This document shows positions 1-64,000 of a DNA stretch of 64,000 nt, in pieces. How positions within the stretch are numbered: the first letter of the stretch is position 1; the number at the start of each line of letters is the position of its first letter. Under the pieces are notes generated by a model that ran no database searches, was not told where the DNA came from, and was given only the letters and a program-made list of their open reading frames with translations. This DNA comes from Kitasatospora sp. NBC_01287 (GTDB lineage Bacteria; Actinomycetota; Actinomycetes; Streptomycetales; Streptomycetaceae). The translations under genes and the position numbers were made by a program. The stretch lies in assembly GCF_026340565.1 (NCBI RefSeq), contig NZ_JAPEPB010000001.1:1178001-1242000 (forward strand), in the 5' to 3' direction.

Positions 1-90
1 GGCCACCAGCCGCAACGCCAACTCCCGCGCCGCCGCCCGCTCCTGCCCATCAACCCGAGCCACCCACACCTCGACCACCGCACCCGCCAC
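1..90 (-). CDS. N-terminal fragment of unknown protein (runs off the left edge)
   Basis: The minus strand is open from the left edge to a GTG at 90. An AGGGGA ribosome binding site at 97-102 lies 6 nt before it, which is what makes this look like a genuine start. About 30 residues are visible, beginning MAGAVVEVWVARVDGQER and ending in an alanine/leucine/arginine-rich helix. Codon third positions are almost all G or C. The fragment is too short to name; a 4'-phosphopantetheinyl-transferase-like N-terminus is one guess. The gene points away from the phosphatase gene to its right, in the same minus orientation. Confidence 0.5.
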   Translation of the reverse strand, partial: MAGAVVEVWVARVDGQERAAARELALRLVA

Positions 91-193
91 CCCGGCTCCC
101 CTCAACAGCCCTGGCGCCCGCACCGGAGGGCAACTCACCGGCCAGTCTGCCAGCCGGCGCCCCCGTCGATCCGGCCCGGCGGCTCAACGCCGC

Positions 194-2659
194 TTACTCC
201 CCCGGCAGTTCCTGCTCCGTCCAGATCGTCTTGCCCGAGGCCGTGTACCGGCTCCCCCAGCGGTTGGTCAGCTGGGCCACCAGGTAGAGGCCGCGCCCGC
301 CCTCGTCGGTCAGCCGGGCTCGGCGCATCCGGGGCTGGGTGCTGCTGCCGTCGGAGACCTCGCAGGTCAAGGTGTCCGCCCGGATCAGCCGCACCACGAC
401 CGGGCCGCCCGCGTAGCGGATCGCGTTGGTGACCAGTTCGCTGAGCACCAGTTCGGTGGTGAAGGCGAGGTCCTCCAGGCCCCAGGCCTCCAGCGTGGCG
501 GTGGCGTCCTCGCGGACCTTGGCCACCGCCGCCGGATCCGGCTCCACCGACCAGACGGCGGTGTCCGCCGCCGCCACCGCCTTGGTGCGGGCCAGCAGCA
601 GCGTGACGTCGTCGTGCAGGCGGGTCGGCGGCAGTCCGGCGATGATCCGCTGGCCGGCCTCGGGCAGCGGCAGCCCCTGGGAGCGGACCACGGCCAGGCG
701 CCGGGTCAGCTCGGCCATTCCGGTGTCGATGTCGCCGTCGCCGCGCTCGATCAGGCCGTCGGTGTAGAGCGCGAGCACGCTGCCGGGCTCCAGCAGCACC
801 TTGACCGACTCGAACGGCAGACCGCCCACCCCCAGCGGCGGGCCCGGCACCACCGGCAGGTACTCGGTGCTCCCGTCGGGGTGGGCGACGGCAGGCGGCG
901 GGTGGCCCGCGCTGGCCACGGTGCAGGTGCGGGAGACGGGGTCGTAGACCGCGTAGAGGCAGGTGCCGCCGAACGAACCCGGCTCCGGCCTGGCCCGCCG
1001 GACGTTGCGGCCCTCCTCGTCGGGCGGCTCGGCCACCACCCCGTAGCGGGCCGGGTGCAGGCCGTCGGCCTCCAGGTCGTCGTCGCCGTCGGCCGCCAGC
1101 GCGGCCTCCACCAGCAGCTGGGCGACCAGGTCGTCCAGGTGGACGAGCAGTTCCTCCGGCTCCAGGTCCAGGTCGGCCAGGGTCCGTACGGCGGTGCGCA
1201 GCCGGCCCATGGTGGCCGAGGCGTGCAGCCCGTGGCCGGTGACGTCGCCGACCACCAGGGCGACCCGGGCCGAGGAGAGCGGGATGACGTCGAACCAGTC
1301 GCCGCCGACCCCGCCGACGGTGTCGGTGGGCAGGTAGACGCTGGCGGTGCTGACCGCGGCGACCGAGCGGACGGCGGGCGGCAGCAGGCTGCGCTGCAGG
1401 CCGATCGCGGCCCGGTGCTCGCGGGTGTAGCGGCGGGCGTTGTCCAGCGCCAGCGCGGCCCGGGCGGCGACCTCGCGCAGCAGCGCGGCGTCCTCCTCCT
1501 CGTAGGCGTCCTTCCAGCGATCGCGGCGCGCCGAGATCCGCCCGAGCAGCACGCCGCGGGCGCTCAGCGGGGCGGTGATCAGCCAGGCCTCGGCCAGGTC
1601 GGCCAGTGCCCCGGTCTCGTCCTGGCCGTCCGGGCCGACCAGCACCGTCTCGCCGTCCGCCCCGACCAGCACGGTGTCGCCGGTGGCGGGCAGCGCCTCG
1701 GGCGGTCCGGCGACGGCGGTGCGGCGCAGCAGCAGCCGGCCCTCGGGGTCGGGAGCGGGCTCCTCGCCGCCGAAGACGGCGGCGGCGACGTCGACCGTCA
1801 CCACGTCGGCGAAGTTGCCGATCAGCGCGGCGGCGAGCTGCTCGGCGCTGTCGGTGACCGAGAGCGAGCGGCCGGTGGCGGCGGTGACCTGGTGCAGCAG
1901 CGCCAGCCGGCGGCGGGTCCGGTACTGCTCGGTGATGTCGTTGAAGAGCGCGGTGAGCCCGATCACCGCGCCGTCCGAGGACTGCAGCCGGAACGCCGAG
2001 ATCGCCATCATCCGGCCGCCGCGCGGGTCTATCACCGTCCTGGCCAGCTCCTCGGCCAGCACCAGCGGCTTGCCGCTCTCCATCACCTCGCGCAGGTGCT
2101 GCTCGACGGCGGCGGCGTCCTGGGGCTGCAGGAAGTCGGAGAGCCGGCGCCCGGTGAGCGTGATCGGCATGCCGGAGTAGGGCAGCAGGTGGGTGTTGGT
2201 GCGCACGATCCGCAGGTCCTGGTCGAAGACCACCAGGCCGAAGCGGTCCTGCAGGAAGAGCTCGCGGGTGAAGGCCTGGTCCTGGCGCCAGCGGTCGGCG
2301 GTGCTCGCGGGGGCGCCGAGCACCACGTAGCGGGCGGCGGCGCGGTCGCCACCGGCCGCGCCGCGCAGGGCCAGCAGCCGGACCTCGATGGGCATCAGCC
2401 GCCCGTCACCGGTGCGCACGCTCACCCGCCCCGCCCAGGCGGCGCCGCGCTCGGCGTAGCCGTGCGGGCCGGCCGACTCCGCCGGCCCCGCCGGTTCCAC
2501 CGGTGCCGCGAGCAGCTCGCGCACCGGACGCCCGCGCAGCACGGCCGCCGGGAGGGCGAGCAGCGCCTCGGCGGCCGCCGTGCAGTCCAGGATCCTGCCA
2601 CCGCCGTCGACCACGACCCCTGCCACACCGTCGAGGAACGGGAAGCGGGAGTTGTCCAT
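194..2659 (-). CDS. SpoIIE-family PP2C phosphatase with PAS, GAF and HATPase domains
   Basis: Multidomain signalling protein of about 821 residues. Visible parts in order are two PAS-like regions (about 5-75 and 130-245), a GAF domain (about 255-410), a PP2C/SpoIIE phosphatase domain (about 425-690) and a C-terminal GHKL ATPase domain (about 700-815). In the phosphatase domain GGDWFDVI and VGDVTGHG carry metal-binding aspartates, with ASAGHPPP, ALYTDGLIE and DDVTLLLAR further on. In the ATPase domain ELVTNAIRY is the N box and EGGRGLYLV the G box. In streptomycetes such proteins combine serine-phosphatase and anti-sigma-kinase activities that switch partners of alternative sigma factors; the partner is not visible here. 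The PP2C domain carries an unusual acidic insert near residue 520. I prefer the ATG at 2659, which has AGGTGG 5 nt upstream at 2665-2670; an in-frame GTG lies at 2668. Confidence 0.93.
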   Translation of the reverse strand: MDNSRFPFLDGVAGVVVDGGGRILDCTAAAEALLALPAAVLRGRPVRELLAAPVEPAGPAESAGPHGYAERGAAWAGRVSVRTGDGRLMPIEVRLLALRGAAGGDRAAARYVVLGAPASTADRWRQDQAFTRELFLQDRFGLVVFDQDLRIVRTNTHLLPYSGMPITLTGRRLSDFLQPQDAAAVEQHLREVMESGKPLVLAEELARTVIDPRGGRMMAISAFRLQSSDGAVIGLTALFNDITEQYRTRRRLALLHQVTAATGRSLSVTDSAEQLAAALIGNFADVVTVDVAAAVFGGEEPAPDPEGRLLLRRTAVAGPPEALPATGDTVLVGADGETVLVGPDGQDETGALADLAEAWLITAPLSARGVLLGRISARRDRWKDAYEEEDAALLREVAARAALALDNARRYTREHRAAIGLQRSLLPPAVRSVAAVSTASVYLPTDTVGGVGGDWFDVIPLSSARVALVVGDVTGHGLHASATMGRLRTAVRTLADLDLEPEELLVHLDDLVAQLLVEAALAADGDDDLEADGLHPARYGVVAEPPDEEGRNVRRARPEPGSFGGTCLYAVYDPVSRTCTVASAGHPPPAVAHPDGSTEYLPVVPGPPLGVGGLPFESVKVLLEPGSVLALYTDGLIERGDGDIDTGMAELTRRLAVVRSQGLPLPEAGQRIIAGLPPTRLHDDVTLLLARTKAVAAADTAVWSVEPDPAAVAKVREDATATLEAWGLEDLAFTTELVLSELVTNAIRYAGGPVVVRLIRADTLTCEVSDGSSTQPRMRRARLTDEGGRGLYLVAQLTNRWGSRYTASGKTIWTEQELPGE

Positions 2660-2775
2660 ACCGTCCACCTCGCCCGGTCAAGCCCTCCCCTCATACTCCA
2701 CCGGGACGCCGCCGTCGGCGCCCCGGCGCTCCGGACGGTCGCCGGGAGGGGTCAGGAATCACTCTTGGACCGACC

Positions 2776-2847
2776 GATCTGCCGGATCTGCCGGATCTGC
2801 CGAACCGACCGAACCGACCGGACCGACCGGACCGACCGGATCCGCCG
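2776..2847. repeat. Eight tandem 9-bp units
   Basis: Eight consecutive 9-mers lie between two genes: GATCTGCCG three times, AACCGACCG twice, GACCGACCG twice and GATCCGCCG once. They sit just past the stop of the permease gene. The closest counterpart in the window is a seven-unit 9-bp array at 58500-58562 built from related words. Confidence 0.9.
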
Positions 2848-2854
2848 GTCGCTC

Positions 2855-4498
2855 TCAGTGGCCGCCGGCGTCCATCATCTCGACGCCGGCGATGTTCCGC
2901 TCGATCTCGGCAGCGGGCAGCGCCACGGCCAGCGCCCAGTAGTAGATGACCAGCGAGAAGACGGTGATCACCCCGATGTCCCACCAGAGCGGCAGGTTCT
3001 TCTGCGCCCCCGCGCCGAACTGGCCCTGCCAGGAGGTGATCCCCAGCCCCACCAGGTAGACCGGCAGCCACTGGCCGGCCCGGAAGTCCATCCGGGGCGC
3101 CCTGGGCAGGTGCTTGGCCCTGGCGTATGCCGCGTAGGAGCCGAGCAGCAGGTAGCCGATCAGGATCGAGGCACCCAGCCGCCACAGGGTGTCCCAGCCG
3201 GCCCAGTAGATGACCAGGCCGGCGATGACGAAGGAGATCGGCGAGATGATCTCGCCGGCGGGCAGCCGGTAGGGCCGCTCCAGGTCGGGGAACCGCTTGC
3301 GCAGCACGCCGAAGGCCAGCGGCGCGCCCGCGTACATCAGCACCACCGCCGAGGTGATGAAGCTGACCAGCTTCTGCCAGCTGGGGAACGGCAGGAAGCA
3401 GAGCACCCCGGCCGCGTAGGCGATCAGCAGGCCGATCCAGGGCACCGCGCGCCGGTTGGTGGCCTGCATCGTCTCGGGGGCGTAGCCGTTGCGACTGAGG
3501 CCGTAGGTGATCCGGGAGCTGGAGGTGATGTAGACGAGACCGGTGCCGGCCGGCGAGATGATCGCGTCGATGTACAGCACGGTGGCGAACCAGCTCAGGC
3601 CGATCACGGTGGCCAGCCCGGCGAACGGGCCGCTGATCCCCTCGTAGGTGAGCGCGCCCCAGCCGCCGGTGATCGCGGAGTCCGGCACCGCGGCGAGGAA
3701 GGAGACCTGGAGCAGGATGTAGACCAGGCTCCCGATCAGCACCGAGCCGAGCACGGCGCGCGGGATGTCGCGGCGCGGGTGGGTGCTCTCGCCGGCCCAC
3801 TGGATCGCCTGCTCGAAGCCGAGCAGCGCGAAGATCACGCCGCTGGTGCTGATCGCCGCGAGCACGCCGCGGGCGCCGAAGGGCGCGAAGCCGTGCGAGG
3901 TGAAGTTGTGCGTGTGGAAGGCGGTGCTGGCGAAGATGATGATGGTCAGCACCGGGATGGCGACCTTCCACCAGGTGGCGGCGCTGTTGGTGCGGGCCAG
4001 CCATTTGACGCCCAGGAAGTTGAGCGCGACGAAGACGGCGAGCAGCAGCGCCGCCACCCCGAAGCCGGAGCTGGTGAGCGTCGAGTCCTTGGCGTTCTGC
4101 AGGCCGTCCGCCCAGCTCCAGTGCCGGGCGTAGCCGATCATCGCCTGCACCTCGATCGGCGCGATGGTGGCGGCCTGCAGCCAGGTGAACCAGCCGAAGG
4201 ACATGCCGGTGAAGCCGCCGAAGGCGTAGTGCGGGAAGCGCGCGGTGCCGCCGGCGACCGGGAACATGCCACCGAGCTCGGCGTGCACCAGCGCGAGCAG
4301 CACGATGGCGAGGGAGCCGACCAGCCAGGAGATCAGGGCGGCCGGTCCGGCGGCCTTGGCGGCCTTCTCGGCGCCGAAGAGCCAGCCGGAGCCGATGATC
4401 GCGCCGACCGAGGCCCAGAGCAGGCCGGCCAGACCCACCTCGCGGCGCAGGGCGTGCCTGGGGGACGAGCGCGGGCGCGCCGGTGCGGGCGATTCCAT
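2855..4498 (-). CDS. APC-superfamily amino acid permease (paralogue 1)
   Basis: Integral membrane protein of 547 residues, predicted to take up amino acids, amines or related compounds across the cytoplasmic membrane. About 12 hydrophobic segments begin near residue 25. The glycine-rich first helix (GAIIGSGWLFGAEKAAK) and the downstream GGTARFPHYAFGG and YEGISGPFAG motifs are typical of the APC superfamily. The C-terminus is a short hydrophilic tail ending DAGGH. A second gene of exactly the same length and very similar sequence lies at 34534-36177, sharing long stretches around the LLGFEQAIQ and SWLVG/SWGIG segments. The substrate cannot be read from the sequence. The gene is divergent from the MarR-exporter operon with about 160 bp between them. 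Confidence 0.9.
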   Translation of the reverse strand: MESPAPARPRSSPRHALRREVGLAGLLWASVGAIIGSGWLFGAEKAAKAAGPAALISWLVGSLAIVLLALVHAELGGMFPVAGGTARFPHYAFGGFTGMSFGWFTWLQAATIAPIEVQAMIGYARHWSWADGLQNAKDSTLTSSGFGVAALLLAVFVALNFLGVKWLARTNSAATWWKVAIPVLTIIIFASTAFHTHNFTSHGFAPFGARGVLAAISTSGVIFALLGFEQAIQWAGESTHPRRDIPRAVLGSVLIGSLVYILLQVSFLAAVPDSAITGGWGALTYEGISGPFAGLATVIGLSWFATVLYIDAIISPAGTGLVYITSSSRITYGLSRNGYAPETMQATNRRAVPWIGLLIAYAAGVLCFLPFPSWQKLVSFITSAVVLMYAGAPLAFGVLRKRFPDLERPYRLPAGEIISPISFVIAGLVIYWAGWDTLWRLGASILIGYLLLGSYAAYARAKHLPRAPRMDFRAGQWLPVYLVGLGITSWQGQFGAGAQKNLPLWWDIGVITVFSLVIYYWALAVALPAAEIERNIAGVEMMDAGGH

Positions 4499-4618
4499 GG
4501 CTGCGGCCTCTCTGGCGGCGAGGTGGACATGCTGACGCTGCCTCAGTCCACCGGGTGGCGACCGCCGCGCGGGCCCGACGCGGCCGGACCACCAGTCGTC
4601 CGGCGTAATCCCGGAGGA

Positions 4619-4656
4619 GGTAGTTACATCAGATTGATTAAGCTATTGTTACTACC
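4619..4656 (+). promoter_or_regulatory. Promoter and inverted-repeat operator of the marR-exporter operon
   Basis: GGTAGTTACA at 4619-4628 and TGTTACTACC at 4647-4656 form a near-perfect inverted repeat (9 of 10 pairs). The right half overlaps a TANNNT box, TATTGT at 4644-4649, placed 8 nt before the ATG of the MarR gene. Spaced dyads over the core promoter are typical of MarR autoregulation. The only purine-rich stretch, GGAGGAGG at 4613-4620, is about 38 nt from the ATG and cannot be its ribosome binding site, so the mRNA is probably leaderless. Confidence 0.6.
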
Positions 4657-4657
4657 T

Positions 4658-5134
4658 ATGACAACGACTTCACCACCCCCGGACCGGGCAGAGGGCCCGG
4701 ACAGCCCGGACGACTCCGAGGAGCTCGCGGCCACCCTGCGGCTCCTCGTGGGCCGGATCGCCCGTCGGGTGCGCCAGTCCCACGCCTCGGGCGACCTGGC
4801 GCACTCCGAGGTGTCCGTGCTGGTCCGCCTCGACCGCGAGGGTTCCGGCTCGCCCGGCGCGCTCGCCGAGCAGGAGCGGGTGCGCCCGCAGGCGATGGCC
4901 GCCACCCTGGCCGCCCTGGAGGAGCGCGGCCTGGTGAGCCGCCGACCGGACGCCACCGACGGCCGCCGCGCGATCATGACGATCACCGGGCCGGGCCGCC
5001 AGGTGCTCACCGAGCGCCGCTCGGAGTCCGTGCACCTGCTGACCGGTGCCATCGACGCGGAGTTCACACCCGCCGAGCGGCAGCTGCTGCGCGAGACGCT
5101 GCCACTGCTCGACCGCCTCGCGGAGCGGCTGTGA
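4658..5134 (+). CDS. MarR-family transcriptional regulator
   Basis: Cytoplasmic winged-helix repressor of 158 residues. The winged-helix region spans about residues 40-130, with the recognition area around QAMAATLAALEERGLVSR followed by the wing DATDGRRAIMTIT, both hallmarks of the family. Its stop overlaps the GTG of the next gene (GTGA at 5131-5134), so repressor and exporter are translationally coupled. MarR proteins beside DHA2 exporters usually sense a drug or phenolic ligand and repress both genes; the ligand is unknown. The start has no Shine-Dalgarno but sits 8 nt after a TATTGT box, suggesting a leaderless message. Confidence 0.9.
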   Translation: MTTTSPPPDRAEGPDSPDDSEELAATLRLLVGRIARRVRQSHASGDLAHSEVSVLVRLDREGSGSPGALAEQERVRPQAMAATLAALEERGLVSRRPDATDGRRAIMTITGPGRQVLTERRSESVHLLTGAIDAEFTPAERQLLRETLPLLDRLAERL

Positions 5135-6918
5135 GCGGCGCGAGCGCGCTGACCGGAGCGCGCGAGACCAGCGAGCGCTACAAGTGGGTGGCGCTCTCCA
5201 ACACCACGATGGGCGTGCTGATCGCGACCATCGACAGCTCGATCGTGATCATCTCGCTGCCCGCGATCTTCCGCGGCATCGGCCTGGACCCGCTGGCGCC
5301 CGCCAACATCGGCTACCTGCTCTGGATGATCCTCGGCTACACCCTGACCACCGCGGTCCTGGTGGTCGCGCTCGGCCGGCTCGGCGACATGTTCGGCCGG
5401 GTGCGGATGTACAACCTGGGCTTCGTGGTCTTCGCGGCCGCCTCGCTGGCCCTCTCCCTCGATCCGCTGCACGGCGGCGGCGGCGCGCTCTGGCTGATCG
5501 GGTTCCGGATCGTGCAGGCGGTCGGCGGCTCGATGCTGACGGCCAACTCGGCCGCGATCCTGACCGACGCCTTCCCGGCCCGGCAGCGCGGCATGGCGCT
5601 GGGCATCAACCAGATCACCGCCCTGGCCGGCATGTTCCTGGGCCTGCTGGTCGGCGGCGTGCTGGCCACCATCGACTGGCGGGCCGTCTTCTGGGTCAGC
5701 GTCCCGTTCGGCGTGGTCGGCACCTTCTGGTCCTACCGCAGCCTGCGCGAGACCGGCACCCGCCGGCCGGGGCGGATCGACTGGGTCGGCAACCTGACCT
5801 TCACCGCGGGCGCCGCCTGCCTGCTGGCCGGCATCACCTACGGCATCCAGCCCTACGGCGGGCACCCCACCGGCTGGACCAACCCCTGGGTGCTGGGCGG
5901 CCTCGGCACCGGATTGGTGCTGCTCACCACGTTCTGCGTCGCGGAGACCAGGATCGCCGAGCCGATGTTCCAGCTGCGGCTCTTCAGGATCCGCGCGTTC
6001 GCGGCCGGGAACCTGGCGGCGCTGCTGATCGCGATCGCCCGCGGCGGCATGCAGTTCATGCTGATCATCTGGCTGCAGGGCATCTGGCTGCCGCTGCACG
6101 GCTACTCCTTCGAGCGCACGCCGCTCTGGGCCGGCATCTTCATGCTGCCGCTGACCGTCGGGTTCCTGCTCGGCGGCCCGGTCTCCGGCTACCTCTCCGA
6201 CCGCTTCGGCGCCCGGCTCTTCGCCACCGGCGGACTGCTCCTGGTGGCCGCCTCCTTCGTCGGCCTGATGCTGCTGCCGGTCGACTTCCCCTATCCCGCC
6301 TTCGCGGCGCTGCTGCTGGTCAGCGGGATCGGCCAGGGGATGTTCTCGGCGCCGAACACCTCGGCGATCATGGGCAGCGTGCCGCCGGACCAGCGCGGGG
6401 TGGCCTCCGGGATGCGCTCGACCTTCCAGAACTCGGGCAGCGCGCTGTCGATCGGGCTCTTCTTCTCACTGATGATCGTGGGGCTGGCCGGCTCGCTGCC
6501 GCACGCGCTGGACACCGGGCTGCGGGCCCAGCAGGTGCCGGCGGCGACGGCGAGCCAGGTGGCCGGACTGCCACCGGTGAGCACGCTCTTCGCCACCTTC
6601 CTCGGCAACAACCCGATCGGCCACCTGCTCGGTCCCAGCGGGGTGCTGACCACGCTGCCGCCGGCCAACGCGCAGACGCTGACCGGCAACCGGTTCTTCC
6701 CCGAGCTGGTCTCCGGCCCGTTCCACCACGGCCTGGTCACCGTCTTCAGCGCCGCCGCCCTGCTGGCCCTGATCGGCGCGCTCGCCTCGGCGCTGCGCGG
6801 CCGGGGCGGCAAGGACGGCAAGGGCGCGGGAGGCGGCCCGGACGGCGCCGACCAGCGGCGGCCCGGTCCGCAGCAGACCGGTGCGGACCAGCCGGCGTCG
6901 ACCCCGGGACGCGGCTGA
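5131..6918 (+). CDS. MFS transporter, DHA2 (EmrB/QacA) family
   Basis: Drug/proton antiporter-type efflux protein of 595 residues with about 14 predicted membrane segments. Motif A is seen as GRLGDMFGRVRMYN near residue 83. The motif C region is around GINQITALAGMFLGLLVGG, followed by DWRAVFWVSVPFG, typical of the 14-helix DHA2 group. The first helix carries ATIDSSIVIISLPAI, the usual D1 motif. After the last helix there is a loose glycine/lysine/proline-rich tail of about 40 residues. The GTG start overlaps the regulator's stop, making a two-gene operon. The exported compound is unknown. Confidence 0.92.
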   Translation: MSGASALTGARETSERYKWVALSNTTMGVLIATIDSSIVIISLPAIFRGIGLDPLAPANIGYLLWMILGYTLTTAVLVVALGRLGDMFGRVRMYNLGFVVFAAASLALSLDPLHGGGGALWLIGFRIVQAVGGSMLTANSAAILTDAFPARQRGMALGINQITALAGMFLGLLVGGVLATIDWRAVFWVSVPFGVVGTFWSYRSLRETGTRRPGRIDWVGNLTFTAGAACLLAGITYGIQPYGGHPTGWTNPWVLGGLGTGLVLLTTFCVAETRIAEPMFQLRLFRIRAFAAGNLAALLIAIARGGMQFMLIIWLQGIWLPLHGYSFERTPLWAGIFMLPLTVGFLLGGPVSGYLSDRFGARLFATGGLLLVAASFVGLMLLPVDFPYPAFAALLLVSGIGQGMFSAPNTSAIMGSVPPDQRGVASGMRSTFQNSGSALSIGLFFSLMIVGLAGSLPHALDTGLRAQQVPAATASQVAGLPPVSTLFATFLGNNPIGHLLGPSGVLTTLPPANAQTLTGNRFFPELVSGPFHHGLVTVFSAAALLALIGALASALRGRGGKDGKGAGGGPDGADQRRPGPQQTGADQPASTPGRG

Positions 6919-6943
6919 GCGGGACATCCGTAGGCTGAAATGA

Positions 6944-6962
6944 ATGTGATGCACAATCACAT
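6944..6962. promoter_or_regulatory. Inverted repeat between convergent genes
   Basis: ATGTGAT, a 5-nt spacer (GCACA) and ATCACAT form a perfect 7-bp dyad, 26 nt after the exporter's stop. It has no U-tract and lies in an AT-richer island (6935-6980). It resembles a regulator site of the CRP or GntR type more than a terminator, yet no gene starts next to it: 6963-7200 shows no convincing coding region. Confidence 0.4.
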
Positions 6963-7200
6963 CAGCATCTGTTGATTTGACCGACCGGCCGTGCCAGGCT
7001 CGTCCCACCCCGCGGAGCACGGTGCCCGGTCCCCGGAAGGACCGCCACCGCCCGCCCCGGGACCACGGACGCCGAGCGGCCGCGAGCCTCCACCCCCGTG
7101 GGGTCCGCCGCCCGCTCGGCGCCCGTGCGTGGTCGGCCTGGACCGGGAACCCAATCCCCTGCCCGGTCCAGGCCCCCGCCCACCCCACGCCCCTCGGGCC

Positions 7201-7962
7201 CTACGACGCGATCACACCAGGCTGGAGCAGCCCGACCAGGATGCGGGTCACCACCCGGTCGAAGAGCTGTTCCGCCGGTTCACCGCCGGGGCCCGCCCCC
7301 TCGCCGACGCCATGGTCAGCGTCGGCCCCCGCGCCGGCCCCCTCCCCGGCCAGGGCGGCGGCCAGGTGGGGATGCCGGCCCGAACCGGCGGCCTGTGCGA
7401 GGTACTCCGCCTGCGCCCGCTGCCACTGCGGCACGGTCTGCCCGGCGAGGCGCTGGGCGGCCTCGGCGCGGGCCAGGGCCGCGACCACGGCGCCGAGCAC
7501 GCCGATCGCCTCCAGCTTGGCCCGCGGGGTGGCCGGCAGGTCGGCGAGCGCGGCCAGTGAGCGCTCCAGATAGGTGACGGCGTGCGGCCCCAACAGGGCC
7601 CGCTGGGCGAGCGCGTCGAGCAGCCAGGGGTGATCGAGGTAGCGGCGCCTGCTCTGGCGGGCCAGGGCCAGCATGTCGTCGAGCCACCGCCCGGATCCGA
7701 GCGCGGCGTAGGAGATCTCGCCGTTGACCTGATCGATCATCAGCTCCAGCAGCTCCTCGCGGGTGGAGACGTAGCGGTAGAGCGACGCGGGACCGGAGCC
7801 GAGCGACTGCGCCACGGCCCGCATCGTGACGGCGGCCAGGCCGTGCGCGTCGGCCAGCGCGACACCGGCCGCGGCGAGGCGGTCGCGGTCGAAGGCGGGA
7901 GCCGGCCCTCGCCCCGAGCGTTCGGGGCGGAGCCAGATGCTCGGGACGGCCTGCTCGGACAT
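7201..7962 (-). CDS. TetR-family transcriptional regulator
   Basis: Repressor of 253 residues. The N-terminal helix-turn-helix lies at about residues 27-75, with TMRAVAQSLGSGPASLYRYV as the DNA-reading part; the C-terminal ligand and dimerisation domain is of the tetracycline-repressor type. The first 25 residues are a basic extension. A low-complexity Gly/Ala/Asp stretch (GEGAGAGADADHGVGEGAG) near residue 212 is unusual and probably a disordered loop. ATG at 7962 has GGAGAG upstream. It is divergent from the alpha/beta hydrolase gene, with a 9-bp dyad between them, so it probably controls that gene and itself. Confidence 0.9.
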   Translation of the reverse strand: MSEQAVPSIWLRPERSGRGPAPAFDRDRLAAAGVALADAHGLAAVTMRAVAQSLGSGPASLYRYVSTREELLELMIDQVNGEISYAALGSGRWLDDMLALARQSRRRYLDHPWLLDALAQRALLGPHAVTYLERSLAALADLPATPRAKLEAIGVLGAVVAALARAEAAQRLAGQTVPQWQRAQAEYLAQAAGSGRHPHLAAALAGEGAGAGADADHGVGEGAGPGGEPAEQLFDRVVTRILVGLLQPGVIAS

Positions 7963-7990
7963 GATCTCTCCTTTTCTGCGAACGCTGTAT

Positions 7991-8016
7991 GCAGTACCTT
8001 AGTGGGCAGGTACTGC
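7991..8016. promoter_or_regulatory. Candidate TetR operator (9-bp dyad)
   Basis: GCAGTACCT at 7991-7999 and AGGTACTGC at 8008-8016 are perfect inverted copies separated by 8 nt, midway between the divergent regulator and hydrolase. The nonamer CTGCGAACG also occurs twice, at 7976-7984 and 8013-8021. Size and position fit a TetR operator, but the regulator-site pairing is inferred. Confidence 0.6.
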
Positions 8017-8068
8017 GAACGTCGATCGCAGTGGAGATACGGCTGAGTGCAGTCGAGAGGGGGAGTCC

Positions 8069-9016
8069 ATGACCGAGGTGCGAGGGCAGCGCGCGTGGAC
8101 GGCGACCAGGCATGCCGACAACGGCGCGGTGGAGGTGGCGTTCGACCAGCTCACGGGTTCGCGGGGCGAGCCGCTGCTGCTGATCATGGGGCTGGCCACC
8201 GCGCGGTTCTGGTGGCCGACCGGGCTCTGCGAGGCGTTCGCCGACGCCGGGTTCGCCGTGGCCCGCTACGACCAGCGCGACGCCGGCGAGTCGACCCGGA
8301 TGCCGGACACCGCCGCCGCCAACCCCTTCAAGGCGCTCTTCGGCAAGCGCGGCGACGCCTACACCTCCGAGGACATGACCGACGACGCGGTCGCCGTCCT
8401 GGACGCGCTCGGCTGGGAGCGGGCGCACGTCTTCGGCCACTCCCTGGGCGGAGCGATCGCCCAGCGGCTCGCCCTGCGCCACCCGGACCGGGTGCTCAGC
8501 GTGACGTCCTCGGCGGCGCTGCCCAGCGACGTCTCCGGTCTCGGGGTCCTGCGCTACCTGCGGTTCGGCCTGCTGGCCAAGCTGGCACGCGCCCGGTTCC
8601 CCGAGGGGCGGGAGGGCGACATCGAGGCGAGCCTGGCGGTCTGGCGCGGCATCGCCTCCCCCGGCTACCCCTTCGACGAGGCGGCCGCCCGCGCCTGGGT
8701 CGAGGCCGAGGTGGACAGCGGCCCCCGGGACACCAAGGCGCAGAGCCGCCAGATCGGCGCCCAGTGGCACGGCCCCGCGTTGCGCGAGCTGCGCCGTCCG
8801 ACGCTGGTGCTGCACGGCGAGCAGGACCCGATCCTGCGGGTCACCGCGGCCCGCGCCACCACCCGCGCCGTCGACGGGGCCCGGCTGGTCACCTTCCCCG
8901 GTGTCGGCCACGACCTGCCGGCCGCCCTGTGGCCGGCCATCGCCCGCGAGGTGCGCCAACTGGCCGCGGCGGCGCCCGCACCGTCGGCCGGCGGACCTCG
9001 TCCGGTCACCGCGTGA
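8069..9016 (+). CDS. Alpha/beta hydrolase
   Basis: Cytoplasmic serine hydrolase of 315 residues. Near the N-terminus LLLIMGLATARFWW supplies the oxyanion region. GHSLGG (about residue 131) is the nucleophile elbow. The acid is probably the Asp of HGEQDPIL and the base the His of GVGHDLP near residue 290. The closest general type is the epoxide-hydrolase/haloperoxidase/lactonase branch that takes small esters or lactones; the substrate is not predictable. It has a good ribosome binding site (GAGGGGGAG) and is divergent from a TetR repressor, as expected for an inducible detoxification or degradation enzyme. Confidence 0.88.
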   Translation: MTEVRGQRAWTATRHADNGAVEVAFDQLTGSRGEPLLLIMGLATARFWWPTGLCEAFADAGFAVARYDQRDAGESTRMPDTAAANPFKALFGKRGDAYTSEDMTDDAVAVLDALGWERAHVFGHSLGGAIAQRLALRHPDRVLSVTSSAALPSDVSGLGVLRYLRFGLLAKLARARFPEGREGDIEASLAVWRGIASPGYPFDEAAARAWVEAEVDSGPRDTKAQSRQIGAQWHGPALRELRRPTLVLHGEQDPILRVTAARATTRAVDGARLVTFPGVGHDLPAALWPAIAREVRQLAAAAPAPSAGGPRPVTA

Positions 9017-9117
9017 CGGGCTCCGCGCCGGCGTTCATCCCCGCGCCCGTCCCCGCGCCCGTCCCCGCACCGGCGTTCACACCTGCTCCCGTCCCTCCGA
9101 CTGACCAAGGAAACACC

Positions 9118-9690
9118 GTGGCGATTCTCGGAACCCTGCTGAAGAACAAGCGCGCCGGCGAAGCGAACCTGGCCTGGCACCTGCCCGCCCTGGCCGGCCC
9201 CGAGGTGCTCGACCTGTGGAGCCCCGTTCTCGACCACGAGGGCGTCGTCCCACAGGCCCACGTCGGCAAGCGCGCCGGCGGCGACAACCGCTCCCCCGCC
9301 CTGGTCTGGCACCGCGCGCCCGAAGGCACCGCCCAACTGCTGCTGGTCGTCGAGGACATCGACTCACCCACCCGCAGCCCGTTCGTCCACTGCCTCGCAC
9401 TGCTCGAACCCGGTCTCGTCACGCTGCCCACCGGAGCCTTGAACGCGGGCAGTACGGTCCCGGGGGTGCGGGTGCTCCGGTCGGGCATGGGGCACGGCTA
9501 CACCGGCCCCGAGCCGATCAAGGGGCACGGGCCGCACCGCTACGTCTTCCAGCTCTTCGCCCTGCCCGCCGCCCTCACCTCGGCAGCGGGCGGCGCGGCC
9601 CTGGAGCAGGCCAGGCCCGCGGACGTGCTCGCCGCCGCGGGCGGTCCGGCCCTGGGCCGCGGCCGCCTCGACGGGATCTACACCCGCTGA
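9118..9690 (+). CDS. YbhB/YbcL-type phosphatidylethanolamine-binding (PEBP) protein
   Basis: PEBP/Raf-kinase-inhibitor-like protein of 190 residues. Family hallmarks are the ligand-site segment VVEDIDSPTRSPFVHC and the later GHGPHRYVFQLFALP. Bacterial members are cytoplasmic or periplasmic small-molecule-binding proteins of unclear function. I start at GTG 9118, preceded by AAGGAAA at 9108-9114. A GTG at 9013 is in frame and overlaps the hydrolase stop (GTGA), and would add a proline-rich leader made of PAPVPAPVPAPAF-type repeats. That longer form cannot be excluded and would couple translation to the hydrolase. Confidence 0.82.
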   Translation: MAILGTLLKNKRAGEANLAWHLPALAGPEVLDLWSPVLDHEGVVPQAHVGKRAGGDNRSPALVWHRAPEGTAQLLLVVEDIDSPTRSPFVHCLALLEPGLVTLPTGALNAGSTVPGVRVLRSGMGHGYTGPEPIKGHGPHRYVFQLFALPAALTSAAGGAALEQARPADVLAAAGGPALGRGRLDGIYTR

Positions 9691-9738
9691 CGCGGCGCAC
9701 GCGGCGGAGGCGGACCGGGGCGCGACGGGCTGCGCGGG

Positions 9739-11082
9739 TCAGACCCCCGGAGCGGCGGGCGCCGTGGGGATCCCGGCCGCTTCCGCGAGCGTGTCGGCCA
9801 GACCCTCCCGGCGGATCCGCCGGTCGATGTAGAGCAGCCCGTCGGTCAGCGGCCCCACCGGCGCGAGCAGCAGCGTCGCCACACCCAGCGCGAGCAGCAT
9901 CACGGCGATGAAGACGACCACGCCGAACGCGGAGGGCGCGCCGGTGGCCTGGTCCCCGTACTGGTCCATCTGGGCGGTGGAGCCGGAGACGGCCAGCGCC
10001 ATCGATCCCAGCATCGAGGCCGGTACGCAGATCGCCTGGACCGCGAAGGACCCGAGCGCCCGCATCACCAGCGGGATGCCCAGACTGCGCCACCACGCGC
10101 CCCGGTTGAGCGCCCAGGCCCGCCGGATCGCGGCGATCGGGCGGCGGTCCTCCAGCACCAGCACCGGGATCAACAGGGTCAGCCGGATCCCGACGTAGCA
10201 CGAGCAGCCCAGTGCGACCGGCACCAGCAGTGCCGCCAGCACGCCGAAGACCGCGCCGCTGCCGGTGGCCAGCCCGGCCAGCGCCGCCGGTAGCAGCGCG
10301 ACCAGCACGGCCCCGAGCCCGCCCAGGCCGAGCAGCAGCTGGACGCCGAGCACGCGCCACAGGAAGGGCCGGGTCTGCGACCAGAGCTGCCCGGCCGTCA
10401 CCGGGCGCCCGAGGACGGCGTGCCGCAGCACCGCCGCGCCCGACGTGCTCGCCACCAGCGAGAAGAGCAGGTAGCAGAGGAGCAGCAGCGGCAGCCCGAT
10501 CACCACCAGGACGCCGACCGCAGTCGCCTGACTGTCGGTCAGCTGACCGTCCGGCTGGTCCTGCAGGCCCTGGAAGACGTGCTCGGTCGCCAGGTAGCCG
10601 ACCACGCCGTAGACCGCGAGCAGCAGCGTGGCGACCAGCGCCACCCCGAGCAGGGGCAGCACGAGCGCCTTGACGTACCGGCGCAGCGTGGTGAGGACGC
10701 CGTTCAGCACCTCGCCGAGCCCGAGCGGGGCCAGCGGGATCACACCGGGCTTGGGCGGCGGGGGTGTGAAGCCCCAGGTGGCCCAGGGCGGCGGCCAGCC
10801 ACCCTGGAACGGCGGGGGCGGCGGGTACGGGCCCGAGCCGGGGTACGGGCCGGGGCCGGGGTACGGGCCTGCGCCAGGGTACGGGCCGGGGCCGGGGTGG
10901 CCGCCAGAGCCCTGGTACGGGCCGGGGTACGGGGTGGGACCCTGCTGTCCGCCGGGGCCGGGGAACGGTCCGGCCGCCGGCGGCGGGACCGCCGCACCCG
11001 GCCAGTCCTTCGGCTCCGGCCCGCCGGCCAGGTCAGGCCCGCCGTCCGGGTCCGGCGCCCGCCACACGTCGTCGGCGCTCAT
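9739..11082 (-). CDS. Multi-pass membrane protein with proline/glycine/tyrosine-rich N-terminus
   Basis: Protein of 447 residues. The first 110 residues are a disordered cytoplasmic tail made of repeated GPGPYPGAGPYPG-like units. The rest has about six hydrophobic segments and ends in a short charged tail. The membrane part resembles the glycerophosphoryl-diester-phosphodiesterase membrane-domain family found in many streptomycetes, where function is unknown. ATG at 11082 has GGGGAGG upstream. It converges on the PEBP gene. Confidence 0.8.
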   Translation of the reverse strand: MSADDVWRAPDPDGGPDLAGGPEPKDWPGAAVPPPAAGPFPGPGGQQGPTPYPGPYQGSGGHPGPGPYPGAGPYPGPGPYPGSGPYPPPPPFQGGWPPPWATWGFTPPPPKPGVIPLAPLGLGEVLNGVLTTLRRYVKALVLPLLGVALVATLLLAVYGVVGYLATEHVFQGLQDQPDGQLTDSQATAVGVLVVIGLPLLLLCYLLFSLVASTSGAAVLRHAVLGRPVTAGQLWSQTRPFLWRVLGVQLLLGLGGLGAVLVALLPAALAGLATGSGAVFGVLAALLVPVALGCSCYVGIRLTLLIPVLVLEDRRPIAAIRRAWALNRGAWWRSLGIPLVMRALGSFAVQAICVPASMLGSMALAVSGSTAQMDQYGDQATGAPSAFGVVVFIAVMLLALGVATLLLAPVGPLTDGLLYIDRRIRREGLADTLAEAAGIPTAPAAPGV

Positions 11083-11210
11083 CGTTCCGGCCTCCCCTTG
11101 TGCTGTTCCGCCGCAGGCCAGAGCCGTTCGGCCCGCGAGCCCCCGAGCGTACGGGAAGGCCCCGGACCGGCCGCCGCCGGGGCGCTCGTGCCAGGTCGGT
11201 CGGTACGCCG

Positions 11211-11839
11211 CTAACGCTCGGCCTCCGGCGCCCCGCCGCCGGTGCTGTACCAGTCCCAGGGCAGCGGCCCGCGGCGCGGCAGGTGCGGCTCGCGCGCGTT
11301 GATGGTGATCAGCGGGCGGTCCTTCCAGACGCTCGGGCTGTTGGACCGCCGGCAGAGCTCGGTGCGCGCGTGGTCGGTGTTGGCCACCAGGACCAGCACC
11401 GTCTCCTTGCGCAGCCCCTCGAAGGCCGCCGGGTCCGGGTCGTCCAGCACGGCGCGCAGCCGGGCCCGGTCCGCCAGCCGCAGCCGACCCCGGTTGCCGT
11501 AGCCCAGCGGGCGGGCCTCGGCGGTGCTCCTGGCCGCACCGCGGGCGAGGGCGAGCAGGGGCAGCAGGGTGGGGATCCGGCCCGGGTCGGTGACCGCCTC
11601 GCTCTGGGCGGCGCGGTAGACGGCCAGGCCGAGCAGGGTCCGCACCGCCTCCAGGTCGCCGCCCGCCACCCGCCACCCGCCACCCGGGGATCGTGTCCGG
11701 CGGCCCAACCGGTCAGCCCCTGGGCCCAGTGCATCGCCACGTCCAGGGCGGGCGCCTTGCCCAGCAGGGCGGCGTCGACCTCCCACCACCAGTGCGGCTC
11801 ACCCTCCGCCCCTTCGACGGCAGGCTCCAACTCGTGCAC
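11211..11839 (-). pseudogene. Hypothetical protein gene interrupted by a frameshift
   Basis: The N-terminal part starts at GTG 11839 (AGGTGG upstream) and reads MHELEPAVEGAEGEPHWWWE and onward to GHDPRVAGG. The natural continuation, GGDLEAVRTLLGLAVYRAAQ to the stop at 11211, lies in another frame. The switch falls exactly in three copies of a heptamer (11664-11684). One copy or four copies would join the two halves in one frame; three do not. The family was not recognised. It could be a true pseudogene, a slipped-strand switch or a sequencing error. Confidence 0.7.
11664..11684. repeat. Frame-breaking heptamer repeat (3 copies)
   Basis: CGCCACC is repeated three times head to tail inside a gene read on the minus strand. 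Because the unit is not a multiple of three, each gain or loss changes the reading frame. Confidence 0.9.
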
Positions 11840-12047
11840 AGCCCCACCTCGTTCCCGATGCGACCGCCGCTCCCCGGTCGGGGGCGCGCCCCTTCATCGT
11901 GCTGCGGCGCGCGGTGCCGTGTCCGCCGATCGGGCAAACCCGGGCGGCCGAGCGGGCCGGACTCCGGCGCCCCGCCCGGCCGTCGGGACGCCCGGGAACG
12001 GCCGTCGGACCCCCGGGGGCGTCCCTCGGGCCGCTGGGGAACGGCCG

Positions 12048-12473
12048 TCAGGGAGTCTGGCCGTACAGGTGCTCGACGTGCAGCTTGACCACCAGGCGGC
12101 GCTCGCGGACCATCGCGGCGCGGTAGTCGTCCCAGTCGGGGTGCTCGCCCTCCAAGGTGCGGTACAGGTCGATCAACTCCTCGACGGTGGCGTCGTCCTC
12201 GGCCGCCGCCACCGGGGTGAGCTCGGCGGTGCCCTCGGCGACCGCCCAGGTCCAGAAGTCCGGCGTGGTCGCGTACAGGCTGGCGCGCGGGTCCCGGGCC
12301 AGGTTCTTCGCCTTCGCCCGGTCGGCGGTGATCGAGACCCGGATCAGCTCCTTCGCCGGGTCGTAGGCGTAGCGGATGTTGGACAGCTGCGGCCGCCCGT
12401 CCCGCTTCAGGGTCACCAGCACGCCCGTGATCTGGGCGGCGAACAGTTCGCGGATCTTGGCTTCGTCGGCCAT
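12048..12473 (-). CDS. PPOX-class F420-dependent oxidoreductase
   Basis: Small split-barrel flavin/F420-binding protein of 141 residues. The opening FAAQITGVLVTLKRDGRPQL, the beta-strand segment IRVSITADRAKAKNLARDPR and SLYATTPDFWTWAVAEGTAE match the pyridoxamine-phosphate-oxidase-like F420 enzymes common in actinobacteria. These reduce or oxidise diverse small molecules in the cytoplasm; the substrate is unknown. ATG at 12473 has GAGGAGAGG upstream. The 208 bp between it and the broken gene to its left contain only GC-rich spacer with the word GGAACGGCCGTC twice. Confidence 0.88.
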   Translation of the reverse strand: MADEAKIRELFAAQITGVLVTLKRDGRPQLSNIRYAYDPAKELIRVSITADRAKAKNLARDPRASLYATTPDFWTWAVAEGTAELTPVAAAEDDATVEELIDLYRTLEGEHPDWDDYRAAMVRERRLVVKLHVEHLYGQTP

Positions 12474-12660
12474 GGGCCTCTCCTCATCGGCTGATCAGCT
12501 GGTCGGCACCGGCTCGTCCGCGCCGGCAACTCCCAACCTAGCGGCGGCGGACGCGAGTCCGGGCGCGATCACCGCCGCCGGGAGCGGCGGACCTGACGCA
12601 GTACCGATCGGCGTTCCCGGGGTGACCGTCCGTAGCTACGCCGCGGTGTCAGCCGCGGTG

Positions 12661-13248
12661 TCAGCTGAATGCGATGGGACAGCCCCGCCGCAGCGAATGC
12701 TGAGCCGCACGCAGGTGGAGCGCGACGTAGAAGGTGCTGTCGAGATCCTCCGCCCAGGGCCCCGGCCGCGCGGCGGCGAGCTCCTTCGCCGCCCCGCCCA
12801 TGAACCACATCGTCAGGTCGAGGTTGTCGCACATCTCCGGGACCTCGGCAGGCAGCTCGACCACTGCGGCCAGCCGCTCGGCAATCCCCAGCACCTGGGG
12901 AGCACCCGCGACCATCGTCTCGTCCGTGTAGCTGGAGCTGACCGGCAGCCAGATGTCCTCCTCCAGGGAGATCGGGACCATGACCGTCCAGCCGCAGACG
13001 GTCTCGATCTCCTCCCGCTCCAGATGTGCCTCGCACAGAGCCGTGAACCCGTCCATCGAGGGGATCAGCTTCTCCTCGAAGGACTGGCCAGAGCCGCGGA
13101 CGAAGTCCGCCCCCTCAGGCACCGGCTCGTACGGCGCTGTCCCGCGCTTCGCCAGCTCCGCGTTCAGGGCTGCCGACGTCTCACCCCACCCGTCCTCATC
13201 CCCACCGAACCACTCCTCCGCGCTGATGCTGACCAGGTAGACACCCAT
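12661..13248 (-). CDS. Conserved hypothetical protein
   Basis: Acidic soluble protein of 195 residues, rich in Glu, Trp and Met, with no signal peptide or membrane segment. Segments such as EEWFGGDEDGWGETSAALN and CDNLDLTMWFMGGAAKELA look globular. Family not recognised. The ATG at 13248 lacks a Shine-Dalgarno but lies 6 nt after a TAGCTT box (13255-13260), the leaderless geometry seen at several genes here. Its codon choice is somewhat less GC-biased than its neighbours. Confidence 0.75.
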   Translation of the reverse strand: MGVYLVSISAEEWFGGDEDGWGETSAALNAELAKRGTAPYEPVPEGADFVRGSGQSFEEKLIPSMDGFTALCEAHLEREEIETVCGWTVMVPISLEEDIWLPVSSSYTDETMVAGAPQVLGIAERLAAVVELPAEVPEMCDNLDLTMWFMGGAAKELAAARPGPWAEDLDSTFYVALHLRAAQHSLRRGCPIAFS

Positions 13249-13398
13249 GGCCGCAAGCTATGGCAGGCCAGTGACACAGCATTTCGCCGACGCCGCCCCG
13301 CAAACACCACGGCAACCAATCGCAACCCAGCGTGAACGGTCTCAGTACGGAGCATCGGTCGGCGACCGTGATTCGCGTGTGACGTGTGCGATGCGGGG

Positions 13399-13428
13399 TT
13401 GTTATCGAGGTGATGATCCGTCTAGTCT
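13399..13428 (+). promoter_or_regulatory. Probable promoter of the Rpf-like gene
   Basis: TTGTTA at 13399-13404 and TAGTCT at 13423-13428 are separated by 18 bp. A start near 13435 would give a 5' leader of about 225 nt containing the riboswitch. Confidence 0.45.
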
Positions 13429-13494
13429 CCCCAGCAACCCGCCGCCGCGCGGGCACCCGGGGCCGGAACGCCGAGTCCTGCCCACCGCGCTCCC

Positions 13495-13652
13495 GGGACC
13501 ACGACCACACCTCTGGGCAGGGGCGGGGGACCCAGGTTTCGATGCCGTCCCCGTACGGCTCGGGGTGAAGCCGTCCGCCGGATCCGTCCGCGAACGGCCG
13601 GGCCAACCTCCCGGTCCGAACCCGACAGCTCACCTCGCAGGCGTGCGGAGAG
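13495..13652 (+). promoter_or_regulatory. c-di-AMP (ydaO/yuaA-type) riboswitch
   Basis: The long leader of the Rpf-like gene carries features of the ydaO class: a GGCT/AGCC hairpin closing a CGGGGTGA loop at 13557-13572, and a GGCCGGG/CCCGGTC stem around 13596-13617. The conserved-looking tail CCCGACAGCTCACCTCGCAG follows at 13621-13640, just before the ribosome binding site. In Streptomyces this riboswitch class is known in front of Rpf/cell-wall hydrolase genes and turns them down when c-di-AMP is high. Boundaries are approximate. Confidence 0.75.
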
Positions 13653-13661
13653 GGATGTTCG

Positions 13662-14726
13662 ATGGGCATATCCGGAGTCTTTTCCGGTCCGGGCCGCCAC
13701 CGCCGCCCCACCCAGGCCGAGCGCGCGGTGACCGTCGCGACCGTGGCCGGCGCGGGGCTGGCCCTGCCGCTGCTGACCGCGACCGGCGCGCACGCGGCCA
13801 CCCCCGCCACCTGGGACACCGTCGCCCAGTGCATGACCAGCGGCAACTGGAGCACCGACACCGGGAACGGCTTCTACGGCGGCCTGCAGCTCAGCCAGGA
13901 CAACTGGCTCACCTACGGCGGCGACCAGTACGCGGCGCAGGCCTCGCACGCGACCCAGGCGCAGCAGATCGCGGTGGCCGAGCAGCTGCTCGCCGCCCAG
14001 GGCCCGGCCATCTGGGGCACCTGCGCGACCACGGCGGGGCTGACGACGGCCGCGCCCACCCCGACCGCGCCGGTGAGCACACCCGCTCCGACGCCGACCG
14101 CGCCCGCACCGACCACGCCCACCACGCCCACCGATCCGCTCCCGACCGCACCGGTGGGCGCGCCCGCGCCCGTCAGCAGCGCGCCGACCGCGCCCACCCC
14201 GCCGACCGCACCGGTGACGCCGCCGAGCCCGGGCGCGCCCACCACCGCGCCGACCGCCCCGAGCGCACCGGCGCCGAGCACGCCGCCCGCCGCCCCGCCC
14301 ACCGCCCCGGGCGCGACCGCGACGCCCGCGCCCGGTTCCAGCACGCCGGCGTCCAGCGTTCCCGCCCCCGCGAGCCCCACCTGGGCCGCCCCGGTGCCGG
14401 GCACTCCCGCCGCCACCCCGACCGTGCCGCCCGCGACCGTGCCGACCGCCCCGGCACCCGGCACCCCGGTGTCCGCCGCCCCGCAGGCGCCCGCGCAGCC
14501 CACCGCGCCCGGCACGCCGGCCGGCGCCATCGACGCAGCCGGCGCCCCCACCGCGACCCCGAGCGCCCCCGCCGCCGGCTACACCGTGCAGAGCGGCGAC
14601 AACCTCTGGGACATCGCCCAGCAGCACCACCTCGACTCCTGGCAGCAGCTCTACCAGGCGAACCTCGGCGTGGTCGGCGGCAACCCCGACCTGATCCACC
14701 CCGGGCAGCAGCTCCAGCTGCCCTGA
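13662..14726 (+). CDS. Rpf-like secreted cell-wall protein with LysM domain, catalytic Glu missing
   Basis: Exported protein of 354 residues. A twin-basic N-terminus and hydrophobic stretch (about 1-45, ending THAHAA-like) form the signal peptide. An Rpf/transglycosylase-like domain spans about 46-118, followed by a Pro/Thr/Ala-rich linker of roughly 180 residues and one C-terminal LysM domain (YTVQSGDNLWDIAQQHHLDS, about 305-354) that binds peptidoglycan. The Rpf fold is recognisable from WDTVAQC, GNGFYGGLQLSQDNW and the second Cys. However, the family's QCESGGNW motif, whose Glu is catalytic, reads QCMTSGNW here. The protein may therefore bind rather than cut the wall. Regulation by the c-di-AMP riboswitch upstream is likely. 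Start ATG 13662 follows GGAGAGGGATG. Confidence 0.85.
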   Translation: MGISGVFSGPGRHRRPTQAERAVTVATVAGAGLALPLLTATGAHAATPATWDTVAQCMTSGNWSTDTGNGFYGGLQLSQDNWLTYGGDQYAAQASHATQAQQIAVAEQLLAAQGPAIWGTCATTAGLTTAAPTPTAPVSTPAPTPTAPAPTTPTTPTDPLPTAPVGAPAPVSSAPTAPTPPTAPVTPPSPGAPTTAPTAPSAPAPSTPPAAPPTAPGATATPAPGSSTPASSVPAPASPTWAAPVPGTPAATPTVPPATVPTAPAPGTPVSAAPQAPAQPTAPGTPAGAIDAAGAPTATPSAPAAGYTVQSGDNLWDIAQQHHLDSWQQLYQANLGVVGGNPDLIHPGQQLQLP

Positions 14727-14816
14727 TCCCCGGCAGCCCGGTGCCACCCGGCACCGGGCTGCGACCGCCGGTCCCCCACCGGCCCCCTACCGACCCCCGC
14801 CGGTCACAATGGACAC

Positions 14817-15269
14817 ATGTCACGACGCGCCACCAGGCCCCGCCCGACCCAGCGCCCCGCCGAGCCCACCGCCTGCCCGTGCGGCCTGCCCGCGAGCTAC
14901 GCCGACTGCTGCGGCCGGCTGCACCGCGGCCTGGCCCCGGCGGTCACCGCCGAGCAGCTGATGCGCTCACGGTTCAGCGCCTTCGCGCTGGAGGACACCG
15001 CCTACCTGCTGCGCAGCTGGCACCCGCTGACCCGGCCGGCGGAGGTCGACTACGCCCCTGAGCTGCGCTGGCAGCGGCTGGAGATCCTGGGAAGCACCGA
15101 GGGCGGCCCGTTCCACCAGGAGGGCACGGTCGAGTTCACCGCCCACTACCGGGAGCGCGGGCACGCCGGCGCGATGCACGAGAACAGCCGCTTCGTGCGC
15201 CACGAGGGCGCCTGGGTCTACCTGGACGGCGATGTCGCCGCCGACTCCGACCCGGTGGACCGGCGATAG
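14817..15269 (+). CDS. YchJ-family protein (UPF0225, SEC-C type motif)
   Basis: Small cytoplasmic protein of 150 residues. The cysteine cluster CPCGLPASYADCCGRLH near residue 20 is the zinc-binding SEC-C-like motif, and QLMRSRFSAFALEDTAYLL with the C-terminal NTF2-like fold are typical of YchJ. Biochemical function unknown. No Shine-Dalgarno is visible; a CACAAT box ends 6 nt before the ATG, suggesting a leaderless transcript. The remains of a Nudix gene follow immediately. Confidence 0.88.
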   Translation: MSRRATRPRPTQRPAEPTACPCGLPASYADCCGRLHRGLAPAVTAEQLMRSRFSAFALEDTAYLLRSWHPLTRPAEVDYAPELRWQRLEILGSTEGGPFHQEGTVEFTAHYRERGHAGAMHENSRFVRHEGAWVYLDGDVAADSDPVDRR

Positions 15270-15279
15270 CCCTCGGAAC

Positions 15280-15667
15280 CTGCTCAAGTCGGTCTACGAC
15301 CCCGAGGTCTGGCAGTTCGCGGGCGGCAACCTGGAGGCCGGCGACGACCCGTGGCGGGCCGCCCGCCGGGAGGTCAGGGAGGAGACCGGGCTGATCCTGC
15401 CCGAGCACCCGGTCCCGCCGCCGCTCGCGCTGCTCTTCGCCGCACCGTCGGCGGGCCGGCCGTTCAAGGTGGGCGTGGTCTTCGACGGCGGCGCTCGACC
15501 CGGCGCGGCTCGCGACGCTACGGCTGGACCCGGCCGAGCACCACGAGTTCGCCGTCCGCCCGCTCACCGCCTGGCGCCGGGAACTGCGCCCGGCCCGGCT
15601 CGCGCTGGTCGAGGCGGGCGCCGAGGCCCGCCGCACCGGCCGCGCCGCCTACCTCCAACTCCCCTGA
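15280..15667 (+). pseudogene. Broken Nudix hydrolase gene
   Basis: Frame 1 from about 15280 encodes VYDPEVWQFAGGNLEAGDD and the Nudix-box helix REVREETGL, then VGVVFDGG. Homology then jumps to another frame at about 15490 (ALDPARLATLRLDPAEHHEF and onward, stop TGA at 15665-15667). The first 20-30 residues expected of a Nudix domain, and any start with a ribosome binding site, are missing. The gene thus looks both truncated at the 5' end and frameshifted. The Nudix box has Asp where the first Glu is usual. Probably a decayed gene; a base error at about 15490 would explain only the frameshift. Confidence 0.7.
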
Positions 15668-15789
15668 CCGCAGCGCCTGACCACAACACACCGACCGGCA
15701 CCACGACCCCGGCCGGTGGTGATAGGAAGTCCTGGTGGCCGCGCCCACCGCGGACACTCCGTCACCACCCGTGCGACCAGAGGACTCCC

Positions 15790-16635
15790 GTGCAGCTCTC
15801 CACCGAGGACCAGCGCCGCCGCGCACTCGCCTTCCGCGACCTCCACACCGCCCCCGGCGCCTTCGTCATCGCCAACGCCTGGGACGCGGGCACCGCGCGC
15901 CTGCTGAGCGGCCTCGGCTTCGCCGCGCTGGCCACCACCAGCGCCGGGCTGGCCTTCGCGCTCGGCCGGGCCGACGGCGCGAACCTGGTGGACCGCGACG
16001 AGGCGCTGGCCAATGCCCGGGCGATCGTCGCCGCCACCGAACTGCCGGTCGCCGCCGACCTGGAGAACGGCTTCGGCCGGAGTCCGCAGGAGGTGGCCGA
16101 GACGATCCGGCTGGCCGCCGCGACCGGTCTGGTCGGCGGATCGATCGAGGATGCCACAGGCCGGTCGAGCGAGCCGATCTTCCCGTTCGAGGCAGCCGTC
16201 GAACGGGTCCGGGCGGCCGTCGCGGCGGCCCGTGAGCTCGACTTCCCGTTCACCGTCACCGCCCGCGCGGAGAACTTCCTGCACGGCCGCCCCGACCTGG
16301 ACGACACGGTGCGGCGCCTGCGGGCCTTCGAGGCGGCCGGCGCCGACGTGCTGTTCGCGCCCGGGCTGCCGGACGCCGAGGCGGTCCGCACCGTCTGCTC
16401 GGCCGTCAGCAAGCCGGTCAGCGTGATCGCGGCCGGCCCGATCGCCGAGCTGACGGTCGATCAGCTGGCCGAGCTCGGCGCCCGCCGGATCAGCGTCGGC
16501 TCGGCCTTCGCCCGCCTCGCGCTGGCCGCCGCGCAGCGCTCCGCCGCCGAGATCCTGCGCACCGGTGGCTTCGGCTCCTTCGCCGGGGCGGTTCCGATGG
16601 CGGAGATCAACGCCGTGATGGAGCAGCCGGCCTGA
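15790..16635 (+). CDS. Isocitrate lyase/PEP mutase-superfamily protein
   Basis: TIM-barrel enzyme of 281 residues. IANAWDAGTARLLSGLGFAA, LPVAADLENGFG (metal/oxyacid-binding region) and GGSIEDATGR match the PEP mutase/2-methylisocitrate lyase branch that makes or breaks C-C or C-P bonds next to a carboxylate. The ADLENGFG segment replaces the DxDxGYG of classic PEP mutases, as in the common actinobacterial paralogues of unknown substrate. The GTG start has AGAGGA 7 nt upstream. A five-unit 12-bp repeat follows the stop. Confidence 0.85.
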   Translation: MQLSTEDQRRRALAFRDLHTAPGAFVIANAWDAGTARLLSGLGFAALATTSAGLAFALGRADGANLVDRDEALANARAIVAATELPVAADLENGFGRSPQEVAETIRLAAATGLVGGSIEDATGRSSEPIFPFEAAVERVRAAVAAARELDFPFTVTARAENFLHGRPDLDDTVRRLRAFEAAGADVLFAPGLPDAEAVRTVCSAVSKPVSVIAAGPIAELTVDQLAELGARRISVGSAFARLALAAAQRSAAEILRTGGFGSFAGAVPMAEINAVMEQPA

Positions 16636-16677
16636 TGGTTGGTCAGCAACCCGTCAGGCAACCGGTCGGGCGCCAGA

Positions 16678-16737
16678 CAGACGGCCTGACGGGCGGCCTG
16701 ACGGGCGGCCTGACAGACGGCCAGACAGACGGTCAGT
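16678..16737. repeat. Five tandem 12-bp units
   Basis: Units CAGACGGCCTGA, CGGGCGGCCTGA (twice), CAGACGGCCAGA and CAGACGGTCAGT follow the stop of the isocitrate-lyase-like gene and precede the convergent kinase gene's end. Confidence 0.9.
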
Positions 16738-16782
16738 GAAGTGTCGGGGCCGCTACAGGAACCGTCCACCTTCGAGGAGGCA

Positions 16783-19287
16783 TCAGTGGCCTTCCTCGAC
16801 ATTCGCCCACGCCCTCGCGATCTCTGTCCAGGCGAACGCCCTGTCGGAGTCGTCGGTGATGTCGCGCGTGAGGCGTTCCGCGTCGGCCAGCAGTGTTGCG
16901 CCGAGGCCCGGGTCCGTCCTCTCCTGCTGCTCTCCTATCCGTGCCATTGCCTCGACGACCCGCCCCATCGAACCGCTCGCGGCATCCTGCGGGAGGCCGC
17001 GGAGGGCCCGGAGGGCCCTGTTCGCCGTCTGCTGGGCCCGGACGGGATCGCTGATGGCCAGGAGCTTGGCGACATCGGCCAGCACCCTCACGACCGCGTC
17101 CAGCGCCGGGGTCTTCCAGGTGTCGTGAGAGATCTCCTGCGCGAGGAGCTGAGCCTGGGAGACAACCGCCAGGGCCCGGTCGAGGTCCACAGGAACCTGC
17201 CGTCTCGCGATCTCCGCCAGATCCCGCACCACATCGCGCCGCGGAATGTCCCTGCGATCATGGGGAAGCTCTCGGCTGATGGTGGTCTTGGCCTCCTCCA
17301 TCAGCTGGAGCGCGCGGTCGAGGTCGTGCCCGCCCAAGCTCCCCGCAACCCAGGACAGGGCACTCACCTCGTGCGTGACTGCCATGTGCTTCCACTCGCC
17401 GTCGGGCACGGTCCGGGCAACGCCCCGGACCTCGGCCACCAGGGACACGGCCTTGTCCGGGTCGGCAGACGCGACGGCGAACGCGATCCAGGCCAACGCC
17501 CCAGCCGTTTCCGTCAGCACCACGTTCTTCCAGGTGCCATCGGGTATGTCCTGGGCGAGGCGCCGGGTCCTGTCCGCCCAGGCACAGGCCCGGTCGGGGT
17601 CCCTGAAGGCCAGCTTTCGTGCGGTCCGCGCCCAGGCCTTTCCCATCTCGGAGCGCGCCCAGGAGCGCGTCGACCTGGTGAGGATCCGCTGCGCGGTGCG
17701 TTCGGCCTCGGCCATCAGCAGTTCAGCACGGTCGGGGTCGGCCTCGACCCACTGGCCTGCCACCTCGGCCAGCGCTTTGACGCGTTCGACCCGATCGGAG
17801 GTGGCGCGGGCCGCCCGCTCGGCCTCACTGCTGGGTGAGGCGGCAAGACTCACCTTGGCTTCGCCCGGAGAGGGAGGGACGGCCTCGGTGTGGATGGCTG
17901 CTACCCGAAGCTGCTGGGCGCGTCCGGGGTCGATGACGGCCATCGCGTCCGCGGCCCAGTTGAGAGCCACCGCCCACGCGTCCGTGTCCGGGAGGACGAG
18001 GCGCTCGGCGTCGTCGACGAGCCGTCGGGCTCGCTCGGGGTCGACGCGGGCCAGGCTTCGCGCGACCAGGGCGAGCGCCGGCGCCCGGTCGGCCTCCCCG
18101 AGGAGGCCGCGGGCGAGATGCTCGGCTTCATCAGCGAGGTGCCGGGCTCGGTCGGGGTCGGTGCCGGCCAGGCTGCTCGCGACCCCGGCCAGGACCGCCG
18201 GCTCGCCGAAACCGCTCGCCGGCGGGGAGCTGCGAATCAAGTTCTCGGCCTCGGCGGCGAGGTGACGGGCCCGGTCGGGGTCGGTGATGCTCACGAACTG
18301 TGCCACCTGGGCCAACACCCAGGCGGATTCGTCCACGTCGACCAGGCAGCGAGCGGTCTGCTCCGCAGCGGCCAGAGCCTCACTGAGGCGTTCTCGTCGG
18401 TGTGTGCCGGCATGGGGAAGGCCACCTTGGCCGTCGCTCCCGTCGAAGGTTGGTTTCCGAGAGCGACCAAGCATGGTCGACCGCACAAGTTCCCGGGCCT
18501 GTGCCACGGTTGGACGCTGGTCCGGGGACTTGGCCATCAGCTGGGTGATCAGGTCAGCGAGCCCCCCGGCGCGCTGCGGCGGGGATGGGCTCTCGAACAG
18601 CACGGCTGCCAGTGACGCCTCGAAGGTGCCACGGCGGAACGGCGAGAACCCCTCCACCGCCTGATACAGCATCACCCCGAGGGAGAACAGGTCACTCGCC
18701 GGGAGAGCGTCCTGGCCACGGGCCCTCTCCGGAGCCATGTACTCCGCCGAGCCGATCAGCATCCCGGTACCGGTCAGCGCGGTGTCCTGCTGGTGAACGG
18801 CGATGCCGAAGTCCGTCAAAAGGATCCGATCACCCGCCAGCATCACGTTCGCGGGCTTGACGTCACGGTGCACGATCCCCGCGTCATGCGCGGCGCCCAG
18901 GGCGCTCAGCATCGCCGAGGCAAGTGCGACGGCCCGGCCCACGGGCAGCGGGCCCTGCGCGTCCAGGTGCTCCTGCAGCGATGTGCCGGCGACGAGTTGC
19001 ATGACGGTCCACGGAAGTCCACCGTCGATGACCACGTCGTGCACCGCCACGACGTTGGGATGGTCGCGCAGCCTCGCCGCGTTGCGTGCCTCGCGTGCTG
19101 CTCGGGCCAGCCGCTCGGCCTGCTCCTCGACGGACGCTGCGGGAGGCACCCGCACCGCCTTCACCGCCACGTTGACACCCAAGGTCTCGTCGTGGGCCTC
19201 CCAGACCTCCCCGAAGCCCCCGGCCCCGAGCTTCGCCGTCAACCGGTAACGCCCCGCGATCAGCCCACCCACCCGGTCTTCCTGCAC
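16783..19287 (-). CDS. Serine/threonine protein kinase with C-terminal helical-repeat array
   Basis: Soluble kinase of 834 residues. The Hanks kinase domain occupies about residues 10-265: glycine loop LGAGGFGEVW, ATP-binding Lys in VAVKAV, catalytic HRDVKPANV, magnesium-binding TDFG and the SAEYMAPE activation end. After a short linker, about 550 residues consist of some 11 repeats of roughly 45 residues, each carrying a DPDRA-like core followed by an alanine/glutamate-rich helix (for example TDPDRARHLADEAEHLARG). This array, probably a helical solenoid for protein binding, takes the place of the PASTA domains and membrane segment of many actinobacterial kinases. Substrates unknown. Confidence 0.92.
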   Translation of the reverse strand: MQEDRVGGLIAGRYRLTAKLGAGGFGEVWEAHDETLGVNVAVKAVRVPPAASVEEQAERLARAAREARNAARLRDHPNVVAVHDVVIDGGLPWTVMQLVAGTSLQEHLDAQGPLPVGRAVALASAMLSALGAAHDAGIVHRDVKPANVMLAGDRILLTDFGIAVHQQDTALTGTGMLIGSAEYMAPERARGQDALPASDLFSLGVMLYQAVEGFSPFRRGTFEASLAAVLFESPSPPQRAGGLADLITQLMAKSPDQRPTVAQARELVRSTMLGRSRKPTFDGSDGQGGLPHAGTHRRERLSEALAAAEQTARCLVDVDESAWVLAQVAQFVSITDPDRARHLAAEAENLIRSSPPASGFGEPAVLAGVASSLAGTDPDRARHLADEAEHLARGLLGEADRAPALALVARSLARVDPERARRLVDDAERLVLPDTDAWAVALNWAADAMAVIDPGRAQQLRVAAIHTEAVPPSPGEAKVSLAASPSSEAERAARATSDRVERVKALAEVAGQWVEADPDRAELLMAEAERTAQRILTRSTRSWARSEMGKAWARTARKLAFRDPDRACAWADRTRRLAQDIPDGTWKNVVLTETAGALAWIAFAVASADPDKAVSLVAEVRGVARTVPDGEWKHMAVTHEVSALSWVAGSLGGHDLDRALQLMEEAKTTISRELPHDRRDIPRRDVVRDLAEIARRQVPVDLDRALAVVSQAQLLAQEISHDTWKTPALDAVVRVLADVAKLLAISDPVRAQQTANRALRALRGLPQDAASGSMGRVVEAMARIGEQQERTDPGLGATLLADAERLTRDITDDSDRAFAWTEIARAWANVEEGH

Positions 19288-19677
19288 CGCGATCCCCCAC
19301 TCCTGTCACCGGCCGATCACGCGACACCATACGGAATCCGAACGAGCCCCGCTCGGCTTCGAGGCTTCCCCGGCCAGCGCCCTGGCGAACCGAGGGGCGA
19401 AGGCGGCGACGAACTCCGCCGACGTTCCGGTGCTGGACGGGCTGCCCAGCGCACCGTTCCCTCCGGGGAACCGAGTTGGGAGAGCACCGGCGCCGGCACG
19501 GTGCCGCCGGACCGGGCCGCGGTCCGGGCCGCGGTCCGGGCCGCGGTCCGGGCCGCGGTCGTGGCGGAATCAACGAGCGGTTGTCCTTCGAGTCCGTCCA
19601 ACTCCGGGCACCGCGCGGCGATCCGTTCCGCGATCTCGGACGTCACCACGAGTGCGGAGAACAGCCGGGGACGGACG
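19288..19677 (-). other. Spacer with a possible decayed minus-strand gene
   Basis: No intact gene is convincing here. The minus strand encodes coding-like text, VTSEIAERIAARCPELDG, running into AARTAAR repeats. A second frame nearer 19308 reads TSAEFVAAFAPRFARALAG and ends at a TGA at 19306-19308. The two pieces are in different frames, there is no clear start or ribosome binding site, and the 12-bp array (19512-19559) lies between them. This may be a broken gene or chance open sequence. Confidence 0.3.
19512..19559. repeat. Four tandem copies of a 12-mer
   Basis: CCGGGCCGCGGT occurs four times head to tail without mismatch. It is frame-neutral for any overlapping reading frame. Confidence 0.9.
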
Positions 19678-20220
19678 TCAGACCCGGTCGAGCGGCCGGT
19701 GCGGTCCGGCCGGGAGTTCGACCTCGACCGGGTCACCAGGGCGCACCTCGCCATCCTTCAGCACGACGCCCATGACGCCGGCCTTGCGCACCAGCGCGCC
19801 GGCGTCGTCGCGGTGCACCACCAGCTTGAGCAGTCCGTCCTGGAAGTGGTCGATCTGCGGGCAGGGGTTGCGCAGACCGGTCACCTCGACCACCGCGTCG
19901 GCGCCGATCCGCAGCAGCGTGCCGACCGGCAGGGCCAGCAGGTCCACCCCGCTGGTGGTGATGTTCTCGCCGAGGTCGCCGGGCGCCACCAGGTGGCCCT
20001 GCCGCTCGACCTCGGCGAAGAGCTCCTGGTGGATCAGGTGCACCTGGCGCAGGTTCGGCTGCGTGGGGTCCTGCCGGACGCGCGAGCGGTGCTTGACGGT
20101 CACCCCCGCGTGCACGTCGCCCTCGACGCCGAGCCCGGCGAGCAGCCTGATGCCCGCCCGGTTGGGTTTGGTGAACGAGTACTCACCGTTGCTGCCGACC
20201 GCAGTCACCGTCCCACCCAT
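19678..20220 (-). CDS. MOSC-domain protein
   Basis: Cytoplasmic MOSC (molybdenum cofactor sulfurase C-terminal) protein of 180 residues. VEGDVHAGVTVKHRS, APGDLGENITTSGVDLLALP and GLRNPCPQIDHF are signature blocks; the Cys of NPCPQ is the proposed sulfur carrier or metal ligand. Such stand-alone proteins are thought to handle sulfur transfer or N-hydroxylated substrates. Either ATG 20220 or ATG 20244 could start it. I prefer 20220, because a TATGCT box lies at 20227-20232, 6 nt upstream, the leaderless arrangement. It is divergent from a DHA2 transporter. Confidence 0.85.
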   Translation of the reverse strand: MGGTVTAVGSNGEYSFTKPNRAGIRLLAGLGVEGDVHAGVTVKHRSRVRQDPTQPNLRQVHLIHQELFAEVERQGHLVAPGDLGENITTSGVDLLALPVGTLLRIGADAVVEVTGLRNPCPQIDHFQDGLLKLVVHRDDAGALVRKAGVMGVVLKDGEVRPGDPVEVELPAGPHRPLDRV

Positions 20221-20264
20221 GCGCTCAGCATACGACCCGCTCATCGGCCCACTCGATGGGTTGC

Positions 20265-20316
20265 ATTTCCAAACCCGCTAACGCTACGGTGCCGTGCCAT
20301 GCAGATAGTTGGAAAT
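20265..20316. promoter_or_regulatory. Spaced dyad over the MOSC/transporter divergent promoter
   Basis: ATTTCCAA at 20265-20272 and TTGGAAAT at 20309-20316 are perfect inverted copies 36 nt apart, flanking the TACGGT box (20285-20290) and the transporter's ATG. This could be an operator, but no regulator gene is adjacent. Confidence 0.35.
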
Positions 20317-21847
20317 TCAAACCATGACCGGCGAGCCGGCGCACCGGCCCGCGGCGTCTTCCTCGTGGTGGCCGCCGCCGTCTTCGTCTCCAACCTCGAC
20401 CTCTTCATCGTCAACGTCGCGCTGCCCGCGATGAACACGCACTTCGCGGGCAGCGACCTCGCCTCGCTCTCCTGGGTGCTGAACGGCTACGCCATCGTCT
20501 TCGCGGCGCTGCTGGTGCCGGCCGGGCGGCTGGCCGACCGGGTCGGGCACCGGGGCGCGTTCCTGACCGGGCTCGGGCTGTTCACGCTCTCCTCCGCGCT
20601 CTGCGCGCTCGCGCCGGGGGTGTGGTGGCTTGTCGGCGCCCGGCTGCTGCAGGCGGTGGGCGCCGCGCTGCTGATGCCGACCTCGCTGGCACTGCTGCTG
20701 GACTCGACCGAGCCGGCCCGGCGGCCGGGGGCGGTGCGCGCCTGGGCCTCGATCGGGGGGATCGCGGCCGGGCTGGGCCCGGTGCTCGGCGGTCTGCTGG
20801 TGGAGGCCGACTGGCGCTGGGTCTTCCTGGCCAACCTGCCGGTCGGGCTGGCCGGACTGGTCGCCGGGATCCGGGTGCTGCCGCGGCTGCGCGGCCGGGC
20901 GGCGGAGCCGTGGCCGGACCTGGTCGGCGTGCTGCTGCTCACCGGCGCGATCGCGCTGCTGGCGATCGGCCTGGTCAAGGCGGACAGCTGGGGCTGGGCC
21001 TCGACGCGGGTGGCCGGCAGCCTGGCCGCGGCCGTGCTGCTGACCGGCGGCTTCCTGCGCAGGTCGGCCCGGCACCCGGCCCCGGTGGTCGAGCTGCCGC
21101 TGCTGCGGGTGCCCGTCTTCGCCGCCGCCAACGCGACCGCGCTGCTCTTCACGGTGGCCTTCGCGGGCATGCTGCTGACCTCGGTGCTCTGGTGCCAGCA
21201 GGTCTGGGGCTACTCGGCGCTGCGCACCGGCCTGGCGGTCGCGCCCGGCCCGCTGCTGGTCCCGCCGATCGCGCTGGGCGCGGGTCCGCTGCTGCGCAGG
21301 CTCGGCCACGGCCGGTTGGCCGCGCTCGGGCTGCTCCTCTTCGCCGCCGGGATCGCCTGGTGGGCCGTGGCGGCGAAGACCGCGCCCGGGTACGCGGCCG
21401 AGCTGCTGCCCGGGATGCTGCTGACCGGCGCGGGGGTCGGCCTGACCCTGCCCACCCTGATCGGCGCCGCGGCGGCCGCGCTGCCGCCCGCCAGGTTCGC
21501 CACCGGCTCGGCGGTCACCACGATGGGACGTCAGATCGGCGCGGTGGTCGGCGTGGCCGTGGTGGTGAGCGTGCTGGGCACCCCGCACCCCGCACTCCGC
21601 CGGGCAGGCGCTGGACGCCTTCCGGCACGCCTGGATCGCGATCGTGGTGGCGACCGGGCTGGCGCTGCTCACCGCGCTGCTGCTGGCCACCGCCCAGCGT
21701 CGGAGCGCGAGCCGCACGGGAACGGGCAGCGCGGGAACGAGCGACGCGGGAACGAGCGGCGCGGGAGCAAGCGCCTCGGAAGCAGGCGCCTCGGAAGCTG
21801 CGGCCGCACCGGCCCCGTCGAGCGCGCCCGCGGCCGCGGCCGGCTGA
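20299..21847 (+). pseudogene. DHA2-family MFS transporter, frameshifted near the 3' end
   Basis: The reading frame from ATG 20299 encodes a 14-helix-type exporter: SNLDLFIVNVALPAMN, the GRLADRVGHRGAF motif A, and later GAAAAALPPARFATGSAVTT and MGRQIGAVVGVAVVVSVLG. Near 21590 the expected continuation SAGQALDAFRHAWIAIVVAT and the last helix (GLALLTALLLATA) are found one frame over, ending at TGA 21847. One extra base between about 21581 and 21595 explains it. Read without correction, the first frame stays open into the downstream elongation-factor gene, which is a GC artefact. The tail has 15-bp repeats encoding SAGTSDAGTSGAG-like text. It may be a disabled transporter or a base error. The start lacks a ribosome binding site but follows TACGGT by 8 nt. 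Confidence 0.75.
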
Positions 21848-21969
21848 GCACCCGCGTCCTGCCGAGCGCCGCGCCCGCCCGCCCGGGGCCCGCGCCCCCG
21901 GTGGACCCGGGCCTGCCACGGTGGAAAGCTCGAAGGACGAGCCTTCCCGTGCGTCCGAGGAGCACCGGC

Positions 21970-24099
21970 ATGTCCGAGCGAGCATCATCCCGGGCCGGCG
22001 CGGCCGGACGGGTCCCCGCCGCCGACGGGCCCGAGCAGCTGCGCAACGTCGTCCTGGTCGGTGTCAGCGGCTCCGGCAAGACCACGCTGGCCGAGTCACT
22101 GGCGCTGGCCGCCGGGGAGCTGAGCCGGGCCGGGCGGGTGAGCGAGGGCACCACCGTCTCCGACCACGAGGAGATCGAGCACGAGCAGCAGCGCTCGGTG
22201 CGGCTCTCGCTGGTGCCGGTCGGCTGGCGGGGCGTGAAGATCAACGTGCTCGACCCGCCCGGGCACGCCGACTTCGCCGGCGAGCTGCGGGCCGCGCTGC
22301 GGGCCGCCGACGCGGCCGTCTTCGTGGTCGCCGGGACCGAGCCGATCGGCGCGCCGGTGCTCGCGCTCTGGGCGCAGTGCGCGGCGCTCCGCCTGCCCCG
22401 GGCCATCGCCATCACCCATATGGACGCAGCACGGGCCGACTTCGACGAGGTGCTGAGCGCCTGTCAGGAGGCCTTCGGCGCGGGCCACCCCGAGTCGGTC
22501 CAGCCGATGGACCTGCCGGTGCGCAGCGAGGGCCGGGTGCGCGGCACGGTGGAGCTGCTCAGCGGCGAGACGCACGGCCAGGCGGCGCAGGAGGCGCAGC
22601 GGGCGGCGGTGCCGGAGACCGGCCCGGCCCGCGAGCGGCTGGTGGAGGCGATCGCGAGCGAGGACGACGGGCTGCTGGAGCGCTACCTCGGCGGCGAGAC
22701 GCTGGACGAGGGCTCGCTCACCCGGGGGCTGCGCGGCGCGGTGCTGCACGACGCGATCCACCCGGTGCTGCCGCTCACCGAGGACGGCACCGGCGCGGTC
22801 GACCTGCTCGACCTGATCGTCACCGCCTTCCCCGCCCCGGGTGACCGGCCGCTGCCCGAGCTCGTCGAGCTGCCGGGCGACCCCGCCGGTCCGCTGCTGG
22901 CCCAGGTGATCCAGAACACCGACGACCCCTATGTCGGGCGGCTCAGCCTGGTGCGGGTCTTCTCCGGCACCCTGCACCCGGACACCCAGCTGCACGTGGC
23001 CGGCGCCGCGGCCGCCGAGGGCGAGGGCGAGGGCGAGGCGGCGAGGACCGGCACCGACGAGCGGATCGCGGGCCTGACCAGCCCGTTCGGCAAGCAGCAG
23101 CGCCCGGTCCCGCACGCGGTGGCGGGCGATCTGGTCTGCGTCGGCAAGCTGACCGCCGCCCGGGTCGGCGACACCCTCTCGGAGCCGCGGGAACCGCTCC
23201 GCCTCACCCCGTGGGAGCTGCCCGAACCGCTGCTGCCGGTCGCCGTCGAGGCCCGCAGCCGCAGTGACGAGGACAAGCTGGCCCAGGGCCTGGCCAAGCT
23301 GGCCGCGCAGGACCCGACGGTCCGGGTCGAGCAGAACCCCGCCACCGGCCAGCTGGTGCTCTGGTGCACCGGCGAGGCGCACGCCGGGGTGCTGCTGCAC
23401 CAGCTGGCCGACCGGTTCGGCGTCCAGGTCGAGCAGGTCGAGTACCGGGTCGCGCTGCGCGAGACCTTCGGCGCGCCCGCCACCGGGCACGGCCGGCTGG
23501 TCAAGCAGTCCGGCGGCCACGGCCAGTACGCGATCTGCGAACTGCTGGTCGAGCCGCTGCCCGGCGGGAGCGGCTTCGAGTTCGTCGACAAGGTGGTCGG
23601 CGGCTCGGTGCCCCGGCACTTCATCCCCTCGGTGGAGAAGGGCGTGCGGGCCCAGCTGGAGCGCGGCGTGGGCGAGGGCCGCCCGCTGGTGGACGTCCGG
23701 GTCACGTTGGTGGACGGCAAGGCGCACTCGGTGGACTCCTCGGACTCCGCCTTCCAGTCGGCGGGCGCGCTCGCGCTGCGCGACGCCGCGAGCCGCACCA
23801 CCGTGCGGCTGCTGGAGCCGGTGGCCGAGGTCGGCGTGCTGGTCCCGGACGAGTACCTGGGCGGGGTGTTCAGCGACCTCTCGGTGCGCCGGGCGCGCGT
23901 GCTGGGCACCGAGCCGGCCGGGCCGGGCCGCAGCCTGCTGCGGGCCGAGGTGCCCGAACTGGAGCTGACCCGCTACGCGGTGGACCTGCGCTCGCTCTCG
24001 CACGGCACCGGCTCCTTCACCCGGGCCCCGCTGCGCTACGAGCCGATGCCCGCCGCGCCGGCGGGCAAGGTCGGCAAGGTCGGCAAGGACCACGCCTGA
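21970..24099 (+). CDS. Elongation factor G-like protein EF-G2
   Basis: Translational GTPase paralogue of 709 residues with the five-domain EF-G layout. The P-loop is GVSGSGKTT (about residue 35) and the G3 motif is DPPGHADF (DTPGH in EF-G). The NKxD specificity motif reads THMD, so guanine recognition may be altered. C-terminal domains IV and V are present (KQSGGHGQYAICEL; VLVPDEYLGGVFSDLS). EF-G2 proteins of actinobacteria are not the main translocase; their role is uncertain, with ribosome-dependent GTPase activity reported to be weak or absent in some. ATG 21970 follows GAGGAG. The C-terminal KVGKVGKDHA is a lysine-rich tip. Confidence 0.88.
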   Translation: MSERASSRAGAAGRVPAADGPEQLRNVVLVGVSGSGKTTLAESLALAAGELSRAGRVSEGTTVSDHEEIEHEQQRSVRLSLVPVGWRGVKINVLDPPGHADFAGELRAALRAADAAVFVVAGTEPIGAPVLALWAQCAALRLPRAIAITHMDAARADFDEVLSACQEAFGAGHPESVQPMDLPVRSEGRVRGTVELLSGETHGQAAQEAQRAAVPETGPARERLVEAIASEDDGLLERYLGGETLDEGSLTRGLRGAVLHDAIHPVLPLTEDGTGAVDLLDLIVTAFPAPGDRPLPELVELPGDPAGPLLAQVIQNTDDPYVGRLSLVRVFSGTLHPDTQLHVAGAAAAEGEGEGEAARTGTDERIAGLTSPFGKQQRPVPHAVAGDLVCVGKLTAARVGDTLSEPREPLRLTPWELPEPLLPVAVEARSRSDEDKLAQGLAKLAAQDPTVRVEQNPATGQLVLWCTGEAHAGVLLHQLADRFGVQVEQVEYRVALRETFGAPATGHGRLVKQSGGHGQYAICELLVEPLPGGSGFEFVDKVVGGSVPRHFIPSVEKGVRAQLERGVGEGRPLVDVRVTLVDGKAHSVDSSDSAFQSAGALALRDAASRTTVRLLEPVAEVGVLVPDEYLGGVFSDLSVRRARVLGTEPAGPGRSLLRAEVPELELTRYAVDLRSLSHGTGSFTRAPLRYEPMPAAPAGKVGKVGKDHA

Positions 24100-24106
24100 G
24101 CGGCCT

Positions 24107-24154
24107 CCGGCCTCAACCGGCCTCTCAACCGGCCTCTAACCGGCCTCTAACCGG
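24107..24154. repeat. CCGGCCTC(TC)AA repeats across a stop codon
   Basis: Four consecutive 10-12 bp units built on CCGGCCTCTAA lie between convergent genes. The last one contains the stop of the acyl-CoA synthetase gene, so the stop and its flank are multiplied. Confidence 0.85.
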
Positions 24155-25772
24155 CCAGGCCCGACCCCAGCAGCCTCACCGCCTCCTCGCGCATCTCCAC
24201 CTTGCGCACCTTGCCGGTCACCGTCATCGGGAAGGCGTCCACCCGGTGCACGTAGCGGGGGATCTTGTAGTGCGCCAACCGGCCCGTGCAGTAGGCCCGA
24301 AGCGCCTCGGCGGTCAGCTCGGGCGCGCCGGCGCGCAGCTGGATCCAGGCCATCAGCTCCTCGCCGTACTTCTCGTCCGGCACCCCGACCACCTGGGCGT
24401 CGAGGATGTCGGGGTGGGTGAGCAGGAACTCCTCGATCTCCCGGGGGTAGATGTTCTCGCCGCCGCGGATCACCAGGTCCTTGATCCGGCCGGTGATCGC
24501 CAGGAACCCGTCCTCGTCCATCACCGCGAGGTCGCCGGTGTGCATCCAGCCCTCGGTGTCCAGGGCCTCGGCGGTGCGTTCGGGCTCCGCCCAGTAGCCG
24601 ATCATCACCGAGTAGCCGCGGGTGCAGAGTTCGCCGGGGGTGCCGCGCTCGACGACCGCCCCGGTGACCGGGTCGACCACCTTGACCTCCAGGTGCGGGC
24701 CGACCCGGCCCACGGTGGAGATCCGCTGCTCGAAGCCGTCCTCGCGGCGGGTCTGGGTGGAGACCGGCGAGGTCTCGGTCATGCCGTAGCAGATCGACAC
24801 GTCGCGCATGTTCATCTTCTCGATGACCTGCTTCATCACCTCGGCCGGGCAGGGCGAGCCGGCCATGATGCCGGTGCGCAGCGAGCCCAGGTCGTGGGTC
24901 GCGAAGCCGGGGTCGTTGAGCTCGGCGATGAACATGGTCGGCACGCCGTAGAGCGAGGTGCAGCGCTCGGCGGCGACGGCCGCCAGGGTGGCGGCGGGGT
25001 CGAAGGTGGGGGCCGGGATGACCACGCAGGCGCCGTGCGAGGTGGCCGCCAGGTTGCCCATCACCATGCCGAAGCAGTGGTAGAAGGGGACCGGCACGCA
25101 GATCCGGTCCTGCTCGGTGTAGTCGCACAGCTCGCCGACGAAGTAGCCGTTGTTGAGGATGTTGCGGTGCGAGAGGGTGGCGCCCTTGGGGAAGCCGGTG
25201 GTGCCCGAGGTGTACTGGATGTTGATCGGATCCTCGGGCCGCAGCTCGGCCGCCAGGGCCGCCAGCGCCGCCGGGTCGCCGGCGCGCCCGGCTTCGAGCA
25301 GCGCCGTCCACGAGTCCTCGCCGATCAGCACCACCTCGCGCAATTCGGGGCAGTTCGACCGGGCCCCGGCCAGCATCGCCGCGTACTGGGAGCTCTTGTA
25401 GGCCGGTGGCGCCACCACCACGACGACGCCGGACTGGCGCAGCACGTACTCCAGTTCGTGCGTGCGGTAGGCCGGGTTGACGGTGACCAGGACCGCGCCG
25501 ATCCGGGCCGTCGCGTACTGGACCAGCACCCACTCCGCGCAGTTCGGCGACCAGATGCCGACCCGGTCGCCGCGCCGCACGCCCAGGGCGAGCAGCCCGT
25601 GCGCCACCACGTCCACCTCGGCCGCGAGCCGGCGGTAGGTCCAGCGCCGCCCGGTCGGCACGTCCACCAGCGCCTCGCGCTCCCCGAAGGCCGCCACCGT
25701 GCGGGCCAGGTCGGCGCCGATGGTCTCGGCCAGCAGCGGTCGGTCGGTGGCGCCTTGGGCGTGGCTGAGCAT
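24147..25772 (-). CDS. AMP-binding fatty acyl-CoA synthetase
   Basis: Adenylate-forming enzyme of 541 residues that activates a fatty or related acid with ATP and CoA. The AMP-binding P-loop is [16 protein letters not shown] (about residue 188) and the adenine/ribose region is [24 protein letters not shown] precedes the hinge, [19 protein letters not shown] forms the C-terminal subdomain, and the catalytic Lys is in [11 protein letters not shown]. Sequence type resembles medium/long-chain acyl-CoA ligases. ATG 25772 has GGGAG upstream. No operon partner is adjacent. Confidence 0.93.
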
Positions 25773-25849
25773 GGGCAGCTCCCGTGCGGGTGAGGGATCG
25801 TAACCGGGAGCGAGGCTGCCACACCCGGCCGCGACCCGCCATACCCTCG

Positions 25850-25933
25850 GGCTACTTGAGCTCGGGCACTTGAGCTCGCGCTACTTGAGCTCGGGTACTT
25901 GAGCTCGGGCACTTGAGCTCGCGCTACTTGAGC
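25850..25933. repeat. Tandem 14-15-bp repeats duplicating the 3' end of the Fpg gene
   Basis: Five copies of CTACTTGAGCTCGGGC-like units, each with a GAGCTC core, run into a sixth partial copy that is the end of the glycosylase gene (last codons plus TAG). On the minus strand every unit repeats the CTCAAGTAG stop context. Confidence 0.9.
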
Positions 25934-26835
25934 AGCCGGGAGAGCCGCCGGTCGGCCAGCGGCTTGCCGCCGGTCTGGCAGCGCGGGCAGTACTGCAGCG
26001 CGGAGTCGGCGAAGGAGACCTCGCGGATGGTGTCCCCGCAGATCGGGCAGGGCTGCCCGGCCCGGCCGTGCACCCGCAGCCCGGTCTTCTTCTCCGCCTT
26101 CAACTCCCCGGCGGCCAGCCCGCGCGAGCGTTCGACGGCCTCGCGCAGGGTCTCGCCGATCGCCCGGTGCAGGGTCTCGCTCTCCGCCTCGGTGAGCCTG
26201 GCGGCCGGTTTGAACGGGGAGAGCTTCGCGGCGTGCAGGATCTCGTCCGAGTAGGCGTTGCCGATCCCGGCCAGCACGCTCTGGTCCCGCAGCACGCCCT
26301 TGAGCTGCCGCCGCTCGCCGGCCAGCAGTGCGCGCAGCTCGGCCAGGGTGAGCCCGGGGTCCAGCGGATCGGGACCCAGCCGGGCGATCCCGGGGACTTG
26401 CGCCGGATCGGCCACCACCGAGACGGCCAGGCCCTTCTTGGTCCCGGCCTCGGTCAGGTCGAACCCGGCACCCCGGGGGTCCTCGGGGTCGGCCAGCGCG
26501 ACCCGCAGGGCCAGCGGGCCCTTGCCGGGGTGCGGCGGCTCGGCGGCGAGCCTGCGCTGCCAGCGCAGCCAGCCGGCCCTGGCCAGGTGGACCACCAGGT
26601 ACAGGTCGCCGTCCGGGTGCGGGTCGCCGTCGGCGCCCTGGCCCGCGGTCGTGATCACCAGGAACTTGCCGCGTCGCCCGACGGCCGTGACGGTGCGGCC
26701 CGCGAGCGCGGTGACCGGCGGGTCGTAGGTCTTCAGCGCGTTCACCGCGAGCGGGTCGATTCGCTCGATCCGCCGGCCGACCAGGTGCTCGGCCAGGAAG
26801 GCGCTCAACGCTTCGACTTCGGGCAGTTCGGGCAT
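25924..26835 (-). CDS. Formamidopyrimidine/endonuclease VIII-type DNA glycosylase
   Basis: Base-excision repair enzyme of 303 residues that removes oxidised bases and nicks the abasic site. After the initiator Met, PELPEVE supplies the catalytic Pro2 and Glu3. The H2TH region includes LKGVLRDQSVLAGIGNAYSDE. The C-terminal zinc finger is CPICG...YCPRCQTGG ending with the basic hairpin. The family also includes Nei-like enzymes and substrate preference cannot be told. The start follows directly from the required MPELP. Confidence 0.93.
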   Translation of the reverse strand: MPELPEVEALSAFLAEHLVGRRIERIDPLAVNALKTYDPPVTALAGRTVTAVGRRGKFLVITTAGQGADGDPHPDGDLYLVVHLARAGWLRWQRRLAAEPPHPGKGPLALRVALADPEDPRGAGFDLTEAGTKKGLAVSVVADPAQVPGIARLGPDPLDPGLTLAELRALLAGERRQLKGVLRDQSVLAGIGNAYSDEILHAAKLSPFKPAARLTEAESETLHRAIGETLREAVERSRGLAAGELKAEKKTGLRVHGRAGQPCPICGDTIREVSFADSALQYCPRCQTGGKPLADRRLSRLLK

Positions 26836-26899
26836 ACCGTCCAGTCTGCCGCCGACCGGGGGGTAGGTGGGCGGCGCCGCGCCATGAAAAGCTGATTGT

Positions 26900-27811
26900 A
26901 TGGACTATCAGCTCGAACTCCAGCGCGCCGTGGAGGCCGCGCGGCCGGTGCTCTCCGCCGGACGGGTGGCCGACTACATCCCGGTGCTGGGCGCGGTCGA
27001 CCCCGGCGCCTTCGGCCTGGCGCTGGCCACGGTCGACGGCGAGGTGTACGGCGCGGGCGACTGGCAGGCGCCGTTCTCGGTCCAGTCCATCTCCAAGCTC
27101 TTCACCCTCGCCCTGACCCTGGCCACCGGCGGCGAGGCGATCTGGCACCGGGTCGGCCGCGAGCCCTCCGGCACGCCGTTCAACTCGCTGATCCAGCTGG
27201 AGTCGGAGCAGGGCATCCCGCGCAACCCGTTCCTCAACGCGGGCGCCGTGGTGGTCACCGACCGCCTGCTGACGCTGACCGGGGACGCCGCCGCGACGGT
27301 GCGCGCCTTCCTGCGCGCCGAGTCGGGCAACCCGCTGCTGGACACCGACCAGCAGGTGGCCGCCTCCGAGGCCGCGCACGGCCACCGCAACGCCGCGCTC
27401 GCCCACTTCATCGCCAGCTACGGCAATCTGGAGAACCCGGTCGAGGCGGTGCTCACGCACTACTACGCGCACTGCGCGATCAGCGCCAGTTGCCGCGACC
27501 TCGCGCTGGCCGGCCTCTTCCTGGCCCGGCACGGCCTGCGCGCCGACGGCAGCCGGCTGCTCTCGCGCAGCGACGCCAAGCGGATCAACGCGGTGCTGCT
27601 GACCTGCGGCACCTACGACGCGGCGGGCGAGTTCGCCTACCGGGTGGGCCTGCCGGGCAAGAGCGGGGTCGGCGGCGGCATCCTGGCCATCGTGCCGGGG
27701 CGCGGCACGCTCTGCGCCTGGGGGCCGGCGCTGGACCGGGCGGGCAACTCGGTCGGCGCGGTCACCGCGTTGGACGCCTTCACCACGGCGACCGGCTGGT
27801 CGATCTTCTGA
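26900..27811 (+). CDS. glsA: Glutaminase A
   Basis: Serine-dependent beta-lactamase-fold glutaminase of 303 residues, converting glutamine to glutamate and ammonia in the cytoplasm. The catalytic SxxK is in VQSISKLFTL, and RNPFLNAGAVVVTD, ASYGNLENPVEAVLTHYY and GLPGKSGVGGGI are conserved blocks. Length equals the usual 300-310. The ATG has no strong Shine-Dalgarno (only GAAAAG). It is divergent from the Fpg gene and followed 94 bp later by a TenA-like gene with its own promoter. Confidence 0.95.
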   Translation: MDYQLELQRAVEAARPVLSAGRVADYIPVLGAVDPGAFGLALATVDGEVYGAGDWQAPFSVQSISKLFTLALTLATGGEAIWHRVGREPSGTPFNSLIQLESEQGIPRNPFLNAGAVVVTDRLLTLTGDAAATVRAFLRAESGNPLLDTDQQVAASEAAHGHRNAALAHFIASYGNLENPVEAVLTHYYAHCAISASCRDLALAGLFLARHGLRADGSRLLSRSDAKRINAVLLTCGTYDAAGEFAYRVGLPGKSGVGGGILAIVPGRGTLCAWGPALDRAGNSVGAVTALDAFTTATGWSIF

Positions 27812-27905
27812 CGGTGCGTCATCCTCGCGGCGACCATGGCGACGGCACGGCGACACGGCGGCCGGGCTCGCCCACCCTCCGTGTCCGCACGGATACGCTG
27901 CCGCC

Positions 27906-28604
27906 ATGACGCCCACGCCGCGCGAGGCCCTGCTGACCATCCGCCGTGAGCTCGCCCCGGCCGCCCGGGACAACCGCCTGGTGTCCCGGATCGAGGCGGG
28001 CCTGGCCCCGGTCCCGGTGCTCGCCGAACTGGCCGGGCAGCAGTACCGGATCATCCGCAGCGACCGGCGCAGCTTCCTGGTGCTGGCCGCCCGCTGCGCC
28101 GATACCCCGGCCGGGAGCTACTTCGCCAAGCTGGCCGAAGGCGAATCGCTGGCGCTCAGCGCGCTGACCGCCTTCGCCGCGGGCTGCGGCCTGGACCAGG
28201 CGGCGCTGCGCGCCCGCGAGCCGCTGGCCGGCTGCCAGGCGTACGCCGGCCAGCTGGCCTGGCTGGCGCTGAACGGCGAGCCGAGTGCCGTCGTGCTCGC
28301 GCTGGCCGTCAACTTCGCCACCTGGGGCGACTACTGCGCGGTCACCGCCCGTGCGCTGCGCCGTCACTACGGGTTCTCGGACGCCGCCTGCGCCTTCTTC
28401 GACTTCTTCGCCACCCCGGCCCCCGAACTGGACGACGACGCCGTCGAGGTGCTCGCGGCCGGCGGCCTGACCGAGGCCCGCCTGACCGAGGGTCGCAGCT
28501 ACGGGCGGCTGCTGCAGGAGTGCGAGCTGCTCTTCTGGAACACCCTGGCCGACCTCTCCCCCGCCGCCGAGCCCGAGGCGGACCCCGGCCTCGGGCTGGC
28601 CTGA
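27906..28604 (+). CDS. TenA/PqqC-like (haem-oxygenase-fold) protein
   Basis: All-helical protein of 232 residues with features of the TenA/THI-4/PqqC fold: a helix with SYFAKLAEGESLAL, the central YAGQLAWLALNGEPSAVVLA, NFATWGDYCAVTARALRRHY and a late ELLFWNTLADL. TenA relatives hydrolyse thiamin breakdown products, but the streptomycete members of this type are of unknown activity. No thiamin gene is near. The ATG lies exactly 6 nt after TACGCT (27894-27899), a likely leaderless start. Confidence 0.7.
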   Translation: MTPTPREALLTIRRELAPAARDNRLVSRIEAGLAPVPVLAELAGQQYRIIRSDRRSFLVLAARCADTPAGSYFAKLAEGESLALSALTAFAAGCGLDQAALRAREPLAGCQAYAGQLAWLALNGEPSAVVLALAVNFATWGDYCAVTARALRRHYGFSDAACAFFDFFATPAPELDDDAVEVLAAGGLTEARLTEGRSYGRLLQECELLFWNTLADLSPAAEPEADPGLGLA

Positions 28605-28706
28605 GACCGCTCGCGCCGAGGCCGGTTGCCCACCGTAGCCGGGGGGCGCAGGCTGGACATGTCGGCCGGACGCACCGGCCGGCCCCTGAACACCAGGGAG
28701 GCACTG

Positions 28707-28862
28707 ATGTCCACCGTCAGCCCGCAGCGCGACCGGAGCGCGGCAGCCGACGCCGCCGAGGCCGAGGACCCGGACCTGCTGGACGGCGTCACCTCCGAGC
28801 AGGTCAAGCACGCCACGGACGAGACCCGCGCGGAGGGCGAACCCTACGAGGACGCGGAGTGA
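28707..28862 (+). CDS. Small acidic protein (51 residues)
   Basis: Starts at ATG 28707 after GGGAGG and ends 4 nt before the next ATG. It is strongly acidic and alanine-rich (AEAEDPDLLDGVTSEQVKHA), likely disordered. It forms a two-gene unit with the SRPBCC protein. Function unknown. Confidence 0.75.
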   Translation: MSTVSPQRDRSAAADAAEAEDPDLLDGVTSEQVKHATDETRAEGEPYEDAE

Positions 28863-28866
28863 GCCG

Positions 28867-29316
28867 ATGAGCACACTGGAAGAGCAGATCGACGTCGACG
28901 TCCCGGTCCAGGTCTGCTGGGAGCAGTTGCACCGGATCCACCAGTACCCCGAGTTCGTGGCCGGCCTGCGGCACGCGCACGCGCACGGCAGCCACCGCGC
29001 CCACCTCGACATCGAGGTCGGCGGAGCGGAACGCACCTTCGAGACCGCGATCAGCGACCACGGCGAGAACCAGGTGATGAACTGGCGCACGCTGGACCCG
29101 GCGCACCTGCGCGGCACCGTCGCCCTGCGCTCCCTGGAGAACGGCGCGACCCGGATGCAGGTCCGGGTCGAGTACGAGCCCGAGGCCGTCCACGACCTCT
29201 ACGGCGGCCCGAACGGCTTCGCCCAGTCGCACGCCATCGAGGAGACGGTGCGCGGCGACCTGGCCCAGTTCAAGCGCCTGGTCGAGGAGGACCGGCCGCT
29301 GCCGGGCGGCGCCTGA
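28867..29316 (+). CDS. SRPBCC (START-like) protein
   Basis: Hydrophobic-ligand-binding or aromatase/cyclase-like fold of 149 residues. DVPVQVCWEQLHRIHQYPEF opens the fold, and GENQVMNWRTLDP plus a long C-terminal helix (IEETVRGDLAQFKRLVEE) close it. Such proteins bind lipids or polyketides. There is no biosynthetic cluster nearby, so a stress or envelope role is equally possible. Translation is coupled to the small acidic protein (4-nt gap). Confidence 0.85.
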   Translation: MSTLEEQIDVDVPVQVCWEQLHRIHQYPEFVAGLRHAHAHGSHRAHLDIEVGGAERTFETAISDHGENQVMNWRTLDPAHLRGTVALRSLENGATRMQVRVEYEPEAVHDLYGGPNGFAQSHAIEETVRGDLAQFKRLVEEDRPLPGGA

Positions 29317-29327
29317 CCGGTCAGCTG

Positions 29328-29370
29328 ATGCTGTGTCGGAAGTCGGCTCAGCCGACTTCCGACACAGCAT
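29328..29370. terminator. Perfect 43-bp palindrome, bidirectional terminator
   Basis: Two 21-bp arms (ATGCTGTGTCGGAAGTCGGC... at 29328-29348 and its exact complement at 29350-29370) flank one central base, between convergent genes. There is no T-tract on either side, as is common in streptomycetes. Confidence 0.8.
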
Positions 29371-29535
29371 GCCTGGCTCCCGGTGGTGGGCTGCCCCACC
29401 TGGGGAGCGACGGCGCGGTACCAACGGTCGACCTGACGGATCGTCAGCTGGCAGTCCATTGACCGGCCGTCATGGCGTCAGTCCGGCCGCCCGTGGCGGT
29501 CGGCAGGCCGGGACGCGTACTGCTTCACCCAGCTG

Positions 29536-30774
29536 TCAGCCCGCCGGGGGCGGGGTGAGCAGGTCGGCCAGGGTGATGGCGTTCCCGTAGGCGAACGGCG
29601 TGACCTTGCCGTGGCTGTCGACGGTGACGACAGCCAGGTCGTAACCGGCTGCCTGGTCCGCGGAACCACCGGCCGGCAGCGGCGCGGGAATCGCGTAGGT
29701 CCCGGAGATCACGCAGACAGCGACCGGACCATCTGCGTCCGCCTGTGCGGGACTGAGCTCCTTGCCCTTGCGGGCCAAGTCTCGACTCTTCCACGCGTTG
29801 ACGGCCTTGGCGGTGGATCCGTAGGCACTGGTGACCGCGCCGGTGGTTCCCCACACCGCTGCACCGTACTTGGCGGTGCTTGCGCAGCTCGTGGCGACCG
29901 CCGCGGTGCTCAGTCCGCCGCCGGCTCGCAGTGGCCCGGCGATGGGGAGCGCTGCCTGCGACGAGTCCGCCGCTGCCGGAGTGCCCTGGACGGTCGACGA
30001 CTGTGTCCTGGCGGCACTCCCGAAGCCGCACCCCGAGCCTTCTCCGGCCCACCACGTGGTGTTGTTCGCGCTCCACGTGCCGCACATGTTGGTGCCTATG
30101 TCGACGCCGCCCTGGCCGCTGATCGAGGTGCTGCCGCCCGCGCTGTTGAGAAAGGAGATGCCGGCATAGTCGGTGCCGACCGTGGACGCGCTGGGGTCGT
30201 AGCTTTCCAGCCCGAAGCTGATCTGCGCCCCGGAGGTCGCCCAGTAGTCGGTCCCCAGGTCAGTGGAGTCGACCTCGTAGTGCCAGGTGTTGCTGCCGTC
30301 GCGCCAGATGCTGAAGCGGTGCCGGGCAGGGGACCCGATGTACTGCTCGTTCCTCGTTCCCACCGGGTACCAGGCGCCAGACAGTCCGTAGCCGTAGTAC
30401 CAGAAGTCGTGGTAGTTGCAGCGATGCGAGGTGCCGAGCTCCTCCCAGTTCTGCGCATCGGAGGTCATGAGGACCCATTGGGTCTGGTAGACCACAGGTG
30501 GGCTGAAGGCGCTCGTGGTGCAGTCACTCGCGGGTCCAACCGGAATGTAGGTGTCGTTGCGGCTGACTCCGATCCCATAGTACGGTCCGTGGCTGGTGTC
30601 GAAGCCGATCGCATAGTTGTGCCACAGTCCAGCCGATGTTGTCCCCGGCGTCGCAGTATTCGCGTACGCGGTCGGAGCGCCGGCCAGGCAGAACGAGCTC
30701 GAGGCCAGTCCGAGGCCGATCAGCAGCGTCGGTATTCGCCTGGCTGCGCCAGGAAGTTGCCGCATGAATCCCAT
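29536..30774 (-). CDS. Secreted protein of unknown function
   Basis: Exported protein of 412 residues. A signal peptide (about 1-38: basic start, LLIGLGLASSSFCLAGA, then AYA before NTATPG) is followed by a beta-rich domain with many Trp, Tyr and Gly residues (residues about 45-230; GTSHRCNYHDFWYYGYGLSG, HYEVDSTDLGTDYW), resembling secreted jelly-roll folds. A C-terminal domain with paired cysteines follows. Family not recognised. I start at ATG 30774, preceded by AAGGGG; an in-frame GTG at 30792 has no ribosome binding site. Codon usage is less extreme in GC than its neighbours, possibly a younger gene. Confidence 0.75.
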   Translation of the reverse strand: MGFMRQLPGAARRIPTLLIGLGLASSSFCLAGAPTAYANTATPGTTSAGLWHNYAIGFDTSHGPYYGIGVSRNDTYIPVGPASDCTTSAFSPPVVYQTQWVLMTSDAQNWEELGTSHRCNYHDFWYYGYGLSGAWYPVGTRNEQYIGSPARHRFSIWRDGSNTWHYEVDSTDLGTDYWATSGAQISFGLESYDPSASTVGTDYAGISFLNSAGGSTSISGQGGVDIGTNMCGTWSANNTTWWAGEGSGCGFGSAARTQSSTVQGTPAAADSSQAALPIAGPLRAGGGLSTAAVATSCASTAKYGAAVWGTTGAVTSAYGSTAKAVNAWKSRDLARKGKELSPAQADADGPVAVCVISGTYAIPAPLPAGGSADQAAGYDLAVVTVDSHGKVTPFAYGNAITLADLLTPPPAG

Positions 30775-31002
30775 GTTCCGCCCCTTGTCCACGAGGCGGC
30801 CAGGCCGCCCCCGTGCTCGACCGGCAGGCAGCGCGCTGCAGCCAGGACAGCTCCGGGCTACTTGGCACAGTCCTGCCGAGCCAGGTGGATCCCCCGCCAG
30901 GCCAGCAGATCATGTCAGCCAAGAGCGTTCTGCAGCAATGGCGTTACTGGTCAATCTCGAGCGAGATCTACGGTGCGGCCGCTGGCTGACGGTGCGTCAA
31001 AA

Positions 31003-31032
31003 GGGCGGCCGCGGCTCCCAGCGGGGCCGCCC
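31003..31032 (-). terminator. GC-rich hairpin after the alpha/beta hydrolase gene
   Basis: GGGCGGCC at 31003-31010 pairs with GGCCGCCC at 31025-31032 around a 14-nt loop. It lies 23 bp past the stop of the minus-strand gene. Confidence 0.55.
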
Positions 31033-31055
31033 GGCGCTGTTCAGTCCAGCAGCCG

Positions 31056-32099
31056 TCACCCCACACCCGGCAAGCCGGAGACGGGCCCGGCCAGCACCCG
31101 GACCAGCTCCGCGAGGAACTCCTCGGGCCGCTCCAGTTGCACGCTGTGCCCCGCGCCCGCCACCGCCGCCTCGCGCACGCTGCCGCCCGCCGCGGCGTAG
31201 CGGGCCAGCACCGCGCGGGTCTGCGCCACCATCGGCTGGGCCGGGCAGACCTCCTCGCCGGGCCAGTGGGGCACCGCGCCGAGCGCGCCCAGGTGCGCGA
31301 GGTCGAAGAGCGAGGTGTCCGAGACGATCACGTCCTCGGTGCCCCGCACCCAGAGGATCGGCGGCTTGGGGTCGACCAGTTCCAGGTCCGCCAACCGGAA
31401 GTGGTTCGGGGCCAGGCAGTTGAGCACGCCGCGGGCGCCCGGGGCGAAGCCGGGCCAGCTCTCGCTCGGGCGGCTGTCGCCCGGGTAGTGGTCCTCGCCG
31501 CAGCGGGTGGTGAGCATCGCGGCGACCCAGTCATCGGTGCCGGCCACCGGGCCGGCGACGTAGCAGCCGGTGAAGACGGCGCGGGGCGACAGCGGCGACT
31601 CGTCCCCGGCGTCCCCCAGCGCCAGCCGCCGGACGAACTCCGGGTTCGCCGCGCCGCCGCCGGAGCCCGCCCCGTCGGCGGCGTTGAGCCGCCCGTCGAG
31701 GCCGTGCGTGCCGCCGAAGCCGTACGGGGAGACCGGGTTGACCAGGGTGACCGAGCGCAGCAGCGCCGAGTGGTCGCGCAGCAGTTGCAGGGCCACCCCG
31801 CCGCCCAGGCTCCAGCCGACCAGGTGCACCCGGCCCAGGTCGAGCGCCTCGATCAGGGCGAGCAGGTCGTCCGCGTAGTCCCGCACCCCGCGCCGGGCGT
31901 CCACCGGCAGCGGCTCGGTGGCGCCGAAACCGCGCAGGTCGGGGGCGATCGGGCGGTAGCGCTCGGGCAGGTCGAGCATGGTGCGCTGCCAGAACGAGCT
32001 GTCGGAGACGTTGCCGTGGACCAGCAGCACGGGCTCACCGGTGCGGCCGGGGACCTCGCGGTAGTGGACGGCCAGTCGGGCGGTGGTGATGTTCGGCAT
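31056..32099 (-). CDS. Alpha/beta hydrolase
   Basis: Cytoplasmic hydrolase of 347 residues. HGNVSDSSFWQRT is the oxyanion region, GWSLGGG (about residue 95) the nucleophile elbow, GTEDVIVSDTS the acid region and GAGHSVQLERPEE the catalytic His. An insert around residues 140-230 forms a lid. It is 13 bp downstream of a secreted lipase-like gene, so the two are co-transcribed; a two-step esterolysis outside then inside the cell is conceivable. Substrate unknown. Confidence 0.88.
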   Translation of the reverse strand: MPNITTARLAVHYREVPGRTGEPVLLVHGNVSDSSFWQRTMLDLPERYRPIAPDLRGFGATEPLPVDARRGVRDYADDLLALIEALDLGRVHLVGWSLGGGVALQLLRDHSALLRSVTLVNPVSPYGFGGTHGLDGRLNAADGAGSGGGAANPEFVRRLALGDAGDESPLSPRAVFTGCYVAGPVAGTDDWVAAMLTTRCGEDHYPGDSRPSESWPGFAPGARGVLNCLAPNHFRLADLELVDPKPPILWVRGTEDVIVSDTSLFDLAHLGALGAVPHWPGEEVCPAQPMVAQTRAVLARYAAAGGSVREAAVAGAGHSVQLERPEEFLAELVRVLAGPVSGLPGVG

Positions 32100-32112
32100 C
32101 GGGCTGCTCCGC

Positions 32113-33378
32113 TCAGTTCAGCCAGCCGGCGACCTGCGCGCAAGCCGCGCCGTTCCAGCCGAGTTCGAGGTGGTTGGCGCCCGCGATCAGCGCGGTCCCC
32201 GCGACGTGGCCGATGCCCGCGGTGTCCAGCGCGCTCGCCTCGAAGACCACCCCGTCGCTGGGACCGCGGTCCTCGTTGAAGATGCCGAGCACGTTCGGGG
32301 TGCCGCCGGCCAGCAGGTAGGTGCTGACCGAGGCGGGCACCCCGGCCTGCTGCAGCGGGGCGACCAGCGAGCCGGCGTCGATGGCGGACTGGATGCCGGA
32401 GCCGCTGGTGTAGGTGTAGAGGCCCTGGCCGCCGTAGTAGGTGGTGTACCAGTCCTGCTGGGTCTCGTCCACGCCGTAGGTGCCGTCCCAGCGGGCCAGC
32501 ATCTGGCGTTGGCCCGGGTAGTCGTCGTAGCCGGCGGTCGGGGTGAAGGCGAACTCGGGATGCGCGGTGTAGGTGCCGTAGCAGGTCATGTCCAGGTTCG
32601 GGGCCGGGGCGTTGACGGTCCCGCCGCACTGGGGCCAGATGCTGACGTCGTGCGCCCAGCCGTGCGCGAAGGGGTAGTCGTAGCCGCCGTTGGGGCCGCC
32701 GAGGGTGATCAGCTTGCGCACGTCGCCGGCGTACGGGCGGCCCCAACTCGGCGCCAGGGAGGAGACGTAGGCGCGGGCCGACATCTCACCCTTGCTCCAG
32801 CCGATGAGGTCCACCTGCGGGACGTTCAGCTTCGCCCGGATCAGCGCGATCGCGTCGCCGACCTCCTGGGCCTGCATCAGGTTGTCGCCCTGCTTCTGCG
32901 CGAAGCCGATCGCGAAGACCCGGTAGCCGCGCGAGGAGAGGTACTGCATCATGCCGGTGCTCGGGCACGGGGTGGTGCCGCAGCCGTAGCCGCCGGACTC
33001 ACCGGGGTTCGCCCAGGCGCGGTCGGGGTTGTCGTTGGCGCCGTGCACCAGCAGCACCGGCACCTGGTGCGAGCCGGTGTTCCAGCCGGGCGCGGAGTAG
33101 AGCAGGAAGCGGCCGGAGAACGGCTCCTTGACGTTGTTGAAGTAGGTCAGCCGCTGGCCGTCCTGGTCGCCGCGGCCGTCCGGAGGGTACTGCTCCTGGT
33201 GGAAGCCGGGGGTGCTGTCCAGGTAGCGCTCCACGTGGTCCCAGCCGTTGGGCACGCCGGTGTAACCGGCCTCCAGGGTCAGGTAGGAGGGGACCGCCGC
33301 CGCGGCCGGCAGCACCCCCGTGCCCAGGCCGGCCAGGGCCAGCAGCATCGCCAGCAGCCATCGGTACCGAGCTCGCAT
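32113..33378 (-). CDS. Secreted alpha/beta hydrolase (lipase/esterase-like)
   Basis: Exported protein of 421 residues. The signal peptide MRARYRWLLAMLLALAGLGTG ends near AAAA at residue 28. VLLVHGANDNPDRAWANPG gives the oxyanion region and GWSKGEMSAR holds the nucleophile Ser. The elbow has Lys-Gly after the serine where GHSQGG or GHSMGG is usual in lipases. Several Cys residues (GCGTTPCPS; CGG...MTCYG) suggest disulfides. The final ALIAGANHLELGWN carries the probable catalytic His. First gene of a two-gene operon. Confidence 0.83.
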   Translation of the reverse strand: MRARYRWLLAMLLALAGLGTGVLPAAAAVPSYLTLEAGYTGVPNGWDHVERYLDSTPGFHQEQYPPDGRGDQDGQRLTYFNNVKEPFSGRFLLYSAPGWNTGSHQVPVLLVHGANDNPDRAWANPGESGGYGCGTTPCPSTGMMQYLSSRGYRVFAIGFAQKQGDNLMQAQEVGDAIALIRAKLNVPQVDLIGWSKGEMSARAYVSSLAPSWGRPYAGDVRKLITLGGPNGGYDYPFAHGWAHDVSIWPQCGGTVNAPAPNLDMTCYGTYTAHPEFAFTPTAGYDDYPGQRQMLARWDGTYGVDETQQDWYTTYYGGQGLYTYTSGSGIQSAIDAGSLVAPLQQAGVPASVSTYLLAGGTPNVLGIFNEDRGPSDGVVFEASALDTAGIGHVAGTALIAGANHLELGWNGAACAQVAGWLN

Positions 33379-33535
33379 GCCGCGTCAACTCCCCACTGGT
33401 GAGGGCCCGATCGGCCCGCGCCCCGCCACCGTAGGGGCGGCGGGGCGCGGCTGACATGTGGGCGGTCCACACCGGCGGCGGACCGCTGGTGTGGGCGCCC
33501 TACTGTGCGGCCCGCTGCGCGCCCTACTGCGAGCC

Positions 33536-34441
33536 CTACTGTGCGGCCTGCCGCGCGGCCTCCGGCCCGCCCGTGCGCTCGGCGGTGATGAAGCTATGGT
33601 TCTGGCTGACGTAGTCGGCGGGGCGGCCGTAGCCGACCGCCAGCTCGGCGCGGTCGTGGCGCTCGGCCCGCCAGCCGTGCCGGGCCAGCCAGTCGACCGG
33701 GTCCTCGTCCAGGCCGCCGCGCCACAGGTCGGTCATCAACCTCACCTCCAGGCCCAGCTCCTGGGCCTTCTCCTCCGGGCGCGGGCCCTGCGGATCGCCG
33801 CCCTCCTGCTTGCCGCGCCCGTGGGTGAGGCCCAACCGGCTTCCGGGGGCGCTGAGTTCGCCGATGGTGGAGAGCAGGTCGGTGACCTCCGCCGAGCCGA
33901 GGTAGACCAGCAGCCCCTCCACCAGCCAGACGCTGCGCACCGCCGGGTCGAAGCCCGCCGCGGTGAGCACCGCCGCCCACGGTTCGCGCAGGTCGGCGGC
34001 GAGTACGCTGCGCGGCACCGGCGCGACGGCGCCCTGCTCGGCCAGCACCCGCTCCTTGAAGGCCAGCACCGGCGGCATGTCGAGTTCGAAGACCCGGGTG
34101 CCGGACGGCCAGTCGAGCCGGAAGGCCCGGGTGTCCAGCCCGGCCGCGGGCACCACCACCTGGACGCAGCCCTCGCGGGCGGCGGTGAGCAGGTAGTCGT
34201 CGTAGAACCGGGTGCGGATCACCAGGTGGCGGGCGAGCGCGATCAGCGCCGGCGTGGGGTTGGCGCGCGGTGGCGCCGGGTTCCCACCGTGGGCGGCGGT
34301 CACGAAGGCGGCGGCGTAGGGGTCGTCGAAGAGGCGGTCGGCCCGGGCGCTCTCCACGGCTCGGGCCCGGGCCACGCCGACGGCCGTCCGGCCGACGCCC
34401 TCGGGGATCAGGTCACTCGTCTGACTCGTCATACCGGGCAT
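33536..34441 (-). CDS. SAM-dependent methyltransferase, TIGR00027/LCMT-like family
   Basis: Class I methyltransferase of about 301 residues. GVGRTAVGVARARAVES, RTRFYDDYLL, VVVPAAGLDTRAFRLDWP (SAM-binding glycine-rich loop region) and VFELDMPPVLAFKERVL are signature blocks of the large actinobacterial TIGR00027 family. Members O-methylate small molecules in some biosynthetic pathways. Three in-frame starts exist. The GTG at 34468 lies inside the neighbouring terminator hairpin and is unlikely; ATG 34441 or ATG 34432 (MTSQTSDLIPEG) is more plausible. The 3' end overlaps GCCCTACTG-type repeats that encode a Cys/Ala-free spacer just past the stop. Confidence 0.87.
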   Translation of the reverse strand: MPGMTSQTSDLIPEGVGRTAVGVARARAVESARADRLFDDPYAAAFVTAAHGGNPAPPRANPTPALIALARHLVIRTRFYDDYLLTAAREGCVQVVVPAAGLDTRAFRLDWPSGTRVFELDMPPVLAFKERVLAEQGAVAPVPRSVLAADLREPWAAVLTAAGFDPAVRSVWLVEGLLVYLGSAEVTDLLSTIGELSAPGSRLGLTHGRGKQEGGDPQGPRPEEKAQELGLEVRLMTDLWRGGLDEDPVDWLARHGWRAERHDRAELAVGYGRPADYVSQNHSFITAERTGGPEAARQAAQ

Positions 34442-34450
34442 GCTACGACG

Positions 34451-34498
34451 ACGCCTCGGGCCCGCCACCGAGTGGTTCCGGTGGCGGGCCCGAGGCGT
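34451..34498 (-). terminator. Strong hairpin between permease 2 and the methyltransferase
   Basis: Two perfect 20-bp arms (34451-34470 and 34479-34498) with an 8-nt loop AGTGGTTC. It lies 36 bp after the permease stop and just before the methyltransferase start. Confidence 0.8.
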
Positions 34499-34533
34499 GG
34501 GTCAGGGGTTTTGACAGGGGGTTTGACGGACCG

Positions 34534-36177
34534 TCAGTGGCCGCCCTCGTCGACCACCTCGACGTCCTCGATGTTGCGCTGGATCTCCTCGGCCGGGAGC
34601 GCCACGGCGCGGGCCCAGTAGTAGATCCCCAGCGAGAAGGCGGTGATCACCACGATGTCCCAGCCGAGCTTGAGCACGTTCTGCGAGCCGTCGCCGAAGC
34701 CGCCCAGGTAGGAGATGATGCCCAGCCCGATCAGGTAGACCGGCAGCCACTGCGCGGCCTTCCAGCTCATCCGCGGCGCGTTCGGCAGGCGCTTCAGCGT
34801 GGCGTACAGGGCGTAGCCGCCGAGCAGCAGGTAGCCGAAGAGGATCGCGAAGCCCAGGCGCCACAGGGTGTTCCAGCCGGACCAGTAGATGATCAGGCTG
34901 GCGACCACGAAGGAGGCCGGGGCCACCACGTTGCCCAGCGGCAGGCGGTACGGGCGGTCGCGCTCGGGCAGCCGACCGCGCAGCACGCCGAAGGCGAGCG
35001 GAGCGCCGGCGTACATCAGCACGCTGGCCGAGGTGATGAAGCTGACCAGCTGCTGCCAGCTGGGGAAGGGCAGGAAGCAGACGACGCCGGTCACGAAGGA
35101 GATCAGCAGGCCGAACCACGGCACACCGCGCTTGTCGGTGCGCTCGAACAGCTGCGGGGCGTAGCCGTTGCGGCTCAGGCCGTAGGAGATGCGCGAGGTG
35201 GAGGTGGTGTAGATCAGGCCGGTGCCACCGGGCGAGATCAGCGCGTCGATGTAGAGCACCCAGGCCAGCCAGCCCAGGCCGATGATCGTGGCCAGACCGG
35301 CGAACGGGCCGCTGATGCCCTCGTAGGCGAGGTTCGCCCAGCCCTTGACGAAGGAGCTGCCGGGCAGCGCGCCGATGTAGACGATCTGCAGCAGGGTGTA
35401 GATCGCGGCACCGATGAAGACCGAGCCGAGCACCGCCCGCGGGATGTCGCGCTTGGGGTTCTTGCTCTCACCGGAGAGCTGGATGGCCTGCTCGAAGCCG
35501 AGCAGCGCGAAGATGATGCCGCTGGTGCTGATCGCGCCGAGCACGCCCTTGACGCCGTACGGGATGAAGCCGTGCGAGGTGAAGTTGCTCGGGTGGAAGT
35601 TGGTGAACGCCAGCACGAAGATCGCCACCAGCGGGATGAAGACCTTCCACCAGGTCGCGGCGCTGTTGGTCTTGGAGAGCAGGCGGACCCCGAGGAAGTT
35701 CACCGCCACGAAGACGGCCATCAGGATCACGGCCACCGCGAAGCCGGAGGCGGTCAGGGTGCCGTCGGCGTGCAGGAAGCCCTGCGCGAAGCTCCAGTGA
35801 CCGGCGTAGCCGATCATGGCCTCCACCTCGATCGGCGCCACGGTGGCCGCCTGCAGCCAGGAGAACCAGCCGAAGCTCATCCCGGCCAGGCCACCGAAGG
35901 TGTAGTGCGGGTAGCGCGCGGTACCGCCCGCGACCGGGAACATGCCACCGAGCTCGGCATGGACCAGTGCGAGCAGCACGATGGCGACGGCCCCGATCCC
36001 CCACGAGATGACGGCCGCGGGACCGGCGACCACCACCGCGTTCTTCGCGCCGTAGAGCCAACCCGAGCCGATGATCGAACCGACCGAGGCCCAGAGCAGG
36101 CCCACGAGCCCGATGTCCCGGCGGAGCTTGGTGCCCGAACCGGTGCCCGACGACGCTATTTTGTCAACAACTGCCAT
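34534..36177 (-). CDS. APC-superfamily amino acid permease (paralogue 2)
   Basis: Twelve-helix-type permease of 547 residues, closely similar throughout to the protein at 2855-4498. It shares the first-helix ASVGSIIGSGWLYGAK, GGTARYPHYTFGGLAGMSFG, ISTSGIIFALLGFEQAIQ, YEGISGPFAGLAT and a C-terminal tail ending DEGGH. The two genes are not adjacent, so this is an old dispersed duplication with likely different substrates or regulation. Upstream (36178-36480) is an unusually AT-rich region that probably contains its promoter. Start ATG 36177 with AGGGTCCCC upstream is acceptable. Confidence 0.9.
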   Translation of the reverse strand: MAVVDKIASSGTGSGTKLRRDIGLVGLLWASVGSIIGSGWLYGAKNAVVVAGPAAVISWGIGAVAIVLLALVHAELGGMFPVAGGTARYPHYTFGGLAGMSFGWFSWLQAATVAPIEVEAMIGYAGHWSFAQGFLHADGTLTASGFAVAVILMAVFVAVNFLGVRLLSKTNSAATWWKVFIPLVAIFVLAFTNFHPSNFTSHGFIPYGVKGVLGAISTSGIIFALLGFEQAIQLSGESKNPKRDIPRAVLGSVFIGAAIYTLLQIVYIGALPGSSFVKGWANLAYEGISGPFAGLATIIGLGWLAWVLYIDALISPGGTGLIYTTSTSRISYGLSRNGYAPQLFERTDKRGVPWFGLLISFVTGVVCFLPFPSWQQLVSFITSASVLMYAGAPLAFGVLRGRLPERDRPYRLPLGNVVAPASFVVASLIIYWSGWNTLWRLGFAILFGYLLLGGYALYATLKRLPNAPRMSWKAAQWLPVYLIGLGIISYLGGFGDGSQNVLKLGWDIVVITAFSLGIYYWARAVALPAEEIQRNIEDVEVVDEGGH

Positions 36178-36399
36178 GTGTGGGGACCCTCTTCAAAGAT
36201 GGCGGGTGAGAGTGCGGTGAACGCTAGCGGGCCATTAAGGATCTGCAAAGACCCCTCGGCCGAATAGTTACGTTCACGGGCTGGCGCACGCCCCCTTTGG
36301 GGCTGAAATTCAGCTGATCGCACCGAGCCTGAGAGTGTCCGGGGAGCGTAGGATCGCCGCAGGTCAGCGGCGCCGATGCGGTTGACCACTTACACCCGG

Positions 36400-36415
36400 A
36401 TTAGTCCAGACCAAT
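36400..36415. promoter_or_regulatory. dre-like dyad (possible DasR-type site)
   Basis: ATTAGTCCAGACCAAT differs at two positions from the perfect palindrome ATTGGTCTAGACCAAT, and so resembles the GntR-family DasR operator. It lies 223 bp upstream of the permease start. Speculative. Confidence 0.3.
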
Positions 36416-36510
36416 ATTTGAGCTTCATTTGAGGCTTCTCGCCCGAGGCTGCATTATGGTCGGCCCCTCCGGTCATATTCTTCATTCGGGCTGTATAGCG
36501 ATGCGGTCCG

Positions 36511-36536
36511 CCGGGGGCGCTATTCCGCGCCCCCGG
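36511..36536 (-). terminator. Hairpin after the DUF6299-like gene
   Basis: CCGGGGGCGC and GCGCCCCCGG are perfect 10-bp arms with a TATTCC loop, about 85 bp past the stop of the minus-strand gene. Confidence 0.6.
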
Positions 36537-36621
36537 GAATCCCGGCCGGGCGCCGCTTCGCCAGCCCCCGGCGGCGATTGACGTGGCGTCAGTCCGGCTG
36601 CGGCGCGATGGCGACGGGCGG

Positions 36622-37083
36622 TCAGGCACCGTCCGCGACGAGCGTGATGTCCTGCCGGCCGACGGCCAGGAACTCCGGCATCGGCACCAGGGATCCCTCT
36701 GTCAGATGCACCAAGGTCGCCTCGGCCTGCGCCGGCCCCGGCTTGGCGTCGAGCTGCTCCGGCTTGGCCCGGCTGCTCCAGCGGTGCGAGGCACCGTCGC
36801 AGGCGGCCCGCACACCGGTGCCGAGGTTGCGCGACTCGTCGCCGATCCGCAGGTTGCTGCTGACGAAGACCGCGCCCCCGCTCAGGCAGCGGTAACTACC
36901 CGTGAGCGTGACCGTGCCGTCCGCCGAAACGCTGCCGGTGCTGTCGATCCGCACCTCCTGGGCGCCGGTCGCGCCGGCCGTCGCGGCCGGCGCCGCGGCG
37001 GCGGTGAGCAGGGCGAGCAGGGCCGCGCCGAGCAGGCCCGCGGTGCGCGGGCGGACGCGGTTCAGGGCGGGAGAGACCCGCAT
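36622..37083 (-). CDS. Secreted DUF6299-like protein
   Basis: Exported protein of 153 residues. The signal peptide spans about 1-36 (GLLGAALLALLTAAAAPAA). A single beta-sandwich domain follows, with SADGTVTLTGSYRCLSGG and a second Cys near VRAACDGA likely disulfide-bonded. This matches a small family of secreted streptomycete proteins (DUF6299) of unknown function. The promoter region is shared with the divergent hypothetical gene at 37298. Confidence 0.78.
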   Translation of the reverse strand: MRVSPALNRVRPRTAGLLGAALLALLTAAAAPAATAGATGAQEVRIDSTGSVSADGTVTLTGSYRCLSGGAVFVSSNLRIGDESRNLGTGVRAACDGASHRWSSRAKPEQLDAKPGPAQAEATLVHLTEGSLVPMPEFLAVGRQDITLVADGA

Positions 37084-37297
37084 GACTACCTCCAGTGACG
37101 AATTCGCGCTTTCGGTGACAGCGCGTTCGCGCTTACAGCTATCGCCTCCCCGCTCCAGGCGGTCGCATTCTCACTCGTTCGGCGCGTGTCACCCGCCCGC
37201 CACCAGACCCCCTTGCCCCGCCCCCGCGACCTGCGGCAGGCTCGGCTGACAGGGGCACATCGCCGTGCCCCGCCGCGACCCCGAAGGACGAGCACCG

Positions 37298-38218
37298 ATG
37301 ACGATCCCTCAGGCCCCCCAGAGCGTGATCCCCCCGCTCTTCGCCGGGCTCTGCGACGACGCGGCGATCTTCCCGCCCGGCGACCTGCCGCTCCCGCAGG
37401 CCGTCCCCGCCCACCTGGCGCACCGCTCCTCCTGGTACGCGCCGCTGGTCGGCCCCTTCCTCTGCGGCGCGGGGCGGATCGGCACCCTCGCCGAGCAGGT
37501 GGACGCGGTCGCGGACCAGGCGGACGCGCTCGGGCAGCGGCTGGGCACCGGCGGCCTTCCGATCGGCCTGATCGTGCCGGACGGCAGCGCGGGCCTGGAG
37601 CCGGCGCTGCGCGCGGTGGCGGCCGCGCCGCGGCTGCGGCTGACGGCCATCGAGGTGCCGGCCGACCGGGACGGCACCGCCGCCGAGGGCGTGCGCAAGG
37701 TGCGCACCGCGCTCGACAAGCTGCTGCCCGAACACGCGCCCGGGGTGGTGGCGGCCGTCGAGGTGGCCCGCGGCCCCGAGCTGCTGCTCGCGCTGGACGA
37801 GCTGGAGGGCAGCCCCTACCGCGCCAAGTTCCGCACCGGCGGCACCAGCCACGACGCCTTCCCCGGGGAGCTGGAGCTGGCCTCCTTCCTCTACGCGGCG
37901 GTCTACCGGCGACTGTCCTTCAAGTGCACCGCCGGCCTGCACCACGCGCTGCGGCACGACGACCCGGCCACCGGCTTCGAGCACCACGGCTTCCTCAACG
38001 TGCTGCTGGCCACCCACGCGGCGCTCGACGGCGCCGAGCACGGCGAGTTGGCCGCACTGCTGCGCGAGCGGGACGGCGCGGTGCTCGCCGAGAACGCGGC
38101 GGACCTGAGCGCGGCGCAGGTGGACGCCGCGCGGGCGGCCTTCACCGGCTTCGGTACCTGCAGCATCGCCGAGCCGCTGGCGGACCTGATCGCCCTGGGC
38201 CTGGTCACGATTCCCTGA
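37298..38218 (+). CDS. Conserved actinobacterial hypothetical protein
   Basis: Soluble protein of 306 residues. FAGLCDDAAIFPPGDLPLPQ near the N-terminus and FKCTAGLHHALRHDDPATG with GFLNVLLATHAALDG near residue 210 look like conserved blocks with His, Cys and Asp residues that could form an active or metal site. No function is known to me. ATG 37298 is preceded by AAGGACGAG, a weak site. A five-unit imperfect repeat follows the stop. Confidence 0.8.
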   Translation: MTIPQAPQSVIPPLFAGLCDDAAIFPPGDLPLPQAVPAHLAHRSSWYAPLVGPFLCGAGRIGTLAEQVDAVADQADALGQRLGTGGLPIGLIVPDGSAGLEPALRAVAAAPRLRLTAIEVPADRDGTAAEGVRKVRTALDKLLPEHAPGVVAAVEVARGPELLLALDELEGSPYRAKFRTGGTSHDAFPGELELASFLYAAVYRRLSFKCTAGLHHALRHDDPATGFEHHGFLNVLLATHAALDGAEHGELAALLRERDGAVLAENAADLSAAQVDAARAAFTGFGTCSIAEPLADLIALGLVTIP

Positions 38219-38320
38219 TCCCCGGTCACGGTTCGCGGCGCTCCGGTCACGGTTCGCCCGCGTCAGGCCACGGTTCCCCGGGCTCCGGTCACGCTTAGCG
38301 GCGGCTCCGGTCACGATTCG
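38219..38320. repeat. Imperfect 19-22-bp tandem repeats
   Basis: Five units built on CTCCGGTCACGGTTCGC, with scattered changes, follow the hypothetical gene's stop and precede the promoter of the SGNH hydrolase gene. Confidence 0.8.
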
Positions 38321-38438
38321 CCGATCTTGAGAACTGGGCCTTCCGCACCCCTTACCCTGGCCACTACCAGGCAGTAACCTCGCCGGATCCGACCCGCGCG
38401 CCGCCATCCGGGCCGCGCCGGGTCACCCGGGAGGGTTC

Positions 38439-39314
38439 ATGCGTTCTCGTCTCAGCCGCCGCCTGCGCGCGGCGGCCTGCGCCACCGCGCTCGGCGCCAC
38501 TCTGCTCGGCCTCTGCGCCGGCCCCGCCGCCGCCGCGAGCGCGCCCAGCACCCGCTACTACCTGGCCCTGGGCGACTCCCTCGCGGCCGGCTACCAGACG
38601 CTGCCCGGCGGCGGCTCCGAGGTCGGCCACGGCTACGCCCAGGACCTGGCGAGCACCCTGGGGCAGCGGGCCGAGCGGGCGGGCCACCCGTTCTCCTTCA
38701 CCGACCTGGGCTGCCCCGGCGAGACCACCGGCTCGATGATCAACGGCGGCTGCCCGTACCCGCACCCCTACGCGGGCGCCCAGTTGGACGCGGCCGTCGC
38801 CTACCTGAAGGCCCACCACGGGGACGACCTGACGGTCACCCTGGACATCGGCGCCAACAACGTGGACGGCTGCGCCACCGGCGGCAGCCTGGACGCCGCC
38901 TGCGCCGCCAAGGGCATCGCGACGGCCGGCTGGGACCTGGGCACCATCCTCAGCAGACTCAAGGCCGCCGCCGGACCGCACACCAGGTTCGTCGGGATGA
39001 ACCTCTACGACCCCTTCCTGGCCGCCTGGATGACGGGCACCCAGGGCAAGGTGCTGGCCGGCCTGTCGGTCCCGCTGGCCGACACCCTGAACGGGACCCT
39101 GGGCTTCGTGGACGCCGTGCACGGGGTGCCCACGGCGGACGTGGCGGGCGCGTTCAGCACCAACTCCCTGCTGCCGCTGGTGCCGCTGGCCGGGCAGCAG
39201 GTGCCGCTCGACGTGGCGCGGATCATGACCTGGACGAACATGTCGCGCGGGGACATCCACGCGAACGACACCGGCTACCAGGTGATCGCGGACGCGTTCC
39301 TGGCCAAGCTCTGA
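38439..39314 (+). CDS. Secreted SGNH/GDSL hydrolase
   Basis: Exported esterase/lipase-like enzyme of 291 residues. A signal peptide with a basic start covers about 1-34. Block I is LALGDSLAAGY with the catalytic Ser, block III is DIGANNVDG, and block V is RGDIHANDTGY with the catalytic Asp-x-x-His. Cysteines at CPGETTG, GCPYP, GCATG and AACAA could form two disulfides, as in the Streptomyces lipase/esterase fold. Start ATG follows GGGAGGG. A short CCCGGCG/GCCGGG hairpin lies past the stop, before the convergent aldolase gene. Confidence 0.92.
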   Translation: MRSRLSRRLRAAACATALGATLLGLCAGPAAAASAPSTRYYLALGDSLAAGYQTLPGGGSEVGHGYAQDLASTLGQRAERAGHPFSFTDLGCPGETTGSMINGGCPYPHPYAGAQLDAAVAYLKAHHGDDLTVTLDIGANNVDGCATGGSLDAACAAKGIATAGWDLGTILSRLKAAAGPHTRFVGMNLYDPFLAAWMTGTQGKVLAGLSVPLADTLNGTLGFVDAVHGVPTADVAGAFSTNSLLPLVPLAGQQVPLDVARIMTWTNMSRGDIHANDTGYQVIADAFLAKL

Positions 39315-39333
39315 CCCGGCGCCCGCCGGGCCT

Positions 39334-39957
39334 TCAGCTCGCCAGAGCGGCCATGAAGGCGGCGGCCCGGCGGGTCAGTTCGGGCCAGTCGCCCGCTGCG
39401 ACGGCGGCCGCGGGGACCACCTCGCCGCCGGCGCAGACGGCGACGGCGCCGGCCGCGAGGTAGCCGGGGGCACTGGCCGCGTCGACGCCCCCGGAGGCGA
39501 CCAGCGGCAGGCCCGGGTAAGGGCCGTGCAGGTCCTTGAAGTAGCCGGGTCCGAAGGCGCGGGCGGGGAAGACCTTGACGGCGGCGGCACCCAGGTCCAC
39601 CGCGTGGGCCACCTCGGTGGGCGTGAGCGCGCCGAGCAGCACCGGGACCGCCGCCGCCCGGGCCGCCTCGGCGACCGGGGCCCGGCAGCCCGGGGTGACC
39701 AGGTACTCGGCCCCGGCCTCGATCCCGGCCTCGGCCTGCTCGGCGCTCAGCACGGTGCCCAGGCCGAGCCTGGCCCCGGTGCCCGCCCCGGCCGCGCGGG
39801 CCAGGTGGCGGGTCACCTCCGGTGTGGTGCAGGTGAGTTCGACCCAGTGGATGCCGCCGGCCACCAGGGCCGCGCAGAGCGCCGCGGCGTCGGGTATCAG
39901 TGGTGCGCGCACCACGGCGATCACCCGGGCGCGGGCCAGTAGCTGCTGGAAGGTCAT
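39334..39957 (-). CDS. KDPG/KHG aldolase
   Basis: Class I aldolase of 207 residues that splits 2-keto-3-deoxy-6-phosphogluconate to pyruvate and glyceraldehyde-3-phosphate. VRAPLIPDAAALCAALVAGG, WVELTCTTPEV (catalytic Glu), GLGTVLSAEQAEAGIEAGAEYLVTP, the Schiff-base Lys in GAAAVKVFPA, and PLVASGGVDAAS are the family blocks. Its ATG overlaps the stop of the deacylase gene (ATGA at 39954-39957), so the three minus-strand genes form a tightly coupled operon with the aldolase last. Confidence 0.93.
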   Translation of the reverse strand: MTFQQLLARARVIAVVRAPLIPDAAALCAALVAGGIHWVELTCTTPEVTRHLARAAGAGTGARLGLGTVLSAEQAEAGIEAGAEYLVTPGCRAPVAEAARAAAVPVLLGALTPTEVAHAVDLGAAAVKVFPARAFGPGYFKDLHGPYPGLPLVASGGVDAASAPGYLAAGAVAVCAGGEVVPAAAVAAGDWPELTRRAAAFMAALAS

Positions 39958-41555
39958 CGGGTCTCTCCTCCTGGGGCGCGCCGCAGTGTCCGCCCCGGCA
40001 GCGCCCCGGTGGGGCGGCCGTCGCGCAGCACCGCGACACCGTTGACAAGGACGTGCGCCAGCCCGGTCGCGGCGCGGCGCGGCTGCTCGAAGGTGGCGGT
40101 GTCGGCGACCGTCTCCGGGTCGAAGAGCACCAGGTCCGCGTGGTGGCCGGGCCGCACCAGGCCGCGACGCGCCAGCCGCAGCCGGGCGGCGGGCCGGCCG
40201 GTCATCCGGGCCACCGCCTGCTCCAGCGTGAGGACGCCCGCCTCCCGCACGTAGTGGCCGAGGTAGCGGGCGAAGGTGCCCCAGGCCCGCGGGTGCGGCC
40301 GCGCGCCCACCAGCAGCCCGTCGCTGCCCACCGTGTGCGCGGGGTGGCGCATGATCGCGCGCACGTTCTCCTCGTGGCCGACGTGCTGCAGGATCGTGGT
40401 GCCCAACTCGTCGGCGCGCAGCAGCTCGAAGAAGACCTCGGTGCCGCCGCGGCCGCGCTCGGCGGCGAGGTCGGCGACGGTGCGCCCGACCGCGCCCACC
40501 AGCCCGGCCGTCCGCACCCCGGCGATCTGCACCGTGCGCCAGTCCGCCACCACGCCGTGGCAGCCGTCGCTGCCGCGCTCCTCCAGGTCCACCCGGATCC
40601 GCTCCCGCGCGCCCGGGTCCGCCAGCCGGGCCAAGGTGGCCTCGGGGCCACCCTCGGCCGCCCAACTCGGCAGCAGCGCCGCCAGGGTGGTGGAGCCCGG
40701 CAGGTACGGATAGCTGTCCAGGGTGACGTCGGCCCCCGCCGCGATAGCCGCGTCCAGCAGGTCCAGCAGCTCGCCGGCCCGCCCGGCGTTCACCCCGAAG
40801 TTCATCGTGGCGTGCGCCAGGTGCAGCGGGCAGCCGGAGCGGCGCGAGATCTCCAGCATCTCCGCGTACCCGGCCAGCGCGCCGGCGCCGTAGGAGCGCT
40901 GGTGCGGCGAGTGGTAGCCGCCGTGCTCCGCGACCACCGCGCAGAGCGCGGTCAGCTCCTCGGTCCGCGCGTACATCCCGGGCGGGTAGCTGAGTCCGCT
41001 GGACAGGCCCACCGCGCCCTCGCTCAGCCCCTGGGCCAGCAGGGCGCGCATCCGGTCGAGTTCGGCCGCGCTCGGCGCCCGCCGCTCCCAGCCGAGCACC
41101 AGCGCGCGCAGCGTGCCGTGCGGCACCAGGTAGCAGGCGTTGACGGCGGTGCCCTGGCCGTCCAGCCGGTCCAGGTACTCGCCGACGGTGCGCCAGCTCC
41201 AGTCGAAGTCCGCCGGATCGCCGTTCCAGCCCGCGAGTTGGCGGCGCAGCTCGGGCAGCGTGCGATCGTCCACCGGGGCGTAGGAGAGGCCGTCCTGGCC
41301 GAGCACCTCGCAGGTGACGCCCTGGGTCACCCGGGACGGGTGCCCGGGCTCCAGCAGCAGCCGCAGATCGGAGTGGCTGTGCATGTCGATGAAACCGGGG
41401 GCGAGCACCAGGCCCTCGGAATCGATGATGTGACGAGCCGTCAGTTTCTGCCCGAGCTCGGCGACGACACCGTCTCGCACCAGCACGTCGGCCCGGCGGC
41501 GGTCGGCGCCGGTGCCGTCGACCACCGTGGCGCCGCGGAAGAGCAGATCGGCCAT
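39954..41555 (-). CDS. N-acyl-D-amino-acid deacylase (amidohydrolase)
   Basis: Metal-dependent amidohydrolase of 533 residues. The HxH metal motif is in GFIDMHSHSDLRLL, the Cys ligand region in GVTCEVLGQDG, further ligands in HQRSYGAG and LHLAHATMN, and Asp in TVGSDGLLVG. This is the D-aminoacylase architecture that removes N-acyl groups from D-amino acids or related amino acids. It overlaps both neighbours (1 nt with the upstream deaminase, 4 nt with the aldolase). In this cluster an N-acylated amino-sugar acid is a plausible substrate, but that is inference. Confidence 0.92.
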   Translation of the reverse strand: MADLLFRGATVVDGTGADRRRADVLVRDGVVAELGQKLTARHIIDSEGLVLAPGFIDMHSHSDLRLLLEPGHPSRVTQGVTCEVLGQDGLSYAPVDDRTLPELRRQLAGWNGDPADFDWSWRTVGEYLDRLDGQGTAVNACYLVPHGTLRALVLGWERRAPSAAELDRMRALLAQGLSEGAVGLSSGLSYPPGMYARTEELTALCAVVAEHGGYHSPHQRSYGAGALAGYAEMLEISRRSGCPLHLAHATMNFGVNAGRAGELLDLLDAAIAAGADVTLDSYPYLPGSTTLAALLPSWAAEGGPEATLARLADPGARERIRVDLEERGSDGCHGVVADWRTVQIAGVRTAGLVGAVGRTVADLAAERGRGGTEVFFELLRADELGTTILQHVGHEENVRAIMRHPAHTVGSDGLLVGARPHPRAWGTFARYLGHYVREAGVLTLEQAVARMTGRPAARLRLARRGLVRPGHHADLVLFDPETVADTATFEQPRRAATGLAHVLVNGVAVLRDGRPTGALPGRTLRRAPGGETR

Positions 41556-43015
41556 CAGAAGAAGGTCCGCACCAGGTCGACCACCCGGGGCCGGGCCGCC
41601 GACGCGTCGTCCAGGACCGGGATCAGCGTCCACTTGTCGAAGGCGGTGCACGGGTGCGAGAGCCCGAGCCGGACCACCTCGCCCACCTCGGCGTCGCTCC
41701 CCCGCAGGAACGCGTGCTGGTCGTTGAGCGCGCTCACCACGCCGTGCAAGGGCCTCCCAGGAAGCGCGAGTTGAGCCCTGGCCTGCTGCGGCTCGGGCAG
41801 GCCCTCGTCGTAGGGGAAGTCGCGCTTGCCGCCGTCCAGCAGCGCCAGGCCGGGCTCCGGCCGCGAGAGCACCCGCGCCCAGCCGTGCAGCGCCGCCCGG
41901 AACGGCGCCGCGCCCGCGCCCCCGCCCCGGACCAGCGGGGAGACGGCGCGGTAGAAGCCGTCGTCGTGCGCCAGGTAGGCGCCCGAGCGTAGCACCACCG
42001 TGGTGTCCGGGTGCGCGCCGAGCGGGGCCAGCACCTGGGCCACCTGGTCGAAGTAGGCACTGCCGCCCGCGCTCACCAGTACCCGCCGCCCCGCCGCGAA
42101 GAGCCCCGCGCCGCGCAGCTCGTCGTGCAGCTCCACCAGCCGCTCCAGGTAGCGCTGCACGGCGGCCAGCCCGGGGCCGGTCGCGTCATGGGCGAGCGCG
42201 CCCTCGTAGCCGCCCACCCCGGCCAGCCGCAGGGTCGGCGCCGCCGCGACCGCCCGCGCCACGTCGAGCGCGGTCGCCAGGTCCCGGGCACCGGTCCGCC
42301 CGCCGGGGCCGCCGAGTTCGACCAGCACCTCGACCGGCCGCCCGCCCCCGGCCCCGTCTCCGGCTCCGGCTCCGACTCCAACTCCGACTCCGGCCCCACC
42401 CTGCGGACCCGCCGCGGCCCGGGCCGCCCGCAGCGCCTGGTCCATCAGCCGCACCGCCGCCACCGAGTCCACCCAGCAGCTGAACCGGAACCCCGGGTCG
42501 GCCGCCAGCTCCGCGGCCAGCCAGGCCAGACCACCCGGGTCCAGCAGGGAGTTGGCGAGCAGCACCTCGCGCACCCCGAAGGCCCGCGCCACCCGCAGCT
42601 GCGGCAGGTTGGCCAGGGTGATCCCGTAGGCGCCGGCGTCCAGCTGGGCCTGCCAGAGCGCCGGCGCCATGGTGGTCTTGCCGTGCGGGGCGAGCGCGAC
42701 ACCGGCGCGCGCGCACCAGTCGGCCATGGTGCGCAGGTTGTGGGCCAGGGCACCGGCGTCCAGGGTCAGCAGCGGGGTGGCGAACTGGTCCAGCGTCGGT
42801 TCGGTGGCCAGATACCGACGCACCGTCAGGCCCCAGGCCGCGGGCGGCACGGCCTTGAACCGCCAGTCCAGGCGCTCGTCGGCGAGTGCGGCCACCCGGG
42901 CCGGATCGATCGCCGGCGGGGTCGGCCCCGCCGCGCCCCCTGGCAACCCTGACACCCCGGCCGACTGCCCCATGCCTCGCCACCACCCATTCTGACCTGG
43001 GGAGTTGCACTGCAT
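41555..43015 (-). CDS. PLP fold-III amino acid deaminase (D-serine dehydratase/D-threonine aldolase-like)
   Basis: PLP enzyme of about 486 residues with an alanine-racemase-type barrel. The PLP Lys is in APHGKTTMAPALWQAQ. The C-terminal zinc-binding pair is in GLSHPCTAFDKW, equivalent to the His-x-Cys of eukaryotic-type D-serine dehydratases. A low-complexity loop AGVGVGVGAGAGDGAGGG near residue 230 is an unusual insert in an otherwise conserved core. I prefer ATG 43015 with GGAGG at 43020-43024; ATG 42973 is the alternative. First gene of the minus-strand operon, divergent from the KDG kinase. Confidence 0.87.
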   Translation of the reverse strand: MQCNSPGQNGWWRGMGQSAGVSGLPGGAAGPTPPAIDPARVAALADERLDWRFKAVPPAAWGLTVRRYLATEPTLDQFATPLLTLDAGALAHNLRTMADWCARAGVALAPHGKTTMAPALWQAQLDAGAYGITLANLPQLRVARAFGVREVLLANSLLDPGGLAWLAAELAADPGFRFSCWVDSVAAVRLMDQALRAARAAAGPQGGAGVGVGVGAGAGDGAGGGRPVEVLVELGGPGGRTGARDLATALDVARAVAAAPTLRLAGVGGYEGALAHDATGPGLAAVQRYLERLVELHDELRGAGLFAAGRRVLVSAGGSAYFDQVAQVLAPLGAHPDTTVVLRSGAYLAHDDGFYRAVSPLVRGGGAGAAPFRAALHGWARVLSRPEPGLALLDGGKRDFPYDEGLPEPQQARAQLALPGRPLHGVVSALNDQHAFLRGSDAEVGEVVRLGLSHPCTAFDKWTLIPVLDDASAARPRVVDLVRTFF

Positions 43016-43036
43016 GCAACCTCCATTGCGTATACT
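43001..43036. promoter_or_regulatory. Divergent promoter with dyad (candidate IclR operator)
   Basis: GTTGCA-CTGCA-TGCAAC at 43004-43020 is a perfect dyad overlapping the deaminase start, flanked by GGA and CTCC that extend it imperfectly. A TATACT box at 43031-43036 faces the kinase gene. The IclR regulator encoded two genes away is the likely binder. Confidence 0.5.
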
Positions 43037-43066
43037 GCTGCCGCCGTTCTAACATGCGGGGCGACA

Positions 43067-43130
43067 ACGGTCAACGAACAGCGGTCAACGCGAACCTCGG
43101 TCGACGCGAACATCGGTCACCGAACAGCAG
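43067..43130. repeat. Four imperfect 15-bp repeats in the kinase leader
   Basis: Units of the form CGGTCAACGAACAG, CGGTCAACGCGAAC, CGGTCGACGCGAAC and CGGTCACCGAACAG lie between the TATACT box and the kinase ribosome binding site. They could be regulator sites in the leader. Confidence 0.6.
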
Positions 43131-43150
43131 CCACCGAAGGAGGGCACCTG

Positions 43151-44206
43151 GTGACAGCCGCAGCCCCAGCACCCACCACGCCCGAGGCGGTCTGCCTCGG
43201 CGAGTCGATGGCCGCGCTGCTCCCGGACCGCCCCGGCCCGCTGGAGACCGTCGGCGGCTTCCGCAGCACGGTCGGCGGCGCCGAGTCCAACGTCGCCTGC
43301 GCACTGGCCGCCCTCGGCATACCGACCGCCTGGCTCAGCCGGATCGGCGCGGACGGCTTCGGCCGCCGCCTGCTCGCCGAGCTGGCCGCGCACGGGGTGG
43401 ACACCTCGGCCGTGGCCGTCGACCCGGCGCGCCCGACCGGCCTGTACGTCAAGGAGGTCGGCGGCGCCGGCGAGCACCCGCACGACCTCGGGCCCGGCAG
43501 CAGCCGCCTGCACTACTACCGCACCGGCTCTGCCGCCGCGGCGCTCGGCCCCGAGCTGCTCGCCGATCCCGCCGCGGCCGCGCTGCTGTCAGGCGCCCGC
43601 CTGCTGCACCTGTCCGGCATCACCGCCGCCCTCTCCGACAGCTGCCTGGCCCTGCTGCGCGCGCTGCTCGCGGCGCCCCGGGCCGGGCGGCTGGTCAGCT
43701 TCGACCTCAATTGGCGCCCCGCGCTCTGGCAGCGGCGCGATCCGGCGGTGCTGCCCGAGCTGCTGGGGGCGGCCGACCTGGTGCTGCTGGGCGCCGACGA
43801 GGCCGCGCAGGCCCTGGGCACCGGCGACCCGGTGGCGCTGCGCGCCCTGCTGCCCGCCCCCGCCACCCTGGTGGTCAAGGACGCCGAGCACACCGCGACC
43901 GCCCTCGACCACCGCGGCCGCCAGGTGACCGAACCGGCCCTGCGGGTCGAGGTGGTGGAGCCGACCGGCGCGGGCGACGCCTTCGCCGCCGGCTACCTGG
44001 CCGGCACCCTGCGCGAGCTCGACCAGCGCCGCCGGCTGCGCCTGGGCCACCTCGCGGCGGCCACCGCCCTCACCTCGCCGGGCGACCAGGGCACACTGCC
44101 GGCTCCCGACCTGGTCGCGGCGCTGCTGGCGGCCACCGAGCGCCAGTGGGCGGACACCCGCGTCGGCCCGGCGGGCGTCGACTCCCCCGTGGGCGGCGAC
44201 CGATGA
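43151..44206 (+). CDS. PfkB-family sugar kinase, probable 2-keto-3-deoxygluconate kinase
   Basis: Ribokinase-type enzyme of 351 residues. The N-terminal GESMAALLPDRPG and GGAESNVACALAALG lead the fold, and the C-terminal PTGAGDAFAAGYLAG holds the catalytic Asp and anion hole. Proximity to a KDPG aldolase strongly suggests it phosphorylates KDG to KDPG. GTG start follows AAGGAGGG. Its stop overlaps the IclR start (ATGA). Confidence 0.9.
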   Translation: MTAAAPAPTTPEAVCLGESMAALLPDRPGPLETVGGFRSTVGGAESNVACALAALGIPTAWLSRIGADGFGRRLLAELAAHGVDTSAVAVDPARPTGLYVKEVGGAGEHPHDLGPGSSRLHYYRTGSAAAALGPELLADPAAAALLSGARLLHLSGITAALSDSCLALLRALLAAPRAGRLVSFDLNWRPALWQRRDPAVLPELLGAADLVLLGADEAAQALGTGDPVALRALLPAPATLVVKDAEHTATALDHRGRQVTEPALRVEVVEPTGAGDAFAAGYLAGTLRELDQRRRLRLGHLAAATALTSPGDQGTLPAPDLVAALLAATERQWADTRVGPAGVDSPVGGDR

Positions 44207-44943
44207 GCCGGACCGTGGGCCGCGCCCTGGCGCTGCTGACCGAACTGGCCGAGGGCGAGCGCTCCTTGGACCAGCTGGCGGAGCTGATCGGCGTGCACAA
44301 GACCACCGTGCTGCGGCTGCTGCAGAGCCTGGAGGAGTCGCGCCTGGTCTACCGCGACGGCGCCTACCGCTACCACCTGGGCGCCGGACTGTTCGCCCTC
44401 TCCAGCCGCGCCCTGGAGCAGCGCTCGGTGCGCCGCCCCGCCGCCCCCCGGCTGGCCGAGCTGAGCGCGGCCACCGGCCAGACCGTGCACCTGGCGGCGC
44501 TGGAGGGTGGCGAGGTGGTCTACATCGACAAGTACGAGTCCCGCCAGCCGGTGCGGATGTACTCCAGGATCGGCTTGCCGGTGCCGATGCACTGCGCGGC
44601 GGTGGCCAAGGTGCTGCTCGCCGACCTGCCGCTGACCGAGCGTCAGGCTCTGGTCAGAACGCTGGAGTTCACACCCTTCACGGACCGCACGCTGACCACC
44701 CCGAAGGCCCTGCTCGCCGAGCTGGCCCAGGTCGAGCAGCAGGGCTGGGCGCAGGACCGGGCCGAGCACGAGTCGTTCATGAACTGCGTGGCGGCCCCGG
44801 TCCGGGACGCGACCGGCCGGGTGGTCGCCGCCGCCTCGCTCTCGGTCCCCGATCTGGTCCTCCCCTACGAGCAGGTCCTGGAACTGCTGCCCCAGCTGCT
44901 CGCCACCACCGCCGAGATCTCCGCCGCCTGTGGCTCCCCCTGA
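44203..44943 (+). CDS. IclR-family transcriptional regulator
   Basis: Regulator of 246 residues. A winged helix covers about 1-60 (SLDQLAELIGVHKTTVLRLL) and an IclR effector-binding GAF-like domain the rest (YIDKYESRQPVRMYSRIG, MHCAAVAKVLLA, HESFMNCVAAPV). IclR proteins of this type respond to sugar acids or their keto-deoxy derivatives, fitting the KDG pathway. Co-translated with the kinase; the dyad at 43004-43020 is its likely site. Confidence 0.92.
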   Translation: MSRTVGRALALLTELAEGERSLDQLAELIGVHKTTVLRLLQSLEESRLVYRDGAYRYHLGAGLFALSSRALEQRSVRRPAAPRLAELSAATGQTVHLAALEGGEVVYIDKYESRQPVRMYSRIGLPVPMHCAAVAKVLLADLPLTERQALVRTLEFTPFTDRTLTTPKALLAELAQVEQQGWAQDRAEHESFMNCVAAPVRDATGRVVAAASLSVPDLVLPYEQVLELLPQLLATTAEISAACGSP

Positions 44944-45006
44944 CCCGCGCCAACGGCCCGCACAGCACCGCACAGCCGCACAGCACCGAACAGGAAGACG
45001 AGCACC

Positions 45007-45435
45007 ATGAGCGAGAAGACCCAGCCACTCGGCGAGAAGACCGAGATCCGCACCACCGGCGCCCCGGCCCCGGCCTGGGTGTTCTCCCAGGGCGTGCGCA
45101 AGGGCCCGATCCTGCAGGTCTCCGGCCAGGGCCCGCAGGACCCGGCGACCGGCGCCTACCTGTACGAGGGCGACGTGCGGGCGCAGACCCGGCGGACCCT
45201 GGAGAACGTCAAGGCGGTGCTGACCGCGGGCGGCGCGAGCGTGGCGGACGTGGTGATGTTCCGCGTCTACCTGACCGAGCGCGGCCACTTCGCGGCGATG
45301 AACGAGGTGTACGCCGACTTCCTGACCGAGAACCTGCCCGCCGGGGCGGTCAAGCCCTGCCGCACCACCGTCTTCGTCGAACTGCCGCACGAGGTGATGC
45401 TGGTCGAGATCGACGCGCAGGCCGTGCTCGACTGA
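45007..45435 (+). CDS. RidA-family enamine/imine deaminase
   Basis: Trimeric RidA/YjgF-type protein of 142 residues. FSQGVRKGPILQVSGQGPQD, RRTLENVKAVLTAGGASVAD and KPCRTTVFVELPHEVMLVEI (with the substrate-binding Arg) define the family. RidA hydrolyses enamine/imine intermediates released by PLP dehydratases, which fits the deaminase encoded across the divergent promoter. The ATG has GGAAGACGAG upstream, and a CGCACAGCACCG repeat lies in the 63-bp gap after the IclR gene. Confidence 0.92.
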   Translation: MSEKTQPLGEKTEIRTTGAPAPAWVFSQGVRKGPILQVSGQGPQDPATGAYLYEGDVRAQTRRTLENVKAVLTAGGASVADVVMFRVYLTERGHFAAMNEVYADFLTENLPAGAVKPCRTTVFVELPHEVMLVEIDAQAVLD

Positions 45436-45483
45436 GCCTCCCCGTCCGGCCGCATCGCGCGGTGCGGCCGCACCGGGAGGCTC
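45434..45483. terminator. Compound hairpin after ridA
   Basis: Outer arms GAGCCTCCC/GGGAGGCTC (45434-45442 and 45475-45483) enclose an inner GGCCGCA/TGCGGCC stem, between convergent genes. The inner word is partly repeated to the right. Confidence 0.65.
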
Positions 45484-45512
45484 CCGGTCCGGCCGCATCG
45501 CGCGCCCGCCGG

Positions 45513-46076
45513 TCAGACCCGGCAGAGCACCCGGGCCGGCAGTCGGCTGGGCAGCGGAACCTTGCTGCGGGACGGGGCGCTCGGGCCGCGTCCGGGCGCC
45601 CCCTGGTGGACCACCGGGCGGGCCGAGAGCGGCTTGCTGTCCGCCATCACCGACGGTGTGACCGTCAGGTAGTCGGAGAGGAAGCGCCGCTCCGAGGAGC
45701 TGAGCTTGCGTGACCGCCCGGTGGCCCGGTCCCGGGCCACCACCACGGTGCGGGCCGTCATGTAGGTGAACGGGTCACGGCAGACGTCCACCCGCACGTG
45801 TGCGGAACTGCGGCCGAGCCGTTCCACCGTCAGCCGGACCAGCAGCGGGTCGGGCTGGTGGTGCAGCTGTTCCAGATAATCGATCTCGTGCCGCGCGATC
45901 AGGAATCCGGCCGGAAAGAGCGAATCCCGCACCGCCCGCGCGTGGTGGTGAAAGAGGTCGTAGATTCCCTCCTGGATGTAGCCGACCAGCCGGGCGTTGT
46001 TGATGTGCCCGTTCTGGTCGACATCGGCCCAGCGGGTGGGGCAGCGCAGGACGTGGGCGTTGCGACCGGTGGTCAT
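45513..46076 (-). CDS. Hot-dog-fold acyl-CoA thioesterase
   Basis: 4HBT-type thioesterase of 187 residues. RWADVDQNGHINNARLVGYI is the active-site block with the Asp and the helix-capping His. LEQLHHQPDPLLVRLTVERL and YMTARTVVVARDRATG are later strands. A C-terminal extension of about 45 residues is unstructured. An in-frame GTG at 46091 overlaps the stop of the next gene upstream (GTGA) and would add five residues; I could not decide between them. It probably cleaves small acyl-CoA or acyl-carrier thioesters. Confidence 0.85.
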   Translation of the reverse strand: MTTGRNAHVLRCPTRWADVDQNGHINNARLVGYIQEGIYDLFHHHARAVRDSLFPAGFLIARHEIDYLEQLHHQPDPLLVRLTVERLGRSSAHVRVDVCRDPFTYMTARTVVVARDRATGRSRKLSSSERRFLSDYLTVTPSVMADSKPLSARPVVHQGAPGRGPSAPSRSKVPLPSRLPARVLCRV

Positions 46077-46087
46077 CCGGGCCCCGC

Positions 46088-46399
46088 TCACCGCTGCGCC
46101 CCGGCTGAGGTCACTCGGTGCGGGCCGGCCAGCGCCTGCTGCAGGCGCTGGTGGTAGCCGGCGTTGGCCTCGCGCATCCGGCCGGTGGTCCAGCCCTCCT
46201 CGGCGGCCTCGGCCGCGACCCTGACCACCAGGGCGTCCATCGCCTTGTCCACCGCCCGGCACAGCTCGGCGACCGCGGCGATGCGGCCCACCATGTTTCC
46301 GGCCCCACCCCGGACGGGGAATTCGGCGAGCGCGTTCACGGCGAGCTGGACTCCGTCGGCGGCGGCCGCACTGCTTTCCGGCTGGCAATTGTCGTGCAC
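46088..46399 (-). CDS. Small helical protein of unknown function
   Basis: 103 residues starting at GTG 46399 (GGGAGA upstream). It is mostly predicted helix with many Ala and Glu residues (VGRIAAVAELCRAVDKAMDA, AEAAEEGWTTGRMREANAGY). Its end overlaps the GTG that could start the thioesterase, so the two genes are probably translated as a pair. Family not recognised. Confidence 0.65.
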   Translation of the reverse strand: MHDNCQPESSAAAADGVQLAVNALAEFPVRGGAGNMVGRIAAVAELCRAVDKAMDALVVRVAAEAAEEGWTTGRMREANAGYHQRLQQALAGPHRVTSAGAQR

Positions 46400-46633
46400 G
46401 GTTTCTCCCGGGAAATAGCGGTTGGGCAGGGACGAGCACTCCCGGTTTCCCGGGAGCACTCGAAGACGCAACGGGGACGACGCTAACCCAGCCCAACCGT
46501 CCCATTCGCGGTTTATCCGCCACCCGGTGGCACGACCCCACGACCGGAGTACGGATAATTCACCGGCATCAGTCAAGTAACCGGCCGATCGGCGGCACCG
46601 CGCGCCGAATTTCCGGGAGCCGGGGCCCGGAGT

Positions 46634-47113
46634 TCAGGCGGCGGACAGCTCCTTGCCCAGGCAGATGCACTCGGGGGCGTCCCGGTAGATGCCGAACTTG
46701 GTGATCGGGAGGTAGCCCTCCGACTCGTACAGCGCCACCGCCTCCGGCTGCTCGGTGCCGGTCTCCAGCACCAGGCGCCGCCGCCCGGCCCGGCCGGCCA
46801 GCTCCTCCAGGTGGCGCAGCAGGGTGCGGGACAGGCCGCGGCCGCGGGCGGCGGGAACCACGAACATCCGCTTGAGTTCGGCGTCGCCGTCCCGCAGATG
46901 GGGGTGGCCGCCGTCCTTGACCCGCCAGCCGCCGCAGGCCACCGGCGCGCCGTCCAGATAACCGACCACGAAGATGCCCTGCGGGTCGACGAAGTGCTCG
47001 GCCCGCATCTCGGTGAGATCCATGTCGCCGTAGCGGCGGACGTACTCCTGCTGCACCGCTGCGGTCAGCTTCTCGGCGTCGGGGTGGTCGTATCCGGTGA
47101 TGCGAAGTTCCAT
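46634..47113 (-). CDS. GNAT-family N-acetyltransferase
   Basis: GCN5-related acetyltransferase of 159 residues. The acetyl-CoA site is in KRMFVVPAARGRGLSRTLLR, followed by RRLVLETGTEQPEAVALYES. Substrate unknown. I start at ATG 47113, which has no Shine-Dalgarno but lies 7 nt after TATCCT (47121-47126), a leaderless arrangement. Confidence 0.9.
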   Translation of the reverse strand: MELRITGYDHPDAEKLTAAVQQEYVRRYGDMDLTEMRAEHFVDPQGIFVVGYLDGAPVACGGWRVKDGGHPHLRDGDAELKRMFVVPAARGRGLSRTLLRHLEELAGRAGRRRLVLETGTEQPEAVALYESEGYLPITKFGIYRDAPECICLGKELSAA

Positions 47114-47176
47114 GCGCGCCAGGATACGACCCACCCGATCATCCGATGATTCTCCCTCTTGGACCGAACGGTGGTC

Positions 47177-47602
47177 TCAACGCCCGCCGAACCGGGCCAG
47201 CAATTCGTCCTTGCCGAACATCTGAGCCGTCTCGAAGGCCGAGGGCGCACCGGCGTGCGGGTCGGCGCCGCCCGCCAGCAGGGCGTCCAGCGCCTCGTCG
47301 GCGCCCTTGAAGACGGTGCCGGCCAGCGGGGTCTGACCCCGGTCGTTGGCCTGGTTCGGATCCGCGCCGCCGGCCAGCAGCACCCGCACCGCCTCGGCCT
47401 GGCCGTGGTAGGCGGCCAGCATCAGCAGGGTGTCGCCGCGGTCGTTGGCGAGGTTCGCCGGCGCCCCGGCCGCCAGGAAGCCGCGAAGCGACTCGGCGTC
47501 GCCGGCCCGCGCGGCGTCGAAGATCCGGCCGGCCAGCTCGATCAGCTCGGCCTCGTCGGGCTCCTCGGCGGTGGGCGGAAGGGATTCGGAGGAGTCGGCC
47601 AT
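47177..47602 (-). CDS. Ankyrin-repeat protein
   Basis: Soluble protein of 141 residues with about three ankyrin repeats. GDTLLMLAAYHGQAEAVRVL and ANDRGQTPLAGTVFKGADEA show the TPL-x-A and helical pattern, preceded by an acidic N-terminal helix. Such repeats mediate protein binding. ATG 47602 (AAGGG upstream) is preferred over an upstream ATG at 47647. Confidence 0.85.
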   Translation of the reverse strand: MADSSESLPPTAEEPDEAELIELAGRIFDAARAGDAESLRGFLAAGAPANLANDRGDTLLMLAAYHGQAEAVRVLLAGGADPNQANDRGQTPLAGTVFKGADEALDALLAGGADPHAGAPSAFETAQMFGKDELLARFGGR

Positions 47603-48077
47603 CACGGGCCCTTTCGAGTCGGGGCGAACAGGTCGGGGTACAGCCACCGGAACGGTAGCCGTCCGTGATCAACCGGGCCAGCGGCCGTCCAGGATCCGGC
47701 CACCCGACCGCGACCGGGCGAGCCGCCGCCCGCCACCGGCGGCGGACACGACGCACCGGCCCGGTGGTCACCGGCGCCGTTCGAGCGAATTCGGCGCGTC
47801 GTCCCGAGCCGGTTCCGGTCGCGGGCGGCGCGCCGCAGAAGTCCGGGAAAACCGCGCGCCGCGCCCGTGCCAGAAGGCCGACCGAACCTTCGTTCCCACC
47901 TCCGGCCTGCGGCTTCGGTCGAAAACCACCCATTTGCCCCGTTCCGTCATCTATTACTTTTTGTCAGGATTAAGGCACTCTCCGTGACACTGTCCCCTGT
48001 ATGGCCTCGCGGACCACCCCGTCGCTGCCATCCCCCGGCAGTGGCACCCTGTCCCGCCTCACCGAGGAGCAGCCCCC
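47603..48077. other. Intergenic region without a convincing gene
   Basis: In 475 bases I find no frame with coding character. An AT-rich patch at about 47925-47975 and 'TATGGC' near 48000 may serve as a promoter for the small membrane protein gene. The rest is GC-rich spacer. Confidence 0.5.
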
Positions 48078-48272
48078 GTGATCCTGTCCATCTCCGGCAT
48101 CGTCCTGTTCGGCACCATCGCGTTCCTCTTCTTCCGGCGGGACGGGCTCAAGGTCTCGCACGCCTTGGTCTGCGCGCTCTTCGGCTTCTACCTGGCGGGC
48201 ACCGCGATCGCCCCGAGCATCCAGGCCGGCGGCGCGAGCCTGGCCAACCTGCTGGGCGGCATCAAGTTCTGA
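48078..48272 (+). CDS. Small membrane protein
   Basis: 64 residues with two hydrophobic helices (ISGIVLFGTIAFLFFRR and LVCALFGFYLAGTAIAP) separated by a charged turn. GTG 48078 follows GAGGAG. It resembles small membrane proteins found beside FtsK/SpoIIIE-like transfer genes in streptomycetes, and here an FtsK-like gene follows 209 bp later. Function unknown. Confidence 0.78.
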   Translation: MILSISGIVLFGTIAFLFFRRDGLKVSHALVCALFGFYLAGTAIAPSIQAGGASLANLLGGIKF

Positions 48273-48398
48273 GCCGCGCCCCGGGACCGGCGGCCCGGGC
48301 GCGGTCCCACCGCCCCGGGCCGCCACCCGTACCGGCCCCGCCGCACCTCCCGCACCCTCCCGCACCTCCCACACCCGCCACACCCGGCGTCCCACCGC

Positions 48399-48446
48399 CG
48401 AGCCCGCCTTGCTCCGAGCCCGCCTTGCTCCGAGCCCGCCTTGATC
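48399..48446. repeat. Three tandem 16-bp units
   Basis: CGAGCCCGCCTTGCTC occurs twice exactly and once with a single change (GATC end), between the small membrane protein and the FtsK-like gene. Confidence 0.9.
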
Positions 48447-48481
48447 CGTGCCCGTCCGATCCGCCCGGGGAGTCCAGGACC

Positions 48482-50071
48482 ATGTCCCTCAACCGCCACC
48501 TGACCCGCGGCCGCGACCTCGCCCGCACCGCCGGCGACCACGCCGCCGACATGTTCGCGCCGCTCACCCTGATCGCGCGGGGCCTGCGCCGGCACGCCGG
48601 CTGGGCCAGGGCCCGCTGGCAGGCCACGCCCAGGGAGCGCCGCGGCCCGACCCTGCTGCTCGCCCTCGCCGCCAGCGTCGGCGTGCTGCTGCTGCCGCAC
48701 GGCCCGCTCCTCGCCGTGGTCACCCTGGTGGCCAGCGCCGCCTGGAAGGGGCGCGAGCCCAAGGCGGCGACCGCCCCCGAGCCCGCCCCGGCCGACGTCA
48801 AGCTGCCCGCCCTCTACGCGGCCCTCACGCCCTACCTCGCGGCCCCCGAGGACGCCTGCCCGCTCTACCGCCCGGACGGCGCCTACCAGGACGCCTTCGC
48901 CGACTGGTCCTTCGACGCACAGGGGCGGCTGGCCGCACTGGAGATCGGCTACCCCGCCTACTTCACCGACACCGAGCCCGCCGCCCGCGCCCGGATCGAG
49001 CAGGTGGTGCAGGGCAAGGCGGGCCGGGCCCGGGAGTACCGCTTCGACTGGGACCAGGAGTGCAACCGCCTGCACGTCACCGCGCTGGCCCCGCTGCCGC
49101 AGGACGTGCCCGCGCAGACCTGGGTGACCACCCCGGGGGAGATCGTGCTCGGCTTCACCGACTCCCAGGCCACCCAGCGGATGATCCCGGTCGCCCAGGA
49201 GGGCGGCCCCGGCCACCAGCCGCCGGTGATCTGGCGCACCGGCCCGCGCTCGGCCGAGCCGCACCTGCTGGCGCTGGGCACCGCCGGCTCCGGCACCTCC
49301 ACCCTGCTGCGCACCATCGGCCTGCAGGCGCTGGTCCACGGCGACCTGCTGGTCATCGACGGCGCGGGCACCGGCGAGCACGCCTGCCTGGTCAACCGGC
49401 CGGGCGTGCACACGGTGGAGACCAGCCTGCACGGCGCGCTGGCCGCGCTGGAGTGGGCGGCCCAGGAGACCGAGCGGCGGCTCGCCGCGCTGAACGCCGC
49501 CCGCTACCGGGGCGAGCCGGCACCGACCGATGCCACCCGCCCGCTCTGGCTGCTGCTCGACCACCCCACCGAGCTGAGCGAGCTGGCCCAGGCCGAGGGC
49601 CGCCCCGACCCGCAGGACCTGCTGGAGCTGCCGCTGCGCCACGGCCGGGCGGCCCGGGTCACCGTGGTGGTGGCGGAGTCGATCGAGGCCATGGACCGGC
49701 TCTCGCCCGCGCTGCGCTCCGCCGCCCGGGCCCGGGTGGTGCTCGGCGGCCACCACCCGCAGGACCTGCACCGCGCGCTCGGCGTCCCACTGGACGTCGT
49801 CCCGGCCGCGCAGACCCCGCCGGGGCGCGGCTACGCCCGGGTCGGTGCCCAGCCGCCGACCAGGCTCCAGGTGCCCGCCACCATCGACCCGCTGGACGAG
49901 GAGGCCCCCGCCCGGCTGCGCGACGCGGTGATCGCCCTGCTGCCGCACCGCGACACCCGGATCGAGGCCGCCGCCCCGCCGCTGCCCGCACACCCGCCCC
50001 AGGCACCCGGCGCCGCCGAGCAGCAGCCCCCGGCGGGCGCGACCCGGGTGGAGCTGGGCAAGCCCCGCTGA
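48482..50071 (+). CDS. FtsK/SpoIIIE-like protein with degenerate Walker A
   Basis: Protein of 529 residues. Membrane-type hydrophobic stretches lie at about 55-90 (TLLLALAASVGVLLLPHGPL, LAVVTLVASAAW). A linker region follows, then an FtsK/TraB-like motor domain from about 250. The P-loop reads LALGTAGSGTSTLLR: the invariant Lys is Thr. The Walker B region is PLWLLLDHPTEL, with no Glu after the Asp. It therefore probably binds but does not hydrolyse ATP, or has lost the function. A proline-rich tail follows. No integrase, repeat or att site is near, so this is a resident chromosomal gene. Confidence 0.75.
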   Translation: MSLNRHLTRGRDLARTAGDHAADMFAPLTLIARGLRRHAGWARARWQATPRERRGPTLLLALAASVGVLLLPHGPLLAVVTLVASAAWKGREPKAATAPEPAPADVKLPALYAALTPYLAAPEDACPLYRPDGAYQDAFADWSFDAQGRLAALEIGYPAYFTDTEPAARARIEQVVQGKAGRAREYRFDWDQECNRLHVTALAPLPQDVPAQTWVTTPGEIVLGFTDSQATQRMIPVAQEGGPGHQPPVIWRTGPRSAEPHLLALGTAGSGTSTLLRTIGLQALVHGDLLVIDGAGTGEHACLVNRPGVHTVETSLHGALAALEWAAQETERRLAALNAARYRGEPAPTDATRPLWLLLDHPTELSELAQAEGRPDPQDLLELPLRHGRAARVTVVVAESIEAMDRLSPALRSAARARVVLGGHHPQDLHRALGVPLDVVPAAQTPPGRGYARVGAQPPTRLQVPATIDPLDEEAPARLRDAVIALLPHRDTRIEAAAPPLPAHPPQAPGAAEQQPPAGATRVELGKPR

Positions 50072-50073
50072 CC

Positions 50074-50118
50074 GGTTCCGCCGGGCCGGCCGGCTCACCG
50101 GTTCGGCCCGGCGGAACC
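50074..50118 (+). terminator. Hairpin after the FtsK-like gene
   Basis: GGTTCCGCCGGGCC (50074-50087) and GGCCCGGCGGAACC (50105-50118) are perfect 14-bp arms starting 2 bp after the stop. No T-tract. Confidence 0.75.
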
Positions 50119-50295
50119 CGCCGAATGGCCAATTCGGCGTAACCCCCAGTACGCTCCGGCACGCCAGTAAAGCGATTCGGTCACAGGACGCGAAATTCGT
50201 GACACCCAGGGTGATATCACTGTCCAGATGTGACAAATCGGACGGAGATGGGTACAAACAGGGGCGACACGACAGACGACGCATGTCCCCGGACG

Positions 50296-50321
50296 GGAAT
50301 CTTCGTCGGAAGCCGAGCGTT
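50296..50321 (+). promoter_or_regulatory. Sigma-R promoter of rbpA
   Basis: GGAAT at 50296-50300, 18 nt, and GTT at 50319-50321 match the streptomycete sigma-R consensus GGAAT-N18/19-GTT exactly. Transcription would start about 55-60 nt before the rbpA ATG. In S. coelicolor rbpA is a known thiol-stress (sigma-R) target. Confidence 0.85.
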
Positions 50322-50385
50322 GACCGAACGACGAAGACAGCGACCCAACTAGTCCTGTGGGCCATAAGCCCTGGAGGCACGATTC

Positions 50386-50760
50386 ATGAGCGAGCGAGCT
50401 CTCCGAGGCACGCGACTCGGCGCCACTAGCTACGAGACCGACCGTGGCATTGACCTGGCTCCGCGCCAGACCGTCGAGTACGCATGTCAGAACGGACACC
50501 GGTTCGAGGTGCCCTTCTCCGTCGAGGCGGAGATTCCCTCGGTGTGGGAGTGCCGCTTCTGCGGCACCGAGGCCGTCCTGCTCGACGGTGACGAGCCTGA
50601 GGAGAAGAAGACCAAGCCGACCCGGACCCATTGGGACATGCTGATGGAGCGCCGGACGCGTGAGGAGCTGGAGGAGGTGCTGGCCGAGCGGCTGGCCGTG
50701 CTCCGTTCCGGTGGGATGAACCTCGCGGTGCACCCGCGGGACACCCGCAAGAGCGCCTGA
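50386..50760 (+). CDS. rbpA: RNA polymerase-binding protein RbpA
   Basis: Actinobacterial transcription factor of 124 residues that binds the housekeeping sigma factor and core polymerase and stabilises open complexes. The zinc-binding core is seen in CQNGHRFEVPF and WECRFCGTEA. The C-terminal sigma-interacting helix is THWDMLMERRTREELEEVLA. ATG 50386 has GGAGGCACG upstream. A sigma-R promoter and a very stable terminator bracket it, so it is expressed as a single gene. Confidence 0.97.
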   Translation: MSERALRGTRLGATSYETDRGIDLAPRQTVEYACQNGHRFEVPFSVEAEIPSVWECRFCGTEAVLLDGDEPEEKKTKPTRTHWDMLMERRTREELEEVLAERLAVLRSGGMNLAVHPRDTRKSA

Positions 50761-50787
50761 ACCCGAAGTACCGACAGCACCGAAGTA

Positions 50788-50842
50788 CCGATAGCGCGGC
50801 GGGGCCCCGATCCACTGGATCGGGGCCCCGCCGCGCTATCGG
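50788..50842. terminator. 55-bp perfect palindrome after rbpA
   Basis: Arms of 27 bp (50788-50814 and 50816-50842) flank one central base, between the convergent rbpA and FxsA genes; a bidirectional terminator. The CGAAGTACCGA words just upstream are repeated. Confidence 0.85.
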
Positions 50843-50869
50843 CGTGTGCGCGCTTCAGCAGGCGTGGCG

Positions 50870-51469
50870 TCAGCGGCCCAGCGGCGGGCGCGGCTCATCG
50901 TCCTGCGGCCGGTGCTCGCCCACCCGGTCGTCGACCGGGTCGACCACCTCGCCCTGGACCACCTTGCCGTCGGGCCGGTGGATCCGCAGTTGCTCCTGCA
51001 GCCGCAGCGCGTCGGCCAGGGGATCGCCGACCGGCGCCGTGCGCGCGGCGCGGCGGGCCAGCCGGCGGCCCACCGCCCGCCACAGCTCCCGGGTCGGCGG
51101 GACGAGCATGGTCAGACCGATCAGGTCGGAGAGGAAGCCCGGCAGCACCAGCAGCAGCCCGGCCAGCGCGGTGAGGCCGGCGTTGCCGCCACCCGGCCGC
51201 CGCCCCTTCGGCTCGGCCACCTCCCGCTCGAACGGGGTGCCGGCCGTGGCGGCGCGCAGCGCGTCCAGCCCGGCCTTCTTGATCAGCCGGAACCCCGCCA
51301 TCAGACCCAGCAGCAGCAGGAGCAGCACCAGCAGCCAGCCGGTCACCGAAGCGACCTTGATCAGCAGCCAGATCTCCAGCACCAGCCAGAGGGCCAGCAG
51401 CAGCGGGACGAAGCGGCGCAGCCGGTTGGGGCGGCCGGCCCTGGGGGTGGGGTTCGCATGCTGTGTCAC
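50870..51469 (-). CDS. FxsA-family membrane protein
   Basis: Cytoplasmic membrane protein of 199 residues. Hydrophobic segments LLLALWLVLEIWLLIKVA, GWLLVLLLLLLGLMAG and ALAGLLLVLPGFLSDLIGL hold the FxsA core with its conserved E-W and PGFLSD motifs. FxsA was first known for modulating exclusion of phage T7 in E. coli; its normal role is unclear. The GTG start at 51469 overlaps the Lnt stop (GTGA), so expression is coupled to lnt. Confidence 0.88.
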   Translation of the reverse strand: MTQHANPTPRAGRPNRLRRFVPLLLALWLVLEIWLLIKVASVTGWLLVLLLLLLGLMAGFRLIKKAGLDALRAATAGTPFEREVAEPKGRRPGGGNAGLTALAGLLLVLPGFLSDLIGLTMLVPPTRELWRAVGRRLARRAARTAPVGDPLADALRLQEQLRIHRPDGKVVQGEVVDPVDDRVGEHRPQDDEPRPPLGR

Positions 51470-53355
51470 GAAACGGACAACGGTTCGGCGTCCGCCGGTG
51501 TTCCGATCTCCGTCCCGCTGCCGCCGCCCGTACCGCGCCGACGGCGCTCGATCAGCACCGCCGCGCCGCAGGCCAGCAGGCCGATCACGGCCAGTGCCCA
51601 CTCCGGCGCGGCGCCGACCCGGTCGGCCAGGGTCCTGCTGTCGCGCAGCGGCACGTCGGCGCTGAGCGTGGCCGGGGTGAGCTCGGCGGTGCGGCTCTCG
51701 ATGCTGCCGTCCGGGCGGATGATCGCACTGATCCCGCTGGTCGCGGCGATCAGCACGGCCCTGCCGTGCTCGACCGCGCGCAGTTGGGACATCGCGAGCT
51801 GCTGGTCGGGCTGGCCGGTCTTGGCGTAGGTGGCGTTGTTGGTCTGCACCACGATCACCCGGCCGCCGTCGTTGACGGTGTCCCGGACGATCTCGTCGTA
51901 GGCGACCTCGAAGCAGATCACGTCGCCGATCCGGGCGGGGCCGAGCTGCATCACGCCGGTGCCCTTGCCCGGGTAGAAGTCGTGGGCGACCCGCTGCAGC
52001 CGGGTGATCACCTTCATCAGCACCGAGCGGAACGGCACGTACTCGCCGAACGGGACCGGGTGCTGCTTGGTGTAGTGGGCGCCGGGGCCGCTGATCGGGT
52101 CCCAGACGATGCCCTCGTTCTGCACGTGCTGCGGGTCGGGGCCGTCGACCAGCGCGCCGACCAGGGTGGGCACGCCGATCGAGCGGACCGCCTCGGTGAT
52201 CGTCTCGTAGGTGAGCGGGTCGCCGTAGGGGTCCTCGTCGGAGGAGTTCTCCGGCCAGATCACCAGCTGCGGCTTGGGCACCTGGCCGGACGCCACCTCG
52301 CCGGCCAGCTTCTCGGTCTCGTTGGCGTGGTTGTCCAGCACCTGCATCGGGCGGCCGAGGAAGTCCATGCCGGGGTGCGGGACGTTGCCCTGGACCACCG
52401 CGACCTGGGCGCTGGCCGGGCCGTCCGCGCTCTGGCCCGCGGTGGGCACCGGGACGGCGAAGCCGCTGATCACGATCAGCGCGGCGCAGGCGCCGGCCCC
52501 GGCGGGCAGCAGCACCCGGCGCGGCGCGGGAGCGGCGGGCACCCGTCCGGCCCGGTCGGCCGCCTCGCCCCCGACGGCCCCCGCACCCGCCGGGGCCCGG
52601 CGGTCCCGCAGGCGGCGCAGCGGCGGCAGCGCGAGGTAGGCGAGCAGGGTGGCGGTCAGCGCGACGGCGAAGGTGACCAGCACCGCGCCGCCGAGCGCGG
52701 CCAGCGGCGTGAACGGGCTGGAGGTGTTGGCGAAGGCCAGCCGCCCCCACGGGAAGCCGCCGAACGGCAGCCGGTCGCGGGCCCACTCCTCGGTCACCCA
52801 GAGGCAGGCCGCCCAGAGCGGCCAGCAACGCAGCCGCGAGGTGAGCGCCAGCGCGCCGCCCAGGGCCGCGAGGAAGGCGGCCTCGGCGGCCGACAGGCCG
52901 ACCCAGGCGTCCGAGCCGACCACCCGGATCCAGGCCAGCAGCCAGAGGAAGAAGGGGAACCCGAAGGCGAAGCCGGTCCAGGCGCCCTGGCGGAAGGTGC
53001 GGCCACGGGTGAGCAGCGAGAGCGCGGCCACCGCGAGGATCGACAGCGGCCACAGGCCGTAGGGCGGGAAGGCGGCGGCCAGTGCCAGCCCGGCCGCCGC
53101 GGCCAGCGCGGCGCGGCGCCAGCCGGCCCGCACCTTGGCCCGCCGCCGGGCGAAGCGGCCCGGCCGCGCGGCCTGTGGCGCTTCGCGGTCGGGGACCTCG
53201 CGGTCGGACGCCTCCGGGCCGGACACCTCCGGGTCGGACGCCTCACGGCCGGACGCCTCACGGCCGGACCCGACCTGGCCGGACACCTCCGGGCCGGACG
53301 CCTCGCGGCCGGGCGAATCCGGGGCGGGCGAATCCGCGTCGACGGGCAAAGCCAC
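51466..53355 (-). CDS. lnt: Apolipoprotein N-acyltransferase
   Basis: Membrane enzyme of about 629 residues that adds the third acyl chain to lipoproteins. After a hydrophilic N-terminal extension of about 80 residues made of five-residue repeats, there are about six transmembrane segments. The nitrilase domain follows with catalytic Glu in PVPFGEYVPF, Lys near KVITRLQRVAHD and the Cys in GDVICFEVAYDE. The N-terminal extension (SGPEVSGQVGSGREA-like) is encoded by ten 15-bp repeats and is unusual for the family. I start at GTG 53355; upstream in-frame starts would lengthen the extension. Confidence 0.9.
   Translation of the reverse strand: MALPVDADSPAPDSPGREASGPEVSGQVGSGREASGREASDPEVSGPEASDREVPDREAPQAARPGRFARRRAKVRAGWRRAALAAAAGLALAAAFPPYGLWPLSILAVAALSLLTRGRTFRQGAWTGFAFGFPFFLWLLAWIRVVGSDAWVGLSAAEAAFLAALGGALALTSRLRCWPLWAACLWVTEEWARDRLPFGGFPWGRLAFANTSSPFTPLAALGGAVLVTFAVALTATLLAYLALPPLRRLRDRRAPAGAGAVGGEAADRAGRVPAAPAPRRVLLPAGAGACAALIVISGFAVPVPTAGQSADGPASAQVAVVQGNVPHPGMDFLGRPMQVLDNHANETEKLAGEVASGQVPKPQLVIWPENSSDEDPYGDPLTYETITEAVRSIGVPTLVGALVDGPDPQHVQNEGIVWDPISGPGAHYTKQHPVPFGEYVPFRSVLMKVITRLQRVAHDFYPGKGTGVMQLGPARIGDVICFEVAYDEIVRDTVNDGGRVIVVQTNNATYAKTGQPDQQLAMSQLRAVEHGRAVLIAATSGISAIIRPDGSIESRTAELTPATLSADVPLRDSRTLADRVGAAPEWALAVIGLLACGAAVLIERRRRGTGGGSGTEIGTPADAEPLSVS
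53187..53336. repeat. Ten tandem 15-bp units inside lnt
   Basis: Units based on GGCCGGACGCCTCCG run without gaps in the 5' part of the gene. On the minus strand they encode five-residue repeats such as SGREA and SDPEV. They are frame-neutral, so copy-number change would alter only the tail length. Confidence 0.9.
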
Positions 53356-53500
53356 CTGCGCACCATCTCTCTGGCTGGATCCGGCCGGGTCGAGGGACCG
53401 CGGCCGGGGTCGGGATACCTTCGCGGTATTCGCGGTAAAGGTCGACGGTACCTGCCGCCGACCACCCACCGGAAGTCGCGGGCGGGTGAGAATCCGCAGG

Positions 53501-55135
53501 TCAGCCAGCGAGTTCGCGCTGGTAGACGGTCCGGCCGCGGACCACCGTGCGCAGGCAGGTCGGCAGCTCGGTGCCCGGGGTCAGGTCGGGCAGCCCCGGG
53601 GTGCCCGAGCGCGGGTCGGTGGACCAGCCCGCCACCCGCGAGTCGGGGGCCTGCACCACCAGCTCGCCGGTGCGCCAGAGCGCGTAGCTGGCCGGGGCGC
53701 CGGGGACCAGCACGCCCTCCTGGTCGCGGCCGATCGCCCGCCAGCCGCCGCGGGTGTGCGCGGCGAAGGCTGCGCGCACCGAGATCCGGTGCTCGGGGTT
53801 CTGGTGGAAGGCGGCGGCCCGCACCGTGCCCCAGGGGTCCAGCGGGGTGACCGGCGCGTCCGAGCCCAGCGCCAGCGGGACGCCGGCCCGCAGCAGCGCG
53901 GCGAACGGGTTGAGCGCGGCCGCCCGCTCGGTGCCCAGGCGCTGCGCGTACATGCCCTCGGGCCCGCCCCAGGTGGCGTCGAAGGCGGGCTGCACGGAGG
54001 CGGTCAGGCCCAGCTCGGAGAAGGCGTCGATCGCCTCCTCGTCCAGCGCCTCGGCGTGCTCGACCCGGTGCCGCAGCGCCTTCACCCGGGCCAGGCCGAC
54101 CCGGTCGGCGGCCGCGCGCACGCCCGCCAGCACGGCGGCGACGGCGGCGTCGCCGATCGCGTGGAAGCCGGCCTGCAGGCCCGCCTCGGTGCAGGCGGCG
54201 ACGTGGTCGGCGATCTGGGCGGCCGTCAGGTAGGCGGTGCCGTTCCGGTCCTGGCCGTCCGCGGGCAGGTCGCGGTACGCCTCGTGCAGGCAGGCGGTGC
54301 GGGAGCCGAACGCGCCGTCCGCGAAGAGGTCGCCGCCCGCGCCGACCGCGCCGAGCCGCCGGGCCCGCTCGACGCCGCCGCGCTCGCTCAGCTCGCCCCA
54401 GTACCCGTAGACCTCGGGCCCCGGGTGCTCGGCGGCCAGCGCGAGCAGGGCGCCGAGATCCTGCTCGGAGGAGATCTCGGGGCCGGCGCACTCGTGCAGC
54501 GCGGCGATGCCGAGGGCGGCGGCGCGCTGCAGGGTGGCCAGTTGGGCGGCGCGGCGCTGATCATCCGTCAGCTCGGCCAGCGCGGCGCGGCGCACGGCGT
54601 GGTGCGCGGCGCGGGTGAGCGGTCCCGTGGGGTGGTGGCCCGGCTGCCCGGCCAGGTCGGGGGTGCGCTCGCGCAGCGCGCTGGTGGCCAGGGCGGAGTG
54701 CACGTCGGTGCGCGAGAGGTAGAGCGGCGCCCCCTCGGCGGCGGCGTCCAGCTCCGCCAGGGTCGGCGGGCGGCCCTCGGGCCAGCGGGTCTCGTCCCAG
54801 CCGTGGCCGATCAGCACGCCCTGGTGCGCGCGGGCGTGCCCGGCGATCCGGGCCAGGGCCTCGGTGAGTGAGGCGCAGTCGCTCAGGTCCAGGCCGGTGA
54901 GGGCCAGGCCGGTGGAGGTTGCGTGCACGTGGGCGTCCACGAAGGCGGGGGTGACCAGCGCACCGGCCAGGTCGACGATCTCCTCCGCGACGCTCGCGTA
55001 CGCGTCGGCGGCGCCCTCGCTGCCGACCCAGGCGATCTGCTCGCCCTCGATCAGCATCGCGGTGGCGAAGGGGTCGGCCGGGCTGTAGACGGTGCCGCCG
55101 CGCAGCAGCACGGTGCGGGAGGTGCGTTCGGTCAT
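53501..55135 (-). CDS. Amidohydrolase, YtcJ/exoenzyme-regulatory type
   Basis: Metal-dependent amidohydrolase-superfamily enzyme of 544 residues. FVDAHVHATSTGLALTG has the HxH ligands, GFHAIGDAAVAAVLAG and RHRVEHAEALDEEAI supply further histidines, and LALGSDAPVTPLDPW the Asp. The C-terminus is the small beta domain. Likely a cytoplasmic hydrolase of amides or esters of unknown identity. Divergent regulation is not evident; the Lrp/AsnC gene upstream is in the same orientation. Confidence 0.9.
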   Translation of the reverse strand: MTERTSRTVLLRGGTVYSPADPFATAMLIEGEQIAWVGSEGAADAYASVAEEIVDLAGALVTPAFVDAHVHATSTGLALTGLDLSDCASLTEALARIAGHARAHQGVLIGHGWDETRWPEGRPPTLAELDAAAEGAPLYLSRTDVHSALATSALRERTPDLAGQPGHHPTGPLTRAAHHAVRRAALAELTDDQRRAAQLATLQRAAALGIAALHECAGPEISSEQDLGALLALAAEHPGPEVYGYWGELSERGGVERARRLGAVGAGGDLFADGAFGSRTACLHEAYRDLPADGQDRNGTAYLTAAQIADHVAACTEAGLQAGFHAIGDAAVAAVLAGVRAAADRVGLARVKALRHRVEHAEALDEEAIDAFSELGLTASVQPAFDATWGGPEGMYAQRLGTERAAALNPFAALLRAGVPLALGSDAPVTPLDPWGTVRAAAFHQNPEHRISVRAAFAAHTRGGWRAIGRDQEGVLVPGAPASYALWRTGELVVQAPDSRVAGWSTDPRSGTPGLPDLTPGTELPTCLRTVVRGRTVYQRELAG

Positions 55136-55199
55136 GGGGAACAGTCTGCACCCGGTCCGTCCACCTGCTGGACGCTGCCCCCTCGGCGCCCGGGCGCTG

Positions 55200-55265
55200 G
55201 GCCCGGAGCCCGGACTCGGGCTCGGGGCCCGGACTCGGGCTCGGACTCGGGGCCCGGACTCAGAG
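55200..55265. repeat. GGCCCGGACTCGGGCTCGG repeats
   Basis: Three nearly identical units of 19-25 bp fill the spacer between the amidohydrolase start and the Lrp/AsnC gene end, overlapping its last codons. Confidence 0.75.
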
Positions 55266-55700
55266 CCTGGGCGGGCGTGCCTCGTACGGCGTGGAGAGGA
55301 CCACGGTGGTGCGGGTGGAGACGCCGGCCGCGGTGCGGATCCTGGCCAGCAGGTCCTCCAGGTCGCCCGGTGCGCCGACCCGGACCTTGAGGATGTAGTT
55401 CTCGTCCCCCGCCACGCTGTGGCAGGCCTCGATCTCGGGCAGCGGGGCGAGCCGGTCGGGCACGTCGTCCGGGGCGCTGGGGTCGAAGGGCTTGACCGAG
55501 ATGAACGCGGTCAGTGCCAGGTCGACGGCGTCGGGGTCGATGATCGCCGAGTAGCCGCGGATCACCCCGCGCTGCTCCAGGCGGCGGACCCGCTGGTGGA
55601 CGGCCGAGGTGGACAGGCCGGTGGCCTTGCCGAGGTCGGTGTAGCTCATCCGCCCGTCCTGGACGAGCAGCTGGACAATGCGCTGGTCGAGATCCTCCAC
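55260..55700 (-). CDS. Lrp/AsnC-family transcriptional regulator
   Basis: Regulator of 146 residues. The HTH is in YTDLGKATGLSTSAVHQRV followed by RRLEQRGVIRGYSAIID. A RAM ligand-binding domain occupies the second half (LPEIEACHSVAGDENYILKV). Such proteins sense amino acids and control amino acid metabolism. The GTG at 55700 (VEDLDQRIVQLL) fits the family's usual start. It has no Shine-Dalgarno but follows a TAGGTT box (55709-55714) by 8 nt. Confidence 0.92.
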   Translation of the reverse strand: MEDLDQRIVQLLVQDGRMSYTDLGKATGLSTSAVHQRVRRLEQRGVIRGYSAIIDPDAVDLALTAFISVKPFDPSAPDDVPDRLAPLPEIEACHSVAGDENYILKVRVGAPGDLEDLLARIRTAAGVSTRTTVVLSTPYEARPPRL

Positions 55701-55814
55701 AAGGCGTAAACCTACCCGAGACCCGGGCGGGTGCCGCACACGCTGAGCGGCGCCCGGCTCACGGTCCGCACCGGGAGCGGGCGCCGGAGGCGGCGGGTGG
55801 CATGTGCCGGCGGA

Positions 55815-55832
55815 ATGTGGCGAAGGCCACAT
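55815..55832. promoter_or_regulatory. Small dyad in the Lrp/hypothetical divergent region
   Basis: ATGTGGC-GAAG-GCCACAT is a perfect 7-bp dyad with a 4-nt centre, about 115 bp upstream of the Lrp/AsnC start and 110 bp before the divergent gene. Confidence 0.35.
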
Positions 55833-55941
55833 CGCGAGTGCATCACCGTGCGCCGACCTGCAGGGTTATGAGCTTGCGGAGTTGGGAAAGGCTGCTGGTG
55901 GCCCGGGCCGAGTCGGCCCGGCCCGATCCAAGGGGGATCAC

Positions 55942-56439
55942 ATGCCTGCAACTGAGCAGCGCGCCTTCGGCGCCCAGCGCACCCTGACCTCGCACGACGA
56001 CCCGGAGGGCGAGGATCTCACCGCCGCCGGCGCCGACTTCGCCCCCGGCGCCGATCCCGGCGACGCCGAGACCTGGGAGATCTTCCGGGTGCACTGCCCG
56101 GAGTGCCACCGCCCGATCGCCCTGGTCGGCGACGAGGAGCTGCTGCCGCAGCACGCGGTGCTCCGCACGGCCTGGCACCCGTTCTCGCCCGCCCTCTGCC
56201 CGGGCTCCGGCCTGCCGACCGAGGACCTGGAGGAGTTCGCCACGGATTCCGGCCCGGCCAACGACCGGGAGTCCGACGCGGCGGACGGCCCGGCGCTCCA
56301 CCCGCTGGACGCGCTGCTGACGCTGCCCGCCGAACTCGACTGGCGCACCCAGCCCTTCTCGCACGTGGGCGGCCCCGGCTCGGTGCCGCTGCTGCTCGCC
56401 GAGCGGGTGCCCGCGCAGCGGGGCCTGGTCCGGGGCTGA
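55942..56439 (+). CDS. Conserved hypothetical protein with a cysteine pair
   Basis: 165 residues, acidic, with a short Cys-x-x-Cys-His element (VHCPECHRPIALVGDEELLP) and a later Cys (ALCPGSG) that might bind zinc. ATG 55942 follows AGGGGGATC. It is not in an operon. Function unknown. Confidence 0.75.
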   Translation: MPATEQRAFGAQRTLTSHDDPEGEDLTAAGADFAPGADPGDAETWEIFRVHCPECHRPIALVGDEELLPQHAVLRTAWHPFSPALCPGSGLPTEDLEEFATDSGPANDRESDAADGPALHPLDALLTLPAELDWRTQPFSHVGGPGSVPLLLAERVPAQRGLVRG

Positions 56440-56453
56440 ACCGGCGCCCGCCC

Positions 56454-56503
56454 GCCCGGGTGCTGACGGTGCGCCAGGTCCTGCGCACCGTCAGCACCCG
56501 GGC
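56454..56503. terminator. Strong hairpin between convergent genes
   Basis: Arms of 21 bp (56454-56474 and 56483-56503) with the loop CAGGTCCT, perfect pairing, 14 bp after one stop and 14 bp before the other. Confidence 0.8.
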
Positions 56504-56516
56504 AGGCCTGCTCCGT

Positions 56517-57680
56517 TCAGCCCCGGGTCAGGTGACGGCCGATCACCAGGCGCTGGATCTGGTTGGTGCCCTCGACGATCTGCAGCACCTTGGCCTCGCG
56601 CATGAAGCGCTCGGCCGGGAAGTCCTGGGTGTAGCCGTATCCGCCGAGCACCTGGACGGCGTCGGTGGTCACCCGCATCGCGGTGTCGGTGCAGAAGAGC
56701 TTGGCCATCGCGGCCTGCTTCGAGAAGGCGAGGCCCTCGTCGCGGCGGCAGGCGGCGGCCAGGTAGAGCGCGCGGCCGGCCTCGATCTGGGTGGCCATGT
56801 CGGCCAGCATGAAGGACAGGCCCTGGAAGTCGGCGATCGGACGGCCGAACTGCTGCCGGGTGCCCGCGTACTCCACCGCCTGGTCCAGCGCGGCCTGGGC
56901 CAGGCCGATCGCGCACGCCGCGATGCCCAGTCGGCCCGAGTCCAGCGCGGCCAGCGCGATCTGGAAGCCCTGGCCCTCCTCGCCGACCAGCCGGTCGGCG
57001 GCCACCCGCACACCGTCGAAGTGCAGCTGCGCGGTGGGCGAGCTGTTCATGCCCATCTTGTGCTCCGGCGGCGCGGCCGACAGGTGCTCGGCGTCACCCG
57101 GGACGAGCAGGCAGCTTATGCCGCGCGGACCGTCCTCGCCGGTGCGCACGATCGAGCTGTAGAAGTCGGCCCGCCCGCCGTGGGTGATCCACGCCTTGGT
57201 ACCGCGCAGCACGTACTCCGCGCCCTCGCGGTCGGCCCTGGTGCGCAGCGCCGCGGCGTCGGAGCCGGACTGCGGCTCGGAGAGGCAGTATGCGCCGAGC
57301 TGCTCGCCGCCGAGCATGCCGGGCAGCCAGCGCTCGCGCTGCTCGGGGCTGCCGAAGGTGGCGAGCGCGTGGCAGGAGAGGGTGTGCACGCTGGTGCCGA
57401 GCCCGATCGCCAGCCAGCCGGCCGCCAGCTCCTCCAGCACCTGCAGGTAGACCTCGTAGGGCTGGTCGCCGCCACCCACGGCCTCGGGGTAGGGCAGCGA
57501 CAGCAGGCCGGCCTCGCCCAGGGTCCGGAAGACCTCGCGCGGGAAGCGGCCGGCCGCCTCGTCCTCGGCGGCCCGGGGCAGCAGCTCGCGGTGGACCAGC
57601 TCGCGGGTGAGGGCGAGCAGCTCGCGGGCCTCGTCGCTGGGGAGTCGGCGTTCCACGGGCTTGGGGGGTGCGGCGTTCAT
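56517..57680 (-). CDS. Acyl-CoA dehydrogenase
   Basis: FAD-dependent acyl-CoA dehydrogenase of 387 residues. AYCLSEPQSGSDAAALRTRA is the FAD/substrate block, and KAWITHGGRADFYSSIVRTG and GRPIADFQGLSFMLADM follow. QVLGGYGYTQDFPAERFMRE and KVLQIVEGTNQIQRLVIGRH are the C-terminal signature, with Glu in VEGTNQ as the catalytic base. Probably acts in fatty-acid or branched-chain acid oxidation. The start ATG 57680 has GAGGAGGC upstream. No partner ETF or thiolase gene is adjacent. Confidence 0.93.
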   Translation of the reverse strand: MNAAPPKPVERRLPSDEARELLALTRELVHRELLPRAAEDEAAGRFPREVFRTLGEAGLLSLPYPEAVGGGDQPYEVYLQVLEELAAGWLAIGLGTSVHTLSCHALATFGSPEQRERWLPGMLGGEQLGAYCLSEPQSGSDAAALRTRADREGAEYVLRGTKAWITHGGRADFYSSIVRTGEDGPRGISCLLVPGDAEHLSAAPPEHKMGMNSSPTAQLHFDGVRVAADRLVGEEGQGFQIALAALDSGRLGIAACAIGLAQAALDQAVEYAGTRQQFGRPIADFQGLSFMLADMATQIEAGRALYLAAACRRDEGLAFSKQAAMAKLFCTDTAMRVTTDAVQVLGGYGYTQDFPAERFMREAKVLQIVEGTNQIQRLVIGRHLTRG

Positions 57681-57899
57681 GAGGGTGGTCGCCTCCTCGG
57701 TCGGGCCCCGGGGGTGTCCGGTAGGCGCGGTGGGGGGAGCTGGTGGACGTCCGCGACCGGGTCGCGGTGAACGGGCGTTCACATGTCTGGCGAAGCGAGT
57801 ATGCCTGATCCCGGGCCCCGCGTCACGACCGCCGGCCGATCCGTCCCGGCTCCGTCGCTTCGAGCCGAAGACCAGGTCAGGGGCCGTACAGTGACGCCA

Positions 57900-58496
57900 G
57901 TGAATCACCCGGTGCCGATCCCCCGTCCGCGCACGCTCGCCGAGCTGGCGCGGCGGCTGCGCGCCCTGCCGCCGTCCTGCGGCGGGGTGCGGCTGGTCGC
58001 GGTGGACGGGCACGCGGGCAGCGGCAAGACCACCTTCGCGGGCCTGCTCGCCGCGCGGCTGGACGGCGCGCCGGTGGTGCACCTGGACGACCTGGCCACC
58101 CAGCAGGCCTTCTTCGGCTGGACCGAGCGACTGCGCGCGCAGGTGCTGCGACCGCTGGCGCTCGGCGAGAGCGCCCGCTTCGAGGCCTACGACTGGGTCG
58201 CCGAGCGGTTCGCGCAACCGCGGGTGGTGCCGCCCGCACCGGTGGTGCTGCTGGAGGGCGTCGGTGCCGGGCGGCGGGCGGTGCGGCCCGCGCTCGCCGA
58301 GCTGATCTGGATGGAGCTGCCGGCCGCCGACGCCAGGGCCCGCGGCCTGCGGCGGGACGGGCCGGAACTGGCCGCCTTCTGGGAGCGCTGGACGGCGGCC
58401 GAGGCGGCCCATTTCGCCGCCGACCCCAGCCGACCGTTCGCCGGGCTGCGGGTGGACGGGCGGAGCGGCGAGCTGCTGCCGGCCGACCCTGGCTGA
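57900..58496 (+). CDS. Uridine-kinase-like P-loop NTPase
   Basis: Small nucleoside-kinase-type protein of about 198 residues. The Walker A is VDGHAGSGKTTFA (about residue 37). HLDDLATQQAFFGW and PPAPVVLLEGVGAGRRAV follow, with LWMELPAA-like strands toward the end. Streptomycete genes of this type are often annotated as uridine kinase, but the substrate is uncertain. A TACAGT box (57887-57892) ends 7 nt before GTG 57900, with no Shine-Dalgarno; GTG 57891 is in frame and within the box, so 57900 is preferred. Divergent from the acyl-CoA dehydrogenase. Confidence 0.83.
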   Translation: MNHPVPIPRPRTLAELARRLRALPPSCGGVRLVAVDGHAGSGKTTFAGLLAARLDGAPVVHLDDLATQQAFFGWTERLRAQVLRPLALGESARFEAYDWVAERFAQPRVVPPAPVVLLEGVGAGRRAVRPALAELIWMELPAADARARGLRRDGPELAAFWERWTAAEAAHFAADPSRPFAGLRVDGRSGELLPADPG

Positions 58497-58499
58497 CCC

Positions 58500-58562
58500 G
58501 GCTGGCTCGGCTGGCTCGGCTGGTCCGACCGGGCCGACCGGGCCGACCGGGCCGACCGGGCC
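58500..58562. repeat. Seven tandem 9-bp units
   Basis: GGCTGGCTC twice, GGCTGGTCC once and GACCGGGCC four times follow the kinase-like gene's stop. The period and words resemble the array at 2776-2847. Confidence 0.9.
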
Positions 58563-58643
58563 GGCGCCAGAACATGTCATCCAGATGAACGAGAGATGTC
58601 ACACACACCAACCAGCGGCCTGACCAGCTGACTAAGCGGTCGC

Positions 58644-58673
58644 TTGACCGGGAGTACGGATTTGAACTAAGTT
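58644..58673 (+). promoter_or_regulatory. Promoter of the small RNA
   Basis: TTGACC at 58644-58649 and TAAGTT at 58668-58673 with an 18-bp spacer. The box is part of the dyad GAACTAAGTTC. A transcript would start at about 58680. Confidence 0.6.
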
Positions 58674-58679
58674 CTCCCT

Positions 58680-58760
58680 CAGCGGGATTTAGTTGAGCCC
58701 GCAACTAGACGCGGCACCTCCGGCTCGTTCCCCCGTGAGCCGGAGGTGCCGTTCTTTTTT
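58680..58760 (+). ncRNA. Probable small RNA of about 80 nt
   Basis: No start codon with a ribosome binding site lies behind the promoter. The sequence forms a 5' GCGGG/CCCGC hairpin and a TAGTTG/CAACTA dyad, then a 14-bp hairpin GGCACCTCCGGCTC/GAGCCGGAGGTGCC (58713-58750) with a loop GTTCCCCCGT. It ends GTTCTTTTTT, a rare true U-tract in this genome. The C5 loop recalls the actinobacterial 6C RNA (C6 loops), but I cannot assign it. After it, up to the AAA gene at 59056, I see nothing else. Confidence 0.65.
58713..58760 (+). terminator. Rho-independent terminator of the small RNA
   Basis: Perfect 14-bp stem with a 10-nt loop, followed by GTTCTTTTTT. It is the only hairpin in the window that I see with a clear T-run. 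Confidence 0.85.
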
Positions 58761-59055
58761 CCGCGCCCACCCGCGCCCACCCGCACCCATCCGCGCGGCC
58801 CACCGCCCCCGCGACCCACCGCGCCCCGCCCCACGGCCGTTTCCCCGCGGGCCGCCCGGGGCATCGTCCGACCAGGTCCGTGCGGTGAACCGTCAGTACG
58901 CCAACGGTCAACGCACACCAATGATTTGGACCTGCGCGACACCCTTACGGATCAGCGCCGCACGGGTACGATTCCGCACAGGCGCAGAAGCGTCCCGGGT
59001 GCACGGCGCTGTCCCGCCATTGACCGGGCCTCGGTGCACACCACGGGGGGCGTGA

Positions 59056-61206
59056 GTGACCATGGTTGACAACTCCGGCAGCAGCGGCCGACCGCACGGT
59101 CCGGCCGACCGCGCCTGGCTGCGGGCGATGGACGCCTACACGGCCGGCGCCTACGCCCGCGCCGAGGAGGAGTTCCGCACCGCCGTCCGGCTCGACCCGG
59201 GGATGGCGGACGCCTGGCTCGGCCTGCACGCGCTGCGCTGCGACACCTCCGGCGCGCTGCTCTCGATGCACCGCCACAAGAAACGTTTCGGCGAGCAGCG
59301 CCGCCGCCACGCCCGGCCGCTCAGCTCGTGGTACTGGCTCGGCTGGTGGGTGCAGCCGGTGCTGGAGGACGAACGCGACCTGGCGCTGGCGCACGCCTCG
59401 CACTGGCTGGACGGTCGGCACCTGACCGAGCTGGACCGCGCCATGGCCCAGTGCCCGCCCGCCGAACAGGACCCCTCGGTGCGCTTCCTGCGGGCCTGCC
59501 GCTCCTACCTGCTCAAGGACTGGGAGCAGCTGATCCGGGACACCGACCAGTTACTCGACGACCCGCTGCTCGGCATCGAGGCCGGACTCTTCGGCGGGAT
59601 GGCCCGGGTGCGCCTGGACATGTGCGCCCAGGCCCAGACCCCGCTGGCCGCCTCGCTGGCCCGCTGCCGCTCCGAGCAGCCGCAGCGCAAGGAGCTGCGC
59701 TACTGGTTGGCCAGGGCCTACGAGGGCGCCGGACGCAGCGCGGCCGCGCTGCCGCTCTACCGCGCGGTGCACCGCGCCGACCCCGCCTTCATGGACACCG
59801 CCGCCCGGCTGGCCGCGATCGCCGCCGAGGACGGGCTCGGGCTGCTGGAGGAGCTGCCCGTCTTCGGCGCCGGCGACGGGCTCGGCGCCGAGGGGCCCGG
59901 CGCGGACAGCGCGGCGCTGGACCTGCTCGGCGGGGTCGGCGGGGTGCTGGAGACGGCGGTGTTCGGGGAGGCGGGCTTCGAGCAGGGCGGTTTCGAGGGG
60001 ACCGGCTTCGAGGAGGCCAGCTTCGAGGAGGCGGCCTTCGAGGAGGAGACGGGCTTCGCGGAACCGGCGGGCGCTGCCGAGGAGGCCGGCTACCCGGAGC
60101 AGCCGGACGGCGGGCCGCTGCAGGTGGTGGGGCGCTCCCCGCTGGCCGAGCGCTCCGGCGAGGGCGGCCCCGGCGGTCCTGAGGCACCCGCCGAAGCGGC
60201 GCCCGAGGAGGCCGGCGAGGCCGCCGAAGCAGTCGAGGCCGCCGCCGGACCGGGCCCCGGGAGCACCTCGCAGCCGCAGCCCGCGCCGGGAGCGCGCGCC
60301 GCCACCGCACCGCGCGCCGGCCTGCCCGGGACCGGCCCCGAGGCGGGCGGTCAGCAGCGGCTGGACGAGGCGCTGGCGGCACTGGAGCAGATGGTCGGCC
60401 TGGAGCCGGTGAAGCGTCAGGTCCGGGCGCTCTCGGCGCAGCTGCGGATGGCAGGGCTGCGCGCCGAGCAGGGCCTGCCGGTGCAGCCGCCCAAGCGGCA
60501 CTTCGTCTTCTCGGGCCCCTCCGGCACCGGGAAGACCACCGTCGCACGGATCCTGGGCCAGGTCTTCCACGCGCTCGGCCTGCTCTCCGGCGACCACCTG
60601 GTGGAGGCCCAGCGGGCGGACCTGGTGGGCGAGTTCCTCGGACAGACGGCGGTCAAGGCGAACGACCTGATCGACTCGGCGCTGGACGGCGTGCTCTTCA
60701 TCGACGAGGCCTACAGCCTGGCCAACTCCGGCTACAGCAAGGGCGATGCCTACGGCGACGAGGCGCTGCAGGTGCTGCTCAAGCGGGCCGAGGACAACCG
60801 GGACCGACTGGTGGTGATCCTGGCCGGCTACCCCGAGGGGATGAACCGGCTGCTGGCCGCCAACCCCGGCCTGAACTCCCGCTTCACCACCCGGGTGGAC
60901 TTCCCCAGCTACCGGCCCGCCGAACTGACCGCGATCGGCAGCGCGCTGGCCGCCAGGGACGGCGACGGCTGGGACGAGGACGCGGCGGACGAGCTGGCCA
61001 GCATCTGCGCCCACGTGGTCGGCGAGGGCTGGATAGACGAACTGGGCAACGGACGCTTCATCCGCACCCTCTACGAGAAGTCCTGCGCCTACCGCGACCT
61101 GCGGCTCTCGCTCTCGCGCGAGCTGCCGACCCGCGAGGACCTGGCCACCCTGCGGCTGCCGGACCTGGTGCAGGCCTACGGCGAGCTGATCGACGGCCGG
61201 AGCTGA
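59056..61206 (+). CDS. CbxX/EccA-type AAA+ ATPase with N-terminal TPR-like region
   Basis: Cytoplasmic protein of 716 residues. A helical, TPR-like part covers about 1-250. A low-complexity acidic linker (about 255-410) follows, with repeated GFE/FEE units. The AAA+ domain (about 420-716) has Walker A GPSGTGKTT, Walker B VLFIDEAYSLANSGYSKGD and arginine-finger region LNSRFTTRVDFPSY. This is the EccA architecture of type VII secretion ATPases, though no ESX genes are here. The codon for Leu at residue 166 is TTA (59551-59553), the rare codon read by bldA tRNA, so expression may depend on development. GTG 59056 after a G-run is preferred; ATG 59062 is also possible. Confidence 0.88.
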   Translation: MTMVDNSGSSGRPHGPADRAWLRAMDAYTAGAYARAEEEFRTAVRLDPGMADAWLGLHALRCDTSGALLSMHRHKKRFGEQRRRHARPLSSWYWLGWWVQPVLEDERDLALAHASHWLDGRHLTELDRAMAQCPPAEQDPSVRFLRACRSYLLKDWEQLIRDTDQLLDDPLLGIEAGLFGGMARVRLDMCAQAQTPLAASLARCRSEQPQRKELRYWLARAYEGAGRSAAALPLYRAVHRADPAFMDTAARLAAIAAEDGLGLLEELPVFGAGDGLGAEGPGADSAALDLLGGVGGVLETAVFGEAGFEQGGFEGTGFEEASFEEAAFEEETGFAEPAGAAEEAGYPEQPDGGPLQVVGRSPLAERSGEGGPGGPEAPAEAAPEEAGEAAEAVEAAAGPGPGSTSQPQPAPGARAATAPRAGLPGTGPEAGGQQRLDEALAALEQMVGLEPVKRQVRALSAQLRMAGLRAEQGLPVQPPKRHFVFSGPSGTGKTTVARILGQVFHALGLLSGDHLVEAQRADLVGEFLGQTAVKANDLIDSALDGVLFIDEAYSLANSGYSKGDAYGDEALQVLLKRAEDNRDRLVVILAGYPEGMNRLLAANPGLNSRFTTRVDFPSYRPAELTAIGSALAARDGDGWDEDAADELASICAHVVGEGWIDELGNGRFIRTLYEKSCAYRDLRLSLSRELPTREDLATLRLPDLVQAYGELIDGRS

Positions 61207-61265
61207 GCCGGCCGCCGGAGCCGAACCGGCCGCCGGACGCCCGTGCCGGGCCCGGCGGCGGCCGG

Positions 61266-61343
61266 GTGGTCGAGCGGTCGGTGGTCGAGCTGTCAGGTGG
61301 TCGAGCGGTCGGTGGTCGAGCTGTCAGGTGGTCGAGCTGTCAG
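61266..61343. repeat. Five GTGGTCGAGC units (15/16 bp) across a stop codon
   Basis: Units GTGGTCGAGCGGTCG and GTGGTCGAGCTGTCAG alternate (A, B, A, B, B). The last unit contains the stop of the CNNM/CBS gene, and each B unit repeats its CTGTCAG context. Confidence 0.9.
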
Positions 61344-62380
61344 GCGGCGGCGTGCCGGTGGTCCGGGTCGTGCATCTCGCCGACCAGCTCCTCCAGCACG
61401 TCCTCCAGGGTGACCAGCCCCAGGACCCGCCCGTCCGCGCCCGTCACCACCGCGAGGTGGGCGGCCGCCCGGCGCATCGCGGTGAGCGCGTCGTCCAGCG
61501 GGAGCAGCTCGCCCACCACCGTGACCGGGCGCCAGAGGCGGACCGGGACCGGGGTGTCCTGGTCGTCCATCTCCAGGATGTCCTTGAGGTGCAGGTACCC
61601 CAGGATCTCCCGCTCCGCGTCGACCACCGGGAACCGGGAGAAGCCGGTCGACAGCGCCCGCCGCTCCAGCTCCCGGGCCGTCACCCCTGGCTCGACGGTG
61701 ACCAGCTGCTCGAAGGGGAGCAGCACCTCGCGCACCGGGCGGCGGCCCAGCTCCAGGGCATCCTCCAGCCGCTCCTGGTCGTCGGCCGCCAGCAGGCCCG
61801 CGGCCCGCGACTCGGCCAGGATCCAGAGCAGCTGCTCGGCGGTGTAGACCGACTCCACCTCGTCCTTCGGCTCGACCTTGAAGAGCCGCAGCACCCGGTT
61901 GGCGAAGGCGTTCAGGAAGCGGATCGCCGGGGCCAGCACGCGGGCCAGCCGGGCCAGCGGCGGACCGAGCACGAGCGCGGCCCGCTCCGGCGAGGCGAGC
62001 GCGACGTTCTTGGGCACCATCTCGCCGATCACCATGTGCAGGAAGACCACCAGGGCGAGCGCCAGCGCGTAGGCGATCGGGTGGACCAGCCCCGCCGGCA
62101 GGCCCATCGCCTCGAACGGGCCCTCCAGCAGGTGGGAGATGGTCGGCTCGGCGAGCGCGCCGAGCAGCAGCGAGCAGACCGTGATGCCCAGTTGGGCGGC
62201 GGCCAGCAGCGCCGAGACGTTCGAGAGCGCGCCGAGCACCTGCCGGGCCCGCCGGTCGCCGGCCTCGGCGAGCGGCTCGACCTGGCTGCGGCGCACCGAG
62301 ATCACGGCGAACTCGGCGCCGACGAAGTAGGCGTTGCCGAGCAGCAGCAGTACCGCGGCGAAGAGTTGGAGGAAGATCAC
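61340..62380 (-). CDS. CNNM/CBS-domain membrane protein (hemolysin family), second gene
   Basis: Protein of 346 residues. The N-terminal CNNM transmembrane domain covers about 1-180 (GNAYFVGAEFAVISVRR, FLHMVIGEMVPKNVAL). Two CBS domains cover about 185-330 (FSRFPVVDAEREILGYLHLKD, GRVLGLVTLEDVLEELVGE). The C-terminal CorC/HlyC domain present in the upstream paralogue is missing. Such proteins are linked to magnesium or cobalt efflux. GTG 62380 has GGAGGA 6 nt upstream and overlaps the previous stop (GTGA); GTG 62386 is too close to that site. Confidence 0.88.
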   Translation of the reverse strand: MIFLQLFAAVLLLLGNAYFVGAEFAVISVRRSQVEPLAEAGDRRARQVLGALSNVSALLAAAQLGITVCSLLLGALAEPTISHLLEGPFEAMGLPAGLVHPIAYALALALVVFLHMVIGEMVPKNVALASPERAALVLGPPLARLARVLAPAIRFLNAFANRVLRLFKVEPKDEVESVYTAEQLLWILAESRAAGLLAADDQERLEDALELGRRPVREVLLPFEQLVTVEPGVTARELERRALSTGFSRFPVVDAEREILGYLHLKDILEMDDQDTPVPVRLWRPVTVVGELLPLDDALTAMRRAAAHLAVVTGADGRVLGLVTLEDVLEELVGEMHDPDHRHAAA

Positions 62381-63702
62381 CGCCACTCCTCCCCCGGCTG
62401 CGGCACCCGCACCAGGCGCACCCGGGTGGTGCGGTGGCGGTCCACGGCCTGCACGGTCAGCTCCCAGCCGGGCAGCGTGACCAGGTCGCCCTGGTCCGGG
62501 ATCTTGCCGAGCAGGTCGGCCAGCAGCCCGGCCAGCGTCTCGTACGGCCCGTGCGGGGCGTTCAGCCCGATCTCGGCCAGCTGGTCGAGGCGGGCCCTGC
62601 CGTCCGCCAGCCAGGCCGGGCGGCCGGCCACCGGCGGGACGGCGAGCAGCTCGGGCGTGGAGCCCGGGTCGTGCTCGTCGCGCACCTCGCCGACGATCTC
62701 CTCGACGATGTCCTCCAGGGTGACCACGCCGGCCGTGCCGCCGTACTCGTCGATCACGATGGCCATCGGCTGGCGGCGGCGCAGCTGTTCGAGCAGCCGC
62801 TCGGCCGGCAGCGTCTCGGGCACCAGCAGCGGGGCTTCGGCCAGTTCGGCGATCCGCACCTCGGCGCGGCGCTCGGGCGGCACGGTGAGCGCCTCCTTGA
62901 GGGTGATGGTGCCGGTGACCTCGTCCAGGCTGTCCCGGTAGACGGGGAAGCGGGAGAAGCCGGTGGCCCGGGTCAGGTTGACGACGTCGGCGGCGGTGGC
63001 GTCCTGCTGCAGCGCGGCGACGTCCACCCGGGGCGTCATCACGCTCTGGGCGGTCAGGTCCGCCAGGCCCAGGGTGCGCACGAAGAGCAGCGCGGCATCC
63101 TGCTCTATCGCGCCCGCCCTGGCCGAGTGCTGGGCCAGGAAGGCGAGTTCACCGGGGGTGCGGGCGTGCTCCAGCTCATCGGCGGGCTCCAGGCCGAAGG
63201 CCCGCACCAGGCGGTTGGCACAGCCGTTGAGCGCCGCGATCAGCGGCCGGCAGACGGCGGAGAAGACGCGCTGGGGGGCGGCCACGGCGCGGGCCACCTG
63301 GAGCGGGCGGGCGATCGCCCAGTTCTTCGGGACCAGCTCACCGATCACCATCTGCAGCACGGTGGCGGCCAGCATGCCGATCACCACGGCCAGCCCGGTG
63401 GCGGCCCCGGTCGGCACGCCCACCGCGGTCAGCACCGGGGCGAGCAGCACGGAGAGGGCCGGCTCGGCGAGCATGCCGACCACCAGCGAGGTGATGGTGA
63501 TGCCGAGCTGGGCGCCGGAGAGTTCGAAGGAGAGGCGGCGCAGCGCGGTGCGCAGACCTGCCGCCCGCCGGTCACCGGCCGCCGCGGCCCGATCCACCGC
63601 GCCGCGGTCCACGGTCACGAAGGAGAACTCGGCGGCGACGAAGACGCCGTTCGCGAGGATCAGCAGGAAGGCCGCCAGCAGGAGCAGCCAGGCGGTGGTC
63701 AC
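62377..63702 (-). CDS. CNNM/CBS/CorC-domain membrane protein (hemolysin family), first gene
   Basis: Protein of 441 residues. A CNNM domain (NGVFVAAEFSFVTVDRG, MVIGELVPKNWAIARPLQ), a CBS pair (SVMTPRVDVAALQQDAT, AIVIDEYGGTAGVVTLEDIV) and a C-terminal CorC/HlyC domain (about 355-440) are in order. Likely magnesium/divalent-cation homeostasis at the membrane. Translationally coupled to the shorter paralogue downstream. GTG 63702 has only a weak purine stretch before it. Confidence 0.9.
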   Translation of the reverse strand: MTTAWLLLLAAFLLILANGVFVAAEFSFVTVDRGAVDRAAAAGDRRAAGLRTALRRLSFELSGAQLGITITSLVVGMLAEPALSVLLAPVLTAVGVPTGAATGLAVVIGMLAATVLQMVIGELVPKNWAIARPLQVARAVAAPQRVFSAVCRPLIAALNGCANRLVRAFGLEPADELEHARTPGELAFLAQHSARAGAIEQDAALLFVRTLGLADLTAQSVMTPRVDVAALQQDATAADVVNLTRATGFSRFPVYRDSLDEVTGTITLKEALTVPPERRAEVRIAELAEAPLLVPETLPAERLLEQLRRRQPMAIVIDEYGGTAGVVTLEDIVEEIVGEVRDEHDPGSTPELLAVPPVAGRPAWLADGRARLDQLAEIGLNAPHGPYETLAGLLADLLGKIPDQGDLVTLPGWELTVQAVDRHRTTRVRLVRVPQPGEEWR

Positions 63703-63935
63703 AGCGCCGCTCGCTCTCGTGGCTCGGGGAGAGTGGCGGCGGGGGTACTACCGGACGGATCGTCCATCGAGGGGGAGAGTCACTCCTCAGGTCGCGGGCC
63801 TGCCGGCGGGCGGGCTTTGCCCCGGCTTTACCAGGTTAGCCGATACCTGTTCGACTTCTCGCGCAGCCCGAGCGGCCCTTGGACCATGGCGTCCCCGGGG
63901 TCGCGGCCCGGACCGCAGGCGTCAGGCCGCAGGCC

Positions 63936-64000
63936 TCAGGCGGCGGCCGGCTCGCCCGCCGCGCCGCGGGCCTCGGCCAGGTCGCGCAGGCCGCGGGCGG
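63936..64000 (-). CDS. C-terminal end of a gene running off the right edge
   Basis: The minus strand is open from the window edge to a TGA at 63936-63938 and encodes about 20 residues ending ARGAAGEPAAA, with strict G/C third positions. In streptomycetes a GuaB1-like IMP dehydrogenase-related gene often lies at this place next to CNNM genes, but the fragment is too short to tell. Confidence 0.45.
   Translation of the reverse strand, partial: ARGLRDLAEARGAAGEPAAA

Follow-up and report, generated by a model that had tools for sequence, protein, structure and literature searches.

A wall-anchored Rpf-like protein of Kitasatospora with methionine in place of the catalytic glutamate: a probable pseudoenzyme

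The window, a stretch of 64,000 nucleotides from Kitasatospora sp. NBC_01287, carries a gene (13662..14726, + strand) for a 354 aa Rpf-like protein in which the catalytic glutamate is replaced by methionine. The protein is probably a wall-anchored Rpf pseudoenzyme that acts by binding and tunes the active Rpfs, a reading to which we assign a probability of about 0.72. Rpf proteins wake dormant actinobacteria, and it is an old question whether they act by wall cutting only or also by binding and signalling.

Gene, predicted fold and riboswitch

The protein includes a secretion signal, an Rpf domain, a linker and a LysM domain, all encoded on the + strand. The N-terminal signal (residues 1-45, 13662..13796) was recognized by reading of the sequence, from an Arg-rich start, a hydrophobic core and ATGAHA at its end, and is conserved in the subfamily described below. 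The Rpf (transglycosylase-like) domain (residues 46-121, 13797..14024) matches PF06737 with 90.5 bits for a cut-off of 27, and is also supported by an AlphaFold2 model and by Foldseek. A Pro/Ala/Thr-rich linker (residues 128-306, 14043..14579), again identified by eye, leads to the LysM domain (residues 307-354, 14580..14723; PF01476, 41.8 bits for a cut-off of 20.9), which is predicted to anchor the protein to the wall. The scores against the two NCBIfam equivalogs, Rpf (NF046106, 102.5 of 180 bits) and RpfC (NF046107, 82 of 200 bits), lie under the curated cut-offs.

As pointed out in the initial annotation, the family motif QCESGGNW reads QCMTSGNW (residues 56-63), while GNGFYGG and the two disulfide cysteines, Cys57 (13830..13832) and Cys121 (14022..14024), are kept, and a LysM domain and a riboswitch are present; the matches to the last two exceed their respective thresholds. 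Met58, encoded by ATG (13833..13835), is aligned by phmmer without gaps to the glutamate of the solved RpfB and occupies the place of the catalytic residue (RpfB Glu292) in the alignment to 1xsf, 4kl7 and 4emn and in the comparison of the subfamily. The genome encodes 8 Rpf domains in total, and the other 7 carry Glu at this place.

The AlphaFold2 model of residues 46-130 has a mean pLDDT of 96.7. Its top Foldseek match is RpfB (4emn_A, rmsd 0.6 Å, TM 0.90, 47% identity) and all 16 matches at E≤0.001 are Rpf structures. Alpha-lactalbumin, an animal milk protein, is a lysozyme-fold protein turned regulatory subunit that is devoid of lysozyme activity; its structural match to the model is not significant (Foldseek 1hfz_B, E 2.9). 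The catalytic domains of M. tuberculosis RpfB and RpfC (4emn, 4ow1) have the same fold but carry the catalytic Glu. In the predicted model, Met at position 58 is compatible with the Rpf fold. The RpfC variants E13A and E13M are reported to have been crystallised (PMC4118796). From the alignment coordinates, E13 should correspond to position 58 of the present protein, and these engineered forms would then be artificial versions of two natural states of the subfamily.

The gene is preceded by a c-di-AMP (ydaO-type) riboswitch aptamer (RF00379; 13498..13659, + strand; 59.3 bits for a gathering score of 38). The match spans the full model (1-134) and ends two bases ahead of the ATG; ligand binding is predicted. 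A riboswitch above the gathering score lies upstream of all 20 subfamily members. The genome includes 7 c-di-AMP riboswitches, three of which lead Rpf genes: the gene described here and two with Glu. One Glu-bearing paralogue, L003, exhibits the same plan of signal sequence, riboswitch, Rpf domain and LysM. Work on Streptomyces reports that c-di-AMP binding terminates rpfA transcription and that germination is delayed when rpfA is lost as well as when it is in excess (PMC10117811).

The domain order, the signal sequence and the ydaO-type riboswitch are shared with the RpfA-type Rpfs of Streptomycetaceae. The present protein differs from these by the replacement of the catalytic Glu, and its subfamily by Asp88 (20/20 members) and His96 (17/20), neither of which is observed in 35 canonical and NlpC-type copies. 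A Gly-Gly-Asp was found in two distinct copies and more outside the subfamily.

Extent of the subfamily and states of its catalytic site

The subfamily comprises 20 loci, one each in 20 of 70 Kitasatospora genomes. A first search compared the 129-residue N-terminal part with these 70 genomes, best matches only being considered. A profile of ten relatives was then used to search 394 genomes of the family (the 70 Kitasatospora and 324 from 16 other genera). The 20 loci score 206-230 bits with this profile, which was built from ten of them and so favours these, the other ten scoring in the same band. The next sequence below is the Glu-bearing L021 (197 bits), and the best outside the genus reaches 178 bits; among the best matches scored in the 324 genomes outside Kitasatospora, none comes near the scores of the subfamily. 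At most 11 first-look candidates per genome were scored and the best matches considered, so that a weak member could be missed. An order sample of 293 genomes (mostly overlapping genomes plus 15 of other families) gave no extra member among the matches listed.

The catalytic residue is Glu in 8 members (L011, L012, L014, L015, L016, L018, L020 and L025), Ala in 7 (L017, L024, L027, L029, L042, L044 and L045), Val in 2 (L010 and L013), Gln in 2 (L043 and L046) and Met in the window copy only. The idea raised by the initial annotation that CMTSGNW might define a conserved subfamily therefore holds in part: the motif itself is restricted to the window copy among the 20, and it is the loss of Glu that recurs (12 of 20).

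Outside the subfamily, 49 of the 50 copies in the tree set, a non-random set chosen from ranked lists, carry Glu and one, L047, carries Ala. L047 (840-2003, + strand, genome G006) matches both the Rpf and the LysM profile and also has a c-di-AMP riboswitch. Glu was also observed in all of 80 Rpf domains from viral contigs (the best 80 of 82 found) in a scan whose patterns contain no Glu position and which would miss many subfamily members, since the patterns derive from Glu-bearing copies. In 7 of these 80 viral loci (L109-L188), the first cysteine is replaced and Glu kept, the reverse of what is seen in the subfamily. A further 39 loci, 38 of other genera and L209 of Kitasatospora, have Glu in 56/56 domain rows (47 distinct sequences); they were taken from ranked lists of profile searches, part of these Glu-bearing loci being the top-ranked matches to the subfamily profile. 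The set is partly duplicate, nine genomes occurring in both lists and some genes being entered twice.

The subfamily forms a clade (SH-aLRT/UFBoot 99.3/100, two variable columns masked). The 70-sequence tree left out 11 of 81 domain rows: duplicates, L002, L004, L005 and L008, which are far paralogues from the genome of the window, and the second-domain rows of L002 and L006. The concatenated tree and the AU test used 57 sequences, the 13 NlpC-type copies being left out and L016 and L046 entering without LysM columns. L024 (Ala) and L025 (Glu) are well-supported sisters (99.5/100). A single loss, with all 12 Glu-less members grouped, was rejected (AU p about 1e-64), as was a grouping that unites every Ala and Gln member (AU p 0.018); grouping of Met with the Val pair as one loss was not rejected (AU p 0.15). 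These tests imply that Glu was lost in at least three groups within the subfamily, the best tree giving four, with one further independent loss outside it, in L047. Several inner nodes are weakly supported, and loss followed by regain of Glu would formally fit as well.

Possible role and alternative readings

The reading favoured here implies a pseudoenzyme built on the Rpf lytic-transglycosylase fold that would be secreted and anchored to peptidoglycan through LysM, with expression under a c-di-AMP riboswitch of the type that also leads two Rpf genes with Glu in this genome. With the general acid gone, it would no longer cleave glycan strands efficiently. Its most likely mode of action would be docking, either to glycan of the wall or to a partner hydrolase; once bound, it could tune the active Rpfs as spores germinate or grow out, in the way that other hydrolases are tuned by inactive LytM proteins. 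We infer the lack of activity, the wall binding and the regulatory role from the features of the gene and its relatives. Substitutions of the corresponding residue in M. luteus Rpf are reported to suppress activity effectively (E54A, E54K) or to reduce it partly (E54Q) (PMC11356341), so that one would expect dead proteins for Ala and weak ones for Gln; the latter may still cut, since E54Q keeps partial activity. The Met and Val forms are expected to be likewise dead or weak.

A precedent may be found in DipM and the LytM-domain regulators, where an inactive hydrolase domain is reported to regulate, and in DipM to stimulate, active wall hydrolases (PMC10336132). The likeness would lie in the proposed model only: the LytM fold differs from that of Rpf, and partners are reported from experiment for DipM, those of the present protein being hypothetical.

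In the comparison of conserved residues (RpfB numbering), the 20 members were set against 35 copies (22 canonical and 13 NlpC-type). Trp285, Cys291, Trp297, Gly302, Gly304, Tyr306, Gly307, Gly308, Trp316, Gly320, Gly321, Trp352 and Cys355 are kept in all 20 members. Positions that are invariant in the 35 copies have undergone 4 to 9 changes each in the subfamily: Glu292, Ile299, Asn300, Thr301, Asn303, Gln310 and Phe311. The Glu-bearing sister group of 12 shows 6 steps at Thr301, 3 at Asn303, 3 at Ile299, 2 at Asn300 and one at Gln310, with no change at Glu292 and Phe311. Columns changed in at least half of the members represent 6 of 11 in the pocket versus 2 of 18 elsewhere (one-sided Fisher p 0.018; 0.066 with Asn303 taken out of the pocket list) in a post hoc test with hand counts, based on 29 conserved columns of alignment A3 (the window protein, L039 and 58 of the 80 viral loci) and on the pocket residues given in PMC10716330.

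Gln310 of RpfB (in GGLQ) is reported to contact N-acetylglucosamine (PMC10716330). This place is occupied by Gln in 8 members, His in 9 and Gly in 3. Changes at Glu292 and Gln310 do not go together: 19 of the 20 members depart at one place or the other; L012 alone has both residues and 5 members have neither. Gln310 is kept more often in Glu-less members (7/12) than in Glu-bearing ones (1/8), which argues that drift of the pocket is not simply a consequence of Glu loss. Five Glu-bearing copies outside the subfamily carry Arg (L041, L051) or Gly (L054, L057, L058) here, so that Gln310 may be replaced while Glu stays. Gln347 and Thr315 were dropped as signs of inactivity, since a Thr39-Gln68 hydrogen bond is reported for RpfC (PMC4648573) and is taken to involve this pair, and since Gln347 varies in Glu-bearing copies of other genera.

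These observations bear on a competitive version of the pseudoenzyme reading, where the dead cleft would still bind the glycan that active Rpfs cut and so protect it from them. The window copy retains Gln310 (its Gln76), Thr301, Asn303, Tyr306 and Gln347, Gln310 is present in 7 of the 12 Glu-less members in all, and the LysM domain is kept. The excess of changed columns in the pocket runs counter to a cleft maintained for its substrate and leans weakly, for the subfamily as a whole, to docking or regulation. A decoy is possible but rather improbable overall, although, with a pocket otherwise fairly whole, it remains quite plausible for the window copy. Thus the wall-binding non-enzyme envisaged in the initial annotation fits the selection, the riboswitch and the LysM domain. 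As to its alternatives of decoy or regulator, the pocket residues that the window copy keeps would still allow glycan binding, while other pocket positions drift in the subfamily.

It may also be asked whether the protein is still an enzyme, with proton transfer by an acidic residue of the loop that follows the catalytic helix. The candidate is Asp66, equivalent to RpfB position 300, with positions 301, 303 or 305 in relatives. This loop is among the pocket residues in PMC10716330, Asp or Glu occurs at 300, 301, 303 or 305 in 10 of the 12 Glu-less members (Glu at 305 in L042, L044 and L045), and the retention of Gln310 in 7 of these 12 would also be in keeping with a working cleft. However, 7 of the 8 Glu-bearing members carry the same acids and Asp300 is also found in Glu-bearing copies elsewhere (L006 and other genera), and thus the loop acids do not track Glu loss. 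Moreover, both Gln members are devoid of any of these acids, and in M. luteus Rpf E54A and E54K alone are reported to abolish activity (PMC11356341). Substitution by another acidic residue, which the initial annotation had named as a finding that would speak against its proposal, is therefore disfavoured by the sequence comparison, and an active enzyme of this kind appears unlikely.

Selection was estimated on the Rpf domain by pairwise codon likelihood, pairs with saturated or zero dS being set aside (e.g. L027/L029 and L017/L044, dS 4.4). The Glu-less sister pairs are under strong purifying selection, with omega values of 0.05, 0.05 and 0.05 (Ala), 0.10 (Val) and 0.05 (Gln) and LRT values against omega 1 of 14.7-37.6. 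Values are 0.09-0.18 for Glu-bearing subfamily pairs, 0.02-0.05 for canonical pairs, 0.02 and 0.10 for sister-group pairs and 0.15-0.20 for pairs including the window copy. On a six-taxon tree, the branch of the window copy has an omega of 0.20 for the Rpf domain (LRT against 1 of 5.7); for signal, domain and LysM together (172 codons) omega is 0.17 and the LRT 16.3, and for LysM alone the LRT is not significant (1.7). The omega of this branch, which also spans time before the Glu loss, is no different from the background.

A redundant Rpf copy heading for loss would account for the repeated loss of an active-site residue, for the patchy presence (20/70 genomes) and for the somewhat faster evolution of the subfamily domains compared with canonical ones. 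The Glu-bearing member L016 (1510-2418, + strand) has its C-terminus out of frame at the expected LysM, by error or decay. Decay is nonetheless very unlikely in view of the low omega of the Glu-less pairs (0.05-0.10): no stop occurs within the matched region of the 12 Glu-less copies, the riboswitch precedes each of these 12, LysM was found in all 11 that are not cut by a contig end, and both cysteines are conserved in 20/20 members. Finally, a sequencing or assembly error at this one codon, conceivable for a species represented by one genome, has a negligible probability, since the Glu codon is GAG in all 8 Glu-bearing members and ATG is two base changes away, so that one read error cannot make Met, and since the position is non-Glu in 11 other subfamily genomes through several independent events.

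Returning to the pseudoenzyme reading, earlier work on the mode of action of Rpf relied on Glu mutants made in the laboratory, M. luteus E54A and E54K among them. In the present case the catalytic Glu has changed naturally on several occasions, within a branch that selection maintains and, in the genome of the window, beside Glu-bearing paralogues, and the Glu-less members with their Glu-bearing sisters as controls (L011, L012 and L025) represent a ready natural experiment. A bolder and only tentative proposal, which we consider more doubtful than probable, is that the members are dedicated regulators: non-catalytic Rpfs would have evolved repeatedly and would control germination by binding to wall or hydrolase under c-di-AMP. 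If true, this would be direct evidence that some of Rpf biology is independent of muralytic activity. In the open-licence literature, as judged from titles and abstract openings, no paper describing a naturally Glu-less Rpf subfamily was found.

Downstream genes

The next gene downstream is YchJ-like (14817..15269, + strand; PF17775, 99.5 bits). A motif search identified YchJ next downstream in 10 subfamily loci including this one. In nine other loci the motif is absent from the 0.76-1.2 kb downstream, and at L046 the contig ends. Glu-less members account for 3 of the 10 loci with YchJ versus 9 of the 10 remaining loci. An open reading frame at 15232-16635 (+ strand) fuses part of a NUDIX domain (profile positions 27-60 of 134) with a sequence resembling PEP phosphomutase. 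The NUDIX frame that comes after YchJ in L018 extends further at its N-terminus; the NUDIX gene of the window therefore looks truncated.
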